Below are positions 1 through 64,000 of a stretch of 64,000 bases of DNA, piece by piece. Position numbers and translations under genes: made by a program. How positions within the stretch are numbered: the first letter of the stretch is position 1; each line of letters starts with the position of its first letter. Source of the DNA: Bifidobacterium ramosum (GTDB lineage Bacteria > Actinomycetota > Actinomycetes > Actinomycetales > Bifidobacteriaceae). The stretch lies in NCBI RefSeq assembly GCF_009299505.1, contig NZ_WBSM01000011.1:1-64000 (forward strand). The letters are read 5' to 3'. Under the pieces are notes generated by a model, which was not told where the DNA came from, did not search any database, and worked only from the letters and a program-made list of their open reading frames with translations.

Positions 1-1
1 C

Positions 2-499
2 GCACTGCGCGTACGGCTGATGACCCGCGCGGCGCGGCTCGACATGACGCCTGATCTCGATCCGATCGCCGTGCTGCGCGAGTACCGCGACGTGTTCCGT
101 GAGGCGTACGTGACGGTGAAGGGGCCGTCGGTGGGCGGCACGCGGTACGAGGCGGAACGCGAGATCGATTCGCGGATCGCGGCGGAGCTGATGATGCGCG
201 GCGGCGCGCCGATCATCAAGAACCGGTATTCGGTGTGGCTGGACGAGGATGGCTGGAGCATCGACGTGTTCGGTGGGGCGAATGCGCCGCTGATCGTCGC
301 GGAGGCGGAGCGCAGCGGTCCGGTGACGAATCTGAGCATTCCGAAGTTCTGCGTGACGGAGATCACCGATCAGGTGCGGTTCAGCAACGACGGGTTGGCC
401 GGTCGCCCGTTCCGCGAATGGCAGGACGATTTCGAGCGCGAGCTTGCCGCCAACGGTCCGCAGTTCCAACAACTGTTCGGTAAGAACCGTATGATCTGA
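2..499 (+). CDS. CYTH-domain protein, 5'-truncated by window edge
   Basis: The reading frame is open from the first bases of the window, so the start lies upstream. The visible 165 residues read like the bulk of a CYTH (CyaB/thiamine-triphosphatase-like) domain: an LRVRL strand, then TVKGPSVGGTRYEAEREI (basic and acidic residues of the phosphate/metal tunnel), then KNRYSVWLDEDGWSIDVFGG and a LIVAEAE strand. CYTH proteins bind triphosphates with divalent metal, but the substrate of this subfamily cannot be deduced. The internal ATG at 20 falls inside the domain and is not the start. A perfect 28-bp-stem hairpin follows at 568-633. Confidence 0.72.
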   Translation, partial: ALRVRLMTRAARLDMTPDLDPIAVLREYRDVFREAYVTVKGPSVGGTRYEAEREIDSRIAAELMMRGGAPIIKNRYSVWLDEDGWSIDVFGGANAPLIVAEAERSGPVTNLSIPKFCVTEITDQVRFSNDGLAGRPFREWQDDFERELAANGPQFQQLFGKNRMI

Positions 500-567
500 C
501 GGCCGTCGCACGCGACATGTTGCGGCATGTCACTAAAGGCTTCACCGCACGGATCCATCGAGATCGC

Positions 568-633
568 CATAACTACAACGGACATACAGCCGATTACGTA
601 CCCCGAATCGGCTGTATGTCCGTTGTAGTTATG
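568..633. repeat. Palindromic hairpin, GGACATACAGCC family
   Basis: Perfect 28-bp inverted repeat (568-595 with 606-633) around a 10-nt loop. The conserved 19-bp core arm is AACGGACATACAGCCGATT. It lies between convergent genes and could act as a bidirectional terminator. The same core recurs 21 more times in this window, always between genes. Confidence 0.9.
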
Positions 634-709
634 TCATACGACTGCTGACGTGACCGTACAACCGTACGTCAGTACAGCAACTGCAAGCCAGTACGACTGC
701 CGCGGCAGG

Positions 710-1675
710 TCAGTACATCAGCGTGGCCAGACGACGACGCGCGCGCTTGAGTCGCTCGTCGGTCGGCTCCGGAATGGCGAAGTACTCGAGCAGACGCTTG
801 CGGACCGGCTCGAGATCGGCCTTGTGCCCGGCGGCAAGATAGTCGAGCAGACGGTCGAACGCGTCGGCGATCTGCCCGCCGATCATGTCGATGTCGGCGA
901 CGGCGAGCTGCGCGTCCACGTCGTCCGGATGCGCGGCCGCGGCGGCGCGCACCTCGCGCACATCGGCGGTCGCGGAGCGGGCCAGCAGCAGCGCCTTGGA
1001 GCGTTCACGCGCGGCGATCGCGTCGTTCGGGTTGGATTCGAGCACCTTGGCATACGCGGCGGCGGCACCGGAGTAGTCGCCAGCCTGTGCGAGCTGGTGC
1101 GCTTCGGCGTGCTCGGGCGGGATCTGCGTGGCCGGGTCGGGCGTGCCTGCGCCGGCGTCGTTGGCGGACGGATCGCCGGAGTACGGCGCGGTGCCGGTCA
1201 CGCCGGCCTGCTGTGCGGCCTGGATGAGCTTGGGGATGACCTGATCAGTGATCTGCTTGAGTTCGTCGTCGGACGGCAGGCCTTCGAGGATCGGCATCGG
1301 ACGGCCGCCGATGAGCGCGAACAACGCCGGTGCGCCCTGCACCTGGAACGCCTGCGCGATGGACGGGCTGGACGCGATGTCGATGCGGCTGAGCTGGATC
1401 TGACCGTTGAGCTTGTTGACCGCGTCGCCGAGCGCGCGGGCCATGGGGAACAGACGATCGTCGGTGGGCACCCACAGCAGCAGCAGGATGGGGAACGTGG
1501 CCGAGGTCTGGACCATGGCCTGGAACGTGTTTTCGCTGGTATCGATCACGTAGCCACCGGCCGCGGGGGCGCCGCCGGCCTGCCCTGGCTCGGCCTTCAC
1601 CTGATGCTTGAGCGCCTCCAGATCCACGGCTCCTGCCAACGAGACTCCGGGATGAAACTCCTGCTGTTCTGCCAT
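710..1675 (-). CDS. Thioredoxin-fold/TPR protein (YbbN/CnoX-like)
   Basis: 321 residues. The middle part (about 40-150) is a thioredoxin-like fold (FPILLLLWVPTDDR, then IDIASSPSIAQAFQVQGAPALFALIGGRP) that lacks the CxxC redox pair. The C-terminal half (about 190-320) is helical and TPR-like. This arrangement matches the YbbN/CnoX group of chaperone-associated thioredoxin-fold proteins, so a holdase or co-chaperone role is inferred. The start is the ATG at 1675, preceded by GGAGG at proper distance; an upstream ATG at 1699 lacks such a site. The gene is convergent with the CYTH gene across the hairpin at 568-633. Confidence 0.75.
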   Translation of the reverse strand: MAEQQEFHPGVSLAGAVDLEALKHQVKAEPGQAGGAPAAGGYVIDTSENTFQAMVQTSATFPILLLLWVPTDDRLFPMARALGDAVNKLNGQIQLSRIDIASSPSIAQAFQVQGAPALFALIGGRPMPILEGLPSDDELKQITDQVIPKLIQAAQQAGVTGTAPYSGDPSANDAGAGTPDPATQIPPEHAEAHQLAQAGDYSGAAAAYAKVLESNPNDAIAARERSKALLLARSATADVREVRAAAAAHPDDVDAQLAVADIDMIGGQIADAFDRLLDYLAAGHKADLEPVRKRLLEYFAIPEPTDERLKRARRRLATLMY

Positions 1676-1869
1676 CGTGCCTCCAAACTGTGCGCGCATA
1701 CCGCCGCGGCGGCCTTTGTTACCGAAACACCACTATAGTTCCCGCCCGCCTGCCGCACGAGTTCGCGCACCGAGAAGCCTGACGCCCATCCCTCTAACGG
1801 GCATACTCGACGCGCGCGATACCGCCGAGTCCTACCGCGGAATGCCCCTGCTCCATCCCCTGCCCCTGC

Positions 1870-2062
1870 CCCTAACGGACATACAGCCGATTTTGAGGGT
1901 GAAATCGGCTGTATGTCCGTTAGGGAATGGAGCCATACCAACGATGGAACGCCGGGACACCGAAACACACTGAATCACTGGAACACGTTCCCTACGATCA
2001 TCACCCCAACCTCAACGGACATACAGCCGATACCGAGCAAAATCGGCTGTATGTCCGGTGAG
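1870..2062. repeat. Two GGACATACAGCC hairpins
   Basis: Hairpin 1 (1870-1925) has a near-perfect stem of about 24 bp with core arm starts 29 bp apart. Hairpin 2 (2011-2062) has one mismatch in the outer stem (CGTTG against GGTGAG). Nothing else is recognisable in the 500-bp gap 1676-2175, which holds the thioredoxin-gene promoter region and the 3' side of the lipoprotein gene. Confidence 0.85.
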
Positions 2063-2175
2063 AGGGCAGAAAACCAGAAGGTAGCGTCGCACAACATCTC
2101 GCACAACGAGCGTCGCACGACGTTCCGTCACACGACACATCACGCAACGCCCGCCACCCGGCGCCCGTCACGCGA

Positions 2176-3189
2176 TCATTTGACCGCTTCGACCTTGACG
2201 ACCTGCCGATCCGCGCCCACCGCGGTGATCTGCTTGCCGGAATCCTTGGACGGCACGTAGATCGCGACGACGATGGTGTATGTGGCCTTGAGCGAGCTGG
2301 TGGCCTTGGTATCGCCGAACAGCACGCGCTCGTCGTCGGAGGCGGGCAGCGACTCGCGCCCCTCGCCGGCCTGACGCACCCACTCGTGGTTGATCTGCGC
2401 GACGACGAGGTCGCCGCCGTCGGTGGAACGCATCACGTGGATGGCCCCGTCCACCGGCGTGAAGGTCTGCTGCTGGGTGCCCTTGTTCGCCTCGATGCCG
2501 GTCTGCACCTGCTGGGTGGTTTCGGTGAGCTTCTGGCGCAGCTGGTCGTCGGCCACCTTCGACGCGTACTGGCTTTTCGCGCCGTTGGCGAGCACGTCGG
2601 CGTATTCCTTGACGGCCTCCTCGGGCGTGGCGACGAGCCCGTTGTCCTTCGCGTCGCCCATCTGCGAACCGATCTTGGGCACGGCGAAGCTGGGCATCTG
2701 CACGCCGGAGAAGAGGCGGACCATGGCCCACAGCTTGTAGTTCTCGCGCGCCGAGTTCTGGATCATGACGAGCAGTCGCTTGGACTGCTGGTCCTCGGTG
2801 GTCGTGGTGATCGAGAAGATGGAGCGCGGCCAACCGGAGTCGGTGGGGATGACGGTCTGCGCGATGTCGCCCGGGATGGTGGCGAGCGGATCGAGCGAGC
2901 CGGTCTGCGAGATGCGGATGCGGCTGGCATAGATGTCGTATGCCGGCCCGGTGACGCGGGCGTCGAGTCCGTCGGTTTTCTTGGCGTCGCCGGCGTTGTT
3001 GTACGCATCGAGGATGGCCTTGCGGATGGCCGCCTCCTGCGTTTCGGTGAGGTCCGGCGTGGCCGTGGCGGCGGTCGTCGACGCGTCGCTACCCGACGGC
3101 GTGGGGATGCGGCCTTCGCATGCGGTAAGCGGCAACGTCACGGCGAGCGTGAGCGTCGCCGCGGCGATGGTTTTGATGGTCTTCGTCAT
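2176..3189 (-). CDS. Secreted lipoprotein of unknown function
   Basis: 337 residues. The N-terminus is a lipoprotein signal (KTIK, a hydrophobic stretch, then LTAC lipobox with Cys24), followed by a Ser/Thr/Ala linker. The rest has no motif I can assign; it resembles the large, poorly characterised actinobacterial lipoproteins. Its start overlaps the 3' end of the membrane-protein gene 3186-4436 by 4 bp (ATGA), so the two are translationally coupled and probably work together at the cell surface. Confidence 0.75.
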   Translation of the reverse strand: MTKTIKTIAAATLTLAVTLPLTACEGRIPTPSGSDASTTAATATPDLTETQEAAIRKAILDAYNNAGDAKKTDGLDARVTGPAYDIYASRIRISQTGSLDPLATIPGDIAQTVIPTDSGWPRSIFSITTTTEDQQSKRLLVMIQNSARENYKLWAMVRLFSGVQMPSFAVPKIGSQMGDAKDNGLVATPEEAVKEYADVLANGAKSQYASKVADDQLRQKLTETTQQVQTGIEANKGTQQQTFTPVDGAIHVMRSTDGGDLVVAQINHEWVRQAGEGRESLPASDDERVLFGDTKATSSLKATYTIVVAIYVPSKDSGKQITAVGADRQVVKVEAVK

Positions 3190-4436
3190 TGGTGCGCCTC
3201 CTCGCCGTCGTCGTCGCTGGTCTCCTGCGCGAGTCGCGCGAAGTACGCCTGCAGTTCGTCGGGGGTGATCACGGATGTGGCTTCGTCGTTGCCGGATGGC
3301 TGCTCGGCGGACGTATCGCCGGCGACGGCGGACGGCTGCGCATCGGCAGTGTGATCGTTGACATGATCGGTATGATCGTCGTGATCGGCGGCGTTGGCCG
3401 CGACCTGATCGGCGACGAGGTTGCGTGCCGACGGATCGATGATGGTCGGCTGCGACGGATCGGACAGCGACGGGAACGCCATCGACACGTCGTGCGAGCC
3501 GGTCGTGTCATCCGGCACGGCGGCGGACGGCACGTCAGAGGACGTCGTCGCGACGGATTCCGTCGCTGCGCCCGGCCGATGCGCGGCGTGACGGCTGCGC
3601 TTGCGTTTCGGCTTGCCGCTCGGCTTGAACGCCGATAGGCTGCCGCTCAGCGCCTCGGCGACGCTGACCTCCTCATGCACGACGCTTTCCACGATGCGCT
3701 TACGCCGTTTGTGCGGCGGCATCGCGAACAGCGACGCGGTCAGGATCGCCATGATGACGAGCAGCCCGCCCGCGAAGTAGAACGGCATCGCGAAGTCGGG
3801 CAGCACGTCGCGCACCCAGTGCAGCGTGACCGTCGCGTCGGACTTCGCGCCCAGATCGATGATCGCCATGGTCGAGGCGTTCTCGGTTTCGGTCGACAGT
3901 TTCGCACTGCCCTTGCCGCACTCGACCTTGCTCCACATATCGGAGTCACGGAACGCAACCGCGCCGGACTGGTCGTCAGACGAGTCGGACGACGCATCGG
4001 ACGACGACTTCGACGTGAACGTTTCCGTCGACAGCGTACTCCAGTCATGCAGTCCGGTGACGCGTACGTACGACTCCCCCGCGACCCAGCCGTTCACGTC
4101 CTTGCCGGAGCCGAGCGCGACGCACACGTCGTCGCTCCCCGACGATTCGACGGTCAGTTCGACCTGCTGATCGACCAACGGCAGCACGCCGGGATCGGTG
4201 GCGATGTACTGCGTGCCCTCGATACGCGTCGACGCGGCGATGCTGCGGCTTGGCTTCCATACGGTTGCGTTCAGTATGCCCAGCACGATGCACGTGACGG
4301 CCAGCATGCCGAGGATCGGCGTGACCAGGCCGCGCATGATCCACACGCGGCGGGCGGCCGACTTGTCCGTCTCAGAGCCCTTCTCGCTGCGCGGATGGAC
4401 GCGCCGGGATTTTCGTTCGTTCACAGTCATAGCCAT
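3186..4436 (-). CDS. Membrane protein with extracellular domain
   Basis: 416 residues. One membrane helix lies near residues 35-55 (LVTPILGMLAVTCIVLGILNA), then an extracellular region of about 160 residues with a Ser/Asp-rich segment, then a second helix near 220-240. The C-terminal cytoplasmic tail is basic (HKRRKR, KPKRKRSRH) and then low-complexity and acidic. No enzyme motif is visible. It is the first gene of a two-gene unit with the lipoprotein gene. A second ATG at 4430 is an equally possible start. Confidence 0.7.
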   Translation of the reverse strand: MAMTVNERKSRRVHPRSEKGSETDKSAARRVWIMRGLVTPILGMLAVTCIVLGILNATVWKPSRSIAASTRIEGTQYIATDPGVLPLVDQQVELTVESSGSDDVCVALGSGKDVNGWVAGESYVRVTGLHDWSTLSTETFTSKSSSDASSDSSDDQSGAVAFRDSDMWSKVECGKGSAKLSTETENASTMAIIDLGAKSDATVTLHWVRDVLPDFAMPFYFAGGLLVIMAILTASLFAMPPHKRRKRIVESVVHEEVSVAEALSGSLSAFKPSGKPKRKRSRHAAHRPGAATESVATTSSDVPSAAVPDDTTGSHDVSMAFPSLSDPSQPTIIDPSARNLVADQVAANAADHDDHTDHVNDHTADAQPSAVAGDTSAEQPSGNDEATSVITPDELQAYFARLAQETSDDDGEEAHQ

Positions 4437-4506
4437 CCCATTCTACAATCCGCCGCGCGACCGCCCCAAGCCCCCATGGCCATCATCACCGATTCCCCGC
4501 GCCAGC

Positions 4507-4552
4507 GTTGCCATCCGTAGGTTACCCACGTTGCCATCCGTAGGTTACCCAC
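4507..4552. repeat. 23-bp perfect tandem duplication in a divergent promoter region
   Basis: GTTGCCATCCGTAGGTTACC plus CAC occurs twice head to tail (4507-4529, 4530-4552). It lies between the divergent genes starting at 4436 (-) and 4634 (+). It may be a duplicated regulator site or a recent replication duplication. Confidence 0.85.
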
Positions 4553-4633
4553 CCAACCGTCCGCATCACCGACCGTGCAGCCGTACAGCCGCCACCCGCC
4601 ACGCGATCAAGGTTTGCCGCTACTGTAGACACC

Positions 4634-5650
4634 ATGCGTAACAACATCTCCCAGCAGATCCTCGCCGGCGTGTGTGCGCTCGGCATGTGCCTGACGCTCA
4701 CCGCCTGCGGCAACTCGTCGAACGCGTCGTCCGGCGACTCGAAGAACTCCAGCTCGTCGTCCACCGATTCCAAATCCAACTCGTCCGATAACTCGAGCAG
4801 CTCGTCCGGCAGCTCGCTCAAGCAGCTCAAGCAGCTCGCCGGCGTCACGGCGACCGGCGAACTCGGCAAGAAGCCGTCCGTCGCGCTGGCGTCCACGCCG
4901 ATGACCGTCGAGAACAACGCGTACGCCATCCTGCAGGAAGGCAACGGCAAGGCCGTCGAAGCGGACGACCGCGTGTGCCTGCAGGCCGTGTACGTCAACG
5001 CCAAGAACGGCGAGGAAATCGGCAACACGTGGGACAAGAACACGCCGGACTGCTCACTGAACCTCGGCGACAGCAGCACCGGCGAGGAATACAAGGAACT
5101 GTTCACCGGCCGGAAGATCAACACAACGATCGGCTTCGGCGTGAACGATTCGAATTCGGCCGGCACGTCGTACATCATGGCGCTCACGATCGTGTCCACG
5201 TCAAAGGACTATACGAAGGCGACCGGCACGGAGGTCACGGACGTGCCGTCCGACCTGCCGAAGGTGACGCGCGCGAAGGACGGCAAGCCGTCGATCGACA
5301 TGAACGGCTACAAGGGCGGCAAGAAGCTCGTCGCACAGACGCTGGTCAAGGGCGACGGCGCGAAGGTGACCGACAAGAATACGGTGCGCGTGAAGTACAC
5401 CGGATGGCTGCTCGACGGCACGCAGTTCGATTCGTCGTGGGACAAGAACACGACGCTCGACGCGGACACGTACAGCGGCGGTCAGCATACGGTGATCGAC
5501 GGCTGGCAGCAGGGCATGGTCGGCCAGACGGTCGGCTCGCAGGTGCTGCTGGTGATTCCGCCGGATCTGGGCTACGGCAGCACGGCCACCGGGTCGATCC
5601 CGGCGAATTCGACGCTGGTCTTCGTGGTCGACATTCTCGCCGCCTACTGA
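4634..5650 (+). CDS. FKBP-type peptidyl-prolyl cis-trans isomerase, lipoprotein
   Basis: 338 residues. The signal peptide has an LTAC lipobox (Cys about 25), followed by a Ser/Asn/Asp/Lys linker to about residue 65. The C-terminal 110 residues are a clear FKBP domain: VRVKYTGWLLDGTQFDSS, then VIDGWQQGMVGQTVGSQVLLVIPP, then GYGS and STLVFVVDIL. The middle region (about 80-200) looks like a degenerate second FKBP domain: TWDKNTPD mirrors SWDKNTTLD of the C-terminal one. It would catalyse proline isomerisation on exported proteins outside the membrane. No strong ribosome binding site precedes the ATG. Confidence 0.9.
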   Translation: MRNNISQQILAGVCALGMCLTLTACGNSSNASSGDSKNSSSSSTDSKSNSSDNSSSSSGSSLKQLKQLAGVTATGELGKKPSVALASTPMTVENNAYAILQEGNGKAVEADDRVCLQAVYVNAKNGEEIGNTWDKNTPDCSLNLGDSSTGEEYKELFTGRKINTTIGFGVNDSNSAGTSYIMALTIVSTSKDYTKATGTEVTDVPSDLPKVTRAKDGKPSIDMNGYKGGKKLVAQTLVKGDGAKVTDKNTVRVKYTGWLLDGTQFDSSWDKNTTLDADTYSGGQHTVIDGWQQGMVGQTVGSQVLLVIPPDLGYGSTATGSIPANSTLVFVVDILAAY

Positions 5651-5720
5651 TCGGGGCTTTGATCGATCACGCCACGCTCCTCAACCGGTCGGCGTCCGAC
5701 CGATAACGAACTCCACCCAC

Positions 5721-5889
5721 TAACGGACATACAGCCGATTTACCTATACGAATCGGCTGTATGTCCGTTTTTGGTTGTGCAGGCAGATAGTAGGGCGCAC
5801 CCATACACGACCACTACGACGCCAGATCCCCATCTCCTCAACGGACAACCAGCCGATTTACACACCCGAATCGGCTAGTTGTCCGTTGT
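5721..5889. repeat. Two hairpins: GGACATACAGCC and GGACAACCAGCC variants
   Basis: Hairpin 1 (5721-5770) has a perfect 19-bp stem, arm starts 29 bp apart, then TTTTT, so it can terminate the FKBP transcript. Hairpin 2 (5839-5889) belongs to the AACC variant, with one mismatch in the right arm (GGCTAGTTG). They separate two convergent genes. Confidence 0.88.
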
Positions 5890-5910
5890 CATCTTCCGTG
5901 ACGGGCGACG

Positions 5911-6687
5911 TCAGAACAGACGCAGGCTGTCGTCCTCGACGCCGCGCATGTCGTCGTAGTCAAGGATCAGGCAGGTGAAACCGCGGTCCTCCGCCAGCAC
6001 ACGCGCCTGCGGGGTGATGGTCTGCGCGGCGAAGATGCCACGCACCGGCGCCAGCAGCGGATCGCGGTTGAGCAGCTCGCAGTAGCGGGTCAGCTGCTCC
6101 ACGCCGTCGATGCCGCCGTGCCGTTTGATCTCGATCGCCACGTGCACGCCGTCCGCGTCGGTGGCCATGATGTCGACCGGTCCGATCGCGGTCGGATACT
6201 CACGCCGCACGAGTTTCGCGCCTTCGCCGATGCGTGTGATCTGCTGCGCGAGATACCGCTGGAGATGATCCTCGACGCCGTCCTTGATGAGTCCCGGATC
6301 CTCGCCGAGATCGTACGATTCGTCCGAGTACACATGGTAGATCGAGACCTCGAGGATGTCGCTGGACTTGTCCGCCGCCACGCGCAGCAGTCTGATCGGC
6401 GTGAGTTCGGACGCGTCCTTGCCGGCAACCGGTTCGACGGCGTCGGCGGGACCGTCGGCGCCGGTGACGTCCGTATCAGTGACGTCCGCGTCGGCGTCAC
6501 TGTCCGGCACGATCTCCTTGATCGTGCACGGTGCGGCCATCCAGTTGAGCGGCTTGTACGAGCCGAGTTCGGAGAAGATCAGCAGACTATTGTCGGCCTT
6601 GATCAGCAGCACGCGCTTGGCCGGCGGCAGCGAGGCCGTCAGACGACCGGAGTATTCGGCGGAGCAGTCAGCAACAATAATTCGCAC
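5911..6687 (-). CDS. nucS: Endonuclease NucS (EndoMS), mismatch-specific
   Basis: About 258 residues. The N-terminus RIIVADCSAEYSGRLTASLP is the typical NucS beginning, followed by KRVLLIKADNSLLIFSELGS and KPLNWMAAP. The C-terminal nuclease domain has the PD-(D/E)xK elements: DIMATDADG then VAIEIKR. In actinobacteria lacking MutS/MutL, NucS cleaves both strands at mismatches together with the beta clamp. A low-complexity Asp/Ala/Val insertion (about residues 63-95) separates the domains. I chose the GTG at 6687 because family members begin there; ATGs at 6705 and 6756 would add an unrelated leader overlapping the repeat array. Confidence 0.9.
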   Translation of the reverse strand: MRIIVADCSAEYSGRLTASLPPAKRVLLIKADNSLLIFSELGSYKPLNWMAAPCTIKEIVPDSDADADVTDTDVTGADGPADAVEPVAGKDASELTPIRLLRVAADKSSDILEVSIYHVYSDESYDLGEDPGLIKDGVEDHLQRYLAQQITRIGEGAKLVRREYPTAIGPVDIMATDADGVHVAIEIKRHGGIDGVEQLTRYCELLNRDPLLAPVRGIFAAQTITPQARVLAEDRGFTCLILDYDDMRGVEDDSLRLF

Positions 6688-6706
6688 GTCGCAACACTGT
6701 AGCATG

Positions 6707-7090
6707 ATGCACGGGATGGCGAAATCGCACGATTTTCCATCCCGTGACCTCGGCATCGGTCACGCGATGGAAAAGAACCCTCCAGATGCCATCCCGTGAC
6801 CTTCATCTCCGTCATTTTCCGGTCACGGGATGGAATATCGGTACTATGTTCCATCCCGTGAGCGTACGTCCCGCCACACGATGGAAAAAATGGTCCAAAT
6901 GCCATCCCGTGACCTCACGGCACCCCAGCATGACGAATTTCGCGGTCATGCGATGGCATATACGCGTCATATTCCATCCCGTGACTACATCCTCGGTCAC
7001 GCGATGGAAAAATACCCCCCGGCCGCCATCGCGTGGCCATAGCATCGGGTCACGCGATGGCTCTCATCGTTAAGATTCCATCGCGTGACC
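6707..7090. repeat. Array of 14 alternating 13-bp half-sites, helically spaced
   Basis: The half-site CCATCSCGTGACC (plus orientation) starts at 6737, 6789, 6851, 6902, 6974, 7026 and 7078. Its reverse complement GGTCACGSGATGG starts at 6707 (degenerate), 6758, 6821, 6872 (degenerate), 6944, 6995 and 7048. Orientation alternates strictly. Start-to-start spacings are 30, 21, 31, 32, 30, 21, 30, 42, 30, 21, 31, 22 and 30 bp, all near 2, 3 or 4 helical turns. The array fills the space between the end of the ATP synthase operon and nucS, ending 20 bp upstream of the nucS start. Confidence 0.93.
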
Positions 7091-7105
7091 CACGACCGCG
7101 AAACA

Positions 7106-7146
7106 CAAGGAGGCCTCCCCACGCAACAGCGTAAGGAGGCCTCCCG
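7106..7146 (-). terminator. Terminator of the ATP synthase operon
   Basis: Two copies of GGAGGCCTCC (7109-7118 and 7135-7144) form a 10-bp stem; on the minus strand a T-rich TTGTGTTT follows. It lies 42 bp after the atpC stop. Confidence 0.7.
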
Positions 7147-7187
7147 AAAGCACCGGCGTACCGAGCGAACGGCGAGCCGAGCGAAAA

Positions 7188-7495
7188 CTACTCGGCGCCG
7201 GCGTCCGTACCAGCGGTACGGACCACGTCGCGGCCACGTTCGACCGCAACGGTGAGCTTGTTCGAGTCGAAGGAGATGAATCCGTCAGTGACCTCGAACA
7301 CGTGGCGTTCGCCGGCCGGGTCGACCACGGTGAGCGAACCGCCCTTGATGACGGTCAGCACCGGCTCGTGGTCGGCCAGAATGCCCATCTCGCCTTCGGA
7401 GGCGGGGATGGTCACCGACTTCGCCTCGCCGTGCCACACCGGGTGGTCAGCGGCGACGATATTCACCTGCATCAAGGTCTTTGAGGATCCAGCCA

Positions 7496-7496
<1 letters not shown>
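7188..7496 (-). CDS. atpC: ATP synthase F1 epsilon subunit
   Basis: 102 residues, in the size range of the short actinobacterial form. It has the N-terminal beta-barrel part (MQVNIVAADHPVWHGEAKSV, EGEMGILADHEPVLTVI); the usual C-terminal helical hairpin is largely absent. Epsilon sits on the central stalk and can regulate the motor. It is the last gene of the operon. The atpD stop overlaps this start (TGATG); a GTG three bases upstream, better spaced from AAGGAG, is an alternative start. Confidence 0.95.
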
Positions 7497-9914
<2,418 letters not shown>

Positions 9915-9917
9915 GAA

Positions 9918-11597
<1,680 letters not shown>

Positions 11598-11698
11598 GAT
11601 CACTCCTTGTTGTTATTGGTAAATCTTGGGATCTCGCGCCGTGCACGCGTCCGGTTGGCTTGCCGGGCGGCGTCGTTGCGGACGCGGGATATATGCCG

Positions 11699-12526
11699 TC
11701 AGGCGCTGGCCTGAACGGTGCGGTTCAAATGCTGGAGCTGTGCGACCACCGTGTTGTCGGTGACCTCGTCGCCCACCTGGATGCGCATGCCGCCGATCAC
11801 GGACGGGTCCACGACCGAGTTGATGTGCACCGGGCGGCCGACCTTCTTCGTGTAGATCGCGACCAGCTTCTTGATCTGTTCGATCTTGAGCGGGGTGGCG
11901 GTGGTCACGGTGACCATCGACTCGCCCATGTGGCGCGAGAACTTGTTGATCAGCCACTGCACGGTCTGCAGGTAGCGACGGTTGCGCAGGTTGCAGGTCG
12001 CGTGTTCCGCCAGGCGCTTGGTGACCTTGTTGAGGTCGCTGGAGCCGATCAGGCTGTTGAGCAGCTTGGTGCGGGCCTCGGACGGCGCGCTGTCGTCGGA
12101 CAGCTCGGAACGCAGGACCGGCATGCCGAGCAGCGCCGAATGCAGTTCGGCCAGCTCGACGGACACCTGCAGCGTGGTGCCGGTGGCGTCCGCGTAGTAC
12201 ATCATGCCGTCCACGCCGAAGTCCTCCACGGCGTTGGCGATGTCGGACACGCGGCTCCAACGGCGACCGACCAGATCGGTCATGATCTCCATCGTCATCG
12301 GGTGCGCCTGACCACCGATCAGGGTGTTCAGTACGGCGACCTTGTCCGCCACCGGGCGCGACGGGTCGGTGAGCGCGCGTTCAAGCTGGACGTTGTGATC
12401 GAGCACGTTGGTGATCGAGAACAGCTCGTTCCCGATGCGCCACGCGTCCTCGCCTGCTTCGCGCAGCTTGGGTGCCAGCGAGTCACGAGAGACGCGATCG
12501 GCGATGCGCGATGCTTCTCCTCGCAT
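11699..12526 (-). CDS. atpH: ATP synthase delta subunit
   Basis: 275 residues, the long actinobacterial form of delta. It begins MRGEASRIADRVSRDSLAP and contains the C-terminal VTTATPLKIEQIKKLVAIYTKK then VDPSVIGGMRIQVGDEVTDNTV, the conserved delta/OSCP signature. Delta attaches F1 to the peripheral stalk. A gap of about 100 bp separates it from atpA, the largest between F1 genes of the operon. Confidence 0.95.
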   Translation of the reverse strand: MRGEASRIADRVSRDSLAPKLREAGEDAWRIGNELFSITNVLDHNVQLERALTDPSRPVADKVAVLNTLIGGQAHPMTMEIMTDLVGRRWSRVSDIANAVEDFGVDGMMYYADATGTTLQVSVELAELHSALLGMPVLRSELSDDSAPSEARTKLLNSLIGSSDLNKVTKRLAEHATCNLRNRRYLQTVQWLINKFSRHMGESMVTVTTATPLKIEQIKKLVAIYTKKVGRPVHINSVVDPSVIGGMRIQVGDEVTDNTVVAQLQHLNRTVQASA

Positions 12527-12593
12527 TGGTCACCTCCCTTTCCTTGACGTTTGCGTTGTAGTCTTGACAGTCACTACAGTCACTGCCGGACGA

Positions 12594-13118
12594 TCACTTC
12601 TTGTCGGAGTCCATCTCGTCGAGCATGTTGTCGATCATGCTCGACTGCACGTCCGCGTCCTCGAGCTTGGAGCCGAGGATCTTGCCCGCGAGGGCTGCGG
12701 CGAGCGTGCCGACTTCGCCCTTGAGGCTGACCATCGCCTGACGGTGCTGCGACTCGATGGAGCGCTGCGCGTTGGCGGTGATCTGCGCCGCGTCGGATTC
12801 GGCGCGGGAGCGGGCGTCGGCGATGATGTGCGAGGCTTCGGCGCGGGCGTCGTCGCGGATCTTGGAGGCTTCCACGCGGGCGTTGCTCAGCTGGGCCTCG
12901 TACTTGGCCTTCGCCTCGTCAGCGTCCTTCTTGGCCTGTTCGGCCTTGGCGATGTTGCCTTCGATCTTTGCCGCACGCTCGTCGAAGATCGCATTGAACT
13001 TCGGCAGGAAGAACTTGTAGAAGAACAGCGCAACGATGACAAGGATGATCAGGGACCACACAATGTCATAGGTCTCGGGGATGAACAGATCGATTCCGCC
13101 TTCTGCCAGTGTCATCAT
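12594..13118 (-). CDS. atpF: ATP synthase Fo b subunit
   Basis: 174 residues. One N-terminal membrane helix (IVWSLIILVIVALFFYKFFLP) is followed by a long charged helix rich in Ala, Lys and Glu that forms the dimeric peripheral stalk. The start at 13118 has AGGAGG 5 bp upstream; a second ATG follows immediately. Confidence 0.96.
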   Translation of the reverse strand: MMTLAEGGIDLFIPETYDIVWSLIILVIVALFFYKFFLPKFNAIFDERAAKIEGNIAKAEQAKKDADEAKAKYEAQLSNARVEASKIRDDARAEASHIIADARSRAESDAAQITANAQRSIESQHRQAMVSLKGEVGTLAAALAGKILGSKLEDADVQSSMIDNMLDEMDSDKK

Positions 13119-13174
13119 GAAGCCCTCCTTTCATTGTTGGACATGGATCGTTGTTTCGTGCGTTCGCCTGGGTC

Positions 13175-13513
<339 letters not shown>

Positions 13514-14326
13514 TCACTCCTCCGGGAAGCTCAGGTTGATGTACACGGTCGACAGGATCGCGAACACGTACGCCTGGAGGAACGCGACGAACGCCTCGAA
13601 GCAGGTCATCGCGAAGCCGCCGGCGAACCACAGCGCGCCCACCGGGACGCCCTGCAGCTTGTTGACCGCGTCGACCATCCAGTACTGCGCGAACGCGAGG
13701 CAGGTGGCGACCATGAGGTGGCCGGAGACCATGTTCGCGAAGAGTCGGATCGTCAGCGAGGCCGGACGAATGACGAGCAGCTCGAGGATGTTGATCGGCG
13801 CGAGCAGAATGTAGACCGGCCACGGCACGCCCGGCGTGAACAGCTCGTGGCGCAGGTAGTGGCCGAGGCCCTGCGAACGGGCGGCGGCGATCCAGTACTG
13901 GATCATCGTCCACAATGCGAACACGAGCGGCATGACGACGGTCGCCGTGGCGGCCATGTTCATGCCCGGGATGATGCCGCACAGGTTGAACACGAAGATC
14001 GTGAAGAACAGCGTGGTGATCATCGGCACGTAGCGCTTGCCACGCGTCTCACCCATGATGTCGTAGACGATCTTGTCGCGCACGAAGTCGAGACCCAGCT
14101 CGACGACGCCCTGCCAGCGGCCGGGGATCAGCTTGGCGCGGCTGGCGGTGATGCCGAGCACGAGCAGCAATACGATCGTGGCGACGATACGGATAAGAAT
14201 GATGCGATTGATCGCGAACGGAGTGCCTTGGAACAGGATCTCCGGAGGAAGGAAGTCATCGACCGACGGAAGATGCGCGCCAGTCTCGGCTGCCAACAGC
14301 ATACCGGTGCCGAATGAACCGACCAT
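13514..14326 (-). CDS. atpB: ATP synthase Fo a subunit
   Basis: 270 residues with 5-6 membrane helices. The essential arginine is in SLTIRLFANMVSGHL, and the C-terminal helix is FLQAYVFAILSTVYINLS. It forms the two proton half-channels against the c-ring. The ATG at 14326 has AGGAGG 7 bp upstream; the GTG at 14332 is too close to that site. It is the first gene of the operon. No atpI is found upstream; 14327-14720 holds only the promoter region. Confidence 0.96.
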   Translation of the reverse strand: MVGSFGTGMLLAAETGAHLPSVDDFLPPEILFQGTPFAINRIILIRIVATIVLLLVLGITASRAKLIPGRWQGVVELGLDFVRDKIVYDIMGETRGKRYVPMITTLFFTIFVFNLCGIIPGMNMAATATVVMPLVFALWTMIQYWIAAARSQGLGHYLRHELFTPGVPWPVYILLAPINILELLVIRPASLTIRLFANMVSGHLMVATCLAFAQYWMVDAVNKLQGVPVGALWFAGGFAMTCFEAFVAFLQAYVFAILSTVYINLSFPEE

Positions 14327-14722
14327 AATCACGCCTCCTGCTTCTTGTTTCCGGTGTCAGTTTAGCCCAAGGGGTAGGGCGAATGTGACATGCCGGTTAC
14401 TTCCGTCTCCCCGGTTCAGGGTCCGCGCGGCGTGGCTTGGAGTCGACGTCGTGCATTCGACTCCGAATGGCTGAGAAGTGATTATTAGCCCGTGTTCGGA
14501 CAAATCGCGGGAGCGGCGGAACGTCGCCGTTTCGTCGGCGTTTCGCAGGATTTGCGCGGTTAGACGATCCGTCAACAAGTGTTGCGTTATCGCTCACACT
14601 CACATCCGCACTGTAAGGTTTCCGACGTTCGCATCGTGACCATCCACGCGTTCGCAGTGCAACCATCGCCCCGTCCACGTTGTGGACATCTCATGGCGCG
14701 CACCAAGCCAAATACCTCTCGC

Positions 14723-15096
14723 CCTCCCCTCAACGGACATACAGCCGATTTTGACCCCGCAATCGGCTGGATGTCCGTTGGGAGGATGAAGCCTTAGGCG
14801 TCAAGGAACGTCCCTGGGCGCCTACGCTCACCACCCCGACGGACATACAGCCGATTGGGCGGCGAAAACGGCCGGATGTCCGTTGACGGATGAAGTCCCA
14901 AGTCCCAAGGAACGTGCCAGACGCCATACGTCTCACCGTTACGGACAACCAGCCGTTTTCGTCGCCCAATCGGCTGTATGTCCGCTGACAGGAAGCAGCC
15001 GCTCTCCCAAACCGCCTTCAAATCCGCACGGCCCCTCCCCTTAACGGACAACCAGCCGTTTTCACCCCTGCAATCGGCTGTATGTCCGCTGGGGGC
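14723..15096. repeat. Four tandem hairpin units between atpB and metA
   Basis: Core arms start at 14732/14761, 14838/14866, 14940/14968 and 15043/15072. The whole unit repeats about every 103-106 bp. The linkers are also related (GGATGAAG, then AAGGAACGT, then CTCACC before units 2 and 3), so the unit was duplicated with its flank. Units 3 and 4 are hybrids: the left arm is of the ACAACCAGCC type and the right arm of the GGCTGTATGT type, so the stem is interrupted by mismatches. Confidence 0.85.
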
Positions 15097-15105
15097 ACGC
15101 GGCGA

Positions 15106-16140
15106 TCAGCCTTCGATCACGCCGTAGCCGTCGTGCGCGAACGGCGCGAAGCCGTCCTTGCGCGGACTGCCCGGCTCATGCCGGATCGAACGGTCCGTGC
15201 CCAGTCGCTTCTCCCTGCGCAGCTGCGGCACCTCGGTCAGGTCGTACGGCGTCGTCTGGTATACCCAGTTCAGCCAGTTGCGCCACAGCAGGTTGCCGTG
15301 CGCACGCCAGCTGAAGAGCGGCTCCAGCTTCGGATCGTCGTGCGGAAAATAGTTCTTCGGGAACGGCACGTTCGTCAGCCCCTTGGCCATGTCGCGCTCG
15401 TACTCCTCGGCGAGCGTGTACTTGCCGTATTCCCAATGGCCGAGCGCGAACACCTCCGAGAAGTCGCGCGTCGCGATCAGCCCCGGACCGGACTGCGGCC
15501 CCCACGTGAGCACCTGCAGGTCATGGTTCGCGGCCACGTCATCCTCGTTCACGCCGGCCAGACGCGAATGCGGCTGCAACGCGATCTCGTCGAATCCGTT
15601 CGTCAGGAAGCAGTACTCGTCCTGCAGATACTGCGGAAACACACCGAAGATCTTCTGCGGATAGTCGATCTTGCGTACCCCGTAGCGGTAGTTCAGCGCA
15701 CCCATCGCACCCCAGCACAGATACATGGTCGAAAACACGTGCGTCGACGCCCAGTCGAGGATCGACTTGAACTCACCCCAGTAGTCGACCTGATCGAACG
15801 GCATGTGCTCGACCGGCGCGCCGGTGACGACGAACCCGTCGTAGTAATTGTCCTTGAACGCGTCGAGCGTCTCGTAGAACTTGACCAGGTGATCGGCGGA
15901 GACGTGCGTGGCCTCGTGCGTGGAGGTCTTCATGAAGTCGATCTCGACCTGCAGCGGCGATTTCGAGATGAGCCGCAGCAACTGCGTCTCGGTTTCGATC
16001 TTCTTCGGCATGAGATTCAGGATCACCAGTTTGAGCGGACGCACGCGCTGGCGCTCCGCTTCGGGCTTCTCGAGCGCGAAGATGCGTTCCGAATCGAGGA
16101 TGGCACGGGCCGGCAGGCCGCTGGGGATCTTGATAGGCAT
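15106..16140 (-). CDS. metA: Homoserine O-acyltransferase MetA, predicted acetyl-CoA-specific
   Basis: 344 residues, full length for the MetA/HTS family. It transfers an acyl group to homoserine, the first committed step of methionine synthesis. The nucleophile is Cys142 in YLCWGAMGA; His235 and Glu237 are in ALGHWEYG. Position 111 (TGAPVEHMPF) is Glu. Published work on Bacillus and E. coli MetA ties Glu111 to acetyl-CoA and Gly111 to succinyl-CoA, so this enzyme should make O-acetylhomoserine although such genes are usually annotated as succinyltransferases. It lies divergent from the initiator tRNA gene. The hairpin at 15036-15096 abuts its 3' end. Confidence 0.95.
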   Translation of the reverse strand: MPIKIPSGLPARAILDSERIFALEKPEAERQRVRPLKLVILNLMPKKIETETQLLRLISKSPLQVEIDFMKTSTHEATHVSADHLVKFYETLDAFKDNYYDGFVVTGAPVEHMPFDQVDYWGEFKSILDWASTHVFSTMYLCWGAMGALNYRYGVRKIDYPQKIFGVFPQYLQDEYCFLTNGFDEIALQPHSRLAGVNEDDVAANHDLQVLTWGPQSGPGLIATRDFSEVFALGHWEYGKYTLAEEYERDMAKGLTNVPFPKNYFPHDDPKLEPLFSWRAHGNLLWRNWLNWVYQTTPYDLTEVPQLRREKRLGTDRSIRHEPGSPRKDGFAPFAHDGYGVIEG

Positions 16141-16254
16141 GGTATCTATTATGGCAACATGCCGCAGACGGGACGCCGCGCGGGGTATCGGGATCGGTTA
16201 TGGCGGGTTATCGGTGCCCTGCAAACGCGGCCGACACCGACGCGACACGCCGAT

Positions 16255-16282
16255 TTGACATATCGACTCATACCGGTATCTT
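16255..16282 (+). promoter_or_regulatory. Promoter of the initiator tRNA gene
   Basis: TTGACA (16255-16260), 16-bp spacer, TATCTT (16277-16282), 28 bp upstream of the mature tRNA. This is one of the best sigma70-type matches in the window. Confidence 0.7.
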
Positions 16283-16309
16283 AGATAGAGCTGTCGCAAG
16301 ACAAGCCGA

Positions 16310-16383
16310 CGCGGGGTGGAGCAGCTCGGTAGCTCGCTGGGCTCATAACCCAGAGGTCCATGGTTCAAATCCATGCCCCGCTA
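16310..16383 (+). tRNA. Initiator tRNA-fMet (CAT)
   Basis: 74 nt without encoded CCA. Anticodon CAT lies in the loop of the stem CTGGG/CCCAG, with the three consecutive G-C pairs of initiator tRNAs. C1 faces T72, a non-Watson-Crick first pair, and the acceptor stem is GCGGGG/CCCCGC. D loop AGCTCGGTAGCTC and T arm GGTTCAAATCC are canonical. Confidence 0.96.
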
Positions 16384-16391
16384 CGATTCAG

Positions 16392-16427
16392 AAAAGCCCG
16401 GAAATTCGTTGGAATTTCCGGGCTTTT
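16392..16427 (+). terminator. Intrinsic terminator after tRNA-fMet
   Basis: AAAAGCCCGGAAATT (16392-16406) pairs perfectly with 16413-16427, and the stem ends in CTTTT. It starts 9 bp after the tRNA. Confidence 0.9.
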
Positions 16428-16550
16428 GCGTTGTCGGCGACGCCGTCGTCATCCGTCGAACGCCGCACGGCCCGCCCATCCGAACCATCTGCGAACCATG
16501 TTCCTCTGGGTTATGAGTTCCGCCCATCACTCACAATCAACCTCCCTCCT

Positions 16551-16626
16551 CGTCCCTCCCCTTCAACGGACATCCAGCCGATTTCGCCCATGCAATCGGC
16601 TGGATGTCCGTTGAAGGGGAGGGACG
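16551..16626. repeat. 33-bp perfect hairpin, GGACATCCAGCC variant
   Basis: The longest perfect stem of this family here: 16551-16583 pairs with 16594-16626 around a 10-nt loop. The core carries the ATCC/GGAT variant in both arms. Apart from this hairpin, 16428-16940 is gene-free; it is AT-richer after 16640 and presumably holds the glgE promoter, though I see no convincing -35/-10 pair. Confidence 0.92.
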
Positions 16627-16940
16627 GCGCGCATAGACGGCGTGTATAGGAAGCAGAACAGGTCATAGGAGACGAAACAGGTCATCGAAGACGTACGGCA
16701 GCAGGACAAACAAACAGATCAGCCAAAACAAATCGATCAACCAAACCATAACTCGTCATATATCGGATGCCGTATCAACCATCGAACAATCCATACGGCA
16801 TCCATAACACATCAACCAACGGTTACACATACGTTACGGGTGCCCATCAAACGGCGAAAACATGCGCATTTGTGCCGCACGGGCCATACAATGTGGACTG
16901 TGGCAGTACAGTACATCGATACGGCCATTGATATCAGAGA

Positions 16941-19229
16941 ATGAGATTGAATATGACAGAAGTAACCAGCAATCCCACGGCCGAAACCACGACGGGCAGC
17001 GCCGCGGCCACGGCGAAGGCCGACAAGCCCGCCCGCAAGACCACGCGTCGTGCGGCGACCGGCACCGCGCGCAAGACCACGCGCCGGTCCACCTCCAAAA
17101 CCTCCGCAGCCAAGGCCGCACCGGCCAAATCCAGCATCCCCGGCCTCGTCGGCGAGACGCCGGCGCAGACCATCCCCGTCACCGAACCGGGCCAGTTCGG
17201 ACGCATCAACGTCATGGACATCACCCCGAACGAGGAACGCGGCATCTTCCCGGCGCGCGTCGAGCTCGGCGAAGCATTCAAGGTCACCGCGCAGGTGTTC
17301 ATCGAAGGTCGCACCAAGGTCGGCGCGACCGCCGTCGTGCGCAACCACCGCGGCAAGGAGATGTCCCGCACCGCGATGACCTGCACCAACCCCGGCCTCG
17401 ACCGCTGGGAGGCCGAACTGACCTGCGGCGAACGCTCCGACGTCAAGCCGTGGGATCCGGAATTCGCCGCGATCAAGCGTCAGCTGGGCGAATGGACCGT
17501 CACCATCGAAGGCTGGGAGGACACGTACGCCTCGTGGCTGCGTGACGCCCGCATCAAGGTCAAGGTGCACGACGACGTGGAGAACGCGCTCGATTCCGGC
17601 GCGGAACTGCTCGCCCGCTGGGCCGTCACCAAGGACGCGCGACTCGACGCCGAGCAGCGCAAGCTCCTCAAGGAGGCCGCCAAGACCGCCGCCGACCGCA
17701 CGCTGCCCGCCGAAGAGCGACTCGCCGCCGCCGACAACGCCCAGATCGAGGCGCTGCACGAGTCCAACCCGCTGCGCGACGGCATCTCGCCGAGCGCACC
17801 GCAGCGCTTCAAGGTCGAGCGTCCGGCCTCCAGCTTCACCGCATGGTACCAGTTCTTCCCGCGCTCCGAGGGCGCGTACGTCGACGAGACGACCGGCAAG
17901 ATCGTGCAGGGCACGCTTCGCACGTCGGTGTCCGGCCTCGAACGTGCGAAGGCCGAAGGCTTCGACGTCGTGTACCTGCCGCCGATCTTCCCGATCGGCG
18001 TGACCAACCGCAAGGGCCGCAACAACTCGCTCGTCGCCGGTCCGGACGATCCGGGTTCGCCGTTCGGCATCGGCTCGTCGCTCGGCGGCCACGACACCGT
18101 CGACCCGCTGCTCGGTACCATGGACGATTTCAAGGCCCTGTGCGCCAAAGCCCATGAGCTCGGCCTCGAGATCGCGCTCGACTTCGCGCTGCAGTGCTCG
18201 CCCGATCACCCGTGGGTCAAGGAGCACCCGAACTGGTTCCGTACCAAGCCGGACGGCACGATCGCGTTCGCGGAGAACCCACCGAAGAAGTATCAGGACA
18301 TCTACCCGATCGACTTCAACGCCGACATGGAAGGCATCGAGAAGGAAGTCGAGCGGATCATGGAGCTGTGGATCGCGGCCGGCGTCACGATCTTCCGCGT
18401 CGACAACCCGCACACCAAGCCGGTGCGCTTCTGGCAGGACGTGATCGCGGCCGTCACCAAGCGCCACCCCGAGGTGCTGTTCCTCGCCGAGGCATTCACC
18501 CGCCCGGGCATGATGCGCGCGCTCAGCTACGTCGGCTTCACGCAGTCGCACTGCTACTTCCCGTGGCGCAACACCAAGGAGGAGCTCAGCGAGTACCTGC
18601 TCGAGACCAACGGCGACGACGGCTACTACCAGCACAACACGTTCTGGCCGACCACGCCGGACATCCTCACCGCCTACGTGCGCGACAACGGCATCGCCGG
18701 CCACGCGGTGCGCGCGGTGCTCGCCGCGATGGGCTCGCCGAGCTGGGGCATCTACAACGGCTTCGAACTCATCGAGAACAAGCAGCGCCCGGGCTTCGAG
18801 GAGCAGATCGACAACGAGAAGTACGAAGTCAAGGTGCGCGACTGGGATTCGGCATCCAAGTACGGCATCGCCGAGCTGCTGACCTCGCTCAACCGCATCC
18901 GCCGCGAGCATGCCGCCGCGTTCAGCTACCACAACCTGACCCTGCTGCGCACGCACGACGAGAACATCCTCGCGTTCGCGCGCCACACGCCGGCCGAGCT
19001 GACCGGCACCGGCAAGGCGGAGACGCTGATCGTCGTGGTGAACCTCGACGGCCACAACGCGCATCAGGACGAGGTGCACTTCGAGATGACCGACTTCGAC
19101 GTCGATCCGGCGAAGGGTGCGCATCTGCGCGACGAACTGACCGGCCGCGAATTCGAGTGGCACTGGGACAACTTCGTCTCGCTGGCCCCGTGGGCCGACG
19201 TCGCGCACGTCTTCACCGTCGTGCGGTAG
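16941..19229 (+). CDS. glgE: Maltose-1-phosphate maltosyltransferase GlgE
   Basis: 762 residues (or 758 from the ATG at 16953). GlgE extends alpha-1,4-glucan with maltosyl units from maltose-1-phosphate. The GH13_3 catalytic centre shows nucleophile Asp488 in FRVDNPHTKP and acid/base Glu517 in FLAEAFTRP. The N domain (about 85-210) and WYQFFPRSEGA are typical. Both catalytic residues lie 94 positions later than in the Streptomyces enzyme. Most of the difference is an N-terminal extension of about 70 residues that is Lys/Arg/Thr/Ala-rich and resembles histone-H1-type tails. No other genes of the pathway are in the window. Confidence 0.95.
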   Translation: MRLNMTEVTSNPTAETTTGSAAATAKADKPARKTTRRAATGTARKTTRRSTSKTSAAKAAPAKSSIPGLVGETPAQTIPVTEPGQFGRINVMDITPNEERGIFPARVELGEAFKVTAQVFIEGRTKVGATAVVRNHRGKEMSRTAMTCTNPGLDRWEAELTCGERSDVKPWDPEFAAIKRQLGEWTVTIEGWEDTYASWLRDARIKVKVHDDVENALDSGAELLARWAVTKDARLDAEQRKLLKEAAKTAADRTLPAEERLAAADNAQIEALHESNPLRDGISPSAPQRFKVERPASSFTAWYQFFPRSEGAYVDETTGKIVQGTLRTSVSGLERAKAEGFDVVYLPPIFPIGVTNRKGRNNSLVAGPDDPGSPFGIGSSLGGHDTVDPLLGTMDDFKALCAKAHELGLEIALDFALQCSPDHPWVKEHPNWFRTKPDGTIAFAENPPKKYQDIYPIDFNADMEGIEKEVERIMELWIAAGVTIFRVDNPHTKPVRFWQDVIAAVTKRHPEVLFLAEAFTRPGMMRALSYVGFTQSHCYFPWRNTKEELSEYLLETNGDDGYYQHNTFWPTTPDILTAYVRDNGIAGHAVRAVLAAMGSPSWGIYNGFELIENKQRPGFEEQIDNEKYEVKVRDWDSASKYGIAELLTSLNRIRREHAAAFSYHNLTLLRTHDENILAFARHTPAELTGTGKAETLIVVVNLDGHNAHQDEVHFEMTDFDVDPAKGAHLRDELTGREFEWHWDNFVSLAPWADVAHVFTVVR

Positions 19230-19332
19230 TTCGGAGTCAGACGGTGTGCGTGAACGAAGTCCCGTCGCGCACACCGGTGACGCACGTACGTCGCGTACGC
19301 CACCAGTCATACCGGCCATGCAGGCCGTAGAA

Positions 19333-19629
19333 GGCCGTAAGTCAGCAGTATCTCATTCGTACCATTGACTTACGGCCTTCGTCATCCCTCCAGACGACCG
19401 TATCTCAACAACATCACGACGATCCCATTGAGTTACGGCCGTTTTCCATACTCGCAACGACCGTAACTCAACAGTATCGTGACGTTGTTGTTGAGTTACG
19501 GTCGTTCTTCATACGCGAGTCGGCCGTAACTCAACAACATCACGACGGTCCTATTGAGTTACGGCCGTTTTCCATACCCAAAACGACCGTAACTCAATGA
19601 CGACGTTGCGTTGATGTTGAGATACGGTC
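19333..19629. repeat. Array of 10 alternating 13-bp half-sites at 31.5-bp spacing
   Basis: The half-site GRCCGTAACTCAA (plus) starts at 19333, 19396, 19459, 19522 and 19585. Its complement TTGAGTTACGGYC starts at 19365, 19428, 19491, 19554 and 19617. The spacings are 32, 31, 32, 31, 32, 31, 32, 31 and 32 bp, so neighbouring pairs are placed as precisely as the arms within a pair. The array fills the gap between glgE and ppa; no gene is visible there. Confidence 0.95.
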
Positions 19630-19718
19630 TCGGCCAAGCCGATCGACGGCGACGCAATACACGGAACGCGGTATTGTGGTGCATGTCAATATAACTGTCG
19701 ATTCTCAAGGAGAACAAC

Positions 19719-20213
19719 ATGGCAGAAACCTTCAACGTCGTGGTCGAGATCCCGCGCGGCTCCAAGAACAAGTACGAAGTGGATCAGGAGACCGGTCGCG
19801 TCTTCCTCGACCGTGAGCTGTTCACCGCGATGGGCTATCCGGATGACTACGGTTACATCGAGGGCACGCTGGGCGAGGACGGCGATCCGCTGGACGCGCT
19901 CGTGATGGTGACCAACTCTGTGTTCCCGGGCTGCGTCATCGAGTGCCGCGCCGTCGGTCTGTACCACATGGAGGACGAAGAGGGCGGCGACGACAAGGTG
20001 CTGTGCGTGCCGGCCGATGTCCGTTACGACGGTGTCAAGGACGTCAAGGACGTGAACGAGTACCACCTCGCCGAGATCAAGCACTTCTTCGAGCAGTACA
20101 AGGCTCTCGAGCCGGGCAAGGAAGTCAAGCCGGGCGACTACTGGACCGGTGCGGACGTGGCCGAAAAGGAAATCAAGGAGGCGCGCGAGCGTCTCGCCGC
20201 TTCGCAGAAGTGA
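19719..20213 (+). CDS. ppa: Inorganic pyrophosphatase, family I
   Basis: 164 residues. It hydrolyses pyrophosphate from biosynthetic reactions in the cytoplasm. The signature is DGDPLDALV with its three metal-binding aspartates; EIPRGSKNKYEVD and MGYPDDYGYIEGTL are also typical, and the length is normal for soluble family I enzymes. The ATG is preceded by AAGGAG at 8 bp. It is monocistronic, followed by a MITE-like inverted repeat that could terminate transcription. Confidence 0.97.
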   Translation: MAETFNVVVEIPRGSKNKYEVDQETGRVFLDRELFTAMGYPDDYGYIEGTLGEDGDPLDALVMVTNSVFPGCVIECRAVGLYHMEDEEGGDDKVLCVPADVRYDGVKDVKDVNEYHLAEIKHFFEQYKALEPGKEVKPGDYWTGADVAEKEIKEARERLAASQK

Positions 20214-20231
20214 GCCTGTAGCGTCACGCGT

Positions 20232-20345
20232 GGCTCCCCTCTGAGGGAGCTGTCGAGACTGGCGGACTGAGGGGAGTCGGGGTGGTTGCCCCTGCTCCCC
20301 TCAGTCTGTTTTGCCGACAGCTCCTCCTTCGAGGGGAGCTTTTTT
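20232..20345. mobile_element. MITE-like inverted-repeat element
   Basis: Imperfect inverted repeat with ends GGCTCCCCTC (20232) and GAGGGGAGCT (20340) followed by TTTTTT. Inside, the complementary blocks GAGCTGTCGA/CCGACAGCTC and GACTGAGGGGAG/CTCCCCTCAGTC pair around GGGGTGGTTGCCCC. There is no coding capacity. The pattern resembles small nonautonomous elements in gut bacteria. It can also fold into a long hairpin with a T tract, hence a terminator for ppa. Confidence 0.7.
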
Positions 20346-20411
20346 CGCAGCTGTCCCTTCGTGCAGTCATGCATGTGCACGCCGAGGCCGTTCCCGCACA
20401 GCATCTCCCTA

Positions 20412-20540
20412 CTGGCGGAAATGTCTCGGTAACGCATGTCTCGGCGAGCGTTTTCCGCCAGTCCAGTACGCGCGCCAGTCCAGTACGCGCGTGGCAGAAA
20501 TGTCTCGCTAAGAGATCCGCCAGCGAGCGTTTTCCGCCAC
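20412..20540. repeat. Array of four GTGGCAGAAA-type half-sites with an internal duplication
   Basis: 19-bp half-sites start at 20412 (+), 20443 (-), 20491 (+) and 20522 (-), with spacings 31, 48 and 31 bp. The 48-bp interval contains an exact 17-bp tandem duplication (CCAGTCCAGTACGCGCG twice); removing one copy restores 31 bp. Same family as the array at 23695-23867 on the other side of the beta-galactosidase gene. Confidence 0.88.
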
Positions 20541-20610
20541 GCGGCATTCGGGCGGAGTCTCTTGCACATATCGGATGTGCTGGGCACAGACAATGACGCC
20601 GGCGTAGAAT

Positions 20611-20637
20611 CGGTATGGATTATCGATACACATACCG
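20611..20637. promoter_or_regulatory. Candidate operator of the beta-galactosidase gene
   Basis: Inverted repeat CGGTATG-N13-CATACCG with central ATCGAT-like symmetry, right after a -10-like TAGAAT (20605-20610) and ending 11 bp before the start codon. The position suits a repressor site; the regulator is not in the window. Confidence 0.5.
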
Positions 20638-20648
20638 GGGGCAATCCA

Positions 20649-23594
20649 ATGACGCATCCACGTATCATCCCGCTTTCGCAGACCGAAACCAGTCGCTACC
20701 ACGTCCGTGATGCCGGCGGCACCGCGACGCTCAACCACGGCCCCGAACGCGAGGTCGTCGATCTCGCCGATCTCGGCTGGCGGTTCGCCTGCGGTCACGG
20801 CGACGACGACATCCTCGACCCGGCGACCGCCGCCGCGCCCGACTTCGACGATTCCGGCTGGGAACCGGTCACGTTGCCGCACACATGGAACGCGCTCGAC
20901 ACGAACGACGGCGTGCGCGGCAACATGAACCGCACGGTCGGCTGGTATCGCGCGCATCTGCATGTGCCCGTCTCCCCCGGCCGGCGCACGTATCTCGAGT
21001 TCGACGGGGTGAACTCGATCACGTCGCTGTACGTGGATGGCCGCGCGCTCGCGCCGCTCAGCGCCGATCCGCGGGACACGGCCTGGAACACCGGCGATCC
21101 GGCGCATCTGGGCGGCTATGCGATGTTCCGTTATGACCTGACCGACGCGCTGCTCGATGCCGTCAGCACCACGGCTGATCACGACGCCGCGACCGGTAAC
21201 GACGCCGCGCCCGCGGACGGCACAGCCGACGGCGATGTACGCGATGTGGACGTCGTGATCGCCGTGCGCGTCGATAACCGGCGCGATCTGCGTGTAGCCC
21301 CGCTGTTCGCCGACTTCAACTTCTACGGCGGCATCTACCGTCCGGCGCGGCTCGTGCGGACCGCCGACGTGCATCTCGCGCTCGACGATCACGGCGCGTC
21401 GGGCCTGCGCGTCGTCACGCCGAACGCAGGCCGCAGCGAGTCGGTCGAACGGCCCGACCATCTCGGCCTGACGCGAATCGAAGCGGACATCGTCAATGAT
21501 GCCGATCGCGAACGCCATGTGCTCGTCCGCACGACGATCGTCGCACCGAGCGCGACTGCCGCCGGGAACGCATCGGCCACAACCGTCACCGACGGCACTG
21601 CACTCCCCATCGCCGACGATGCACACGATGTCACCGTTGCCAACGATGTAACCAACGTCACGCTCGCCCCACGCGAACGCAGACATGTCAAGGTCACACT
21701 GGAAATCAAGAATCCCCATCTATGGCAGCCGATCGACTACTCGCGCGGCGCGACGAACGATGACGTCGCGTACCAGTACAACGTTCGCATGACCGTGATC
21801 GATACCGAGTCTCCGGCCAAGTTCGCGGTCGGAAACGGAAAGATTGCTCCGCTCGCGGCGCTCGGTCGAAATGACAATACTGCAGAGGCTCCCGGTCGAC
21901 ATGACGGCAATGGTGACGCGAGATCGCAGCCGGCCACCGCACCCACCGGCACACCGCTCGACTCGGTCGCCGAGCGCATCGGCTACCGCTGGTTCCACGT
22001 CAGCCACGACCACGGCTTCTTCATCAACGGCCGCTCGCATCCGCTGCGCGGCGTCACGCGGCATCAGGACCGCGAGGGACTCGGCAATGCGCTGCACGAT
22101 GCGCAGCATCTCGAGGACTTCACGATCATCATGCAGATGGGCGTGAACTACCTGCGTCTCGCGCACTATCCGCACGCGAACTACTTCTACGACCTGTGCG
22201 ACGCGAACGGCGTGATCGTGTGGGCGGAGATCCCGTTCATCGACTGGGTCGGCGAGGACGAACGGTTCGCGGACGTAACGAAAGAACAGCTGGTCGAGCT
22301 GATCCGCCAGCAGGGCAACCGCCCGTCGATCTGCTTCTGGGGCCTGCAGAACGAGGTCGGCAACCACAACACCGCGAACCAGTGGATCGCGATGCCGCAA
22401 CTGTCGCGCGAACTCAACGACCTCGCACACACCGAGGACGCGACCCGCTACACCACGCAGGCCGCCGACCAGGACGAAACCGCCAGTTCGCGCGGCAACT
22501 GGGCGAGCGACATCATCTCGTGGAACATGTACCCCGGCTGGTATTCGCAGCCCGGCTTCGGCGCGCTCATCGAGCAGAAGCGTTCGATCGAGAGCCGCCC
22601 GCTCGGCCTGTCGGAGTACGGCACGGGCGCGAGCATCGACCAGCACGAGCTGCATCCGAACGCGCACAAGACGCGGCCGAACAGCTACTGGCAGCCTGAG
22701 GAATACCAGTCGATGCAGCATGAGGAGGCGCTGGCGTACATCAACGCGCACGACTGGCTGTGGTCGACGTCGTTGTGGAACATGTTCGATTTCGGCGTGG
22801 ATCACCGGCCGAGCGAGGCGGGACGCTTCGAGATCAACAACAAGGGTCTCGTGACGTGGGACCGGCGCGTGAAGAAGGACGCGTTCTACCTGCACAAGGC
22901 GAACTGGAACCGGCTCGACCCGTTCGTGTACATCGCGTCGCGGCGGTACACGGCGCGCGAGGAGGGGCCGAGCACGGTGCGCGTGTACTCGAATCTCGAC
23001 CGCGTGTGGCTGCAGGTTGCGCATGACGGCGCGGCTGCGGTGCGCTATGATGCGCGGGCGTGCGGCAACGGCGTGTTCACGGTCGACGGGCTGCTGAATG
23101 AGTCGGGCGTGTATACGATCTGGGCGTACGGCGTGGCTGATGATGGCGGCTGCGAGGGTGAAGACGGTGCGGTTTCGCCGGACGATGGTGCGGCGTATGT
23201 AAACGTGTACGCGGATCAGGTGATCTGGACACGGCTTGCGGACGGCGATCGGACGACCGGCGGGCGGATCGTGGGTGCGGTCGACGATTCCGATGCCGCG
23301 GACGACGGTTCAGATGACGGACGCGCGCGAATCGCGGACGGTGCGCAGATTCCGTGGTCGCTATGGGCGCGGCCGGACAGCGGATTCTCGTTGGACCGCG
23401 AGGGACTGCGCATGATCGCGCAACGGCCGCTGCCCGAGATCACGCCCGAACAGTGGCAGGCGGCGTTCTCGTTCAACGGTTCCGGCACGATCGACTTCTA
23501 CGCGACGCTGCCCACCGGACTGACGCCGGCCGACAAGGCCGTCGTCACCGCGCCGGACGGCACGCAAACCGTCTTCACCGTCGTACAGGGATAG
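20649..23594 (+). CDS. Glycoside hydrolase family 2 beta-galactosidase
   Basis: 981 residues with no signal peptide, so cytoplasmic. The N-terminal sugar-binding domain includes LPHTWNALD and YRAHLHV; the TIM barrel begins around YRWFHVSHDHGFFINGR. The acid/base is Glu569 in FWGLQNEVGNHN and the nucleophile is Glu656 in LGLSEYGTGAS, after the typical CDANGVIVWAEIPF. Two low-complexity Asp/Ala/Thr insertions lie in the N-terminal half. The fold and motifs fit LacZ-type beta-galactosidases; a beta-glucuronidase or related GH2 activity cannot be excluded. The start ATG 20649 follows GGGGGCA; an earlier in-frame ATG would encode the repeat array at 20412-20540. Confidence 0.9.
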   Translation: MTHPRIIPLSQTETSRYHVRDAGGTATLNHGPEREVVDLADLGWRFACGHGDDDILDPATAAAPDFDDSGWEPVTLPHTWNALDTNDGVRGNMNRTVGWYRAHLHVPVSPGRRTYLEFDGVNSITSLYVDGRALAPLSADPRDTAWNTGDPAHLGGYAMFRYDLTDALLDAVSTTADHDAATGNDAAPADGTADGDVRDVDVVIAVRVDNRRDLRVAPLFADFNFYGGIYRPARLVRTADVHLALDDHGASGLRVVTPNAGRSESVERPDHLGLTRIEADIVNDADRERHVLVRTTIVAPSATAAGNASATTVTDGTALPIADDAHDVTVANDVTNVTLAPRERRHVKVTLEIKNPHLWQPIDYSRGATNDDVAYQYNVRMTVIDTESPAKFAVGNGKIAPLAALGRNDNTAEAPGRHDGNGDARSQPATAPTGTPLDSVAERIGYRWFHVSHDHGFFINGRSHPLRGVTRHQDREGLGNALHDAQHLEDFTIIMQMGVNYLRLAHYPHANYFYDLCDANGVIVWAEIPFIDWVGEDERFADVTKEQLVELIRQQGNRPSICFWGLQNEVGNHNTANQWIAMPQLSRELNDLAHTEDATRYTTQAADQDETASSRGNWASDIISWNMYPGWYSQPGFGALIEQKRSIESRPLGLSEYGTGASIDQHELHPNAHKTRPNSYWQPEEYQSMQHEEALAYINAHDWLWSTSLWNMFDFGVDHRPSEAGRFEINNKGLVTWDRRVKKDAFYLHKANWNRLDPFVYIASRRYTAREEGPSTVRVYSNLDRVWLQVAHDGAAAVRYDARACGNGVFTVDGLLNESGVYTIWAYGVADDGGCEGEDGAVSPDDGAAYVNVYADQVIWTRLADGDRTTGGRIVGAVDDSDAADDGSDDGRARIADGAQIPWSLWARPDSGFSLDREGLRMIAQRPLPEITPEQWQAAFSFNGSGTIDFYATLPTGLTPADKAVVTAPDGTQTVFTVVQG

Positions 23595-23694
23595 TCCAAC
23601 CGCCGCATCATCGCCAGCCATCACCACCATCACGTGCCGACCGGCACGTGCCAGTCATCATCGCGCGCCGGCCGGCACGCGCCACCGTCACGCC

Positions 23695-23867
23695 GTGGCA
23701 GAAAACGCTCGCTCAGCACGACCGCAGTGAGCGAAAACCGCCACGCACCACGTGCGTGGCAGGAAACGCTCGCTTGGGGAGTGCTGAGCAAGACATTTCT
23801 GCCACGCGATATCAGTCGTGGCAGAAAACGCTCGCCGACGAGGCGCTCAGAGAGACATTTCTGCCAC
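23695..23867. repeat. Array of six GTGGCAGAAA half-sites at 31-bp spacing
   Basis: 19-bp half-sites (GTGGCAGAAAACGCTCGCT, GTGGCAGAAATGTCTYKCT and relatives) start at 23695 (+), 23726 (-), 23756 (+), 23787 (-), 23818 (+) and 23849 (-). Spacings are 31, 30, 31, 31 and 31 bp. Within a pair the outer 9-10 bases are complementary but the inner halves differ, so a simple perfect hairpin does not explain the conservation. It lies between the convergent GH2 and dihydroorotate dehydrogenase genes. Confidence 0.9.
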
Positions 23868-23891
23868 GAGCAGGACGAGAGAGCGTCGCGA

Positions 23892-25061
23892 TCAGCGGGA
23901 GGCCTTGATCTTGCGAGCGAGATCGGCATCCCACATCGCGCCGGTGGCGCTCATCACCGCATCGGCGCCGGCCGCGCGGTACGCGGCGTAATCCTCAGGC
24001 GCGACCACGCCGCCAAGGCCGATGATCGTGTAGTCCAATCCGAGCTTTTCGCGGATCGCGGCCAGACGCGTCACCATGTCGAGGCCGGCGTGGCGGATCG
24101 CGCGGCCGCACACGCCGCTGCGGTCGCGGCCCGCGCCCGGCAGCGCCTGCCGTCCGGCGGCATCGACTAGTCGCGCGGAAATCGTGTTGATCGCGGAGAA
24201 TGCCTGCACCGAACCGCGCGCGGCCGTCTCGCGCACCATGAACTCAAGTGCGGAATCATCGACGATCGTGCGATCCGGACCCCAGCCGCCGGTCACCTCG
24301 GTCGGCGGAATGTACGCGAGCTTGATCGCGAGCGCGCGGTCACCGATCTCGTTCTTCACGGCCTCGGTGATGCGGCCGACCAACGCCGGATCATGGCACA
24401 GCAGTCGGTTGTGTCCCTCGTTCGGGCAGCTCGTGTTCATGACCATGAGATCGGCGCCGGTTTCGGTGACGAGCCGCGCGGTAGTGACGTGGTCGGCGAT
24501 GTAGTCGTCGGTGGTCATGCCTTCCACGCGCGAACCCTGGAAGCTCGGGATGAGCAGCTGGCCCGGGCCGGCGGCTTCGATGGCGCGGCGCATGTCGGGC
24601 TGCCATTCGTCCGGGTCGCGCGAGGGCACGCCGAACGAGTTAGAGATGGAGATCGGCTGCTCGTAGCGGGTGTCGGCGAGCACGCCCTCGTCGAGTTCGG
24701 CACTGCCCGGAGTGAGCGAGCCGTCGGCGGCCTTCGGGTGCACGGCGAGCACGTTCGGGAACGGGTTGCAGCCCCACGCACGTGAGCGCACGGTCTTGTA
24801 GGTGGCGAGGTCGAAGCCCATGCGGAACGCGGCCGTGGTGAAGCGCGAGTTGAGCAGCGGGCCGGCGGGGATGCCGAACGGCAGGTTCACCTGATGGCCG
24901 AGGAAGTCGGTGGTCGGCGCACCGGACTGCGCCGCGGCATCACCAGTCGAATCAGCCGCGCCGGCATCCGTCAGCGCCGTGGCGAACGCGCCGAACGGGC
25001 CTTGCGCATAGTTGTCGTCGTAGCTCAGGTTGACATCATAGAACGGCTCGAAATCAGTCAT
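23892..25061 (-). CDS. pyrD: Dihydroorotate dehydrogenase-like protein (PyrD family)
   Basis: 389 residues. It oxidises dihydroorotate to orotate in pyrimidine synthesis using FMN. The barrel shows LPFGIPAGPLLNSRF, YKTVRSRAWG, the SISNSFGVPS strand, the MNTSCPNEGHN motif (Cys typical of class 1 enzymes), AIKLAYIPP and the C-terminal phosphate loop IIGLGGVVAPEDYAAYRAAGADAVMSATG. It is longer than class 1A enzymes, with an insertion near the N-terminus. The ATG at 25061 has GGAG 6 bp upstream. No other pyr genes are adjacent, so substrate assignment rests on the family. Confidence 0.85.
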   Translation of the reverse strand: MTDFEPFYDVNLSYDDNYAQGPFGAFATALTDAGAADSTGDAAAQSGAPTTDFLGHQVNLPFGIPAGPLLNSRFTTAAFRMGFDLATYKTVRSRAWGCNPFPNVLAVHPKAADGSLTPGSAELDEGVLADTRYEQPISISNSFGVPSRDPDEWQPDMRRAIEAAGPGQLLIPSFQGSRVEGMTTDDYIADHVTTARLVTETGADLMVMNTSCPNEGHNRLLCHDPALVGRITEAVKNEIGDRALAIKLAYIPPTEVTGGWGPDRTIVDDSALEFMVRETAARGSVQAFSAINTISARLVDAAGRQALPGAGRDRSGVCGRAIRHAGLDMVTRLAAIREKLGLDYTIIGLGGVVAPEDYAAYRAAGADAVMSATGAMWDADLARKIKASR

Positions 25062-25262
25062 GGTACTCTCCAACGGTCGCAATCGGCAGAAATATCACAA
25101 AACAGTAATCCCACTGTAAAACACGGCCGCAACGTACACGCGGCACAGCAGGCCATCATGAACGCCGATCATCGAACGCGCCGCATCCCAACGCAACCGA
25201 TCATCGATCGGCACGAGCCTGCACAACCGGCCTCACAACACAACCAGCCTCGCAACGCAAGC

Positions 25263-25288
25263 GGGCCGGCACCAACCGGCACCGGCCC
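25263..25288 (-). terminator. Possible terminator after the CPBP gene
   Basis: GGGCCGG/CCGGCCC stem with a 12-nt loop, 32 bp past the stop codon, without a T tract. The remaining gap 25062-25319 shows nothing else. Confidence 0.35.
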
Positions 25289-25319
25289 ACAACGGTCACG
25301 GATCAACGCAACGATTCCG

Positions 25320-26780
25320 CTACGCCATCGCCACCGCGAACGACACCAGCGCGAACAACCCGTTGAGGATCACGAACGTGAGGAACCATCCCGACGTCCA
25401 CCCCCAGTACGTGCCGGGCGCAGACCGGTTCACGCGCCGGTACTCGCGCAGTCCCCAGCCGTATTTGACAAGCACATAGATCAGCCCGCCGATACCGACA
25501 ACCAGCAGCGCCACGCCGTATACCATGTTGCCCGCGTCGCCGAAGCTCGCCGCGAACTCGGACAGCACGCCGCCGAGGATCGCATTGTTGAAGATGTGCA
25601 GCGCGATCGACCAGATCAGCGAATACTCCATCGCGACGAACGCGAACACAAGGCCGCAGCAGAACGCGAACACGCCCTGCACCACGTCGTCATGGAACAG
25701 CGCGAACATGAGCGACGACGTGACGATCGCGAAGTTCTTGCCGAGCGGCTTGAGCTCGCGCATGAGCACGCCACGGAACACCGTCTCCTCCACGATCGGC
25801 CCGATCAGGCCGATGTACAGCCACATGCTGATGGTGACGGCCGACTCGTCGATGCTGTCGGACGTGGGCGAGGCGAGCGTGATACCGAGTGCGGCGAACG
25901 CGATCTGGATGAGTTGCAGCACGCCCTGAATGCCGATGATGAGCGCGACGAACACGGCGAACCATGCGGGACGCATGTGCGCGCGGGGTTCGTTCGGGTT
26001 GGCGAGGTTAGCGGGGCTGACGGAGTTGGCGGAACCGGCGACGGCGGTCGGGTCGCCGAGCCAGAACGCGCGCGTGAGAATCGTGCGATGGCGCATGAGC
26101 AGCATGAACAGGAAACCGACCGCGACCGAAATCAGGCTCAGCACGCCGACCCACTGCACGCTGGTCTGGGCGAGATCCTGCTCGATCTGTTGGAAGTTCT
26201 CGGGGGACGGCGTGTTCGCGAGGCGCGATCCAGCGACGCGTTCGATCGTGGCGAGGACGCCCATGATCATGCCGGCGACGATGCTCACGCCGGTGAAGAC
26301 CGCCTGGTAGGCGAGGATGAGGCCGGCCGGGCGACCGACGGCCTTGCGCAGGGTGCGGCGGCGGATCTGCTCGGGGGTGGCCTGCGGGTAGGGTGTGGCC
26401 GGATAGCCGGCGTAGGGGTACTGAGGGTACGGCTGCTGAGGCGCGTATGGGGACTGGGGATACTGAGGCGGCTGTTGACCACCTTGCGGCGGATACTGCC
26501 CGCCTTGCTGGTACGGCTGGTATTGCGGCTGCGGGGCCTGCTGAGGCTGCGGGGCCTGCGGATACGCGCCTGACTGATACTGCGGATATGCGCCCTGCGG
26601 CAACGGCTGCGGCGGATAGTACTGGCCGGCGGGCTGCTGCTGCGGCTGCTCGGATGCATCCGATTGTTCGGGCGAAGGCGTCGGCGACGATGGAGCTGAT
26701 TCCGTCGGCGACGGCTGCTGCGATTCAGGCTGTTGGGGTGCCGGCAGGTCATCCTGCGGCTGAGGTTCATTGATGCTCAT
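25320..26780 (-). CDS. CPBP family intramembrane metalloprotease
   Basis: 486 residues. The first 165 residues are disordered and rich in Pro, Gln, Tyr and Gly (repeats such as APQPQQAPQPQYQPYQQGG). Several membrane helices follow. The CPBP (Abi) motif 1 is EETVFRGVLMREL, and motif 2 is FALFHDDVVQGVFAF with the metal-ligand His; a third motif with Asn in HIFNNAI completes the site. Such proteases cleave within the membrane; substrates here are unknown. I chose the ATG at 26780 (MSINEPQPQ); upstream in-frame sequence overlaps the divergent response-regulator gene. Confidence 0.85.
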   Translation of the reverse strand: MSINEPQPQDDLPAPQQPESQQPSPTESAPSSPTPSPEQSDASEQPQQQPAGQYYPPQPLPQGAYPQYQSGAYPQAPQPQQAPQPQYQPYQQGGQYPPQGGQQPPQYPQSPYAPQQPYPQYPYAGYPATPYPQATPEQIRRRTLRKAVGRPAGLILAYQAVFTGVSIVAGMIMGVLATIERVAGSRLANTPSPENFQQIEQDLAQTSVQWVGVLSLISVAVGFLFMLLMRHRTILTRAFWLGDPTAVAGSANSVSPANLANPNEPRAHMRPAWFAVFVALIIGIQGVLQLIQIAFAALGITLASPTSDSIDESAVTISMWLYIGLIGPIVEETVFRGVLMRELKPLGKNFAIVTSSLMFALFHDDVVQGVFAFCCGLVFAFVAMEYSLIWSIALHIFNNAILGGVLSEFAASFGDAGNMVYGVALLVVGIGGLIYVLVKYGWGLREYRRVNRSAPGTYWGWTSGWFLTFVILNGLFALVSFAVAMA

Positions 26781-26877
26781 GCGGACCAGCCTAACCGCGT
26801 TTGCTGAACGATTCGTGACCGTGCCCACAGGCGTTGACAAGGAACGGCCGACGCGACGCCGGTTACAATAAGGCATC

Positions 26878-27567
26878 ATGACAAGTCTGGAGGGGAAGCC
26901 ACTGACGGTGGCGGCGGTCGACAACGATCGCATGGCATTGCTGGCGTTGAAGGGGATCATGCCGCAGCTGCTGCCGGAATCACGCTGGCTGTGGGGTGCG
27001 GAAACCGCAGAGGATGCGGTGCATAAGGCACTGGCTCCTGTCACCCGGCCGGACGTGCTGCTGGTGGACATGTCGCTCGGCGAGGCGACCGGCGTGAGCG
27101 TGTGCCGACGGATCCGCCAACGCTCCGACCGCATCGCTCTGCTGGCGATCACCGCGTTCGCTGTGGACACTTATGCCGAACGGGTGGCGGGGGCCGGAGC
27201 ACAAGGCATCGTGTCGAAGGCCGATATTCCGCAGCTCGCACAGGCGTTGCGCGCGGTGGCCGGCGGTGGCGTCTTCGCACCGACGGGTCTCCGGGAGCAA
27301 GTCATGTTTCGTACGCCGGCCGAATCGTATCGCATGCTCATCGAGGCAGAGGACAGCATAAACACCAACAAGGCTGGCGTGCCCAGACTCGGTGCGAAGG
27401 AGGTGGAAACGCTGCATCTGCTAGCGCAGGGGCTAAGCTACGACGAGATCGCCGCCCGATGGGGAGTTGCCGCTTCGACCGTGCGCACCCACGCCCATCG
27501 TGCCGTCGACAAGCTCGGTGCCCATTCCCTCGCCCATGCCATTGCGATATGGCTTTCTCAAAGCTGA
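26878..27567 (+). CDS. NarL/LuxR-type response regulator
   Basis: 229 residues. The receiver domain (about 9-125) has the acidic pocket VDND and phospho-acceptor Asp64 in LLVDMSLGEATG, then TAFAVD and a conserved Lys (SKAD). The C-terminal HTH_LuxR domain (about 165-229) reads LGAKEVETLHLLAQGLSYDEIAARWGVAASTVRTHAHRAVDKLGAHS. It is divergent from the CPBP gene and convergent with the sensor kinase gene 27814-29286, its likely partner. Its stop codon lies within the first element of the repeat at 27553-27747. Confidence 0.92.
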   Translation: MTSLEGKPLTVAAVDNDRMALLALKGIMPQLLPESRWLWGAETAEDAVHKALAPVTRPDVLLVDMSLGEATGVSVCRRIRQRSDRIALLAITAFAVDTYAERVAGAGAQGIVSKADIPQLAQALRAVAGGGVFAPTGLREQVMFRTPAESYRMLIEAEDSINTNKAGVPRLGAKEVETLHLLAQGLSYDEIAARWGVAASTVRTHAHRAVDKLGAHSLAHAIAIWLSQS

Positions 27568-27747
27568 GAGGCAGATTTCATCTTGTGCGGAGGTCTTTCT
27601 CCAAACTGAGAGGCAGCCGTTCCCCGCAAGAAGCACTTGTGCACCCTGTTGTATCGTGACAATACCGAGCATAAGCCAATGGGCTGCCTCTCAGTTTGGA
27701 GAAAGACCCCCGTCGGACGAATAATCTGCCTCTCAGTTTGCAGGAAG
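27553..27747. repeat. Two direct pairs of a 22-bp element in inverted arrangement
   Basis: CTTTCTCCAAACTGAGAGGCAG-type elements start at 27553 (+) and 27595 (+); complements start at 27684 (-) and 27726 (-). Same-strand copies are exactly 42 bp apart on both sides. The inner pair (27595-27616 and 27684-27705) is a perfect 22-bp inverted repeat with a 67-nt loop. The first copy overlaps the end of the response-regulator gene. Confidence 0.88.
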
Positions 27748-27813
27748 CTGTTCGTTATACGCTCGGTTTGACGATTATTTGCCTCTTGATCGTCAAACTG
27801 CACGATGGCCACC

Positions 27814-29286
27814 TCAATCAAGCGGGATTTCCGCGCCGACCATCCACGCACCATCCTGCGCCCCGGCATGCAACGCACCACCGAGCGCCTCGATTGCGGC
27901 GCGATGCACGCGAATGCCATTGCCGCGCCCATGCCCATACGCCAAGGTCTTCGCGTCATCGACGGCGAGCGCATTGACCTCGTTGATACGGACGCCTCGC
28001 CCGTCAACGGCGATATGCAAGGTATACGCCGCCTCGCCGTTTGCGCTTATGTCGCCATCCACCGCCGAAACGGCTACACCGTGCCGCACGATGTTCGCGT
28101 AGATCTCCTCGATCAGCCCCATCACCACACGTCGTACGGCGACCGGCACCACGACATCGGATGCCACGTTCAGCCGCGTCACCCCACGCAGCCCCAGCAT
28201 GGCCATCACGCGGTCCTGATCCTCGACGTATTTTTCCAGTTGCACATCGAAAGACCGCCCGCCGCGGACGAGCCCATCAACTGTTCCGTCCACCAGATCC
28301 GTGCCATTCTGCCCCGCGCCAGCCTCTCCGAGTTCGCGCTTGCCGTTGAGCACGTCGATCACCTCGTGCACGCGGTCGAGCGCGTGATGCGACCGTTCGT
28401 AGATCGCGTCCAGCATCTCGTCCACATCGCCAGCCCCCGCATCGCCCGCCCCGGCCGCTTTCGCCCGCCACGCGAGCATCGCGATCGTGGACATGTCGTT
28501 AGCCACCGAGTCATGGATCATGTGCGCGAGCTCCTGCTCCCGTGTGACCCGCCCGAGCAACCGTTCGCTGCGTGCCGCCCGTTCGTTGGCTTCGGCCGTG
28601 CGTCGGAACGCCGAGCCGAACATGACCAGAAACCCGATACCCATCAGATTCAGCGCGACCGTGAACACGAACACGATCAGCGAATACTGCGGCAGTACCG
28701 CGGCAATATCCGTTCGCGCGCCCGTCACGCCGGTCAAGTCCATCGTGCCGGCTGTACCCGAAGCCGCCGCATCGTTCGCCTCGATCTCCCCGATACCGTC
28801 GATCATCCCACGGACCACACTGCCGCCGATCGATCCGGTATGCAGCAGTACGAAGCCGGCCGCGTCGAGCACCGCATACCCGACCGTCACCGCGACCGCG
28901 CCCCATCTCGGCAGCAGATACCCCAGCGCGAGCAGCGCGGTGAACGACACGACGTCGCCGGCCGCCAGCAGATCCGGCAACGTCAGACACGGCAACGCCA
29001 CGATGCAGACGATCAGTGCGATCACGCGCGATGCCCGCGGTATGACCGGAATCGCTGCGGCGAACGCCAGGCAGGCCAGTGCGACGATCATCTGCGCCGG
29101 CGATTGCGGCGGTCTGACGATCAATTCCACCACGATGGCCACGCAGCCGATGATCGTGTTCTTTTCGAGAAAATGCGGTTCGCGCCACCATGCGCGGATG
29201 CCGGCGAGCGCACGTCGCGAAGCGGACGGGAACGACGGAGACGACGGGGATGGCGAGGAGGATGCCGACGTTGGCATGGCGGTCAC
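27814..29286 (-). CDS. Membrane sensor histidine kinase (HisKA_3 type)
   Basis: 490 residues. N-terminal low-complexity Ser/Pro stretch, then six or so membrane helices to about residue 225, with an extracellular or periplasm-side Thr/Ala/Gly loop. The dimerisation/phosphoacceptor part is ELAHMIHDSVANDMSTIAM with the phosphorylated His. The ATPase region has IYANIVRHG (N box) and HGRGNGIRVHRAAIEALGG (G box). The GTG start overlaps the stop of the DUF805 gene (GTGA); an ATG at 29277 is the alternative. It most likely phosphorylates the convergently encoded regulator. Confidence 0.85.
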   Translation of the reverse strand: MTAMPTSASSSPSPSSPSFPSASRRALAGIRAWWREPHFLEKNTIIGCVAIVVELIVRPPQSPAQMIVALACLAFAAAIPVIPRASRVIALIVCIVALPCLTLPDLLAAGDVVSFTALLALGYLLPRWGAVAVTVGYAVLDAAGFVLLHTGSIGGSVVRGMIDGIGEIEANDAAASGTAGTMDLTGVTGARTDIAAVLPQYSLIVFVFTVALNLMGIGFLVMFGSAFRRTAEANERAARSERLLGRVTREQELAHMIHDSVANDMSTIAMLAWRAKAAGAGDAGAGDVDEMLDAIYERSHHALDRVHEVIDVLNGKRELGEAGAGQNGTDLVDGTVDGLVRGGRSFDVQLEKYVEDQDRVMAMLGLRGVTRLNVASDVVVPVAVRRVVMGLIEEIYANIVRHGVAVSAVDGDISANGEAAYTLHIAVDGRGVRINEVNALAVDDAKTLAYGHGRGNGIRVHRAAIEALGGALHAGAQDGAWMVGAEIPLD

Positions 29287-30089
29287 GCTTTCGGTTGCGG
29301 TTGGCGGGAGGACGGTTGCACTGGCTGCCGTATCGGCTGTCGCGACGGCTGCGATGACCTCGGCACCGGTGGGTTCTCCGATGCTGACGTCGGCGTCGGC
29401 ATACGGTCGAATCGCACGCCGCGCGGATCACTCGGCATGATCATGAGCACGACCGACACGAGGAACGACAGCAGTGATAGTACGATGAGCGTGAGCACCG
29501 TCACGACGATGGTCTGCATGCCGTCCGCGGCCGAGTCGCCGCCGGCCAGCGAGCTGATGATCACGACGGCGAGCGAAACCACGAACGCGCCGACCGACAG
29601 CACTGTCGGCAGTATTACCCACCAGCCGCGCAGGTTCTCGTCGTGCAGCCGGCGGATCGACAGCGACAGGTTCGGCAGGAACAGGATGATCTGCGCGACC
29701 ATCACGGCGTTGCTGACGAAATCGTAGAGCGGTGTGTCGGAGAACGTGTCGCCGTCGCCGTTCAGCCCGATCGCCGATCCGATGCCGTATGCCGCGATGC
29801 CGGTCGCCGCGGCGACGATGACACCGAACAGCCAGATCCACCAGTATTCGCCGCGCGACGCGCGCCCATGGAAGATGAACGTCTTGCGGAAGCAGCGAAC
29901 GATCGCGGATCCGAAACCGATGCCGTACCACGGTGACCACAGCGGCGGTTTCGCGAAGCCGTGACCGCCGCCGGCTGGACCGCCGCCAGTCGCCTCATCC
30001 GTACCGGCCATACGCTGCGCATACGTCACGTACGGGTTCTCACTGCCCGCATCCCGCCGCGGCATGAACGGATTCGGTTCGTCGCCCAT
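29283..30089 (-). CDS. DUF805 membrane protein
   Basis: 268 residues with about four membrane helices. The DUF805 hallmark is FIFHGRASRGEYWWIWLF and SLSIRRLHDENLRGWW. The C-terminal tail is Pro/Ser/Gln/Arg-rich and disordered. Function of the family is unknown. Its stop overlaps the histidine kinase start, so both are co-translated. The ATG at 30089 has AGGGAG 7 bp upstream. Confidence 0.85.
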   Translation of the reverse strand: MGDEPNPFMPRRDAGSENPYVTYAQRMAGTDEATGGGPAGGGHGFAKPPLWSPWYGIGFGSAIVRCFRKTFIFHGRASRGEYWWIWLFGVIVAAATGIAAYGIGSAIGLNGDGDTFSDTPLYDFVSNAVMVAQIILFLPNLSLSIRRLHDENLRGWWVILPTVLSVGAFVVSLAVVIISSLAGGDSAADGMQTIVVTVLTLIVLSLLSFLVSVVLMIMPSDPRGVRFDRMPTPTSASENPPVPRSSQPSRQPIRQPVQPSSRQPQPKA

Positions 30090-30236
30090 CGTCGCACTCC
30101 CTTCGTCGCCTCTACTCAACCCCATTCTCGCCGATTCGTCCAGTCCGCGCCGCCGCCGTCAACACACGTGTACCGCCTGCGCTTTCGTCGTGCATCGTCG
30201 CATACAGTGATACGTACACCGATGAAGGGGATATCA

Positions 30237-30848
30237 ATGAACGATCCGCAGACCGATACGTCGCACACCGGCCCGGTCGGCCCAGCCGACCCGGCCGAAT
30301 CAACCGTCACCGTCACGTCAGCCACTCCAACCAATCCGACTGGCACAGCCGACACCATGCCCCACGCGCCCGCCGTATGGCAGCCATATCCCGACCGCAT
30401 CCAGCGCATGTGGCTGGCGAGCGAGGCGCTGCAGTGCGTCTTCTGGCTCGCGGTGTGCGCCGCCGCGGCCGTGGTCTGCCGGCTGAACGACTGGTGGAGC
30501 TGGCAGCCGATCGTCATCGGTCTGCTCGCCGCGGTCAACGTGCTCGACTTCGCGTCGCAGCCGCTGCAGACGCGCTACAAGTACGCGTTTCACCGGTTCA
30601 TGATCGACGACCGGTTCCTGCGCATCCGCACGGGATGGCTGTTCCGCTCGACCGTCACGGTGCCATACAACCGCGTGCAACATGTGGATACGAAACAGGG
30701 GCCGCTGCTGCGCAGGTTTGGTCTGACGACGATTGTGATTCATACGGCCGCCACCGCACACGAGATCGCCTCACTGGATGCGGCCGAGGCGGAGCGTGTG
30801 ACGGCGCTCATCACCGAGCACGTCGCCGCCGCGAAGGAGGACCTGTGA
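30237..30848 (+). CDS. PH-domain (YdbS-like) membrane protein
   Basis: 203 residues. A Thr/Pro/Asp-rich N-terminal stretch of about 50 residues is followed by two membrane helices (LQCVFWLAVCAAAAVV, IVIGLLAAVNVLDF) and a bacterial PH (bPH2/DUF304) domain: RFLRIRTGWLFRSTVTVPYNRVQHVDTKQGPLLRRFGL. The start ATG 30237 follows AAGGGG at 6 bp. Its stop overlaps the start of the next gene (TGATG). Pairs of such genes (ydbS/ydbT) are widespread; ydbST was linked to bacteriocin resistance in Bacillus. Confidence 0.88.
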   Translation: MNDPQTDTSHTGPVGPADPAESTVTVTSATPTNPTGTADTMPHAPAVWQPYPDRIQRMWLASEALQCVFWLAVCAAAAVVCRLNDWWSWQPIVIGLLAAVNVLDFASQPLQTRYKYAFHRFMIDDRFLRIRTGWLFRSTVTVPYNRVQHVDTKQGPLLRRFGLTTIVIHTAATAHEIASLDAAEAERVTALITEHVAAAKEDL

Positions 30849-32950
30849 TGGGCGGCGCGCATGGCACCGACGGATGGCGCAGGTTGCATCCGGCCGCACT
30901 GATCGTTGGCATGATCGGTTCGTTTAAGTCCGCGATCGGCGTGTTGCTTGCCGTCGTCGGCTATCAGATCGTCCGCGACGGATGGTCGCCGTGGATGTTC
31001 GTCGGTGCCGTCGCGCTGATCCTGGCGCTCGTCGTCGTGCCGCCGGTCATCGAATGGCTGACCACACGTTACCGACTGGGTGCGGATTCGCTGGAGTTCC
31101 GTACGGGATTGTTCTCGCGCACTCGTCGCACGATCGGCTATGCGGCGATCCATGCGATCGACGGCACGGCACCGGTGTACTTCCAGCCGTTCGGCGTGGT
31201 GCGATTGACGATCACGGCCGCCGGATCGGATGCGAACATCACGCTCGACGCGGTGCCGGTCGCGCTGCAGCTCGAACTCGAATCGCTGCGGTCGGCCAGT
31301 CACGACGGGCATGCTGCCGATGATGGCCGTTGCGCTGCACACGCCGATGTTGCCGCGACCGGCACGGGCCTGAATCCCGGACCGGCTCTCGCCGCGGGTT
31401 CGCCGCTCAGCCCGTATCCTACGGCTGCACACGTAGTCACCGCCGCCGCACACGCCGCAAACGTTCCCAGCGTCGCAAACGTTACCAGCATCGCAAACGT
31501 ACGCATCCCGTCCTCCACAGGCGCATGCGGTACCATCGTGGACACATCGGTAGACGGTATGGCACCGTCCACGCCCGTGGCGACCTTATCAACCGGCGAT
31601 ACCGAACCGTCGTCCGCCACGAGATCGGCACCGCGGCCCGCAACGACCACGACTGCCGCTGCCGTCTCGCGCACCGTTTCCTCCATACCGCCGGCATCAG
31701 TAGCATCTGCACCATCCACGGCATCAGCCACCGCCGACCGCCCGGTGTTCCGCGCATCCGTGCGCGACATCCTGCTGTTCGCGATCACTGACCTCGGCTT
31801 TCTCGCCGCCGCGCTCGCGGTCTATGCAGCCTTCGACAAAGTCCGCGATTTCATCCCTCGCACGTGGATGCGCACCGCCACGCAGTCGGTCGATGCGATC
31901 GTCGCGCAAGGCGTGCTGTCGGTCGTACTGCTCGCACTGGCGTGCGTGATCGCGCTCATGATCGTGAGCATCGTCTCGGCGATGCTGCGGTTCTACGGGT
32001 TCGAAGTGTGGCGTCGCGGCGACGATCTCGTGGTGGTGCGGGGGCTGTTTACGCGCCACACGATGACGTTGCCGGTCCGCCGTATTCAGACGATCGTGAT
32101 ACGGCAGTCGTTGCTGCGGCGACCGTTCGGCTTGTGTTCGGTGAGTCTTGGCTTGAGCTCGTCAGTTGACAACGATGGCGATGATGCGAACGACGGCGGC
32201 AATGCGGCAAATATTCTGCCGGTCGTGGGGATGCGTCGCGTGACTGCATTGCTGCACGTGATGCTGCCGGAGTGGGATGTGCGCAACGATCTGCCGGTAC
32301 GGCGGACGGGGCACGGGTTGACACGGTATTACGTGACGCTGCCGGCGGCGCTCGGCGTGGCGACGACGGCGCTCGCGGCCACGGTCGTGATCGTGCAGGG
32401 TTGGTCGGGCAACTGGCTGCTGCGGATGATTCCGGCGGTGCCGTTCGTGATTTTCGCGTGGTGGACAGCGAGCCGTTGGCTGCGTTCGCAGGTCGACGGT
32501 TACACGTTGATGGATGACGCAGCGGATGGCGGAACACCGCGCAGGATGCAGGTATCGGATGCGACGAATGGCAAGGCAGACCGTGGGACACCGCGTAGGA
32601 TGAACGCGGCGGGGGCGACGGATAATGTGATCGACGCGACATCTGGCAGTGCTGACGCGGCGTCGGACATCACGATGAACACGGCAACGGACGCTGCGAA
32701 CGTTGGCACTGGCACACCGCTGCCTCACCGCATTATGGTGACCGGCGCAAGCGGGCTGACGCGGTTCACGATGGTCACCCGCCGCTCGCGGGTGCAGTCG
32801 GCTATTCGCAAAACAGCGGTATGGCGTGCTTCGCGCGGTATCGAAACGCTGCTGATGCCATTGTTCGTCACCAACGATACCGACGAACTGCGGTTCCAGT
32901 TCATCCGCCGGTCCGACGCCGACCGTCTCACCGCCTGGCTCGAGTCCTAG
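30848..32950 (+). CDS. Large multi-PH-domain (YdbT-like) membrane protein
   Basis: 700 residues. First unit (about 1-155): two helices then a bPH2 domain (YRLGADSLEFRTGLFSRTRRTIGYAAIHAIDG). A Thr/Ser/Ala/Val-rich linker of about 140 residues follows (about 160-300). Second unit: helices near 305-380 and GLFTRHTMTLPVRRIQTIVIRQSLLRRPFGL. Third unit: two helices, another Asp/Ala/Thr-rich insertion, then TRFTMVTRRSRVQSAIRKTAVWR. AAGGAGG lies 7 bp upstream, inside the preceding gene. The two insertions are unusual for this family. Confidence 0.87.
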   Translation: MGGAHGTDGWRRLHPAALIVGMIGSFKSAIGVLLAVVGYQIVRDGWSPWMFVGAVALILALVVVPPVIEWLTTRYRLGADSLEFRTGLFSRTRRTIGYAAIHAIDGTAPVYFQPFGVVRLTITAAGSDANITLDAVPVALQLELESLRSASHDGHAADDGRCAAHADVAATGTGLNPGPALAAGSPLSPYPTAAHVVTAAAHAANVPSVANVTSIANVRIPSSTGACGTIVDTSVDGMAPSTPVATLSTGDTEPSSATRSAPRPATTTTAAAVSRTVSSIPPASVASAPSTASATADRPVFRASVRDILLFAITDLGFLAAALAVYAAFDKVRDFIPRTWMRTATQSVDAIVAQGVLSVVLLALACVIALMIVSIVSAMLRFYGFEVWRRGDDLVVVRGLFTRHTMTLPVRRIQTIVIRQSLLRRPFGLCSVSLGLSSSVDNDGDDANDGGNAANILPVVGMRRVTALLHVMLPEWDVRNDLPVRRTGHGLTRYYVTLPAALGVATTALAATVVIVQGWSGNWLLRMIPAVPFVIFAWWTASRWLRSQVDGYTLMDDAADGGTPRRMQVSDATNGKADRGTPRRMNAAGATDNVIDATSGSADAASDITMNTATDAANVGTGTPLPHRIMVTGASGLTRFTMVTRRSRVQSAIRKTAVWRASRGIETLLMPLFVTNDTDELRFQFIRRSDADRLTAWLES

Positions 32951-32997
32951 CCTCGCCCCGGCATCCCACCGGCGGTGTCACTCATCCCCATCCCTTC

Positions 32998-33255
32998 TAA
33001 CGGACATACAGCCGATTCCACGCTCGTATCGGCTGTATGTCCGTCAGTGGTGCAGTGCGCAAACCCGAGGAACAGCCAGCAAAAACACAGCTCTACCCCC
33101 TCAACGGACATACAGCCGAAAACGATAGGCAAATCGACTGTATGTCCGTTAAGAGTAGCGCGCACAGTATCAAGAAAGACCATCAGGGAATACGACCCCC
33201 ACCTTCAACGGACATACAGCCGATACGAGCGCAAAATCGGCTGTATGTCCGTCAG
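32998..33255. repeat. Three GGACATACAGCC hairpins
   Basis: Core arms start at 32999/33027, 33103/33132 and 33207/33235, i.e. units about 104 bp apart. They separate two convergent genes; the gap holds nothing else. Confidence 0.88.
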
Positions 33256-33296
33256 GGGGTTAGCGCATGTCCATCGTCGAGACACCACCGCTGCCG

Positions 33297-36200
33297 CTAC
33301 CCTAGTAGCGCCAAGAGGTCGTCCTTGGTGAGCGCGGCGACGGAACGGCCGGTGGATGACGACGCGGCGTCCACGAACCGCTCAGCGAGGTCGGTCTTCG
33401 ACCGCTGCAAATTCAGGATTCGCTCCTCGATCGTGTCCTTCGCAACGATCTGGTACACGTTCACGTCCTGCGTTTGCCCGATGCGGTGCGCGCGGTCGGT
33501 GGCCTGATTCTGCGCGGCCGCATTCCACCACGGGTCGGCGTGTACGACCACGCACGCGCCGGTCAGGTTCAAGCCGGTGTTGCCGGCCTTGAGCGAGATG
33601 AGGAACACGGGCGTCTCGTCGCGGTTGAACTGGTCGACCAGTTCCAGACGCCGCTTCTTCGGCGTCGCGCCAGTGATGACATCGTATGCGACACCGTTCG
33701 CCCGCAGCCGCTCAGCGATCAGGTCAAGGTAGCTCGTGAACTGCGAGAAGATGAGCATCTTGCGTCCGGCGTCACGGCACGAGTCGACCAGCTCGGCGAT
33801 CGCGTCGAGCTTGGCGGAACTCACCTTGCCGTGTTTCACCGGCTGTTTCACGGACGATTGGGCGAGCATATCACCTTGTTCCACAGCCTGTTTCACAGAT
33901 TGTTCCGCACCTTGTTCCGCACCTTGTTCCACAGCCTGTTCCACGATCCTGCCGCCGTTTGCGCCATCCACGGCATCCGCCCGCCCGGCATTGTCGTACA
34001 ACAGCCGCGGATCGCAGCACACCTGCCGCAGCTTCGTCAGCTGCGCGAGGATCTGAATCTTGCCGGTGTTGAAGTCGGCCGGTTTCTGCTTGAGGATCGC
34101 CGACCGCAACTGCTGCTCGAGCGCCGCATACAGTTTGCGCTGTTCGCCGGCGAGCTGCACGGTGATGACGTTCTCGATTTTGTCAGGCAGGTCCTTGAGC
34201 ACCTGCGATTTGAGTCGACGCAGAATGAACGGCCCGACGAACGACTGCAACTTGCGTTGCGCGGATTCGTCGCCGCTGAGGATCGGCATTTCGAACCGTT
34301 CGCGGAAATGCGCGTAACTGCCAAGCATGCCGGGCATGAGAAAGTCGAAGATGCTCCACAATTCGCTGAGCCGGTTTTCGATTGGCGTGCCGGTGAGTGC
34401 GAACCTATGCGCCGCTGCGATCGATCGCACCGCCTTCGCGGCCTTGGTCGCCGCGTTCTTGATGTACTGCGCCTCGTCCAGCGTCATGCAGTAGAACGCA
34501 AGGCCGGCGTAGTCGTCGATGTCGCGGCGCAGCAAATCGTACGACGTGACGAGCAGGTCGGGTATGTCCGTCGTCGTGCCATCGTTCGCACCGTCCGCAT
34601 CATCTCGCACAGCCTGCCGGTCGTCCTGCTGAGCATCGCGGATCTCACTCAACGTCGCACGACGCGACGCCTTCGATCCGGCGACCGTCTCGACGCGCAG
34701 CGACGTCGCGAACTTGGCCGCCTCCGCCGCCCAGTTGTACACCAGCGACGCCGGGCAGACGATAAGGCTCGGCGTGCACGCGGCCCGCGCCTCATCGCGC
34801 CGCGCCAGCAGGAACGACAGCAGCTGCACCGTCTTGCCGAGACCCATTTCGTCGGCGAGGATGCCGCCGAATCCCTTGTCGCACACCGCGTTGAGCCAGC
34901 GGAATCCCTCGGCCTGATACGGCCGCAGCACGTCGGCCAGCGATGCGGGCACGTGGTATGCGTTCGGGTCGATCACGCGCAGGTCATTCAGATATGCACG
35001 GAAGCTCGCGTCTTTGCCCGCGTCGTCGATCTGGCTGTCGAGATAGTACGCCTCGAATGCGGGCACCGTGACCGCGCCGGTTTCGAGTTCCGACGGCTTG
35101 AGTCCCAGATCGGCGGCGACGTCGTCGAGCGCGGACGTGTCGACGGTGCGCAGGTCGACGAACGCGCCGTTGCGCAGACGATGAAAACGTTTGCGCTTGC
35201 GATAGCTGGCGAGCAGCGCGGGCACGTCGTCTGGGTCGATTTCGTCGGCGATGGGCGAGATCTCGACCAATCCCGACCGCACCGACAGACCGACCTTGAT
35301 GGTGGGGCGAGGCATGGCCGCCAGCCCATCGAACGCGGGTGTGGCGTACACGTCGCCGAGGCCGCGCAGCACCGGCAGCCCTTCGGTAAGCAGCTTGTAC
35401 ACCGCGTTGTCGTCAGATTCGGGGATGAACGCGACCGCGCCGCTCGGTCGCGGGAAGTAGTGGAGTACCGCCTCGACGGCGAGTCGTTCGGCGTCCTTGT
35501 CGCGCAGCTGGTCGTCGGGCGCGTGGCCGATGCCGTCGAACACGTGGTAGCGTTTGTTGCCGTAGCGCGCCTGCACGTCGCAGGTGATGCCGTGCAGGTC
35601 ACGGTCGAGGTAGATCGCAATGCGGCAGGGCACACGTATGAGCCGTAGCAGTTCGGGCGGCAGGTCGATGTGCAGTCCGGTGCGCGGCGTTGCGTTCGTT
35701 TCGTCGTCGATGGCGGAGGACGGCACTGCACGCGGGTCACGAACGTTGTCATCGTTACGAACGTTGTCATAGTCGGCAACATCATCACCAACGTTGTCAT
35801 CATGACGAACGTTGTCACGGCTGCGAACGTTGGCGGGACCGGCCGACTCGCCACGTCCGGCCCCGCCGGCGGTCAGCAGCGGCAGCATCGTACGCGCGAA
35901 CATCGCCACGTCGGCCGCGCCGAGATACAGCGACGCATGATCGTCGTCGCCGCACAGCAACGTCAGCAGATCGCGTTGTTTCGCGAGATTCGCGTCGCAC
36001 CGGTAGATCGTCGCCGGCGCGACGGCGGCATGCGACTGCGCGCGCGATGCGTTGGCCCGAAGCCATTGCACGATGTCGGTGCCACCCATATTGCCGCCCG
36101 GATTGCCGCCCACACCTCCGGGAAACTCGTCGGGGAACCCGTTGACGAACGGTCCGCCGATCGGCGTCGGCGCGTCATGGCCGGCAGCCGTCCCACGCGC

Positions 36201-37775
36201 GACGGCCGTGTCTCGCGCTCCGCCCGTCGCAGGCCGTCCGCCCGTATCGCCCGTCGTGTTCGCATCCGCCGCCAGCACCGCCGCGGACAACGGCCGCACG
36301 ATCACATACGTCGACCGCTGCCCGGCAATGAATCGCTCCACGCACTGCGTGTGCCGCAGCCAGTACCCAGCCGGCGCGGCGCTGTCATCGTCGACCCGTC
36401 GCGCGCCGAACGTACCGGTCGCGCCAACCATGCCGGACGCATCGCCGGTCGCACCATCCGCATCATCCGCACCGCTCCCCTCGGCCCGCGTCATCGACAG
36501 TCCCAGATCGGGGTCGCCATCCACCACGCGCGTCGGCATGACCGGCATGTAGTACCGCGCGGACGGTGCGTAGTCAATCGTCGCATCCGTACCGGCGTAC
36601 ACGTCGAGCAGATCGGCGATCTCGCCGTCCGACAGCCGCATCGCCGCCGCGTCCGTCCGCCGCAGCGACACGTACGGATCGCTGTCGATTGTGCCACGGA
36701 TCGTCTGCGCGCGGTCGAGAATGTCGAGCACGGCTTGCGAGCGCCGGTCGAACGCGTCGCGCGTGTGGATGAACGCGAGCTTCTTGCCATACGAGACGAA
36801 TTCCTGATAGCGGACAGCCTGCAGCAATTCGGCGATGTCCTTGACCACGTAGGAGATGCCGCGCGATGGCACCTGGATGCGCAGTTTGATCGAGCAGCCG
36901 GTATCGTCGTGCGTTTCGAGCGTCAGGCGCAGCGTGACGCTGCCGATCGGCATGTGACGAACGGCACCGGTGCAACCGCCGTCGGTGGTGCCACCCGCGT
37001 CGGCGATGGTGCCGATCTCCTTGAGCAGGCTGAGCTGACGGTCTTTGGCCTTGGCCTGCATGTCGGCGTCGCGCTGGCGCATGAACGTGGCGAGTTCGCG
37101 CGAGGTGCGGCGGACGGCGGGCAGTCGGCCGGCGATCAACCGGCCGTTGGCGGCTCCGTTGCCGGCGCCGGCGACGCGGCGGAACCAGTCGCGGTGACTG
37201 TTGTAGGCCATGACGAGTGCGATGACATGTTTGCAGATGCCGGAGAACCGTCCGTATGCGGGGCAGGTGCAGTGCGATGCGACGAGATCGCCGGCGTTGT
37301 CGTCGACGTCGACGGAGACGCGATAGTCGTCGGCGTAACGGTCGGCGGCGTTGACGAGCGCGGCGAGGCTGACGCCGGAGTCGGTGACGGCGCAGGTGAA
37401 GTCGTGCATGCGGTGTGATGCGAGGATTTCGTTGGCGCGGAAGTATGATCGGCCGCCGCGCTTGCGCAACGTGGTGTCGCTGACAATCGGACCGGCGCCG
37501 TAGGACGGGCCGCCTATGTCACCGATACGACGACGCGCCGGATCGGCGTATGTCGACGATGTGGCCGTGCCGCCGAACCGGCGACGGGTCGAGTCGTCGT
37601 ATGCGTAGGGGTAGGCGTCGCCGTCATACGCGTCGTCGCTGTCGTATGAGCCGTAGGTGACACCGTAGTCATCATCGCCATCGTTGTCATCGTCGTAGCT
37701 GCGATAGCCGCCGCGACCGTTGCCGAAGCTGTCGGATCCCGAGCGGGAACCATATACCGACGCATGCCAATCCAT
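33297..37775 (-). CDS. SWIM zinc-finger SNF2-family helicase
   Basis: About 1492 residues. Residues 1-95 are disordered and rich in Gly, Asp, Tyr and Ser. A SWIM zinc finger follows (Cys169, Cys171, Cys181, His183 in SHCTCPAYGRFSGICKH). A long regulatory region has several Asp/Ala/Asn-rich insertions (about 445-720). The SNF2 motor includes LADEMGLGKTVQLL near 975, LDEAQYIKN near 1095, ALTGTPIENRLSELWSIFDFL, and the C-lobe motif QATDRAHRIGQTQDVNVYQ. A Gln/Glu/Val repeat (EQAVEQGAEQGAEQ) interrupts the C-lobe. Likely a DNA-dependent ATPase acting on protein-DNA or RNA polymerase complexes. The ATG 37775 is chosen; 37859 is an alternative. Confidence 0.92.
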   Translation of the reverse strand: MDWHASVYGSRSGSDSFGNGRGGYRSYDDDNDGDDDYGVTYGSYDSDDAYDGDAYPYAYDDSTRRRFGGTATSSTYADPARRRIGDIGGPSYGAGPIVSDTTLRKRGGRSYFRANEILASHRMHDFTCAVTDSGVSLAALVNAADRYADDYRVSVDVDDNAGDLVASHCTCPAYGRFSGICKHVIALVMAYNSHRDWFRRVAGAGNGAANGRLIAGRLPAVRRTSRELATFMRQRDADMQAKAKDRQLSLLKEIGTIADAGGTTDGGCTGAVRHMPIGSVTLRLTLETHDDTGCSIKLRIQVPSRGISYVVKDIAELLQAVRYQEFVSYGKKLAFIHTRDAFDRRSQAVLDILDRAQTIRGTIDSDPYVSLRRTDAAAMRLSDGEIADLLDVYAGTDATIDYAPSARYYMPVMPTRVVDGDPDLGLSMTRAEGSGADDADGATGDASGMVGATGTFGARRVDDDSAAPAGYWLRHTQCVERFIAGQRSTYVIVRPLSAAVLAADANTTGDTGGRPATGGARDTAVARGTAAGHDAPTPIGGPFVNGFPDEFPGGVGGNPGGNMGGTDIVQWLRANASRAQSHAAVAPATIYRCDANLAKQRDLLTLLCGDDDHASLYLGAADVAMFARTMLPLLTAGGAGRGESAGPANVRSRDNVRHDDNVGDDVADYDNVRNDDNVRDPRAVPSSAIDDETNATPRTGLHIDLPPELLRLIRVPCRIAIYLDRDLHGITCDVQARYGNKRYHVFDGIGHAPDDQLRDKDAERLAVEAVLHYFPRPSGAVAFIPESDDNAVYKLLTEGLPVLRGLGDVYATPAFDGLAAMPRPTIKVGLSVRSGLVEISPIADEIDPDDVPALLASYRKRKRFHRLRNGAFVDLRTVDTSALDDVAADLGLKPSELETGAVTVPAFEAYYLDSQIDDAGKDASFRAYLNDLRVIDPNAYHVPASLADVLRPYQAEGFRWLNAVCDKGFGGILADEMGLGKTVQLLSFLLARRDEARAACTPSLIVCPASLVYNWAAEAAKFATSLRVETVAGSKASRRATLSEIRDAQQDDRQAVRDDADGANDGTTTDIPDLLVTSYDLLRRDIDDYAGLAFYCMTLDEAQYIKNAATKAAKAVRSIAAAHRFALTGTPIENRLSELWSIFDFLMPGMLGSYAHFRERFEMPILSGDESAQRKLQSFVGPFILRRLKSQVLKDLPDKIENVITVQLAGEQRKLYAALEQQLRSAILKQKPADFNTGKIQILAQLTKLRQVCCDPRLLYDNAGRADAVDGANGGRIVEQAVEQGAEQGAEQSVKQAVEQGDMLAQSSVKQPVKHGKVSSAKLDAIAELVDSCRDAGRKMLIFSQFTSYLDLIAERLRANGVAYDVITGATPKKRRLELVDQFNRDETPVFLISLKAGNTGLNLTGACVVVHADPWWNAAAQNQATDRAHRIGQTQDVNVYQIVAKDTIEERILNLQRSKTDLAERFVDAASSSTGRSVAALTKDDLLALLG

Positions 37776-37970
37776 ATCCGCCGCCCTTCCGATCGCCGCC
37801 GCCCATTCGTTCCATCCTACCCGCGTTCCGTCACACGGCGCTCGTCCCGTGAACCTCATTCCTCAGCCTCACCCAGCAAGCTCCGTTCCGCCAGCCTCTT
37901 CCGCCAGCCTCTTCCGTCGGACTCGTTCCGTCGGACTCGTTCCGTCCCTCCCCACGCTTGCCGCTCCTTC

Positions 37971-38469
37971 TCACGGACAACCAGCCGAAAACACCCGCCC
38001 AATCGGCTGGTTGTCCGTTGAGGCACAGAGCACGCCTCGTCACGGCAAGAGCAGTCCCGGCGTCATATCTCGCCCCCTCTACGGACAACCAGCCGATCTG
38101 GATAGGCAAATCGGCTGGTTGTCCGTTGAATTACAGAGCCACAATGCGACGGAAGCAACCCATGACGCCACATCCCTCTTCCCCCAACGGACAACCAGCC
38201 GATTCACCCACCCCGATCGGCTGTATGTCCGTTAGGGGGTGAGAAGGCTAAGAGGTGAGGAATTGAGGTAAGGCAGGGCAAAGCAAGGCGAGAAGAAACA
38301 AGGCAAGAGAGGCTGTAACATCCGCAGCGTCTTCGGCACTCCGCCACGACACACCGTCACCTGCCACAACGCATCATCACCCCGTCGTGACGCATCATCA
38401 ACCGCCACGACATACAAACAACGGACATACAGCCGATTCCGTCGGGGAAATCGGCTGTATGTCCGTTAA
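37971..38469. repeat. Four hairpins, mostly GGACAACCAGCC variant
   Basis: Core arms start at 37972/38001, 38080/38109, 38186/38215 and 38420/38449, each 29 bp apart. The first two have AACC/GGTT in both arms, the third is a hybrid (AACC left, GTAT right), the fourth is the ATAC variant and lies just past leuD, where it can terminate leuCD. No gene is visible in 37860-38521. Confidence 0.87.
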
Positions 38470-38521
38470 AAGAGAGAAGGGAGGGGCAAGCCGCTAGAAA
38501 ACACAGCGGCAGCGGTAACGA

Positions 38522-39205
38522 TCAGCGATCGGCGATCGGGCCGGCCCACTCCGGCTCGTCCTGCGGCTCGCGGGCGGAGGCGATCGGCTCCTCCGGCAGG
38601 TGCTTGGCCGGAATCGTCTTCGGCTTGAACGGGAACCGCTCGGCGCGCATCTTCTCGTACGCGGCGATGTCGTCCTCGTGCTGCAGCGTCAGATCGATGT
38701 CGTCGTAACCGTTCATCAGACGCCAACGCACGTAGTCGTTCACCTCGAACGGCAGCGTCACGTCGCCGCAGGTCACGGTGCGATCCTCGAGTGAGACGGT
38801 CATCGTGCGGCCCGGCTCCTCCTCGAGCAGCTTCCACAGCAGCTCGACGGACTCCTGCGGCATGATCGCCGCCAGCACGCCGTTCTTCGCGGTGTTGCCG
38901 TAGAAGATGTCGGCGAAGCGCGGCGCGATGACCACACGGAATCCGTAGTCATGCAACGCCCACACGGCGTGCTCGCGCGAGGAGCCGATGCCGAAGTCCG
39001 GTCCGGCGACCAGAATCTGGCCCTTCGCATACTCGGGCTTGTTGAGCACGAAGTCCGGGTTGCGGCGCCACGCGTAGAACAGCGCGTCGTCGAAGCCGGT
39101 CTTGGTGACGCGCTTCAGGAACACGGCCGGAATGATCTGGTCGGTGTCGACGTTGGAGCGGCGCAGCGGCACGCCCACACCGGTCAACGTAGTGAGTTTT
39201 TCCAT
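38522..39205 (-). CDS. leuD: 3-isopropylmalate dehydratase small subunit
   Basis: 227 residues. With LeuC it isomerises 2- to 3-isopropylmalate in leucine synthesis. Conserved [15 protein letters not shown] at the start, then [17 protein letters not shown] (substrate-binding swivel domain) and [11 protein letters not shown]. The C-terminal extension after about residue 200 is Glu/Pro-rich. It follows leuC with a 54-bp gap. Confidence 0.97.
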
Positions 39206-39259
39206 GAAATATCAGTCCTTTACAAGATCAAGATCGACTACAGGTCGGCCGCAAACGGC

Positions 39260-40663
39260 TCACAGGTCGGCCGGCGACGAGATCGTGCCGCGAATGGCGG
39301 TGGCGGCGGCAACCTGCGGCGACGCAAGGTGCGTGCGCGAGCCCTTGCCCTGGCGGCCTTCGAAGTTGCGGTTCGACGTCGAGATCGACCGCTCGTCGGG
39401 CACGAGCTTGTCGGGGTTCATGCCGAGGCACATCGAGCAGCCGGCGTTGCGCCATTCCGCGCCGAAGTCCTTGAAGATCTTGTCGAGTCCCTCGCGTTCG
39501 GCCTGCAGACGCACGCGCGACGAGGCCGGCACGACGAGCACGCGGTGGATCGACTTGGCCTTGTGATGGCCCTTCATGATCGCCGCGGCCGCGCGTAGAT
39601 CGTCGATGCGGCCGTTCGTGCACGATCCGATGAACACGGTGTCGACCGGGATGCTCTTGATCGGCGTGCCCGGTTCGAGATCCATATACTTGAGCGCGCG
39701 CTCGGCGGCGGCACGCTTGGTCGCGTCCGCGATCTCGCTCGGCACCGGCACGTTCGCCGTGATCGGCAGGCCTTGGCCGGGGTTGGTGCCCCACGTCACG
39801 TACGGGCCGAGCTTGGTCGCGTCGATGTCCACAACCTTGTCGAACACCGCGTCGTCGTCGGTCTTCAGCGTCTTCCAGTATTCGACCGCACGATCCCACA
39901 TCTCGCCTTCCGGCGCGTGCGGACGGCCCTTGAGGTACTCGAACGTCGTCTCGTCGGGCGCGATCATGCCGGCGCGGGCACCGGCCTCGATCGACATGTT
40001 GCACACGGTCATGCGCTCGTCCATGCTCATCTTGCGGATCGCTTCGCCGCGGTATTCGATCACGTGGCCCTGGCCGCCGCCGGTGCCGATCTTCGCGATG
40101 ATCGCGAGGATGACATCCTTTGCAGTCGCGTCGGCCGGCAGCTCGCCGTTGACGTTGATCGCCATCGTCTTGAACGGCTTCAACGACAACGTTTGCGTCG
40201 CCATCACATGCTCGACCTCGCTCGTGCCGATGCCGAACGCGAGCGCGCCGAACGCGCCGTGCGTCGAGGTGTGCGAGTCGCCGCACACGATCGTCATGCC
40301 CGGCTGCGTGAGGCCCAGGATCGGCGCGAACGCGTGCACGATGCCCTGATCGGCGTCGCCCAGCGGGTGCAGACGCACGCCGAACTCCTTGCAGTTCTTT
40401 TCGAGCGTGCTCAGCTGCAGGGCGCTCGTCTTGTCCGGGTTCGGACGGTCGATGTCGACGGTCGGCGTGTTGTGGTCCTCGGTGGCGATGAGCTGATCGA
40501 CGTGGCGCGGCTTACGTCCTGCGAGTCGCAGGCCCTCGAACGCCTGCGGGCTGGTGACCTCATGCATGAGCATCAGGTCGATGTACAGCAGGTCGGGTGC
40601 CCCATCGCTGCCCTTGCGCACCAAATGATCGGCCCAGACCTTTTCGGCCAGTGTCGTTCCCAT
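39260..40663 (-). CDS. leuC: 3-isopropylmalate dehydratase large subunit
   Basis: 467 residues. The aconitase-type catalytic subunit with a 4Fe-4S cluster: Cys in [13 protein letters not shown], and the pair in [12 protein letters not shown]. Also [26 protein letters not shown]. The ATG 40663 has AGGAGG 7 bp upstream, which decides the start over longer frames. First gene of leuCD and divergent from the IclR-type regulator, a layout conserved in actinobacteria. Confidence 0.97.
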
Positions 40664-40835
40664 TCGGATTCCTCCTAATTTTTTCTGCGAGGTCTTGTAC
40701 TCTCGCGTTCTTCGTGGTATATAGCCTATGATTCGCGGCTCGGACGTCGCCGCGAGCGGCCGGTATATGAGATATGCCGTGGACGCTCTCAAACGGGTTC
40801 GCTCGCCATTACCTCGCAACCCGGCCGTCTGCATT

Positions 40836-40864
40836 TTGCGTTTCACTATGTGAGATGGCATAAT
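40836..40864 (+). promoter_or_regulatory. Promoter and candidate operator of the IclR gene
   Basis: TTGCGT (40836-40841), 17-bp spacer, CATAAT (40859-40864). The spacer contains the palindrome TCACTATGTGA (40843-40853). The gene's ATG at 40873 starts 8 nt after the -10 box, so the transcript would be leaderless. The palindrome position suggests autorepression and possibly control of leuCD. Confidence 0.6.
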
Positions 40865-40872
40865 CGTCGATT

Positions 40873-41763
40873 ATGACCTCATCCGACACGACGAACGCAG
40901 ACGGGACGACCATGCCTGAAGAGCTTGACGAAACCACGGCCACGAGCGGCCAGACCACCGACATCGACGATACGACGGACGCCGCGGATGCCGCGGATAC
41001 AACGGAAGCGGCCGACGCAGCCGAGCCCGCGGACGATGGTGAGATCCACTCCGGCGTCGGCGTGCTCGACAAGACCGTGAAGATCCTCGACGCGCTCGAG
41101 TCCGGACCGGCCACGCTCGGTCAGCTCGTCGCGGCGACCGGACTGGCCCGCCCGACCGCGCACCGTCTCGCGATCGCGTTGGAACGGCACCGTTTCGTCC
41201 TGCGTGACCAGCACAGCCGCTTCGCGCTCGGCTCGCGTTTCGCCGAGCTTGCGGCAGCCGCCGGCGAGGATCGACTGCTGACGGCGGCCGGTCCGATTCT
41301 GCAGACGCTGCTCGACCGCACCGGCGAGTCCGCGCAGATCTATCGTCGGCAGGGCGATCAGCGCGTGTGCATCGCCGCCGTGGAGCGTGCGTCCGGTCTG
41401 CGCGATTCGATTCCGGTGGGTGCGATGCTGTCGATGGAGGCCGGTTCGGCCGCGCAGATCCTGCTGGCGTGGGAGGATTCGGAGCGCCTGCATCAGGGAC
41501 TACGCCACGCCAAGTTCAGCGCCGCGAAGCTGGCCGCTGTGCGCAAGCGCGGCTGGAGCGAGTCGGTGAACGAACGCGAGGAGGGCGTGTGCTCGATCTC
41601 CGCGCCGATCCGCAACGCGTCCGGCCAGGTGATCGCCGCGATCTCGATCTCCGGTCCGTCCGGCCGTATGGGCAGCGCTCCCGGCCGCCGTTACGCGCCG
41701 CTCGTCATGGCCGCCGGCAAGTACCTCACCGACGCGCTGATCAAGGCCTCCTCCGGCCGCTGA
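40873..41763 (+). CDS. IclR-family regulator (LtbR/NdgR-like)
   Basis: 296 residues. An acidic Thr/Asp/Ala-rich N-terminal extension of about 58 residues precedes the winged helix (LDKTVKILDALESGPATLGQLVAATGLARPTAHRLAIALERHRFV). The effector domain includes LQTLLDRTGESAQIYRRQGDQRVCIAAVERASGLRD and GVCSISAPIRNASGQVIAAISISGP. Divergence from leuCD matches LtbR of corynebacteria and NdgR of streptomycetes, which control leucine genes. The first ATG is supported by a promoter that would give a leaderless message; 40912 is an alternative start that removes part of the acidic extension. Confidence 0.88.
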   Translation: MTSSDTTNADGTTMPEELDETTATSGQTTDIDDTTDAADAADTTEAADAAEPADDGEIHSGVGVLDKTVKILDALESGPATLGQLVAATGLARPTAHRLAIALERHRFVLRDQHSRFALGSRFAELAAAAGEDRLLTAAGPILQTLLDRTGESAQIYRRQGDQRVCIAAVERASGLRDSIPVGAMLSMEAGSAAQILLAWEDSERLHQGLRHAKFSAAKLAAVRKRGWSESVNEREEGVCSISAPIRNASGQVIAAISISGPSGRMGSAPGRRYAPLVMAAGKYLTDALIKASSGR

Positions 41764-41826
41764 TCCGCGGCGTGCCGGCACATCTCCCGGCTTCCGAGCG
41801 CTTCCGTCTCGCCCGAGCCCTCTCCC

Positions 41827-42160
41827 TTAACGGACATACAGCCGATTCCCGTATCAGTTTCGGCTGTATGTCCGTTTTACACATCCAACGTACAACCAGC
41901 CGATTCCAACGATGCAAACGGCTGTATGTCCGCTGAGGTTGCTGAGGTTACGGGACATCGCCGCACTCATGCACTAAAGCACCCGGTCCTAACGGCTCAA
42001 CTTCAACGGACATACAGCCGATTCCCATACCGTTTTCGACTGTATGTCCGTTGAGGGTTCAAGGCATCCGCATCCCCACACAGACGCGCCGCATCGCATC
42101 TCCATCCCTCAACGAACATACAGCCGTTTGCAACGATGGAATCGGCTGTATGTACGTTAA
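41827..42160. repeat. Four hairpins, two of them abutting
   Basis: Core arms start at 41829/41858, 41887/41916, 42005/42034 and 42111/42140. In the first two hairpins all four arms are spaced exactly 29 bp, including across the junction. Left arms vary (AACGTACAACCAGCC in hairpin 2; AACGAACATACAGCC in hairpin 4). They lie between the convergent IclR and phosphoesterase genes; nothing else is visible there. Confidence 0.87.
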
Positions 42161-42206
42161 GAGGAGAGAGAATGTCGTTAGAGAAGGAAGGGAACGGCGC
42201 GGCACC

Positions 42207-43592
42207 CTACCGACGGAACCACCCGCGCAATCTGCTCCACAGATTCTTCTTGTGCAGCAGGTTCATACCCTCCGTATCCGACTTCACCGACGCGATATCA
42301 TACGAATACGCCTTGCGCGAGCTCGGCTTGCCTACCAGATCACCGAACTCAAGCAACTGCGTGCGTGGATGGTACGGATGCCGGATATCGAACTCGAACA
42401 GCCGCGCCGCACGCTTCTCCGGCGCCGGACCATACGATCCGAACCCGCACGTCGGCGACGCGACCATCATCACGCCCTCCGACTCGCCGACGAATCCGTT
42501 GCGATGATCATGCCCCGCGACGATGCCGAAATACCCACCGTCACGCAGCAGCGCGAACTCGCCGCTGTCGTAATCCGGGCAGCTGACCCCCTCGCCCAGA
42601 TAGCTGCCGGGCTGCGTCTTCGCCTCGTCCAGCACGTAATACTGCGACTCGTACGCGCGATAACCCTGAATCGCACCGGGCGCGTCGGGAGCCACCGCCT
42701 TGAGCAGATCGTAGTACTGCGGCACCGGCATGTGCTGGAACACCAGCGCCTTCGCGCCCAGCATCTCCGGCACGGAATACAGGAAGTCGAGCGTGCGCTC
42801 GTCGGGTTTGCCGTAGCCGCCCTCGGGCGAATAGTCGCCGGAATCGGTCACCGCCAGCGCCAGCACGGTGCGCGTACGATCGGCGTCCATCACCGGCAGC
42901 GCGAAGGTGCCCGGCGCGAGCGGATACACCCGCTGGTCCGGCAGTCCGGACATCGGCGCGGCCTGCGGCGTCGGCATGGCGTACGGACCGTCCGCTCGCA
43001 TGCCAACGTTCGCGGCGTTGCGAGCGATGGCAGTGACGTCTGACGACGATGACGCGCGTACGGTTGCGTCCATCGCATCCGTCGTATCGATCGCATCGAC
43101 CGTCGCGTCGGTGCCGTCCGGCGCGATGTTCAGGCATCCCGGAAACTCGCGGTAGATCGCGTCGAGTTCGGCGTTGCTCAGCCCGCACTGGAAGTCGTGG
43201 TTGCCGTACGTGACGGCGAACGGCACGCCGCGTTCGACAAGCGGACCGACGAACGACGCGATCGCATCGCGCACGAGTCGACGCGTACGTTCGATGTCGC
43301 CGGGCTTGGCGCTGGTCCAGCGGCGCTTGTGGAACGTGTCCGCGTACGCCGGATCGTACCCGGCGATCTGATTGCCGGTGAACACGACGACATCGGGGCG
43401 GGCGGCGTCCGTCGCGGCCGCGATGAGACGAATCGTGTCCCCGGAGACTTTCGGACCGTCCTGGATGTCGGCGAACTGCAACACGCGGAATTTACCGGAA
43501 TTATGGAACTGCAGACGTCCCAGTCGCGCCGACACCGACACGGGCCGCGCCTCATTGCGGGTCTGTTCTTCGATCTGATTACGTTCCGTCAT
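42207..43592 (-). CDS. Calcineurin-like metallophosphoesterase
   Basis: 461 residues. Dimetal motifs in order: VLQFADIQDGP, VVVFTGNQI (Asn where GD is usual), VTYGNHDFQ, FQHMPVPQYYDLL and GIVAGHDHRNGF. The arrangement resembles fungal/bacterial Dcr2- or PA14-type intracellular phosphoesterases. No signal peptide. An Asp/Thr/Ala-rich insertion of about 55 residues (about 155-210) interrupts the fold. Substrate unknown. The gene precedes two tRNA genes on the same strand but is separated from them by the tRNA terminator. Confidence 0.85.
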   Translation of the reverse strand: MTERNQIEEQTRNEARPVSVSARLGRLQFHNSGKFRVLQFADIQDGPKVSGDTIRLIAAATDAARPDVVVFTGNQIAGYDPAYADTFHKRRWTSAKPGDIERTRRLVRDAIASFVGPLVERGVPFAVTYGNHDFQCGLSNAELDAIYREFPGCLNIAPDGTDATVDAIDTTDAMDATVRASSSSDVTAIARNAANVGMRADGPYAMPTPQAAPMSGLPDQRVYPLAPGTFALPVMDADRTRTVLALAVTDSGDYSPEGGYGKPDERTLDFLYSVPEMLGAKALVFQHMPVPQYYDLLKAVAPDAPGAIQGYRAYESQYYVLDEAKTQPGSYLGEGVSCPDYDSGEFALLRDGGYFGIVAGHDHRNGFVGESEGVMMVASPTCGFGSYGPAPEKRAARLFEFDIRHPYHPRTQLLEFGDLVGKPSSRKAYSYDIASVKSDTEGMNLLHKKNLWSRLRGWFRR

Positions 43593-43734
43593 GCCTCAAG
43601 CCTAACCCACGACACCTCGGAAACGGCTGTATGCCGCACGCGAACGCCGGGGATTAGGGACTGCGACGGGTTACGGGCGCCGCGCATCCGCCGCGAGGCG
43701 GTTACAGGTCTGCCGCAGGTTTGCCGTGAGAAAC

Positions 43735-43760
43735 AAAAAACCCTCGCTACTGCGAGGGTT
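43735..43760 (-). terminator. Terminator after tRNA-Gln
   Basis: Minus-strand stem AACCCTCGC/GCGAGGGTT with a 4-nt loop followed by six T; it starts 7 bp after the tRNA. Confidence 0.92.
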
Positions 43761-43766
43761 CATTCG

Positions 43767-43838
43767 CTGGGATGCCTGGACTCGAACCAAGAATGGCTGA
43801 ACCAGAATCAGCTGTGTTGCCAATTACACCACATCCCA
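43767..43838 (-). tRNA. tRNA-Gln (CTG)
   Basis: 72 nt without CCA. Acceptor TGGGATG/CATCCCA with discriminator G. The anticodon loop TTCTGGT in stem CTGAT/GTTCAG-type pairing gives CTG. T arm GGTTCGAGTCC. Expressed in tandem after tRNA-Glu. Confidence 0.94.
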
Positions 43839-43876
43839 ATTTGGCTGGCGTAGCAACTCCGAAGAGCTGTTCGTCG

Positions 43877-43949
43877 TACCCCCAACCGGATTTGAACCGG
43901 TGTTGGCGCCGTGAGAGGGCGTAGTCCTAGACCGCTAGACGATGGGGGC
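43877..43949 (-). tRNA. tRNA-Glu (CTC)
   Basis: 73 nt without CCA. Acceptor GCCCCCA pairs with TGGGGGT (first pair G-T). Anticodon stem CGCC/GGCG with loop CTCTCAC gives CTC. T arm GGTTCAAATCC. Confidence 0.94.
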
Positions 43950-43990
43950 TTCAGTTTTCCGTTGTGCAGTGAACTGCGCAACGAGTGATT

Positions 43991-44019
43991 AATATACGCG
44001 AGTATGAGCCCGTGCGCAA
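43991..44019 (-). promoter_or_regulatory. Promoter of the tRNA-Glu/tRNA-Gln unit
   Basis: On the minus strand TTGCGC (44019-44014), 17-bp spacer, TATATT (43996-43991), about 42 bp upstream of tRNA-Glu. Confidence 0.65.
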
Positions 44020-44100
44020 CTTACGGCGTGTCGCCTTATTTTCCAACGGTTTTGTGGGCCGCTGGAACGGTACCGCATTCCGCCGGCCTCACCTTTTTCT

Positions 44101-44167
44101 CCACTTTTCCAACGTACATCTAGCCGATTTCGGGGGCAAAATCGGCTGGATGTCCGTTGGAAAGTGG
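44101..44167. repeat. Hairpin, GGATGTCC variant
   Basis: Stem of about 30 bp (CCACTTTTCCAACG... with ...CGTTGGAAAGTGG) with two arm mismatches (GTACATCTAGCC against GGCTGGATGTCC). Core arms at 44111/44140. It is the last member of this family in the window; none occurs in the accessory region beyond. Confidence 0.85.
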
Positions 44168-44311
44168 CGCGGGCACCGAAGCGACACGCCGAAAGAAAAA
44201 ATTCTCCTTCCATCACCCCATCCCACTTTCCACCCCTTCTCAAGCGGGTCGCACCCGTTGCCTTCTATGCATAAAACGTGAGGAAATCCATCAAAGAAGA
44301 GGGAATACATT

Positions 44312-44370
44312 ATGTTCTGCCCTCAATGCGGAGCACCCGCCGAAGAGCGAGCAGCCGTTCGAACGAGCCC
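44312..44370 (+). pseudogene. 5' fragment of a zinc-ribbon protein gene
   Basis: The frame starts MFCPQCGAPAEER, the usual beginning of small zinc-ribbon membrane proteins, after GAGGGA at 7-8 bp. The expected second CxxC pair and membrane segments are missing; after about 18 residues the frame runs into the transposase remnant on the opposite strand and ends at 44611 without family features. The gene appears to have been cut by the insertion. Confidence 0.6.
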
Positions 44371-44435
44371 GGTTCGGCCGACAGGAGACGGTGGGCGCGT
44401 CCATGCCGTCAGCGAGCGACCAGTGAGTGAAGCCG

Positions 44436-44691
44436 ACTGCCACGTCTCGCTCGGCAGCGCGGCCTCGAACCGTGCATACGAGGATTTCGGCCGTTTTCTC
44501 GGCTCCGGGCGGACCAGCCCCGCGGCCTTCAGGATCCGGCGGATGGCCGAGTTCACGGGAGACGCAACGCCCTCACGCTCGTACCGATGCTTCAGCTCGT
44601 GCGCCCGCTGACGGGTATGCCGGTGACGGCGCGCCGCCTCCGCCACCGGCATACCCGCGAAGATCGTGTTGACGAGCACCTTGTTGCGCAG
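44436..44691 (-). pseudogene. IS481-type transposase remnant with internal deletion
   Basis: The frame reads RNKVLVNTIFAGMPVAEAARR then RQRAHELKHRYEREG (N-terminal HTH) and then SAIRRILKAAGLVRPEPRKRP and SSYARFEAALPSETWQS, the linker that precedes the DDE domain in IS481-family transposases. About 50-60 residues between the two parts and the whole catalytic domain are absent. No terminal inverted repeats could be identified. Confidence 0.7.
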
Positions 44692-44867
44692 GCACTCGCT
44701 GTGCGCCGTCCCGTCGCCGCCGGCGGAGGATCGTGCTGACTGCTGTTGTGACTGTAATCCATACACCAGTCAACAAGCGCCGACCCGTCAACCACGTCCC
44801 AAGACATACGTCAACCATCCGCTGAGACTAGACACAGTAAGGAAAGGAAACAGCAACGGCACGAGAC

Positions 44868-44972
44868 ATGGGCATGGTCAAGGTCGAATATGTTTCGGTC
44901 GAGGACTCCGACAGGGCCACTGAGGAACACCCATACCCGAACCGGGTCCCGTGCACATCTACGAGGAGTAAA
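44868..44972 (+). CDS. 34-residue ORF, shortened paralogue of the gene at 49472
   Basis: It encodes MGMVKVEYVSVEDSDRATEE, then HPYPKPGPVHIYEE and stop. Both ends match the protein of 49472-49777 (YQSTEDSDREAAEHPY at the front and DPVHVYEE at the end), with the middle of about 65 residues removed in frame. An AAGGAAAGGAAA stretch lies about 20 bp upstream. It may be a relic or a genuine mini-protein. Confidence 0.5.
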
Positions 44973-44990
44973 CCATATAAATGCACCGAA

Positions 44991-47319
44991 TTATGGTTGA
45001 TCGTCTAGCGCCTTCGGATCGTCTCCGACAATGACGCGTTCTTTATTCCGCCTATCCATGATCCGATTGAACTCGTCTCTGTCTACGACCCAGTCAAGAT
45101 CGTCTGGCATGACGGCCATCTCGGCGCCTTCCGGCGGAGAGATGGTACCGTATTGGCCAAGCCGCAATGCTCCTGCCTGGATGAGAGTCTGAACAAAGCG
45201 GCGGATTTGACGATAACTGAGATCTTTGAGCTTGCCGTGACCTTCGAGAACCGTCAGCCCGGCTTCTTCGAAAACGATAGATTCTCTTCCTCTCAGTGCG
45301 TTTATAGTTTTACCACATCCAAAACCGTGCCCGATAGCACGAATTTCCTCATTGACGAATTCGATGATTGCCCGCATGATCTCGATCTCCGAAACCGAAG
45401 CCGGCACTGTTGGCAGTGTAGGCCATGCCGCTTTCTTATTGCGCTTTCTGCGTGTTGGATCAGAGGCAACGACATCAGGCAGCAGCTCCTGAATCTGGGG
45501 GCCGGGTTTAGTCAGATAATCTTTGCCCGTTCGCAGCACGCCTCTGTCCTCGAGATCCAGAATCATGGCCACAATTTCGTCTTGAGTACAGCGTGTGGAC
45601 AGACACCCGTAGCCATCAACGACACTTAACATCTCCGCCGCCTTACCAGATACCTCACCCGCAAGCGCCTTGGCAAGTTTTGTGCGCCCATAATACGATC
45701 CGGTCATATTTTTGACATTCAGAACGAATCTCGCAACTAAAGGCAATAGTTCGTCAGTGCTGACCAAGGGAACAACCGCCGCCTCCGAAGACAAATGACG
45801 GTCGGCCGCCTCCGATACGCCGACTCGTTGGACAGAGGCAAGATCACCATGCCCATATTCAGACTGTTCGTAAGCGTCACTGACGGGTTTGTAGTGGCAA
45901 CGTTTGCCGCCGATGCCGGATTTTCCAAGCGCGCCCCATGGCCCTCGGCCTGTTGCCTGCAGCTCAATCAGATGATTCTTCATGGCGGCAAGCATGATGT
46001 GCGCATCTTCGAGACCTCGATGACATTCGTCTTTGTCTATCGCCAACGCGCCTTGTCGCTTGGCATAGGAGTCGAGTGCGTTGCCGCCACACGGGTGCGC
46101 GTCATCCTGTACAGAACCAGGATCCCAACGCCTGCTCATGGACATGGTGTCGATGATGGCGATGCCGCCGTCGCGGTAACGCTCCGCGTAGCCGTCTATG
46201 TTAAGCATGAAGAAACCATGCTCGAATGTAGCGTTGTGCGCAACATACGGCTGCCCACCCAGCCGAACCAGTAACGTACGCTGCGCTTCAAAATACTCGT
46301 CGAATAGCCTGAACCCTGAATTTGGCCCTATCTGTCGCACATCAATGCCGGTAAGCCCGAGAACGAGCGGATTGCCATGTCGCGCATTGCGTTCAGGCAC
46401 ACCGAATTGCAAACGGGCCTGCTCGTATGCGTCACCCTCGTCGTAGTATTTCCGTTCATACCGGTAGCCGTTCCGCACGCCCGTTGGGCGGGGGGGAATG
46501 CATATTCATGTATTCGAAGCCGACGTCAATGATGTACGCACGCGCCGGATCGATGCCGGTGGTCTCGATGTCTATGCCCATGACCTTGTCCACATCACGT
46601 CCGGGAAGGTATTCGTCGCGCCAGTCCGATTGCTCATATCGGCGCGGGTCCGTCACATGATCGAAGCGATGATCCCCATCCGAGATCAACGGCACTGCGA
46701 GGGAACCCGTATCATGAGGGGATGCCGTTGCGCGGCATGTGTCGTTTATACAGTGTGTGGCGTTCCGCTGCGCGCGGTATGCGGCGCGCGCTTTCTGCAT
46801 GACCGCAGTGTCGTCCTGAATGTCGTCGACCGAAAACGGACAATACGATGTGGGATGAAGCACGATCACAGTGTCACGGCCACGCCTTTCGTGGGAGACC
46901 GTCCAATACCCTTCCGCAGTACCGCGATCGACAAGCAGCTGAATCTCGTCATTGAGACGACGATTCGCATATGCCAACGCTCGCGGCAGACGGTACGAGC
47001 TCACGATTCGGTCAAAGTCCGTCATGAACGCGGTATGACACTGTGCCAGAATCGACTCGACCATGTTACGAATCGCATAATCCCGCGCAAGTAGAAGATG
47101 CAGATCTGAATTAGCGCCGGGCCTCAAATCCGATTCCTCTCCCGCGCCAATACCTCCTACAAGATCGAACATACGTACCACATCCCAGTCGATACGACGT
47201 CCCTGCGCATCAGATGACACGATCTCCATCCATTGATCAATGTCATCCAGCGCCTCGTCAAGCCATGAGCGATTCAAACTGGGAATAGGAACCACGTTCT
47301 CCTGACACCGAACCATCAT
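44991..47319 (-). pseudogene. DEDD exonuclease with RQC-like domain, frameshifted at a G7 tract
   Basis: Two overlapping frames form one protein of about 775 residues if one base is removed from the run 46490-46496. The front part (47319 to about 46490) has an unknown domain of about 230 residues and ExoI motif GIDIETTGIDPARAYIIDVG. The back part has YVAHNATFEHGFF (ExoII) and CHRGLEDAHIML (ExoIII), so all three DEDD motifs are present only when both are joined. Further on lies an RQC/winged-helix-like segment (YYGRTKLAKALAGE, LEDRGVLRTG) and a second HRDC/RQC-like segment. It is either a recently broken gene, a sequencing error or a switchable gene. Confidence 0.8.
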
Positions 47320-47392
47320 TGATCCTGTCCTTTCGGCCACGAATTGCTATCAGTATATACAAGCTGTCGTTAGTATTCGGGCTTAGTGTAAG

Positions 47393-47450
47393 GAGCGTCC
47401 CTTCAGTTCGTTTCACCGACAGCTCTCCCTCAGAGAAGCATGGCGAAAGG
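47393..47450. mobile_element. Fragment of a MITE-like repeat
   Basis: GGAGCGTCCCTTCAGTTCG then ACCGACAGCTCTCCCTCAGAGA is related to one half of the element at 20232-20345 (CTCAGTC, CCGACAGCTC, CCTC blocks). Degenerate; ends not definable. The rest of 47320-47562 shows nothing. Confidence 0.4.
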
Positions 47451-47562
47451 CGGTCGTTTAAGCCCGACGAAGGATTGAGCACATCGAAATCATCACCGGA
47501 GGACAGACGATGAGGGGCTGCATCGTCCGCACTCCAGTCAACGCTTGCCCGGTTCGAGCCCG

Positions 47563-47877
47563 TCAGAGCAGTATGCCGACCAGGCCGGCGAGCGACAGGA
47601 TGACGATTACGTCGATGAACGACAACACCGTACCCGCGATCGCCAGACCGCGCGGCGAACGGAACAGGCCGACGACGCTGAACACCGCACCCAGGAACCA
47701 CACCACCCAGCCGACGACCGGCGCCCACGACACCAGCAATCCCAGCAGCGCCAGCACGAACCCCGCCGTGCCCACGCCGTTGCTCTTCTTCACCACGGTA
47801 TTGACCACCACGGTCGTACCGTCCGCACCCACCTTGCGCTTCACCGGCTGATCGGCAGTGTTCCGCTGCTCGGTCAT
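47563..47877 (-). CDS. Small membrane protein
   Basis: 104 residues with three predicted membrane helices (VGTAGFVLALLGLLVSWAPV, GWVVWFLGAVFSVVGLF, GLAIAGTVLSFIDVIVILSLAG). The N-terminus is hydrophilic (EQRNTADQPVKRKVG). It resembles DUF4190-type small membrane proteins; function unknown. The ATG 47877 has AAGGAG 8 bp upstream. Confidence 0.75.
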   Translation of the reverse strand: MTEQRNTADQPVKRKVGADGTTVVVNTVVKKSNGVGTAGFVLALLGLLVSWAPVVGWVVWFLGAVFSVVGLFRSPRGLAIAGTVLSFIDVIVILSLAGLVGILL

Positions 47878-48065
47878 GGTTTCTTCTCCTTGCCGACGGG
47901 AATGAGACCCGGCCCTTCCGAATCCTTCACCGCCTGCATCCCAATCCACCGGACAATTCACCGACACACCGACAAAACGGCGTCGTTCCAGGTGTGTCGA
48001 GCATAACGACCGAACCTTGACGGCAAGGCTTGATAGGCAACGACAATCAGAACGCGATAGGACGT

Positions 48066-49211
48066 TCAGTCCGTCTCAGACGAGGTCATTCTCACGTATG
48101 CAGCGTGCTCGCGTAGGTATTCGCGTAAGTACGGCACGGCGAAATCGACCCTGCCGTATCCGCGCTCCACGATGACTTGAGCCTCCAGCAGCCGCGCACG
48201 ATACCGGCTGGCGTAGCGAACATCCTTGCCCATGCGTTGCGCGACGGCTGACGTAGAGGAAGGACCGTCGTCCTGCGCCATAGCGAGCAAATACGTCTTA
48301 TCGACAGGCGACAAGCCATCCAGTTCCGGCCCGTGCACCGTGTCACCCAGACGCACCAACGCGCTTGCGATACCCTCACGCACATCGGTTTCATTCACGG
48401 AGATCCTCTCCCCCGCGTCTCCCCGCCGCCGGTTGGCGTTGCGCCAGACGTGATAGCCGACCAACTGGATCATGAACGGATACCCGGCCGTGGCTTTCGT
48501 CGCCAGATCCAACGATTCACCATCCAGAGTCAACCCGGTATCACGGAACGTGGCATGGAGCGCGTCAGACACCTCATCCAACGGAACTTCGCCCAGGGGC
48601 TCGTACTGCGCGCGACGGATGAACGTGGTCGCCTCATTGTTCAGCCACTTTGAAGCCATAGACGGCAGTCCTGCGAACACGAATGCCATGTTGCGGTTCG
48701 CGATGGTCATGTTCTGCACTGCCGTGGCAATTTCCGTCAACTCGTCACGATCGATCGACTGCGCTTCGTCCACGGTGACGAGCAGACCGGCCCCCTTACG
48801 TTCCAGCCCGTCCATACGCATGGATAGGGCGTCGCTGAGATCGATGACACGACGACTGTTCTCATAGCTGACGCCGCCAAGGCTGCCGCCTATGCCCATG
48901 ACGCTCACGCTGGGGTCGATATTGAACTTGAAACTGCCCTTGGGCGGCTGAAGCCGGCCGATCAGCCGGGACACTATTCCCTTCCTGGACGTCTCGGAAA
49001 TAACCTGCCAATCGAGCGCTTTGACGGTAGCGGCAAACTTGGCGAGCATGACAGTCTTGCCCACACCTCGCGGACCGGTGACCCGCATGAGTCGGCCAGG
49101 GGCGCCGGGCCCGTCCTCGAGGGCCTCGTTGAAGTCATCGAGAATGGTCTCCCTGCCGATGAGCACCGGAGGAAGGTGCCCTGCGCTGGGTTTGAACGGG
49201 TTCGCTGCCAT
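48066..49211 (-). CDS. AAA ATPase with C-terminal winged helix (Cdc6/Orc-like STAND group)
   Basis: About 381 residues. Walker A GPRGVGKT, Walker B LLVTVDEAQS, sensor 1 region NMAFVFAGLPSMA, and a C-terminal winged helix (LSPVDKTYLLAMAQDDGPSSTSAVAQRMGKDVRYASRYRARLLEAQVI). This is the archaeal-ATPase-like type common in actinobacteria, of unknown role. The start at 49211 follows AGGCGG; 49226 is an alternative. AT-rich direct repeats lie immediately upstream. Confidence 0.82.
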   Translation of the reverse strand: MAANPFKPSAGHLPPVLIGRETILDDFNEALEDGPGAPGRLMRVTGPRGVGKTVMLAKFAATVKALDWQVISETSRKGIVSRLIGRLQPPKGSFKFNIDPSVSVMGIGGSLGGVSYENSRRVIDLSDALSMRMDGLERKGAGLLVTVDEAQSIDRDELTEIATAVQNMTIANRNMAFVFAGLPSMASKWLNNEATTFIRRAQYEPLGEVPLDEVSDALHATFRDTGLTLDGESLDLATKATAGYPFMIQLVGYHVWRNANRRRGDAGERISVNETDVREGIASALVRLGDTVHGPELDGLSPVDKTYLLAMAQDDGPSSTSAVAQRMGKDVRYASRYRARLLEAQVIVERGYGRVDFAVPYLREYLREHAAYVRMTSSETD

Positions 49212-49222
49212 ACCGCCTACTT

Positions 49223-49288
49223 TCATAAAAATTCATAAATATTCTACAACATGGGTCCGGTTCTACAAAAATCATAAAAATTCATAAA
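49223..49288. repeat. AT-rich direct repeats upstream of the AAA ATPase gene
   Basis: TCATAAAAATTCATAAA occurs at 49223-49239 and 49272-49288, 49 bp apart, with TTCTACAA also duplicated between them. Compositionally very unlike the surrounding DNA; could be a binding site for the ATPase or another regulator. Confidence 0.75.
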
Positions 49289-49471
49289 CATCTGCCATCA
49301 CTGCGTGAGACATGCCGACGGAATGGCTTCATCGCAGGCGTGTCGGACGCAACCACCGAACCGTGCCCCCATGTTGTCCGGTTGAGATGGGTAGAGGCGA
49401 TCGGAACGGCCGGTCGCGCGAAACACAACCAACAACCGCGGCGGCAACGTCGACAAGGAAAGGAAGCCATC

Positions 49472-49777
49472 ATGGCCATCAACATGGGCGAAAGCAAAGT
49501 CATCTACCAGTCGACCGAGGATTCGGACCGCGAGGCAGCGGAACACCCGTACACCGTGCCGATCCCGAAAGGGCTGGAGGAGGATTCCCACCCGCCCAAG
49601 CCGATCACCCGCGCACAGATGATGCGCTGAATCACCCGCCACGTCGAGCCCCACCCGGGCTACGCCGACGAATTCAACGCATGGGAACGAGCCTGGCAGG
49701 AAGTCGAGATCGCCCACCTCAAGGCCGACGGCGAACCCGTACTCGAACTGGACCCGGTGCACGTGTACGAGGAGTAG
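49472..49777 (+). pseudogene. Small gene with in-frame TGA
   Basis: A frame of 102 codons starting MAINMGESKVIYQSTEDSDR after AAGGAAAGGAA. It is open except for TGA at 49628-49630 (QMMR-stop-ITRHVEPH), after which the same frame continues sensibly (GYADEFNAWERAWQEVEIAH) to DPVHVYEE and TAG at 49777. A single TGG to TGA change fits. The 34-residue ORF at 44868 is related to both ends. Function unknown. Read-through or two separate small proteins remain possible. Confidence 0.65.
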
Positions 49778-49900
49778 ACCGCGAATCCACCGGCCGGCAC
49801 CCTTCGGCTGAACGCCCCACCGATCCGTTGGGTTCCGCCGCAAGGGATGGAGCTGATGACGGCGACTGTGGGGGCGTGCCGTTTTCAGATAGTCGACGTA

Positions 49901-49972
49901 TTTGAGGAAGTCGCAGATTCCGATGTCCTTACGAAGGTCGTAGTCGACCCCTTTCTCTCCGACTTCCTCAAA
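49901..49972. other. Inverted repeat and short coupled frame after the helicase gene
   Basis: TTTGAGGAAGTCG (49901-49913) is repeated in inverse at 49960-49972. On the minus strand the helicase stop overlaps an ATG (TGATG, 49981) that opens MSFFEEVGEKGVDYDLRKD and continues plausibly for about 35 residues before losing protein character. It may be the stump of a coupled gene or simply a stem-loop. The rest of 49778-49980 shows nothing. Confidence 0.35.
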
Positions 49973-49980
49973 AAAGCTCA

Positions 49981-52290
49981 TCAGCCATTCGCCACCACGG
50001 CGGTGACGAGCAACTCCTTACGCGGTCGGGTCATGGCCACATACAGAAGGTTGCGTTCCTGACGATAGAGCTGGTTCAGCTTGACCGAATCCCCTACGCA
50101 TTTGCGCACTTGGCTCGGCGGCGGGCACTGGTCCACATCCGGCACGACCACATAGTCGAACTCCAGACCCTTGGCACGATGCATGGTCGCCACGCGAATG
50201 CCTGACTTGCTTGTTACCTCCTTCGTTTTATTATCCAGCTTCAACGCCTTGTATGTGGACTTGCTGTTCAGCGCATCCACCCAGTCGTCTACATGCTGGT
50301 TGTCGCGCACGATCACGCAAATACCCTCCGGCTTAGCCATGGAATCCTGAGACAGTCGTTTATCGATCCAATCGGTCACGCAGCGAAATTGGGCGTTCCA
50401 GCTCTTGCAACGCAGAGCTTCAGGCCATTCACCATGCGTCAATGAAACACCATCGCCAAAGGACTCTTCCTGAGCTGAATCATCGAACACGCCAGTAAGT
50501 GAATAATCCAGCTCATCAGGCTTCTTTCGAGAGAAATCACTGACTTGTCTGCCGTTATTTTTGGCATCTTTCACTGCCTGCATTATGCCATCCACAGTAT
50601 TCGCACCACTGACTCGGCAAACAGTTTCGGCAACTGTTTTGATCTCGTTTGTCGTACGATAGTTGACTTTGAGACGGAAGCTGCGCCCGGCAATCGGGAT
50701 GCCACACTGTTTAAGTGATACTCGGTTGCCATACAATTGCTGATGGTTGTCGCCAGCGATGAAGATATCGTTGGCGTGACGGTCGACCATACTACGCAAC
50801 AGACGGTACGCGGACGCACCAAAATCCTGCCCTTCATCGACTACAACGAACGCGAATTTTTGGGTGGCCTGCGGCCCGTCAAGCAGTTTGGCCGCAACAT
50901 GCATTGCATAAGGTTGATCATATTCCTTATGCTCGTCCATCAGTTGCAGATAGCGTTCCGCAACCTCCCATACCGCTTCACGCTGCGCTTTAACCAAACG
51001 TTCGCCACGCCCGCGACGGGGAACCGCAAGATATTCATCCAGACAGGTGACATTGTTCGCAAGAATCACCTGCTCCCATTCTCGAATGAAGAAATCAACA
51101 GGCAGTTTCGACACTGACTCGTCTGAAGAGGCAGACTTGGCTTCCTCCCATAAATCATCGGTGTTGTACTGTACACGGAATTTTGTGTTGCGGTACACGA
51201 ACGGATACAGCCACTTATCGAGATTGATGACTCCGATATGAGCCAGCTCCTTCTCGGAGCACAACAGCTTCATATTGCTGAGAATGTCGTTGGCCAGATT
51301 GGCAGTGAACGTGGTCAACAGCACCTTACGATCACTACCTTGTTGAAGGAGGCTTTGAGCCAAGCGACGGGCACGGTGCATGGCTACCACGGTTTTACCG
51401 GTACCTGCACCTCCAGTAACCCGAGCAGGCCCGGAGTAGTTGCCATCGACAACGGAACGCTGTGTCGGATGTAGGAACACGCGCCACTGGGCCAATGGCG
51501 CGTTCATCAATCGTTCGAGGTCTTCATCATCGGTGAGGACCACGAACTGCTGCTGGGTGCCGTTCGATGTGAGCATCGTGCGTGCGTCTCGTTCGGCTTG
51601 ATTATCGCCCGCAGCGTCGATGAATTGCTGCGAGGATTCAGTCTGTGTGAAACCATATGAAGGACTCTGCTTGCGATCATCAGCAAGAAGACCAGCGATC
51701 TCTTCCTTCTTGTAGCCGTCAAGGGCAAAATCGACGTACATTTGGGCCTGTTCAGGCAACAGATGGGTCATTATCTTGGCTACGGGTTTGGAAGGTGCCC
51801 TGCGCAATACAGATACTCCGTTGGCGGGAACACCAAACTCGATCAAATCATCATCGCTGAACGGTGCGAGCAAATCAGTATGCGCACCAACGCTTGCTCC
51901 GTCAGCTAGCAGTTGTGCAAGCTGGGCAGAGCTGGGAGCATCTTCCAGTCGAACAGTGTTGGTGAGCATGTCGGTGGTGACCTGATGCCGACTTATCCAG
52001 TCATAGGCATCGTCGTGGCCTTCGTCAAGATGCAGGATCGTATAGATGTTGGTCCGGTCTTTACGAAAGATCACTGCACGGCAGCTTCGTGTGATGCGCA
52101 CAGAACGCATCCCCTTGTCCTTCATTCCGGTCGGCAACTCGACGTGCAGACCCAGCAGACTGGGATCTGTCCGGAGTTTACGGACAAACTCATAAAACGC
52201 CTTCTGCGTGCGTTTCTGGGATTTATTCAGTTCGGCGATCACATCAAGGAAAAGCACGATCGTCACTGGATTTTCATCTGCTTGTGGCAT
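49981..52290 (-). CDS. UvrD/Rep-type SF1 helicase with RelE-like N-terminal domain
   Basis: 769 residues. Residues about 10-100 look like a RelE/ParE-superfamily toxin fold (KAFYEFVRKLRTDPS, LHVELPTGMKDKGMRSVRIT, YTILHLDEGHDDAYDW). A linker region is followed by the helicase: Walker A GGAGTGKT (293-300), FAFVVVDEGQDFG, VNYRTTNEI, TMHRAKGLEFDYVVVPDV and QERNLLYVAMTRPRKELLV. The start has GGAGG 7 bp upstream. Such helicases recur in defence islands. It lies downstream of the restriction cluster on the same strand, separated by 150 bp with its own ribosome binding site. Confidence 0.85.
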   Translation of the reverse strand: MPQADENPVTIVLFLDVIAELNKSQKRTQKAFYEFVRKLRTDPSLLGLHVELPTGMKDKGMRSVRITRSCRAVIFRKDRTNIYTILHLDEGHDDAYDWISRHQVTTDMLTNTVRLEDAPSSAQLAQLLADGASVGAHTDLLAPFSDDDLIEFGVPANGVSVLRRAPSKPVAKIMTHLLPEQAQMYVDFALDGYKKEEIAGLLADDRKQSPSYGFTQTESSQQFIDAAGDNQAERDARTMLTSNGTQQQFVVLTDDEDLERLMNAPLAQWRVFLHPTQRSVVDGNYSGPARVTGGAGTGKTVVAMHRARRLAQSLLQQGSDRKVLLTTFTANLANDILSNMKLLCSEKELAHIGVINLDKWLYPFVYRNTKFRVQYNTDDLWEEAKSASSDESVSKLPVDFFIREWEQVILANNVTCLDEYLAVPRRGRGERLVKAQREAVWEVAERYLQLMDEHKEYDQPYAMHVAAKLLDGPQATQKFAFVVVDEGQDFGASAYRLLRSMVDRHANDIFIAGDNHQQLYGNRVSLKQCGIPIAGRSFRLKVNYRTTNEIKTVAETVCRVSGANTVDGIMQAVKDAKNNGRQVSDFSRKKPDELDYSLTGVFDDSAQEESFGDGVSLTHGEWPEALRCKSWNAQFRCVTDWIDKRLSQDSMAKPEGICVIVRDNQHVDDWVDALNSKSTYKALKLDNKTKEVTSKSGIRVATMHRAKGLEFDYVVVPDVDQCPPPSQVRKCVGDSVKLNQLYRQERNLLYVAMTRPRKELLVTAVVANG

Positions 52291-52439
52291 GAGACATCCT
52301 CCAAATCGGCTGTGACTGTCGAGGTTTCAGATTGTCGTTACCCTGTTCCATCACCGAAACCACAGCCAAGTCTACTCGTTTTCATCGCCTGACGGTGAAG
52401 TTAACGACACGCTTCACGTGGGAGCGCCTTTGCGGCCTG

Positions 52440-54077
52440 TCAACGTTTGATGGAATTCGGAACAATGCTGCTGGATGATGCGTGATTAAACATCTGATGT
52501 AGATATTCCAAGGTTTCGGATGTGTCGGGAAGGCTATTCAGATACATCCGTATTGCTTGTTCCGCATCCAATTCGAATAAGAGGATGTACCGGGGCATGC
52601 TTTTACCCATGTCTGTCATGAACTTCAATGACACTCGCCCTCGTTGAATCAGAAGGGGCCGTTCGTCTGTGTTTTTCCCGCTATCTAGTGTACGTTGGGA
52701 GGGCAGTATGAGCGCGTTACCTAGAATGGTGATGGGACCGTTTATTTTCTTGTTTTCCCTGAGCGGTAATTCTTGGCGGAGAGCCATCATGTAAAAGAAT
52801 TGCTTGATGAGATCGCCTATGCCGGGTTGCCCAGTTATTTGGCCTACCTTGCTGTTCGTGGCATCAAGCTTGTATTTGGGAATATAGTATTTGGCGTCCA
52901 GAATGTAGATGGAAGTCTGATCCTCTTGTTGGTCGGTGTTTATTACGTCCGGTATCAGGGAATGTGTCTCTGCAGCCGCCGTGTCTATGGTATTTTGCGT
53001 CGAGGCCTTTGTCTCGTCGGCATCCATATCGTTGACAGTATTTACAGCATTTGAATCGGAGTTCCACTCCAACTTCAGAAAGAATTCCCAATTGGGTTTT
53101 GGCAAAGTGATTCGATCATCATGATGGAAGATTTGCTTACAGATATCCTCCCATACACGATCGAATGATCCCGTGCCTTCGGCCAGGATACTGGTTCTGT
53201 TTGCAGGACTGTAATCCTCGAGGTAATTGAGCATGTTGTGTAGTAGGAGTTTCTTTCGCGTCTCGAACTGGATGTTAAGCTCTCGTCGCAAACGGAGTTC
53301 TAATATAGAAACTTCGCCGATAGCTTCCAGGCTTTCACCTGAGTTCTTGACCAGCGGCATGTGCAGAATCCCGTTCAGGCCGGTACTCTCGATGAAAGTG
53401 CTGATTTCGGTAAGTATCGCCAGCTGCACGCGTGCTATGAAATTGGACGATTCACGAGTACGACGTGAAGTAATCAGCTCCATGTATGCCGGTGAGCCGT
53501 TGTTCATTATGGGAGTGGTTTGATCGATAGTACGTGGCCACTCGATTTCGCCTTCGCCGTTGAGTTCTTGTACTCTCCGTGAATTCGTGTACGGTCCGTT
53601 TTGCGCATAATCATCCAGTAGGAATCGATAAAGACCAAGCTGGTTTTGTATGAGTGATTGTTGAGTGGCTACCGGACTGAAAGTAAGCTCATCCTGCTGA
53701 GTCGGATGAGAGACGAAATACCTACGTATGGCCGCAAGTATGTCGGAGAGAGACGCCGAAGCTAGCTCTGTGGGAATAGTATCCTCTCTAGGAAGATACG
53801 TGTAATATTTCGGCAAAATCGGGAACAGGAACCCGTTTGCTGCAATTACTCCCACATAATTGAATTGATATCCGCCGTCTACATTTTTCAGCAACCTTTT
53901 TTTACCTATTTTCATGCTGGCAAGCAGGTTGGTGATGGAGGCGACGTCATCATCGATACGAGTGTTGGACACATCGTCGGTGGATGACGCATAATGCGGA
54001 AAACTGCCCACGATCCAGGCTTCACGAATCTGCCGAGAGGTGTAGAGTGCTCCTTCGATAAAGAATCGACTAGTCAT
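52440..54077 (-). CDS. McrC/LlaJI-like restriction nuclease subunit
   Basis: 545 residues. The N-terminal region contains YVGVIAANGFLFPILPKYYTY, typical of LlaJI-type/McrC-related partners of McrB GTPases. A PD-(D/E)xK-like nuclease core is visible near residues 395-430 (SIYILDAKYYIPKY, after the preceding VIPDVI strand). It starts 6 bp after the McrB-like gene, so they form a two-gene unit. The sequence is clearly AT-richer than the core chromosome, which suggests transfer. Assignment to LlaJI rather than McrC is tentative. Confidence 0.68.
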   Translation of the reverse strand: MTSRFFIEGALYTSRQIREAWIVGSFPHYASSTDDVSNTRIDDDVASITNLLASMKIGKKRLLKNVDGGYQFNYVGVIAANGFLFPILPKYYTYLPREDTIPTELASASLSDILAAIRRYFVSHPTQQDELTFSPVATQQSLIQNQLGLYRFLLDDYAQNGPYTNSRRVQELNGEGEIEWPRTIDQTTPIMNNGSPAYMELITSRRTRESSNFIARVQLAILTEISTFIESTGLNGILHMPLVKNSGESLEAIGEVSILELRLRRELNIQFETRKKLLLHNMLNYLEDYSPANRTSILAEGTGSFDRVWEDICKQIFHHDDRITLPKPNWEFFLKLEWNSDSNAVNTVNDMDADETKASTQNTIDTAAAETHSLIPDVINTDQQEDQTSIYILDAKYYIPKYKLDATNSKVGQITGQPGIGDLIKQFFYMMALRQELPLRENKKINGPITILGNALILPSQRTLDSGKNTDERPLLIQRGRVSLKFMTDMGKSMPRYILLFELDAEQAIRMYLNSLPDTSETLEYLHQMFNHASSSSIVPNSIKR

Positions 54078-54083
54078 TACGGT

Positions 54084-55643
54084 CTATTCCCCAGTATCTT
54101 GTGCATCCTGATTGCCCGATACCTTTTTGGAGGTTGATGCGGGCTCCTCCGGCTGATCGGTACCCAGATCAGTGTTGATTCCTTTTTTGTCATCGTGGGG
54201 TTTATCGACTCGTTCCAATCCTTGAAAAATACCGTAATTGATAGTATCCCAAGCGTCGAAAAGTTTCTGCAGCGAAAGATCCTTCCCTTCCTCGGTAAAA
54301 GTGTCCGGACCGATCGCCTGCTTAATCGAGCTGATGTCGAATATTTCGGTGAGATGGTACTTTGCAGCATCTTCAAATAGGTACATGATGACCTTATTCT
54401 TCATGGCTTTGTCGAATGCTTGGCTACCGAAGGCAATGCCGTTATTCCCGAGAAAGAATGGCCCCATCTGCTTGTCTTCAGGAATGCCGGTTTTAAGCAA
54501 ATTATCATTAATGGTTTTGCGATATCTTGCCCCCCAGTCACGATCTTTGATAACCGGTTCTCCAGTCTTCCGATCTACCGCATTCACTCCATCATTGATG
54601 CCCACGTATTCAAAGTCCCAGCGGCGTTTGAATGCTGTATCCAAAGAGAATACGCCTTGATCGGCGGAATTCATCGTAGCGAGAATATACATGTTTGATG
54701 GAATAACGATTCGAGAGCAGTCGCCTATCCCTGTCAGTGATTGAAGGACTACACGTCCTTTATCGGTCAGGAGGTTAGGATTGAAATCCTTGGCTTCTGC
54801 GTTTTCTGCTGAGTGAGGATCATTCAGCGCGGTTTGGCGAAGATATTCACGGAGGTCCTCGCTTATGGTGATCGCATATTCGCTCTGTCCACCATCATTG
54901 CGATCAAGCAGCTGGAAGACATCACCAAACACGGAGGCTGCTTCGGAGCGATTCAATTCCTCGATGACCAGTGCATGTGGGTTGCTCGGGTCGTTGAGTG
55001 CATGGATCAGTACACGGGTGAACGGACCTGGACGGAATTGGTATTCTACCTGGCGAAGGATGGTTCCATTTGCGTCTTTCCTGGAAACAGTAACCGGTTT
55101 ATATGAGCCCACGAATTGCGAATGCAGGTAATCCGCATAAAAAGTTACCCGTTCGTACCTGCCAGTGAAATTTTCTTGCAGCACTTGATTCAATCGGTAG
55201 CTTTTGCCAGTACCGGGTGCACCGAAGTAGATGACGTTACGAGGAGAATCCCCTTCTCCGTTGAGCATACTGACACCCGTCTGGGAATTTCTGTCTAGAA
55301 ACTCTGCATATGCCTTCAAAGCCGAAAACAAGTTACTGTGATCATCGCGCCATCCGTCTGATCCCTTGATCAGATAATTACTGGATGATTTGATTTCATT
55401 TCGCATTGTTTGGATGACATTAGCATCAGAGATTGAGAATAGGGAAGTATGTACCGATAGAATCGGTACATCTGAAAAACTTCTCTTTGTCCCAGCAAAA
55501 CAGAAATTGGCAGGATCATAGTTGGATAGTCGAGTCGTATAGTTGTTAGCGGTAAGTTGTGACCCGTTAGAGGATCGGACAAACCATGCTCTAAATGCCT
55601 CTTTCCTTTCTGATTCTTCGCTTGCCGACGCTTCATTGTCCAT
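54084..55643 (-). CDS. McrB-like AAA+ GTPase subunit
   Basis: 519 residues. N-terminal domain of about 120 residues of unknown specificity, then the McrB-type AAA+ motor: Walker A GAPGTGKS (141-148), the TFYADYLHSQFVGSYKP segment, Walker B ALVIEELNRSEAASVFGDVFQLLDR, and the McrB signature ILATMNSADQGVFSLDTAFKRRWDF. With its nuclease partner it would translocate and cleave DNA. Whether the target is methylated (Type IV, McrBC) or a specific sequence (LlaJI) cannot be read from sequence. No cytosine methyltransferase gene is nearby, which favours the modification-dependent option. AGGGGA lies 8 bp upstream. Confidence 0.88.
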   Translation of the reverse strand: MDNEASASEESERKEAFRAWFVRSSNGSQLTANNYTTRLSNYDPANFCFAGTKRSFSDVPILSVHTSLFSISDANVIQTMRNEIKSSSNYLIKGSDGWRDDHSNLFSALKAYAEFLDRNSQTGVSMLNGEGDSPRNVIYFGAPGTGKSYRLNQVLQENFTGRYERVTFYADYLHSQFVGSYKPVTVSRKDANGTILRQVEYQFRPGPFTRVLIHALNDPSNPHALVIEELNRSEAASVFGDVFQLLDRNDGGQSEYAITISEDLREYLRQTALNDPHSAENAEAKDFNPNLLTDKGRVVLQSLTGIGDCSRIVIPSNMYILATMNSADQGVFSLDTAFKRRWDFEYVGINDGVNAVDRKTGEPVIKDRDWGARYRKTINDNLLKTGIPEDKQMGPFFLGNNGIAFGSQAFDKAMKNKVIMYLFEDAAKYHLTEIFDISSIKQAIGPDTFTEEGKDLSLQKLFDAWDTINYGIFQGLERVDKPHDDKKGINTDLGTDQPEEPASTSKKVSGNQDAQDTGE

Positions 55644-55751
55644 TATGATTGTCCCCTCTGGAGTGAGTTTCTATAACAGAATATTCCCAGTATGCAAAGC
55701 CTGACATAATATCGAGCGCATAGCCGCCGGTATGGTGACCATGCACTCGAA

Positions 55752-58700
55752 TCACTGCAGCGCATGAATCTTATCAAGTAGCGTCTGATAGGTAACAGCT
55801 TGTTCGTAACGAACGTCGCCGGCAAGTTGGAAATCATTGAAAAGCTTTTCGGCGCAGGCGATCTTGCCGCTTTCTATGTCGCGTAGCTCGAATTTGTCCA
55901 TGCTGCCCTTGGTTTCCGCGATGAAGAAGAGGTGTTTGATGCCGCTGCCTTCGCGGAAGGCGACCGCCCAGTCGGGCGCGTAGTTGCCGACCGGCGTGGG
56001 GATCTGGAACCCTCGAGGCAGCTTCGCGTAGACGGCGACTTCGTCCGCGGCGTCGAGATCCTTGGCGAACCGGCGTTCCACGCTTTCGGGCGCGGTGCCG
56101 TCCGGGAACACGTAGTCCTGCACGCATTTGCTGGCGCGGTATGCCACGGCTTCCTCGCGCGCGTTGCCACCCGCGGTGAAGATGCTGGCATCGTACTCGC
56201 CGGCGATCCGGTCGTAGCAGATGTGGTCCACGATCATGGTGGCCTTCTCCTGCACGATCAGTTTGGAGACCTTGGCGATGAACTGTTCGGGATTGTCCTT
56301 GAACATGCGGAACTTGTCGCCGCGAATGCCCTTCAGAATCGCGGCAGCGCACCGGCGCGTGATGGTCGCGCCACGGGCCACTTCTCCGAGCAGATCGTAG
56401 GTGACCCCACCGGACGCGTCCACGTTCAGTTCCTGATTGCCGCTGACGTGCTGGCGCATGAAATGATCACCCGCGGCAAGCTCGTTGCGGTTCGCCTCGC
56501 TCTTCTGCAGACCGCGCGTAAGCGTATAGGTCATCTTCGAGACGACGAGCTCGTCGTTGATGGCCTTCACGGCCTTCGCAATCAGCTCCTCATCCTTAAA
56601 ATCGACCGTGTACGCGTATTTGTGGTTGATGCGCTTCCACAGGGCCTGGAATTCCTTGCGCTGCCAGTTCTCGTTGAGCGGGTTGGAGAGGATCTTCTTC
56701 TTGAGCGCATTGCCGATGAGCATCGCGGTCACGCCTTCAAGCACGCTATCGAGCGAATACCGGATCGCGCCTATCTTGCTGGTCGGCACGACCTGCTCAA
56801 GATCCTTTGTCGTGGATTCGTCAAGCCGCTGTTCACGATACGTATCGGTCAGTTTGTCGTCCATGTCGATCAGATCGTGCTTGATAAGCACGTGGCAGAT
56901 CTTCCGCGCTTCCTCCGCGGTGAACGTGACCGGCTCCTCGCCCTCATGGTCGGGGCCGAGCTTGCCGGCCGGCACGGTGACGTGCGTGAAGAACGCATTG
57001 TCGATCTTGAGCGGGCGCTCGCGCAGCTCGCTTTGGATGTCCTTCTGCAGCGAGGCAGTGAACGTCGCATAGCTTTCGGACGCGATCACGGTCAGCAGGT
57101 TGACCGTCTGCACCTTGGCATCCCCCAGCAGGTTCATGTCCTGGCGCACGCCGTCCTTGTTCACGCACAGGCGCAGACCACGGCCGACCTCTTGGCGTTT
57201 GCCGGTTTCGGAATCGGAGTGCTTGAGCGTGCAGATCTGGAACACGTTCGGGTTGTCCCAACCCTCGCGCAATGCGGAATGGCTGAAGATGAACCTGGTT
57301 GGCTCGTCGAAGCTGAGCAGCCGCTCCTTGTTCTTGAGGATCAGATCGTAGGCGCTGATGTCGTCGCTTTCGTCCGAACCGCGCTTGAGCGTGGAATCGA
57401 TGCTGTGACCATGCTTGTCGATGCTGAAGTAGCCGTTGTGCGCGCGGTGTGCGACCGTGTGCCGCAGCCAGTCACGATACCGTTCGCCGTCCGCATCCAG
57501 CGAGAACCGGTTCAGGTATTCGTGCACGCACGAGTCGTATTCCTCCTCGAACATGCGCGCGTATTCGCCGGGCTGTTCCTCGTTGTTGTCGTCGTACCAC
57601 TTGTATTTGGCGACTTCGTCAATGAAGAACAGGCTCAGGCATTTGATGCCGCGCTCGAAGAGCATCGCTTCCTTGTCGAGGTGGCTTTTGATGGTTTCGC
57701 GGATCTGGATGCGGCGCATGTCCGCTTCCGCACCGTCGTTGAGGATCTCGCCGCGGTTCAGGACGGTGCCGTTGAGGAACCGCACATAGCCGACGCCGGT
57801 CGCGCTCAACTGATCGGGTACGATGCCGTCCGGCGCGATACGCCAATCGTCGCGGTACGCTTCCAGTTCGTTGGATGCCAGATACAGGTCGTCGTTCACG
57901 TCGAACGTGGAGGTCGTTTTGACGACCTTGCCGGTGGTGGGGCGCATCTGCTTGAACTCGATGCGGGCCTGTGGCGCGCGGTTCGGCCGCACGATGATGT
58001 CTTGCAGATACAGGTAGCCGTCGGTGCCGCGCATGTTGTTCAGTTCGATGCCCTTGACCTCGATGCGCTTGACGAGACGCTGGTTGTACGCGTCCAGCGC
58101 ATCGAGCGAGTACACGAGATCATGCTTGACTTTGTGCGTGGCCGAATAGTTGAGCACGAACAGCGGTTTGAACAGTCCGATGCCCTGCTGTGTGGCCTTG
58201 CCGCCCATTTTCTGCGGTTCATCCATGATGATGATCGGACGCATGGCGGCGATCACGTCGATCGGCCGGCGCGAACCGAAGTCGTCGCGCGGGGAGAAGA
58301 TGATGCGCGATTCCTTGCTGCGGCCGTTCTCCTTCATGGATGTGTTGAACGCCTGCATGTTGATGACCATGACCGAGATGTCGGCCGATTGCGCGAACCG
58401 GTCGAGTTCGGTCAGGTTCGAGGAATTGTAGACGAACCAATTGATGTGCTTGCCGTAGCCTTTGCCATCGTCCGCACCGGACGTATAGAAGTAGTCGTCG
58501 GTCAGCGACAGCGACTTGGCCACGCCCTCGCGGATCGCGATGGACGGCACCACGATGATAAATTTCGACCAGCCGTACCGGCGGTTCAGCTCGAAAATGG
58601 TTTTCGTGTACACGAACGTCTTGCCGGTGCCGGTCTCCATCTCCACATCCAATTCGACCGCACCGTTGCCGACGAACAGTTTCTTGGAGTCGGGAAGACC

Positions 58701-59006
58701 GTTGTTGCGCTGCACCTTGTGGATATTGTCGAGCAGCTGGTTGGAGGATAGGACCAGGTCACCGTTGCGGTAACCGGTGTCGTCCAGTTCGTCGTAAAGC
58801 GCGTCGGATAGCGTGCCCTGTTCGGTCGCGGCAGGATCGATGCCAAGATCGCCCTGTTTCGGTTCCGGTGCCAGGCTTGGCGACTGCCACTGACCGACGT
58901 CACGGATGTAGCTGACCCGTTCCTGCGGCGGCTGGCCGGAGAACACATCGCAGACGGCGTTCGCCGCGTCGGTCTGGTATTGGTAGCGTGAGAACTCGAA
59001 TTTCAT
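55752..59006 (-). CDS. res: Type III restriction enzyme, Res subunit
   Basis: 1084 residues, normal for Res (about 970-1100). SF2 helicase motifs: METGTGKT (Walker A, 123-130), IIIMDEPQKMGG, NYSATH, and FSHSALREGWDNPNVFQICTLK then RQEVGRGLRLCVN. The C-terminal endonuclease has PDWAVAF and FIAETKGS (PD...ExK). Res cuts DNA when two unmodified sites communicate and needs Mod for recognition. It starts 12 bp after mod1 with AGGTGG 7 bp upstream. If both mod genes are off, Res should be inert. Confidence 0.97.
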   Translation of the reverse strand: MKFEFSRYQYQTDAANAVCDVFSGQPPQERVSYIRDVGQWQSPSLAPEPKQGDLGIDPAATEQGTLSDALYDELDDTGYRNGDLVLSSNQLLDNIHKVQRNNGLPDSKKLFVGNGAVELDVEMETGTGKTFVYTKTIFELNRRYGWSKFIIVVPSIAIREGVAKSLSLTDDYFYTSGADDGKGYGKHINWFVYNSSNLTELDRFAQSADISVMVINMQAFNTSMKENGRSKESRIIFSPRDDFGSRRPIDVIAAMRPIIIMDEPQKMGGKATQQGIGLFKPLFVLNYSATHKVKHDLVYSLDALDAYNQRLVKRIEVKGIELNNMRGTDGYLYLQDIIVRPNRAPQARIEFKQMRPTTGKVVKTTSTFDVNDDLYLASNELEAYRDDWRIAPDGIVPDQLSATGVGYVRFLNGTVLNRGEILNDGAEADMRRIQIRETIKSHLDKEAMLFERGIKCLSLFFIDEVAKYKWYDDNNEEQPGEYARMFEEEYDSCVHEYLNRFSLDADGERYRDWLRHTVAHRAHNGYFSIDKHGHSIDSTLKRGSDESDDISAYDLILKNKERLLSFDEPTRFIFSHSALREGWDNPNVFQICTLKHSDSETGKRQEVGRGLRLCVNKDGVRQDMNLLGDAKVQTVNLLTVIASESYATFTASLQKDIQSELRERPLKIDNAFFTHVTVPAGKLGPDHEGEEPVTFTAEEARKICHVLIKHDLIDMDDKLTDTYREQRLDESTTKDLEQVVPTSKIGAIRYSLDSVLEGVTAMLIGNALKKKILSNPLNENWQRKEFQALWKRINHKYAYTVDFKDEELIAKAVKAINDELVVSKMTYTLTRGLQKSEANRNELAAGDHFMRQHVSGNQELNVDASGGVTYDLLGEVARGATITRRCAAAILKGIRGDKFRMFKDNPEQFIAKVSKLIVQEKATMIVDHICYDRIAGEYDASIFTAGGNAREEAVAYRASKCVQDYVFPDGTAPESVERRFAKDLDAADEVAVYAKLPRGFQIPTPVGNYAPDWAVAFREGSGIKHLFFIAETKGSMDKFELRDIESGKIACAEKLFNDFQLAGDVRYEQAVTYQTLLDKIHALQ

Positions 59007-59018
59007 GATTCATCCACC

Positions 59019-60915
59019 TCAGATGATGCGAATCTGCGTAGAGCCTTGCTGGGCGTTCGCGGTCTGCTTGAAGATCTCCGCGAAGTTCGTGACCGTCTTG
59101 CTGTTCTTCAGACCGGACTCAGCCGCGACCGCGTATGACGGCTTCGGGTCGAGCGCGGCCATGCCACGCAGCACGGATTCGGGGATTCCCGTGTCGAAGC
59201 ACGCGACCAACTGCCCGCCGTTCACGCTGTACACGGTATGGCCGGCGAACGCGGGACCGTCCAGCACTTCGATCGAGGAATCATACGGCAGCTGGAACGT
59301 CGGGAAGCATTCGAACAGTTTGTCGAGGCTTTCGCGATCAGATTTGGCCACATCGATCAGATCGTCAAGCGATCCCTGAACCGTTTCCTCCGGAGTGCGA
59401 CGAGCATCCTGATAGTTCGAGGAGTCCACACGCAATACACGGAAGCCGATATCCGGCACCTGCTTCAGATCACCCCCCCCCCAATGCCAATTGCTGATTC
59501 TCCACTTCAGCCTTGATCTTTTCTCCGGCGCGACGGATACGTTCTTCTCCGATCTCGCAGATCGTGTGATAACCGGCCTTCGCCGCCTCCGACTTCTCAT
59601 CACACACTTCAGGCAACTGCACCATAATGAACTTACGATGGCCGCCATCCTCAGCATTCAACTGCATGACAGCGTGAGCCGTCGTGGCAGAGCCAGAGAA
59701 GAAATCAAGAATAATTGAATCTTTATCAAGATAAGAAATCAGTTGAAGCATGCGGTAAATCAGAGAGACTGGTTTAGGCGCATCAAAAGTTTTCCCTCCC
59801 ATTAATGTTTTCAAATTGGCAGTAGCCGTCGAAGTTAAGCCAGCATCATCCCACCATGTCGTAGCCGTTTTACGAGATTCCTTCGCCTGAGCAAGGTAAT
59901 ACTTCTGAGCGAGACTGTCTCCTCGTTTAACAATTAATCCGTTCTGATATTTTTCCTGCATTGTTTGCTTGGAAAAACGCCAATATCCTTCAACTCCGAG
60001 GAATGAGTAGTAAGGATTACCTTTCCTAGCTCCGCCAGGACCATCTACAGGAACTAGCTTATACGGTCCGCGATTATCTTGATCGTCATTATCAAAGCCG
60101 GTTAAATCCGGATCTAGCCCAATTTTAGATTTTGTTTTTTCAACAAGATCAACATTCTTAACATAAAACAAAATAAGATTATGGTTTGGTGAAATAACCT
60201 TATCATTAGAAATGGATGCACGAGATTTATGACAAATAATCGCAACGCGATTCTTTTCACCATATATTTCATCCATGATTTTTGTTGCATTAGTTATTTC
60301 ATTATCATCAAGACTGACAAAAATCGCACCATCAGAACTTAACAGGTCACGGGCAAGCAACAGCCTCGGATACATCATGCTGCACCAGTCGGAATGAAAC
60401 CGACCGTTGGACTCAGGATTGGCTACAAGCTGACCTTCTTCCGTATGCTCGCCGTTATTGGGTTTGTAGTCATTATCCTTCTGAGCAAAATGATCATGGT
60501 ACACAAAATCATGTCCGGTGTTGTACGGAGGATCGATGTAGATCATCTTGATCTTACCGGCGTAGGTTTCACGCAGAATCTTCAACGCATCGAGGTTGTC
60601 ACCTTCGATGTAGAGGTTCTGGGTGTCATCCCAGTTCTTGCTACGCTCCTTGACCGGACGCAGGGTCTTGGCGATCGGGCGGCGCGCCTCTTCCTTGGCG
60701 GCGCGCTTGCCGGGCCACGTGAACTGGTAGCGTTCGCGCATGCCTTCGGCCACGTCACCGAGCTGGTCGCGCAACGCGTCGAAATCGATCGCACACTTGA
60801 TCTCGCCGGTTTCCTTGTCTTGCACTTCGGTTCCCACGTTCGGGAACAGGGCAAGAATCTTCTCCACGTTCTCCTGCGTCAGATCAGGCGTCACTGCCTC
60901 AATGCGCTCTGGCAT
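59019..60915 (-). CDS. mod: Type III DNA methyltransferase Mod1, out of frame at a G10 tract
   Basis: From ATG 60915 (AGGAGG 5 bp upstream) the frame encodes the beta-class N6-adenine methyltransferase order: IDPPYNTG (128-131 DPPY) then a variable target-recognition region and ILDFFSGSA (405-410, SAM site). At residue 481 the frame hits a TGA made by ten G (59473-59482). With nine G it reads through QLALGGGDLKQVPDIGFRVL to a 631-residue protein whose C-terminus matches Mod2. The central region is AT-rich. Recognised sequence unknown. In this sequence the gene is off or gives a truncated protein that lacks the C-terminal Res-contact part. Confidence 0.93.
59473..59482 (-). repeat. Poly-G(10) phase-variation tract in mod1
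   Basis: Ten G on the coding strand; nine (or any length divisible by three) restores the full frame. The paralogue has no tract at the equivalent position. Confidence 0.93.
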
Positions 60916-61097
60916 TGCTTCCTCCTTGTCGGCTGGCTTACCGGCCCACGCCGGCAAGCCCTCACTTGATGGCTCACATGCAGCGTCAGCCTCGGCATCC
61001 CCTGCACTCTGTATTACCGGACAATGCACGTTGTCTCAATCCAAAATCTTACCGTCGCCGCTCATCCCCTATCAGGAGTGACACCGCCGAGCCGGTT
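60916..61097 (-). other. Duplicated upstream remnant between mod2 and mod1
   Basis: Between the mod2 stop and the mod1 start lie decayed fragments of the two small ORFs that precede mod2: GACGGTAARAT (compare the DGKIIGWDKR codons of 63190-63399) and GTGCAGGGGAYGCCGARGCTG (compare SVQGTPKLTLHV of 63066-63224), now with stops and frame changes. This shows that mod was duplicated together with its upstream small ORFs. Confidence 0.7.
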
Positions 61098-63039
61098 TTA
61101 GATAATGCGAATCTGCGTTGAACCTTGCTGGGCGTTCGCCGTCTGCTTGAAGATCTCCGCGAAGTTCGTCACCGTCTTGCTGCTCTTCAAACCGGACTCG
61201 GCCGCGACCGCATACGACGGCTTCGGATTGAGCGCGGCCATGCCATGCAACACCGACTCCGGAATCTCCGCATCGAAACACGCGACCAACTGACCGCCGT
61301 TCACGCTGTACACCGTGTGACCGGCAAATGCTGGAGCGTCCAGCACTTCGATCGAGGAATCATACGGCAACTGGAACGTCGGGAAGCACTCGAACAGCTT
61401 ATCCAAGCTCTCACGATCCGACTTCGCCACATCGATCAGATCATCCAACGAGCCCTGAGTCATCTCCTCCGGAGTACGGCGAACATCCTCATAGTTCGAT
61501 GAATCCACACGCAGCACGCGGAACCCGATATCCGGCACCCGCTTCGGCTCCGCGCCCAACTCAAGCTGTCCATTCGCCCCCTCAACCTCAGCCTTGATCT
61601 TCTCGCCAGCCCGCCGAATACGCTCCTCACCAATCTCACAGAGGTCGCCGAATGTAGTCTGTACGCTACCGGTCAGTTCCACGCCAGAGGGTATCTGCAC
61701 AAGAATGTACTTCCTATGTCCATCATCAGTCGCATTCTTCTGCATCACCGCATCTGCGAGACTTGCCGAGCCGGAGAAGAAGTCCAGTACGACAGAATCT
61801 GGGTCGGAAGCAACATCCAGAATGCGTCGCATAAGTCGCGTCGGTTTCGGAGTATCAAAAGGCACGCCTTCCGGGAACAGTGCCTTCAGTTCCTTCTTGC
61901 CTTCCTGACTGTGGCCGACTTCTTCATACGGCCAGATTGTCTGGCACGCAACGCCTTGCTTGACTTCGGACAGAAAACGTTTGATGGCGGGAACATTGTT
62001 CCCATCTTCTCCGAACCAGACGCGGTTATCGGCAATTAGTCTCCCCATAGCATCCTGCGTATAGCGCCAACACATTCCACTCGGTAAATGATGTTGCTTT
62101 CCATTTGGGGCAGTTAAAACATAGAACTGACTTTTCGTTCCGTGTCCTGCCTGAGCATATGAATCACCCGCTTTCCAAGGCCCTCTTGGATCATTGTCGC
62201 GATTCGTATACCGAGCATTCATTTCCGCACTGCGCTCGAGCAGATTCGGCCGCCATGCTTCTTTGTTCTTTGCGTACACGAGGATGAAATCATGGCTTTC
62301 AGAGAACCATTGCACGGCATTCTGCGGGCTATAGCGCTTTTGCCAGATAATCGTGTCGACAAAATTCTGCGCGCCGAAAATCTCATCACAGATATTGCGT
62401 AGATTGCGATTCTCATTGTCGTCGATGCTGATAAAGATGGCGCCATCGTCAGCAAGCAAATCATACGCGACCCGCAACCGCGGATAGATCATGCTACACC
62501 AGTCGGAATGAAAACGACCGTTGGCTTCTAGATTAGCCACCAATTGTTCGCCGAATTCCCCGTGCTCTCCATCTTTTGACGCGAAATCATCCTTGTTGAC
62601 AGAGAAGTCATCGTGGTACACAAAATCATGTCCGGTGTTGTACGGCGGATCGATGTAAATCATCTTGATCTTGCCCGCATAGGTCTCGCGCAAAATCTTC
62701 AACGCGTCAAGGTTGTCGCCCTCGATATAGAGGTTGTGTGTCTCGTCCCAGTTCTTGCTGCGCTCCTTCACCGGGCGCAAAGTCTTGGCGATCGACCGAC
62801 GCGCCTCCTCCTTGGCCGCACGCTTACCCGGCCACGTGAACTGGTAGCGTTCACGCATCCCCTCGGCCACATCGCCGAGCTGCTCGCGCAACGCGTCGAA
62901 GTCCACCACACGCCTGATCTCACCGGTTTCCGGGTCCCGCACCTCAGTACCGACGTTCGGAAACATGGCAAGAATCTTCTCCACATTCTCCCGCGTCAGA
63001 TCAGGTGTAACCGAGTCAACAGCCCTTAGGGGGGGGCAT
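61098..63039 (-). CDS. mod: Type III DNA methyltransferase Mod2, out of frame at a C8 tract after the start codon
   Basis: ATG at 63039 has GAAGGAG 9 bp upstream and is followed at once by eight C, giving a stop after seven codons. With seven C it reads MPPLRAVDSVTPDLTRENVEK and onward to a 646-residue protein parallel to Mod1. Motifs: IDPPYNTGHDF and VVLDFFSGSASLADAV. N- and C-terminal regions are nearly identical to Mod1 in protein sequence but differ at many synonymous positions; the target-recognition region differs strongly, so specificity should differ. A GTG at 62984 could start a shortened protein but has no ribosome binding site. Confidence 0.93.
63029..63036 (-). repeat. Poly-C(8) phase-variation tract at the start of mod2
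   Basis: Eight C on the coding strand between the start codon and TAAGG. Seven or ten would put mod2 in frame. Mod1 has no tract at its start. Confidence 0.9.
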
Positions 63040-63065
63040 ATGTTTCTGCTCCTTCATCGCAACCT

Positions 63066-63224
63066 TCAGTTATCAAAAGCCTTGTTCACATGCAAGGTCA
63101 GCTTCGGCGTCCCCTGCACAGAACCACTACCGGACAACCTGTCATCACCCGACACAGCAAAAACATTCCCAAACGACAGATCGTGGAGTTTAAGCGGCAA
63201 CATTGTCGCTCTCATTGCGTTCAT
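63066..63224 (-). CDS. 52-residue small protein upstream of mod2
   Basis: Starts MNAMRATMLPLKLHDLSFGN with GGAGG 9 bp upstream, ends TPKLTLHVNKAFDN 27 bp before the mod2 start. It overlaps the preceding small ORF by 35 bp in another frame, so translational coupling is likely. A decayed copy lies upstream of mod1. Function unknown. Confidence 0.5.
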   Translation of the reverse strand: MNAMRATMLPLKLHDLSFGNVFAVSGDDRLSGSGSVQGTPKLTLHVNKAFDN

Positions 63225-63399
63225 TGCCTCGCACCTCCACGATCTGATCGTTCTCACCAATCTCGCCAAGTACAATGCGCTTGTCCCACCCTATGATTTT
63301 ACCGTCATCACTCACACCGATTGGGAGCGACACATCCAAGCCAAAGACTTCATTACCCATGATACGGCGAATAGCAGCAGCTACAGCGTCTAAAGACAC
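63190..63399 (-). CDS. 69-residue small protein
   Basis: GTG start at 63399 (MSLDAVAAAIRRIMGNEVFG), then LPIGVSDDGKIIGWDKRIVLGEI and an acidic end. A decayed copy of its middle lies upstream of mod1, and codon use is protein-like. No family recognised. It could be the first gene of the restriction cluster. Confidence 0.5.
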   Translation of the reverse strand: MSLDAVAAAIRRIMGNEVFGLDVSLPIGVSDDGKIIGWDKRIVLGEIGENDQIVEVRGNERNESDNVAA

Positions 63400-63440
63400 T
63401 CTTCCGTCATTTCACACCAATCACAGCAAATTGAAAGAGT

Positions 63441-64000
63441 CTACAACGCTGGAGCCGTAGCTGCATCCAGCACTTCAGCACGATGCTGCCATCGAGTTCG
63501 CCTCACATCATCTCCAATGGAATCGGCCGCAGCTGCGCACAATTTTGCGATGCTCGCATCCGTCGATTCGGTGCTAACAAGCTCAGCCTTGCCACCCCTA
63601 CCCACCTGCCATATAATTGCGGGTGTCGATCCGCGTTCAGATTCACGAAATTCGCACCAATACTTATCAGCCTCTTGCAATGCCTGCATCACATCGCCTC
63701 GCAACAACCGGCAATAACAAATGTTGTATATTCCTAAACCTCTCGTAGGCAATCCTCCACAGACTGCCTGCCGAATCAGTTTTTCCGCTTTGTCAGTATC
63801 CACAGGAATCAAGCAGAACCCCTTCGCATTTAGCGCTGTCATGTTGCCCGGATATTGCCTAAGGAAGAAATCAAATAAAGTTGCGGCCTGCTCACAATCA
63901 CCCTTCTTAAGGTGTGCGAGGGCTGATTCATACACCTGTGAATACAGGCGATATTCTAATACAGATTCCTTTGACGAGTAAACCGCCCTATTCGCAATGA
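63441..64000 (-). CDS. TPR-like protein, 5' end beyond the window
   Basis: The frame is open to the window edge and remains protein-like upstream of the first possible GTG (63935), so the true start lies outside. Repeats resemble TPRs: ESALAHLKKGDCEQAATLFDFFLRQYPGNMTALNAKGFCLI, DKAEKLIRQAVCGG, and YCRLLRGDVMQALQEADKYW. Likely a protein-interaction scaffold; function unknown. Confidence 0.65.
   Translation of the reverse strand, partial: IANRAVYSSKESVLEYRLYSQVYESALAHLKKGDCEQAATLFDFFLRQYPGNMTALNAKGFCLIPVDTDKAEKLIRQAVCGGLPTRGLGIYNICYCRLLRGDVMQALQEADKYWCEFRESERGSTPAIIWQVGRGGKAELVSTESTDASIAKLCAAAADSIGDDVRRTRWQHRAEVLDAATAPAL

Follow-up and report, generated by a model that had tools for sequence, protein, structure and literature searches.

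The window, that is, the whole stretch of 64,000 nucleotides analysed here, corresponds to bases 1-64000 of contig 3 in the genome of Bifidobacterium ramosum (3.03 Mb in 25 contigs). It carries three genes of the Type III restriction-modification kind on the minus strand, in the order mod2, mod1 and res. The res gene (55752..59006) is intact and starts 12 nt past the stop of mod1. It encodes a Type III restriction subunit (PADLOC REase_III, 3.8e-270; PF19778 and PF04851) in which both the helicase motifs and the PD-(D/E)XK motif were found (GTGKT, DEPQ and PDWA...ETKG). The mod1 gene (59019..60915; ATG at 60915-60913, final stop at 59021-59019) encodes an interrupted Type III methyltransferase (Mod) and is preceded by a Shine-Dalgarno-like AAGGAGG (60921..60927, minus strand). 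The part of mod1 that lies before the interruption matches N6_N4_Mtase (PF01555, 5.6e-31) and PADLOC MTase_III (1.8e-168), with DPPY at residue 128 and FSGSA at residue 406. This is the beta-class order of Type III Mods, in which DPPY comes before an FxGxG-type motif. Its paralogue mod2 (61098..63039, minus strand; ATG at 63039-63037) likewise has its frame closed in this assembly. A Shine-Dalgarno-like AAGGAG (63049..63054, minus strand) lies 9 nt before the ATG of mod2, PF01555 is present, and DPPY and FSGSA are found at residues 112 and 403 of a 628-aa frame.

The fold known from a solved Type III Mod was recognized across the greater part of the protein. The middle regions of mod1 and mod2, where the target is recognized, have diverged, their ends are similar, and a single intact Res is available for both. 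In a local alignment that carries no significance value, the spacer between the two genes (60916..61097, minus strand) is similar to a section of the sequence that precedes mod2 (63192-63342). Given this likeness, mod1 and mod2 look like a tandem duplication.

The interruption of mod1 coincides with a homopolymer. Ten G on the coding strand (59473..59482; C10 on the plus strand) fall in codons 478-481, which an alignment to the mod2 model places between the methyltransferase core and the C-terminal domain. The coding strand reads TTG GGG GGG GGG TGA at this place, so that the TGA (59470..59472, minus strand) abuts the tract and the product as assembled ends in LALGGG after 481 aa. We tried tract lengths from 6 to 13: lengths of 6, 9 and 12 open the gene and yield proteins of 630, 631 and 632 aa, whereas lengths of 7, 8, 10, 11 and 13 yield products of 480-483 aa. 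The first-pass annotation of this DNA had given the coordinates, the strand, the G10 tract, the TGA, the frame and the 631 residues obtained with one G fewer, all of which we confirmed. It had also described the C-terminus of mod1 as matching the paralogue exactly and in register. The register holds and the exact match does not, since 138 of the 151 codons compared past the tract specify the same amino acid. Changed codons number 59, of which 46 are synonymous, and the changes are distributed over the three codon positions as 10, 10 and 44. The predominance of synonymous changes indicates that the DNA downstream of the tract was kept as protein, under constraint at that level, for most of its history, unlike a long-dead frame.

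In mod2 numbering, the mod1 tract falls at about residues 476-479, within a linker that has no predicted helix or strand and that separates the last core helix (448-472) from the C-terminal domain (from 488). The 481-aa Mod1 would thus be a complete methyltransferase core that still has DPPY, FSGSA and its recognition region and is short of nothing but the C-terminal domain, whereas the out-of-frame product of mod2 is far shorter (see below). The gene had been called off at G10. This is certain for full-length Mod1 but doubtful for all activity, because the short product keeps its catalytic motifs and the recognition region.

The mod2 gene had served as the intact reference against which mod1 was read, a role that it cannot fill: eight C (63029..63036, minus strand; G8 on the plus strand) directly follow its ATG and put it out of frame. 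The mechanical list of open reading frames places the start of mod2 at GTG 62984 and not at ATG 63039. From the latter, the assembled length leads to a product of 7 aa, whereas lengths of 7, 10 and 13 open frames of 646, 647 and 648 aa, whose N-terminus then aligns with those of relatives. As mod2 has a tract of its own, the unit to consider is the pair and not mod1 as a lone switch. Eight C are short for fast slippage, and the case for the mod2 tract rests on its place and on relatives rather than on the length of the run. An internal GTG or ATG of mod2 could start a protein about 18-24 residues shorter in the out-of-frame state. A database protein of 622 aa (P0121), an entry that stands for two member sequences of which the second may have a different start, begins at such an internal ATG.

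We searched the genus for relatives of these genes and obtained a match in 21 of 112 genomes, including that of the window. Two other species carry a tract of the mod2 type at the 5' end of a mod gene. In Bifidobacterium rousetti, C10 follows ATGAATCACGCCA and the gene is out of frame, with a product of 11 aa as assembled; lengths of 6, 9 and 12 would open it. In Bifidobacterium pluvialisilvae, C9 follows ATGACTGAAACACAAG and the gene is in frame, encoding 656 aa. The tract ends 20 bases before a common ACACC(T/G)GA in mod2 and in both of these genes. At the protein level, the two share 60 and 62% identity with mod2, and the bases that flank the tract have diverged. The same place is therefore occupied by C8 (out of frame), C10 (out of frame) and C9 (in frame) across three species, and a tract whose place is kept while its length and state vary has the look of a contingency tract. 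Of the comparative evidence in favour of slipped-strand phase variation, this is the strongest piece.

The tract is not found throughout the genus. The mod gene of Bifidobacterium jacchi (66% identity) has none, and among 33 fetched stretches from the genus, runs of at least eight G or C occurred only in the genome of the window and in B. rousetti. By this sampling, the 5' tract is a trait of some lineages and not of all. Among the relatives searched, none has a tract at the position of that in mod1, and no second tract length was seen within the species at either the mod1 or the mod2 tract. A repeat within the frame decides between a full-length and a truncated product in both mod1 and mod2, as in phase-variable mods that depend on simple sequence repeats (SSRs). 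Lengths in and out of frame were found among relatives for the mod2-type 5' tract, and no second length was found for mod1. A further mod relative in the genus (genome G020, locus L146, at about 4606) is split by the loss of one base from CCC when compared with a near-identical gene of genome G038. We considered this frameshift as a second switch and rejected it; it lies outside any long tract and is an ordinary frameshift or an error.

We then asked how often such runs would arise randomly. According to Markov models of orders 2 to 5, 0.003-0.03 runs of at least ten G or C are expected in the 64-kb window, in which one was observed. The corresponding expectation for runs of at least eight G or C is 0.13-0.5, so that eight-base runs alone are unsurprising. 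The whole 3.03-Mb genome contains 43 runs of at least eight G or C, seven of them of at least ten, and long runs are thus rare although not unique to mod1. Their lengths are eight (22 runs), nine (14), ten (5), eleven (one, at a contig end) and twelve (one). Two of the 43 lie in the 3.8 kb of the mod genes, where 0.055 would be expected (P about 0.0014, a post hoc value). A recurrent sequence of the ACATACAG type, which looks like an intergenic repeat, was found within about 120 bases of the run in 4 of 17 loci chosen around runs outside the mods. Not every long G run of the genome is therefore a switch, and the presence of a run does not by itself prove one. Among the long runs of the genome are those at base 95902 of contig 3 (G10), base 9205 of contig 7 (G10) and base 31840 of contig 10 (12 bases). 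Some runs adjoin the recurrent short repeat and others lie near reading frames, which leaves room for a wider set of sequences prone to slippage.

A similar count was made in public genomes for 80 loci taken from 473 relatives of the mod genes. Nine runs, one in each of nine loci, were located in the mod region, versus four in flanks that are 3.7-fold longer (P 0.0003). In seven of these loci the run is near the start of mod. Frames were assigned by visual inspection for these seven, which are all of the nine except L121 and L126: as assembled, four are in frame (L065, L105, L109 and L070) and three are out of frame (L101, L125 and L128). The three out-of-frame relatives come from Collinsella phocaeensis, a Treponema metagenome-assembled genome (MAG) and a Duncaniella MAG, and their runs consist of 8 to 10 G.

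Taken together, these results lead us to a reading to which we assign a probability of about 80%: mod2, mod1 and res would make up a single Type III restriction-modification system in which the two Mods serve as alternative specificity subunits and are governed by separate slipped-strand switches. Replication slippage would change the length of a tract by one base in a share of the cells and thereby flip the state of the corresponding Mod. An open Mod would join the common Res, methylate its own asymmetric site and restrict foreign DNA that lacks the mark. When both Mods are off, Res would be left without a recognition subunit and the system would be silent. Type III restriction enzymes consist of one Res and two Mods, as described in PMC4005696, and Mod alone is generally enough for methylation, as stated in PMC8259958. 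From this architecture of one Res with two Mods, and with Mod alone sufficing for methylation, it follows that a population would hold four states: neither Mod (silent), Mod1, Mod2, or both. The likeliest benefit would be bet-hedging against phages and incoming DNA. Control of a set of genes by mod1 and mod2, as a putative phasevarion, may be a further effect.

The earlier proposal that mod1 is phase-variable is supported in part, by its identity as a Type III Mod, by the dependence of its frame on tract length, by the constraint downstream of the tract and by the presence of a tract in the related mod of two species. Those tracts, however, lie at the 5' end as in mod2 and not at the mod1 place.

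The place of the mod1 tract also allows for a different role, in which it would switch coupling rather than methylation: a protein of 481 residues with core and recognition region would alternate with one of 631 residues able to dimerise or to hold Res. In agreement with this, the tract lies in the linker between the core and the C-terminal domain, unlike the 5' tract of mod2, and in the Type I HsdS NgoAV a truncation at a G tract is reported to alter specificity (PMC7394358). Known Type III Mods are described as tight dimers (PMC4005696), however, and a truncated Mod1 may be unstable, which makes this alternative unlikely in our view. The same low chance is given to a fuller form of it, a switch with two dials in which a tandem pair of Mods with distinct targets and separate tracts would share one Res and generate four states of methylation and restriction in a clonal population, while the mod1 tract would toggle between a methyltransferase devoid of its C-terminal domain and a form competent for restriction, rather than between off and on.

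It is also conceivable, though we consider it decidedly unlikely, that the frameshifts are assembly errors at homopolymers and that both mods are really open and constitutive. Sequencing is known to fail at homopolymers, and for Bifidobacterium breve the tract lengths of the database record were reported to differ from those obtained by deep sequencing (PMC9187656). Nevertheless, a second record of the same 481-residue Mod1 is found on another, longer contig in the same state. In the protein search that returned it (best 120 of 7996 matches), near identity was limited to the 481-aa form, the next matches were at most 71% identical, and an in-frame mod1 in other strains was not found. The tracts are real whatever their exact length, and the one at the 5' end is also present at the corresponding position in two further species. 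Were the true lengths nine and seven, the two mods would remain contingency loci, only switched on.

We regard it as very unlikely that one or both mods are non-reverting pseudogenes that lost a base through ordinary decay. Both genes are indeed out of frame in the assembly, and plain frameshifts do occur in the mod family, as in the split G020 relative, in which the single base was lost outside a long tract. In mod1 and mod2, however, the lesion lies exactly at a homopolymer, and at their open lengths both genes read to the end without a further stop. The mostly synonymous codon changes and the existence of a species with an in-frame length likewise argue against decay, which fits the evidence less well than switching. 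Finally, polymerases and ribosomes can slip on long homopolymers, and such transcriptional or ribosomal slippage on the tracts might yield full-length Mod1 or Mod2 at the assembled lengths and leave the tract to tune their level. This has very little probability, since in mod2 the slip would have to happen within codons 2-4 and the in-frame length in B. pluvialisilvae argues for a genetic change of length.

Among characterized enzymes, EcoP15I (28% identity for Mod/Res) has a single mod and, to our knowledge, is not phase-variable. Kinship with this enzyme makes N6-adenine the default for the methylated base of the system considered here. N6-adenine cannot be assumed, because Type III Mods that produce N4-methylcytosine share DPPY (PMC8259958).

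The same source describes Type III systems in which an additional helicase gene lies on the 5' side of mod, and some of these systems make N4-methylcytosine; the genes upstream of mod2 recall this arrangement. Beyond the window, on the same strand, are a DUF4391 gene (locus L145, 1656-2396) and a large gene for an SNF2-type helicase (L145, 2353-6729), which together span 65656-70729 of contig 3. The N-terminal part of this helicase is IrrE-like, and its best PADLOC match is the HKD+Snf2 candidate model. A large frame with a similar C-terminus is located upstream of mod in B. jacchi, B. rousetti, B. pluvialisilvae and the genome G087; the Pfam family of this frame was checked in the genome of the window only. 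The presence of an SNF2-type helicase gene upstream of the mods is shared with the Eco86II and BspHIV systems (PMC8259958). Eco86II differs, however, in the size of its Mod (1040 versus 631 aa), which aligns with mod2 over the catalytic part at 97 identities in 390 positions (25%), and in the DUF4391 gene that is present here. We considered Eco86II as close kin that might decide between N4-methylcytosine and N6-methyladenine, and rejected it on account of the 25% Mod identity and of helicases that match in motor motifs only.

SSR-switched Type III mods are already known as a kind, as the earlier annotation had noted. SSRs are reported in 17.4% of Type III mod genes (PMC7394358), and modH of Helicobacter pylori is described with a poly-G of 9-15 (PMC3230613). 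The genes described here share with the phasevarion mods of pathogens (modA, modB, modD, modH, modM and modS) a Type III Mod next to res, a simple repeat within the frame, and in-frame and out-of-frame lengths among relatives. They differ in the tandem arrangement of two mods on one res, in their two different tracts (poly-C at the start and poly-G before the C-terminal domain) and in their bifidobacterial host. Tracts of about 9-12 G are also reported in reading frames of B. breve, where a change in length joins two frames of sortase-pilus genes (PMC9187656). The target in that case is a pilin and slippage of the G tracts was measured, whereas the target here is a methyltransferase and slippage is deduced.

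Tandem mods are not unique to this locus: a second place that covers the DPPY motif was identified in 5 of the 80 mod-relative loci. The locus L070, from a Bacillota MAG, resembles ours by an order of mod, mod and a res-like frame and by a G8 run at the same near-start place in both mods (4117 and 6418). In contrast to mod1 and mod2, both of its mods are open as assembled; the run codes for Gly-Gly and could be there by coincidence, and the locus ends before the res-like frame is complete.

The absence of a described phase-variable mod in bifidobacteria, which the first-pass annotation had presumed, holds within the literature that we searched by title and opening of the abstract: among the matches listed, none describes a phase-variable methyltransferase from a bifidobacterium, and the phrase 'two mod genes' was not found. 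Within the reach of this search, it is new that mods of this kind occur in bifidobacteria and that they form a tandem pair in which two different tracts are combined with one Res. A claim of first description would be weak, and a REBASE survey of repeats in Type III systems may list Bifidobacterium. Should the switches function, cells of one bifidobacterial clone would carry different DNA marks and reject different phages and plasmids. This would bear on the hard transformation and the phage resistance of bifidobacterial strains. It would also bear on whether phase variation at multiple loci is a habit of pathogens or a product of sequencing bias, a question raised in PMC11868660. With the same backbone, the same Res, two specificities and two switches, the mod pair constitutes a clean test.

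The surroundings of the system hold further genes of interest. Past res on the same strand (49981-55643 of the window) are a McrB-like AAA gene, an LlaJI-type restriction gene (PF09563) and then a UvrD-type helicase gene (49981-52290), and by these predicted functions the segment is a defence-rich stretch. The genome encodes a third, distant Type III mod on contig 9 (locus L148, 4800-6764), whose identity is 44 and 49% in two pieces; no runs of at least seven G or C were detected in the 12 kb around it. Finally, the genome G016 carries a Type III mod with the same match scores as this third mod.
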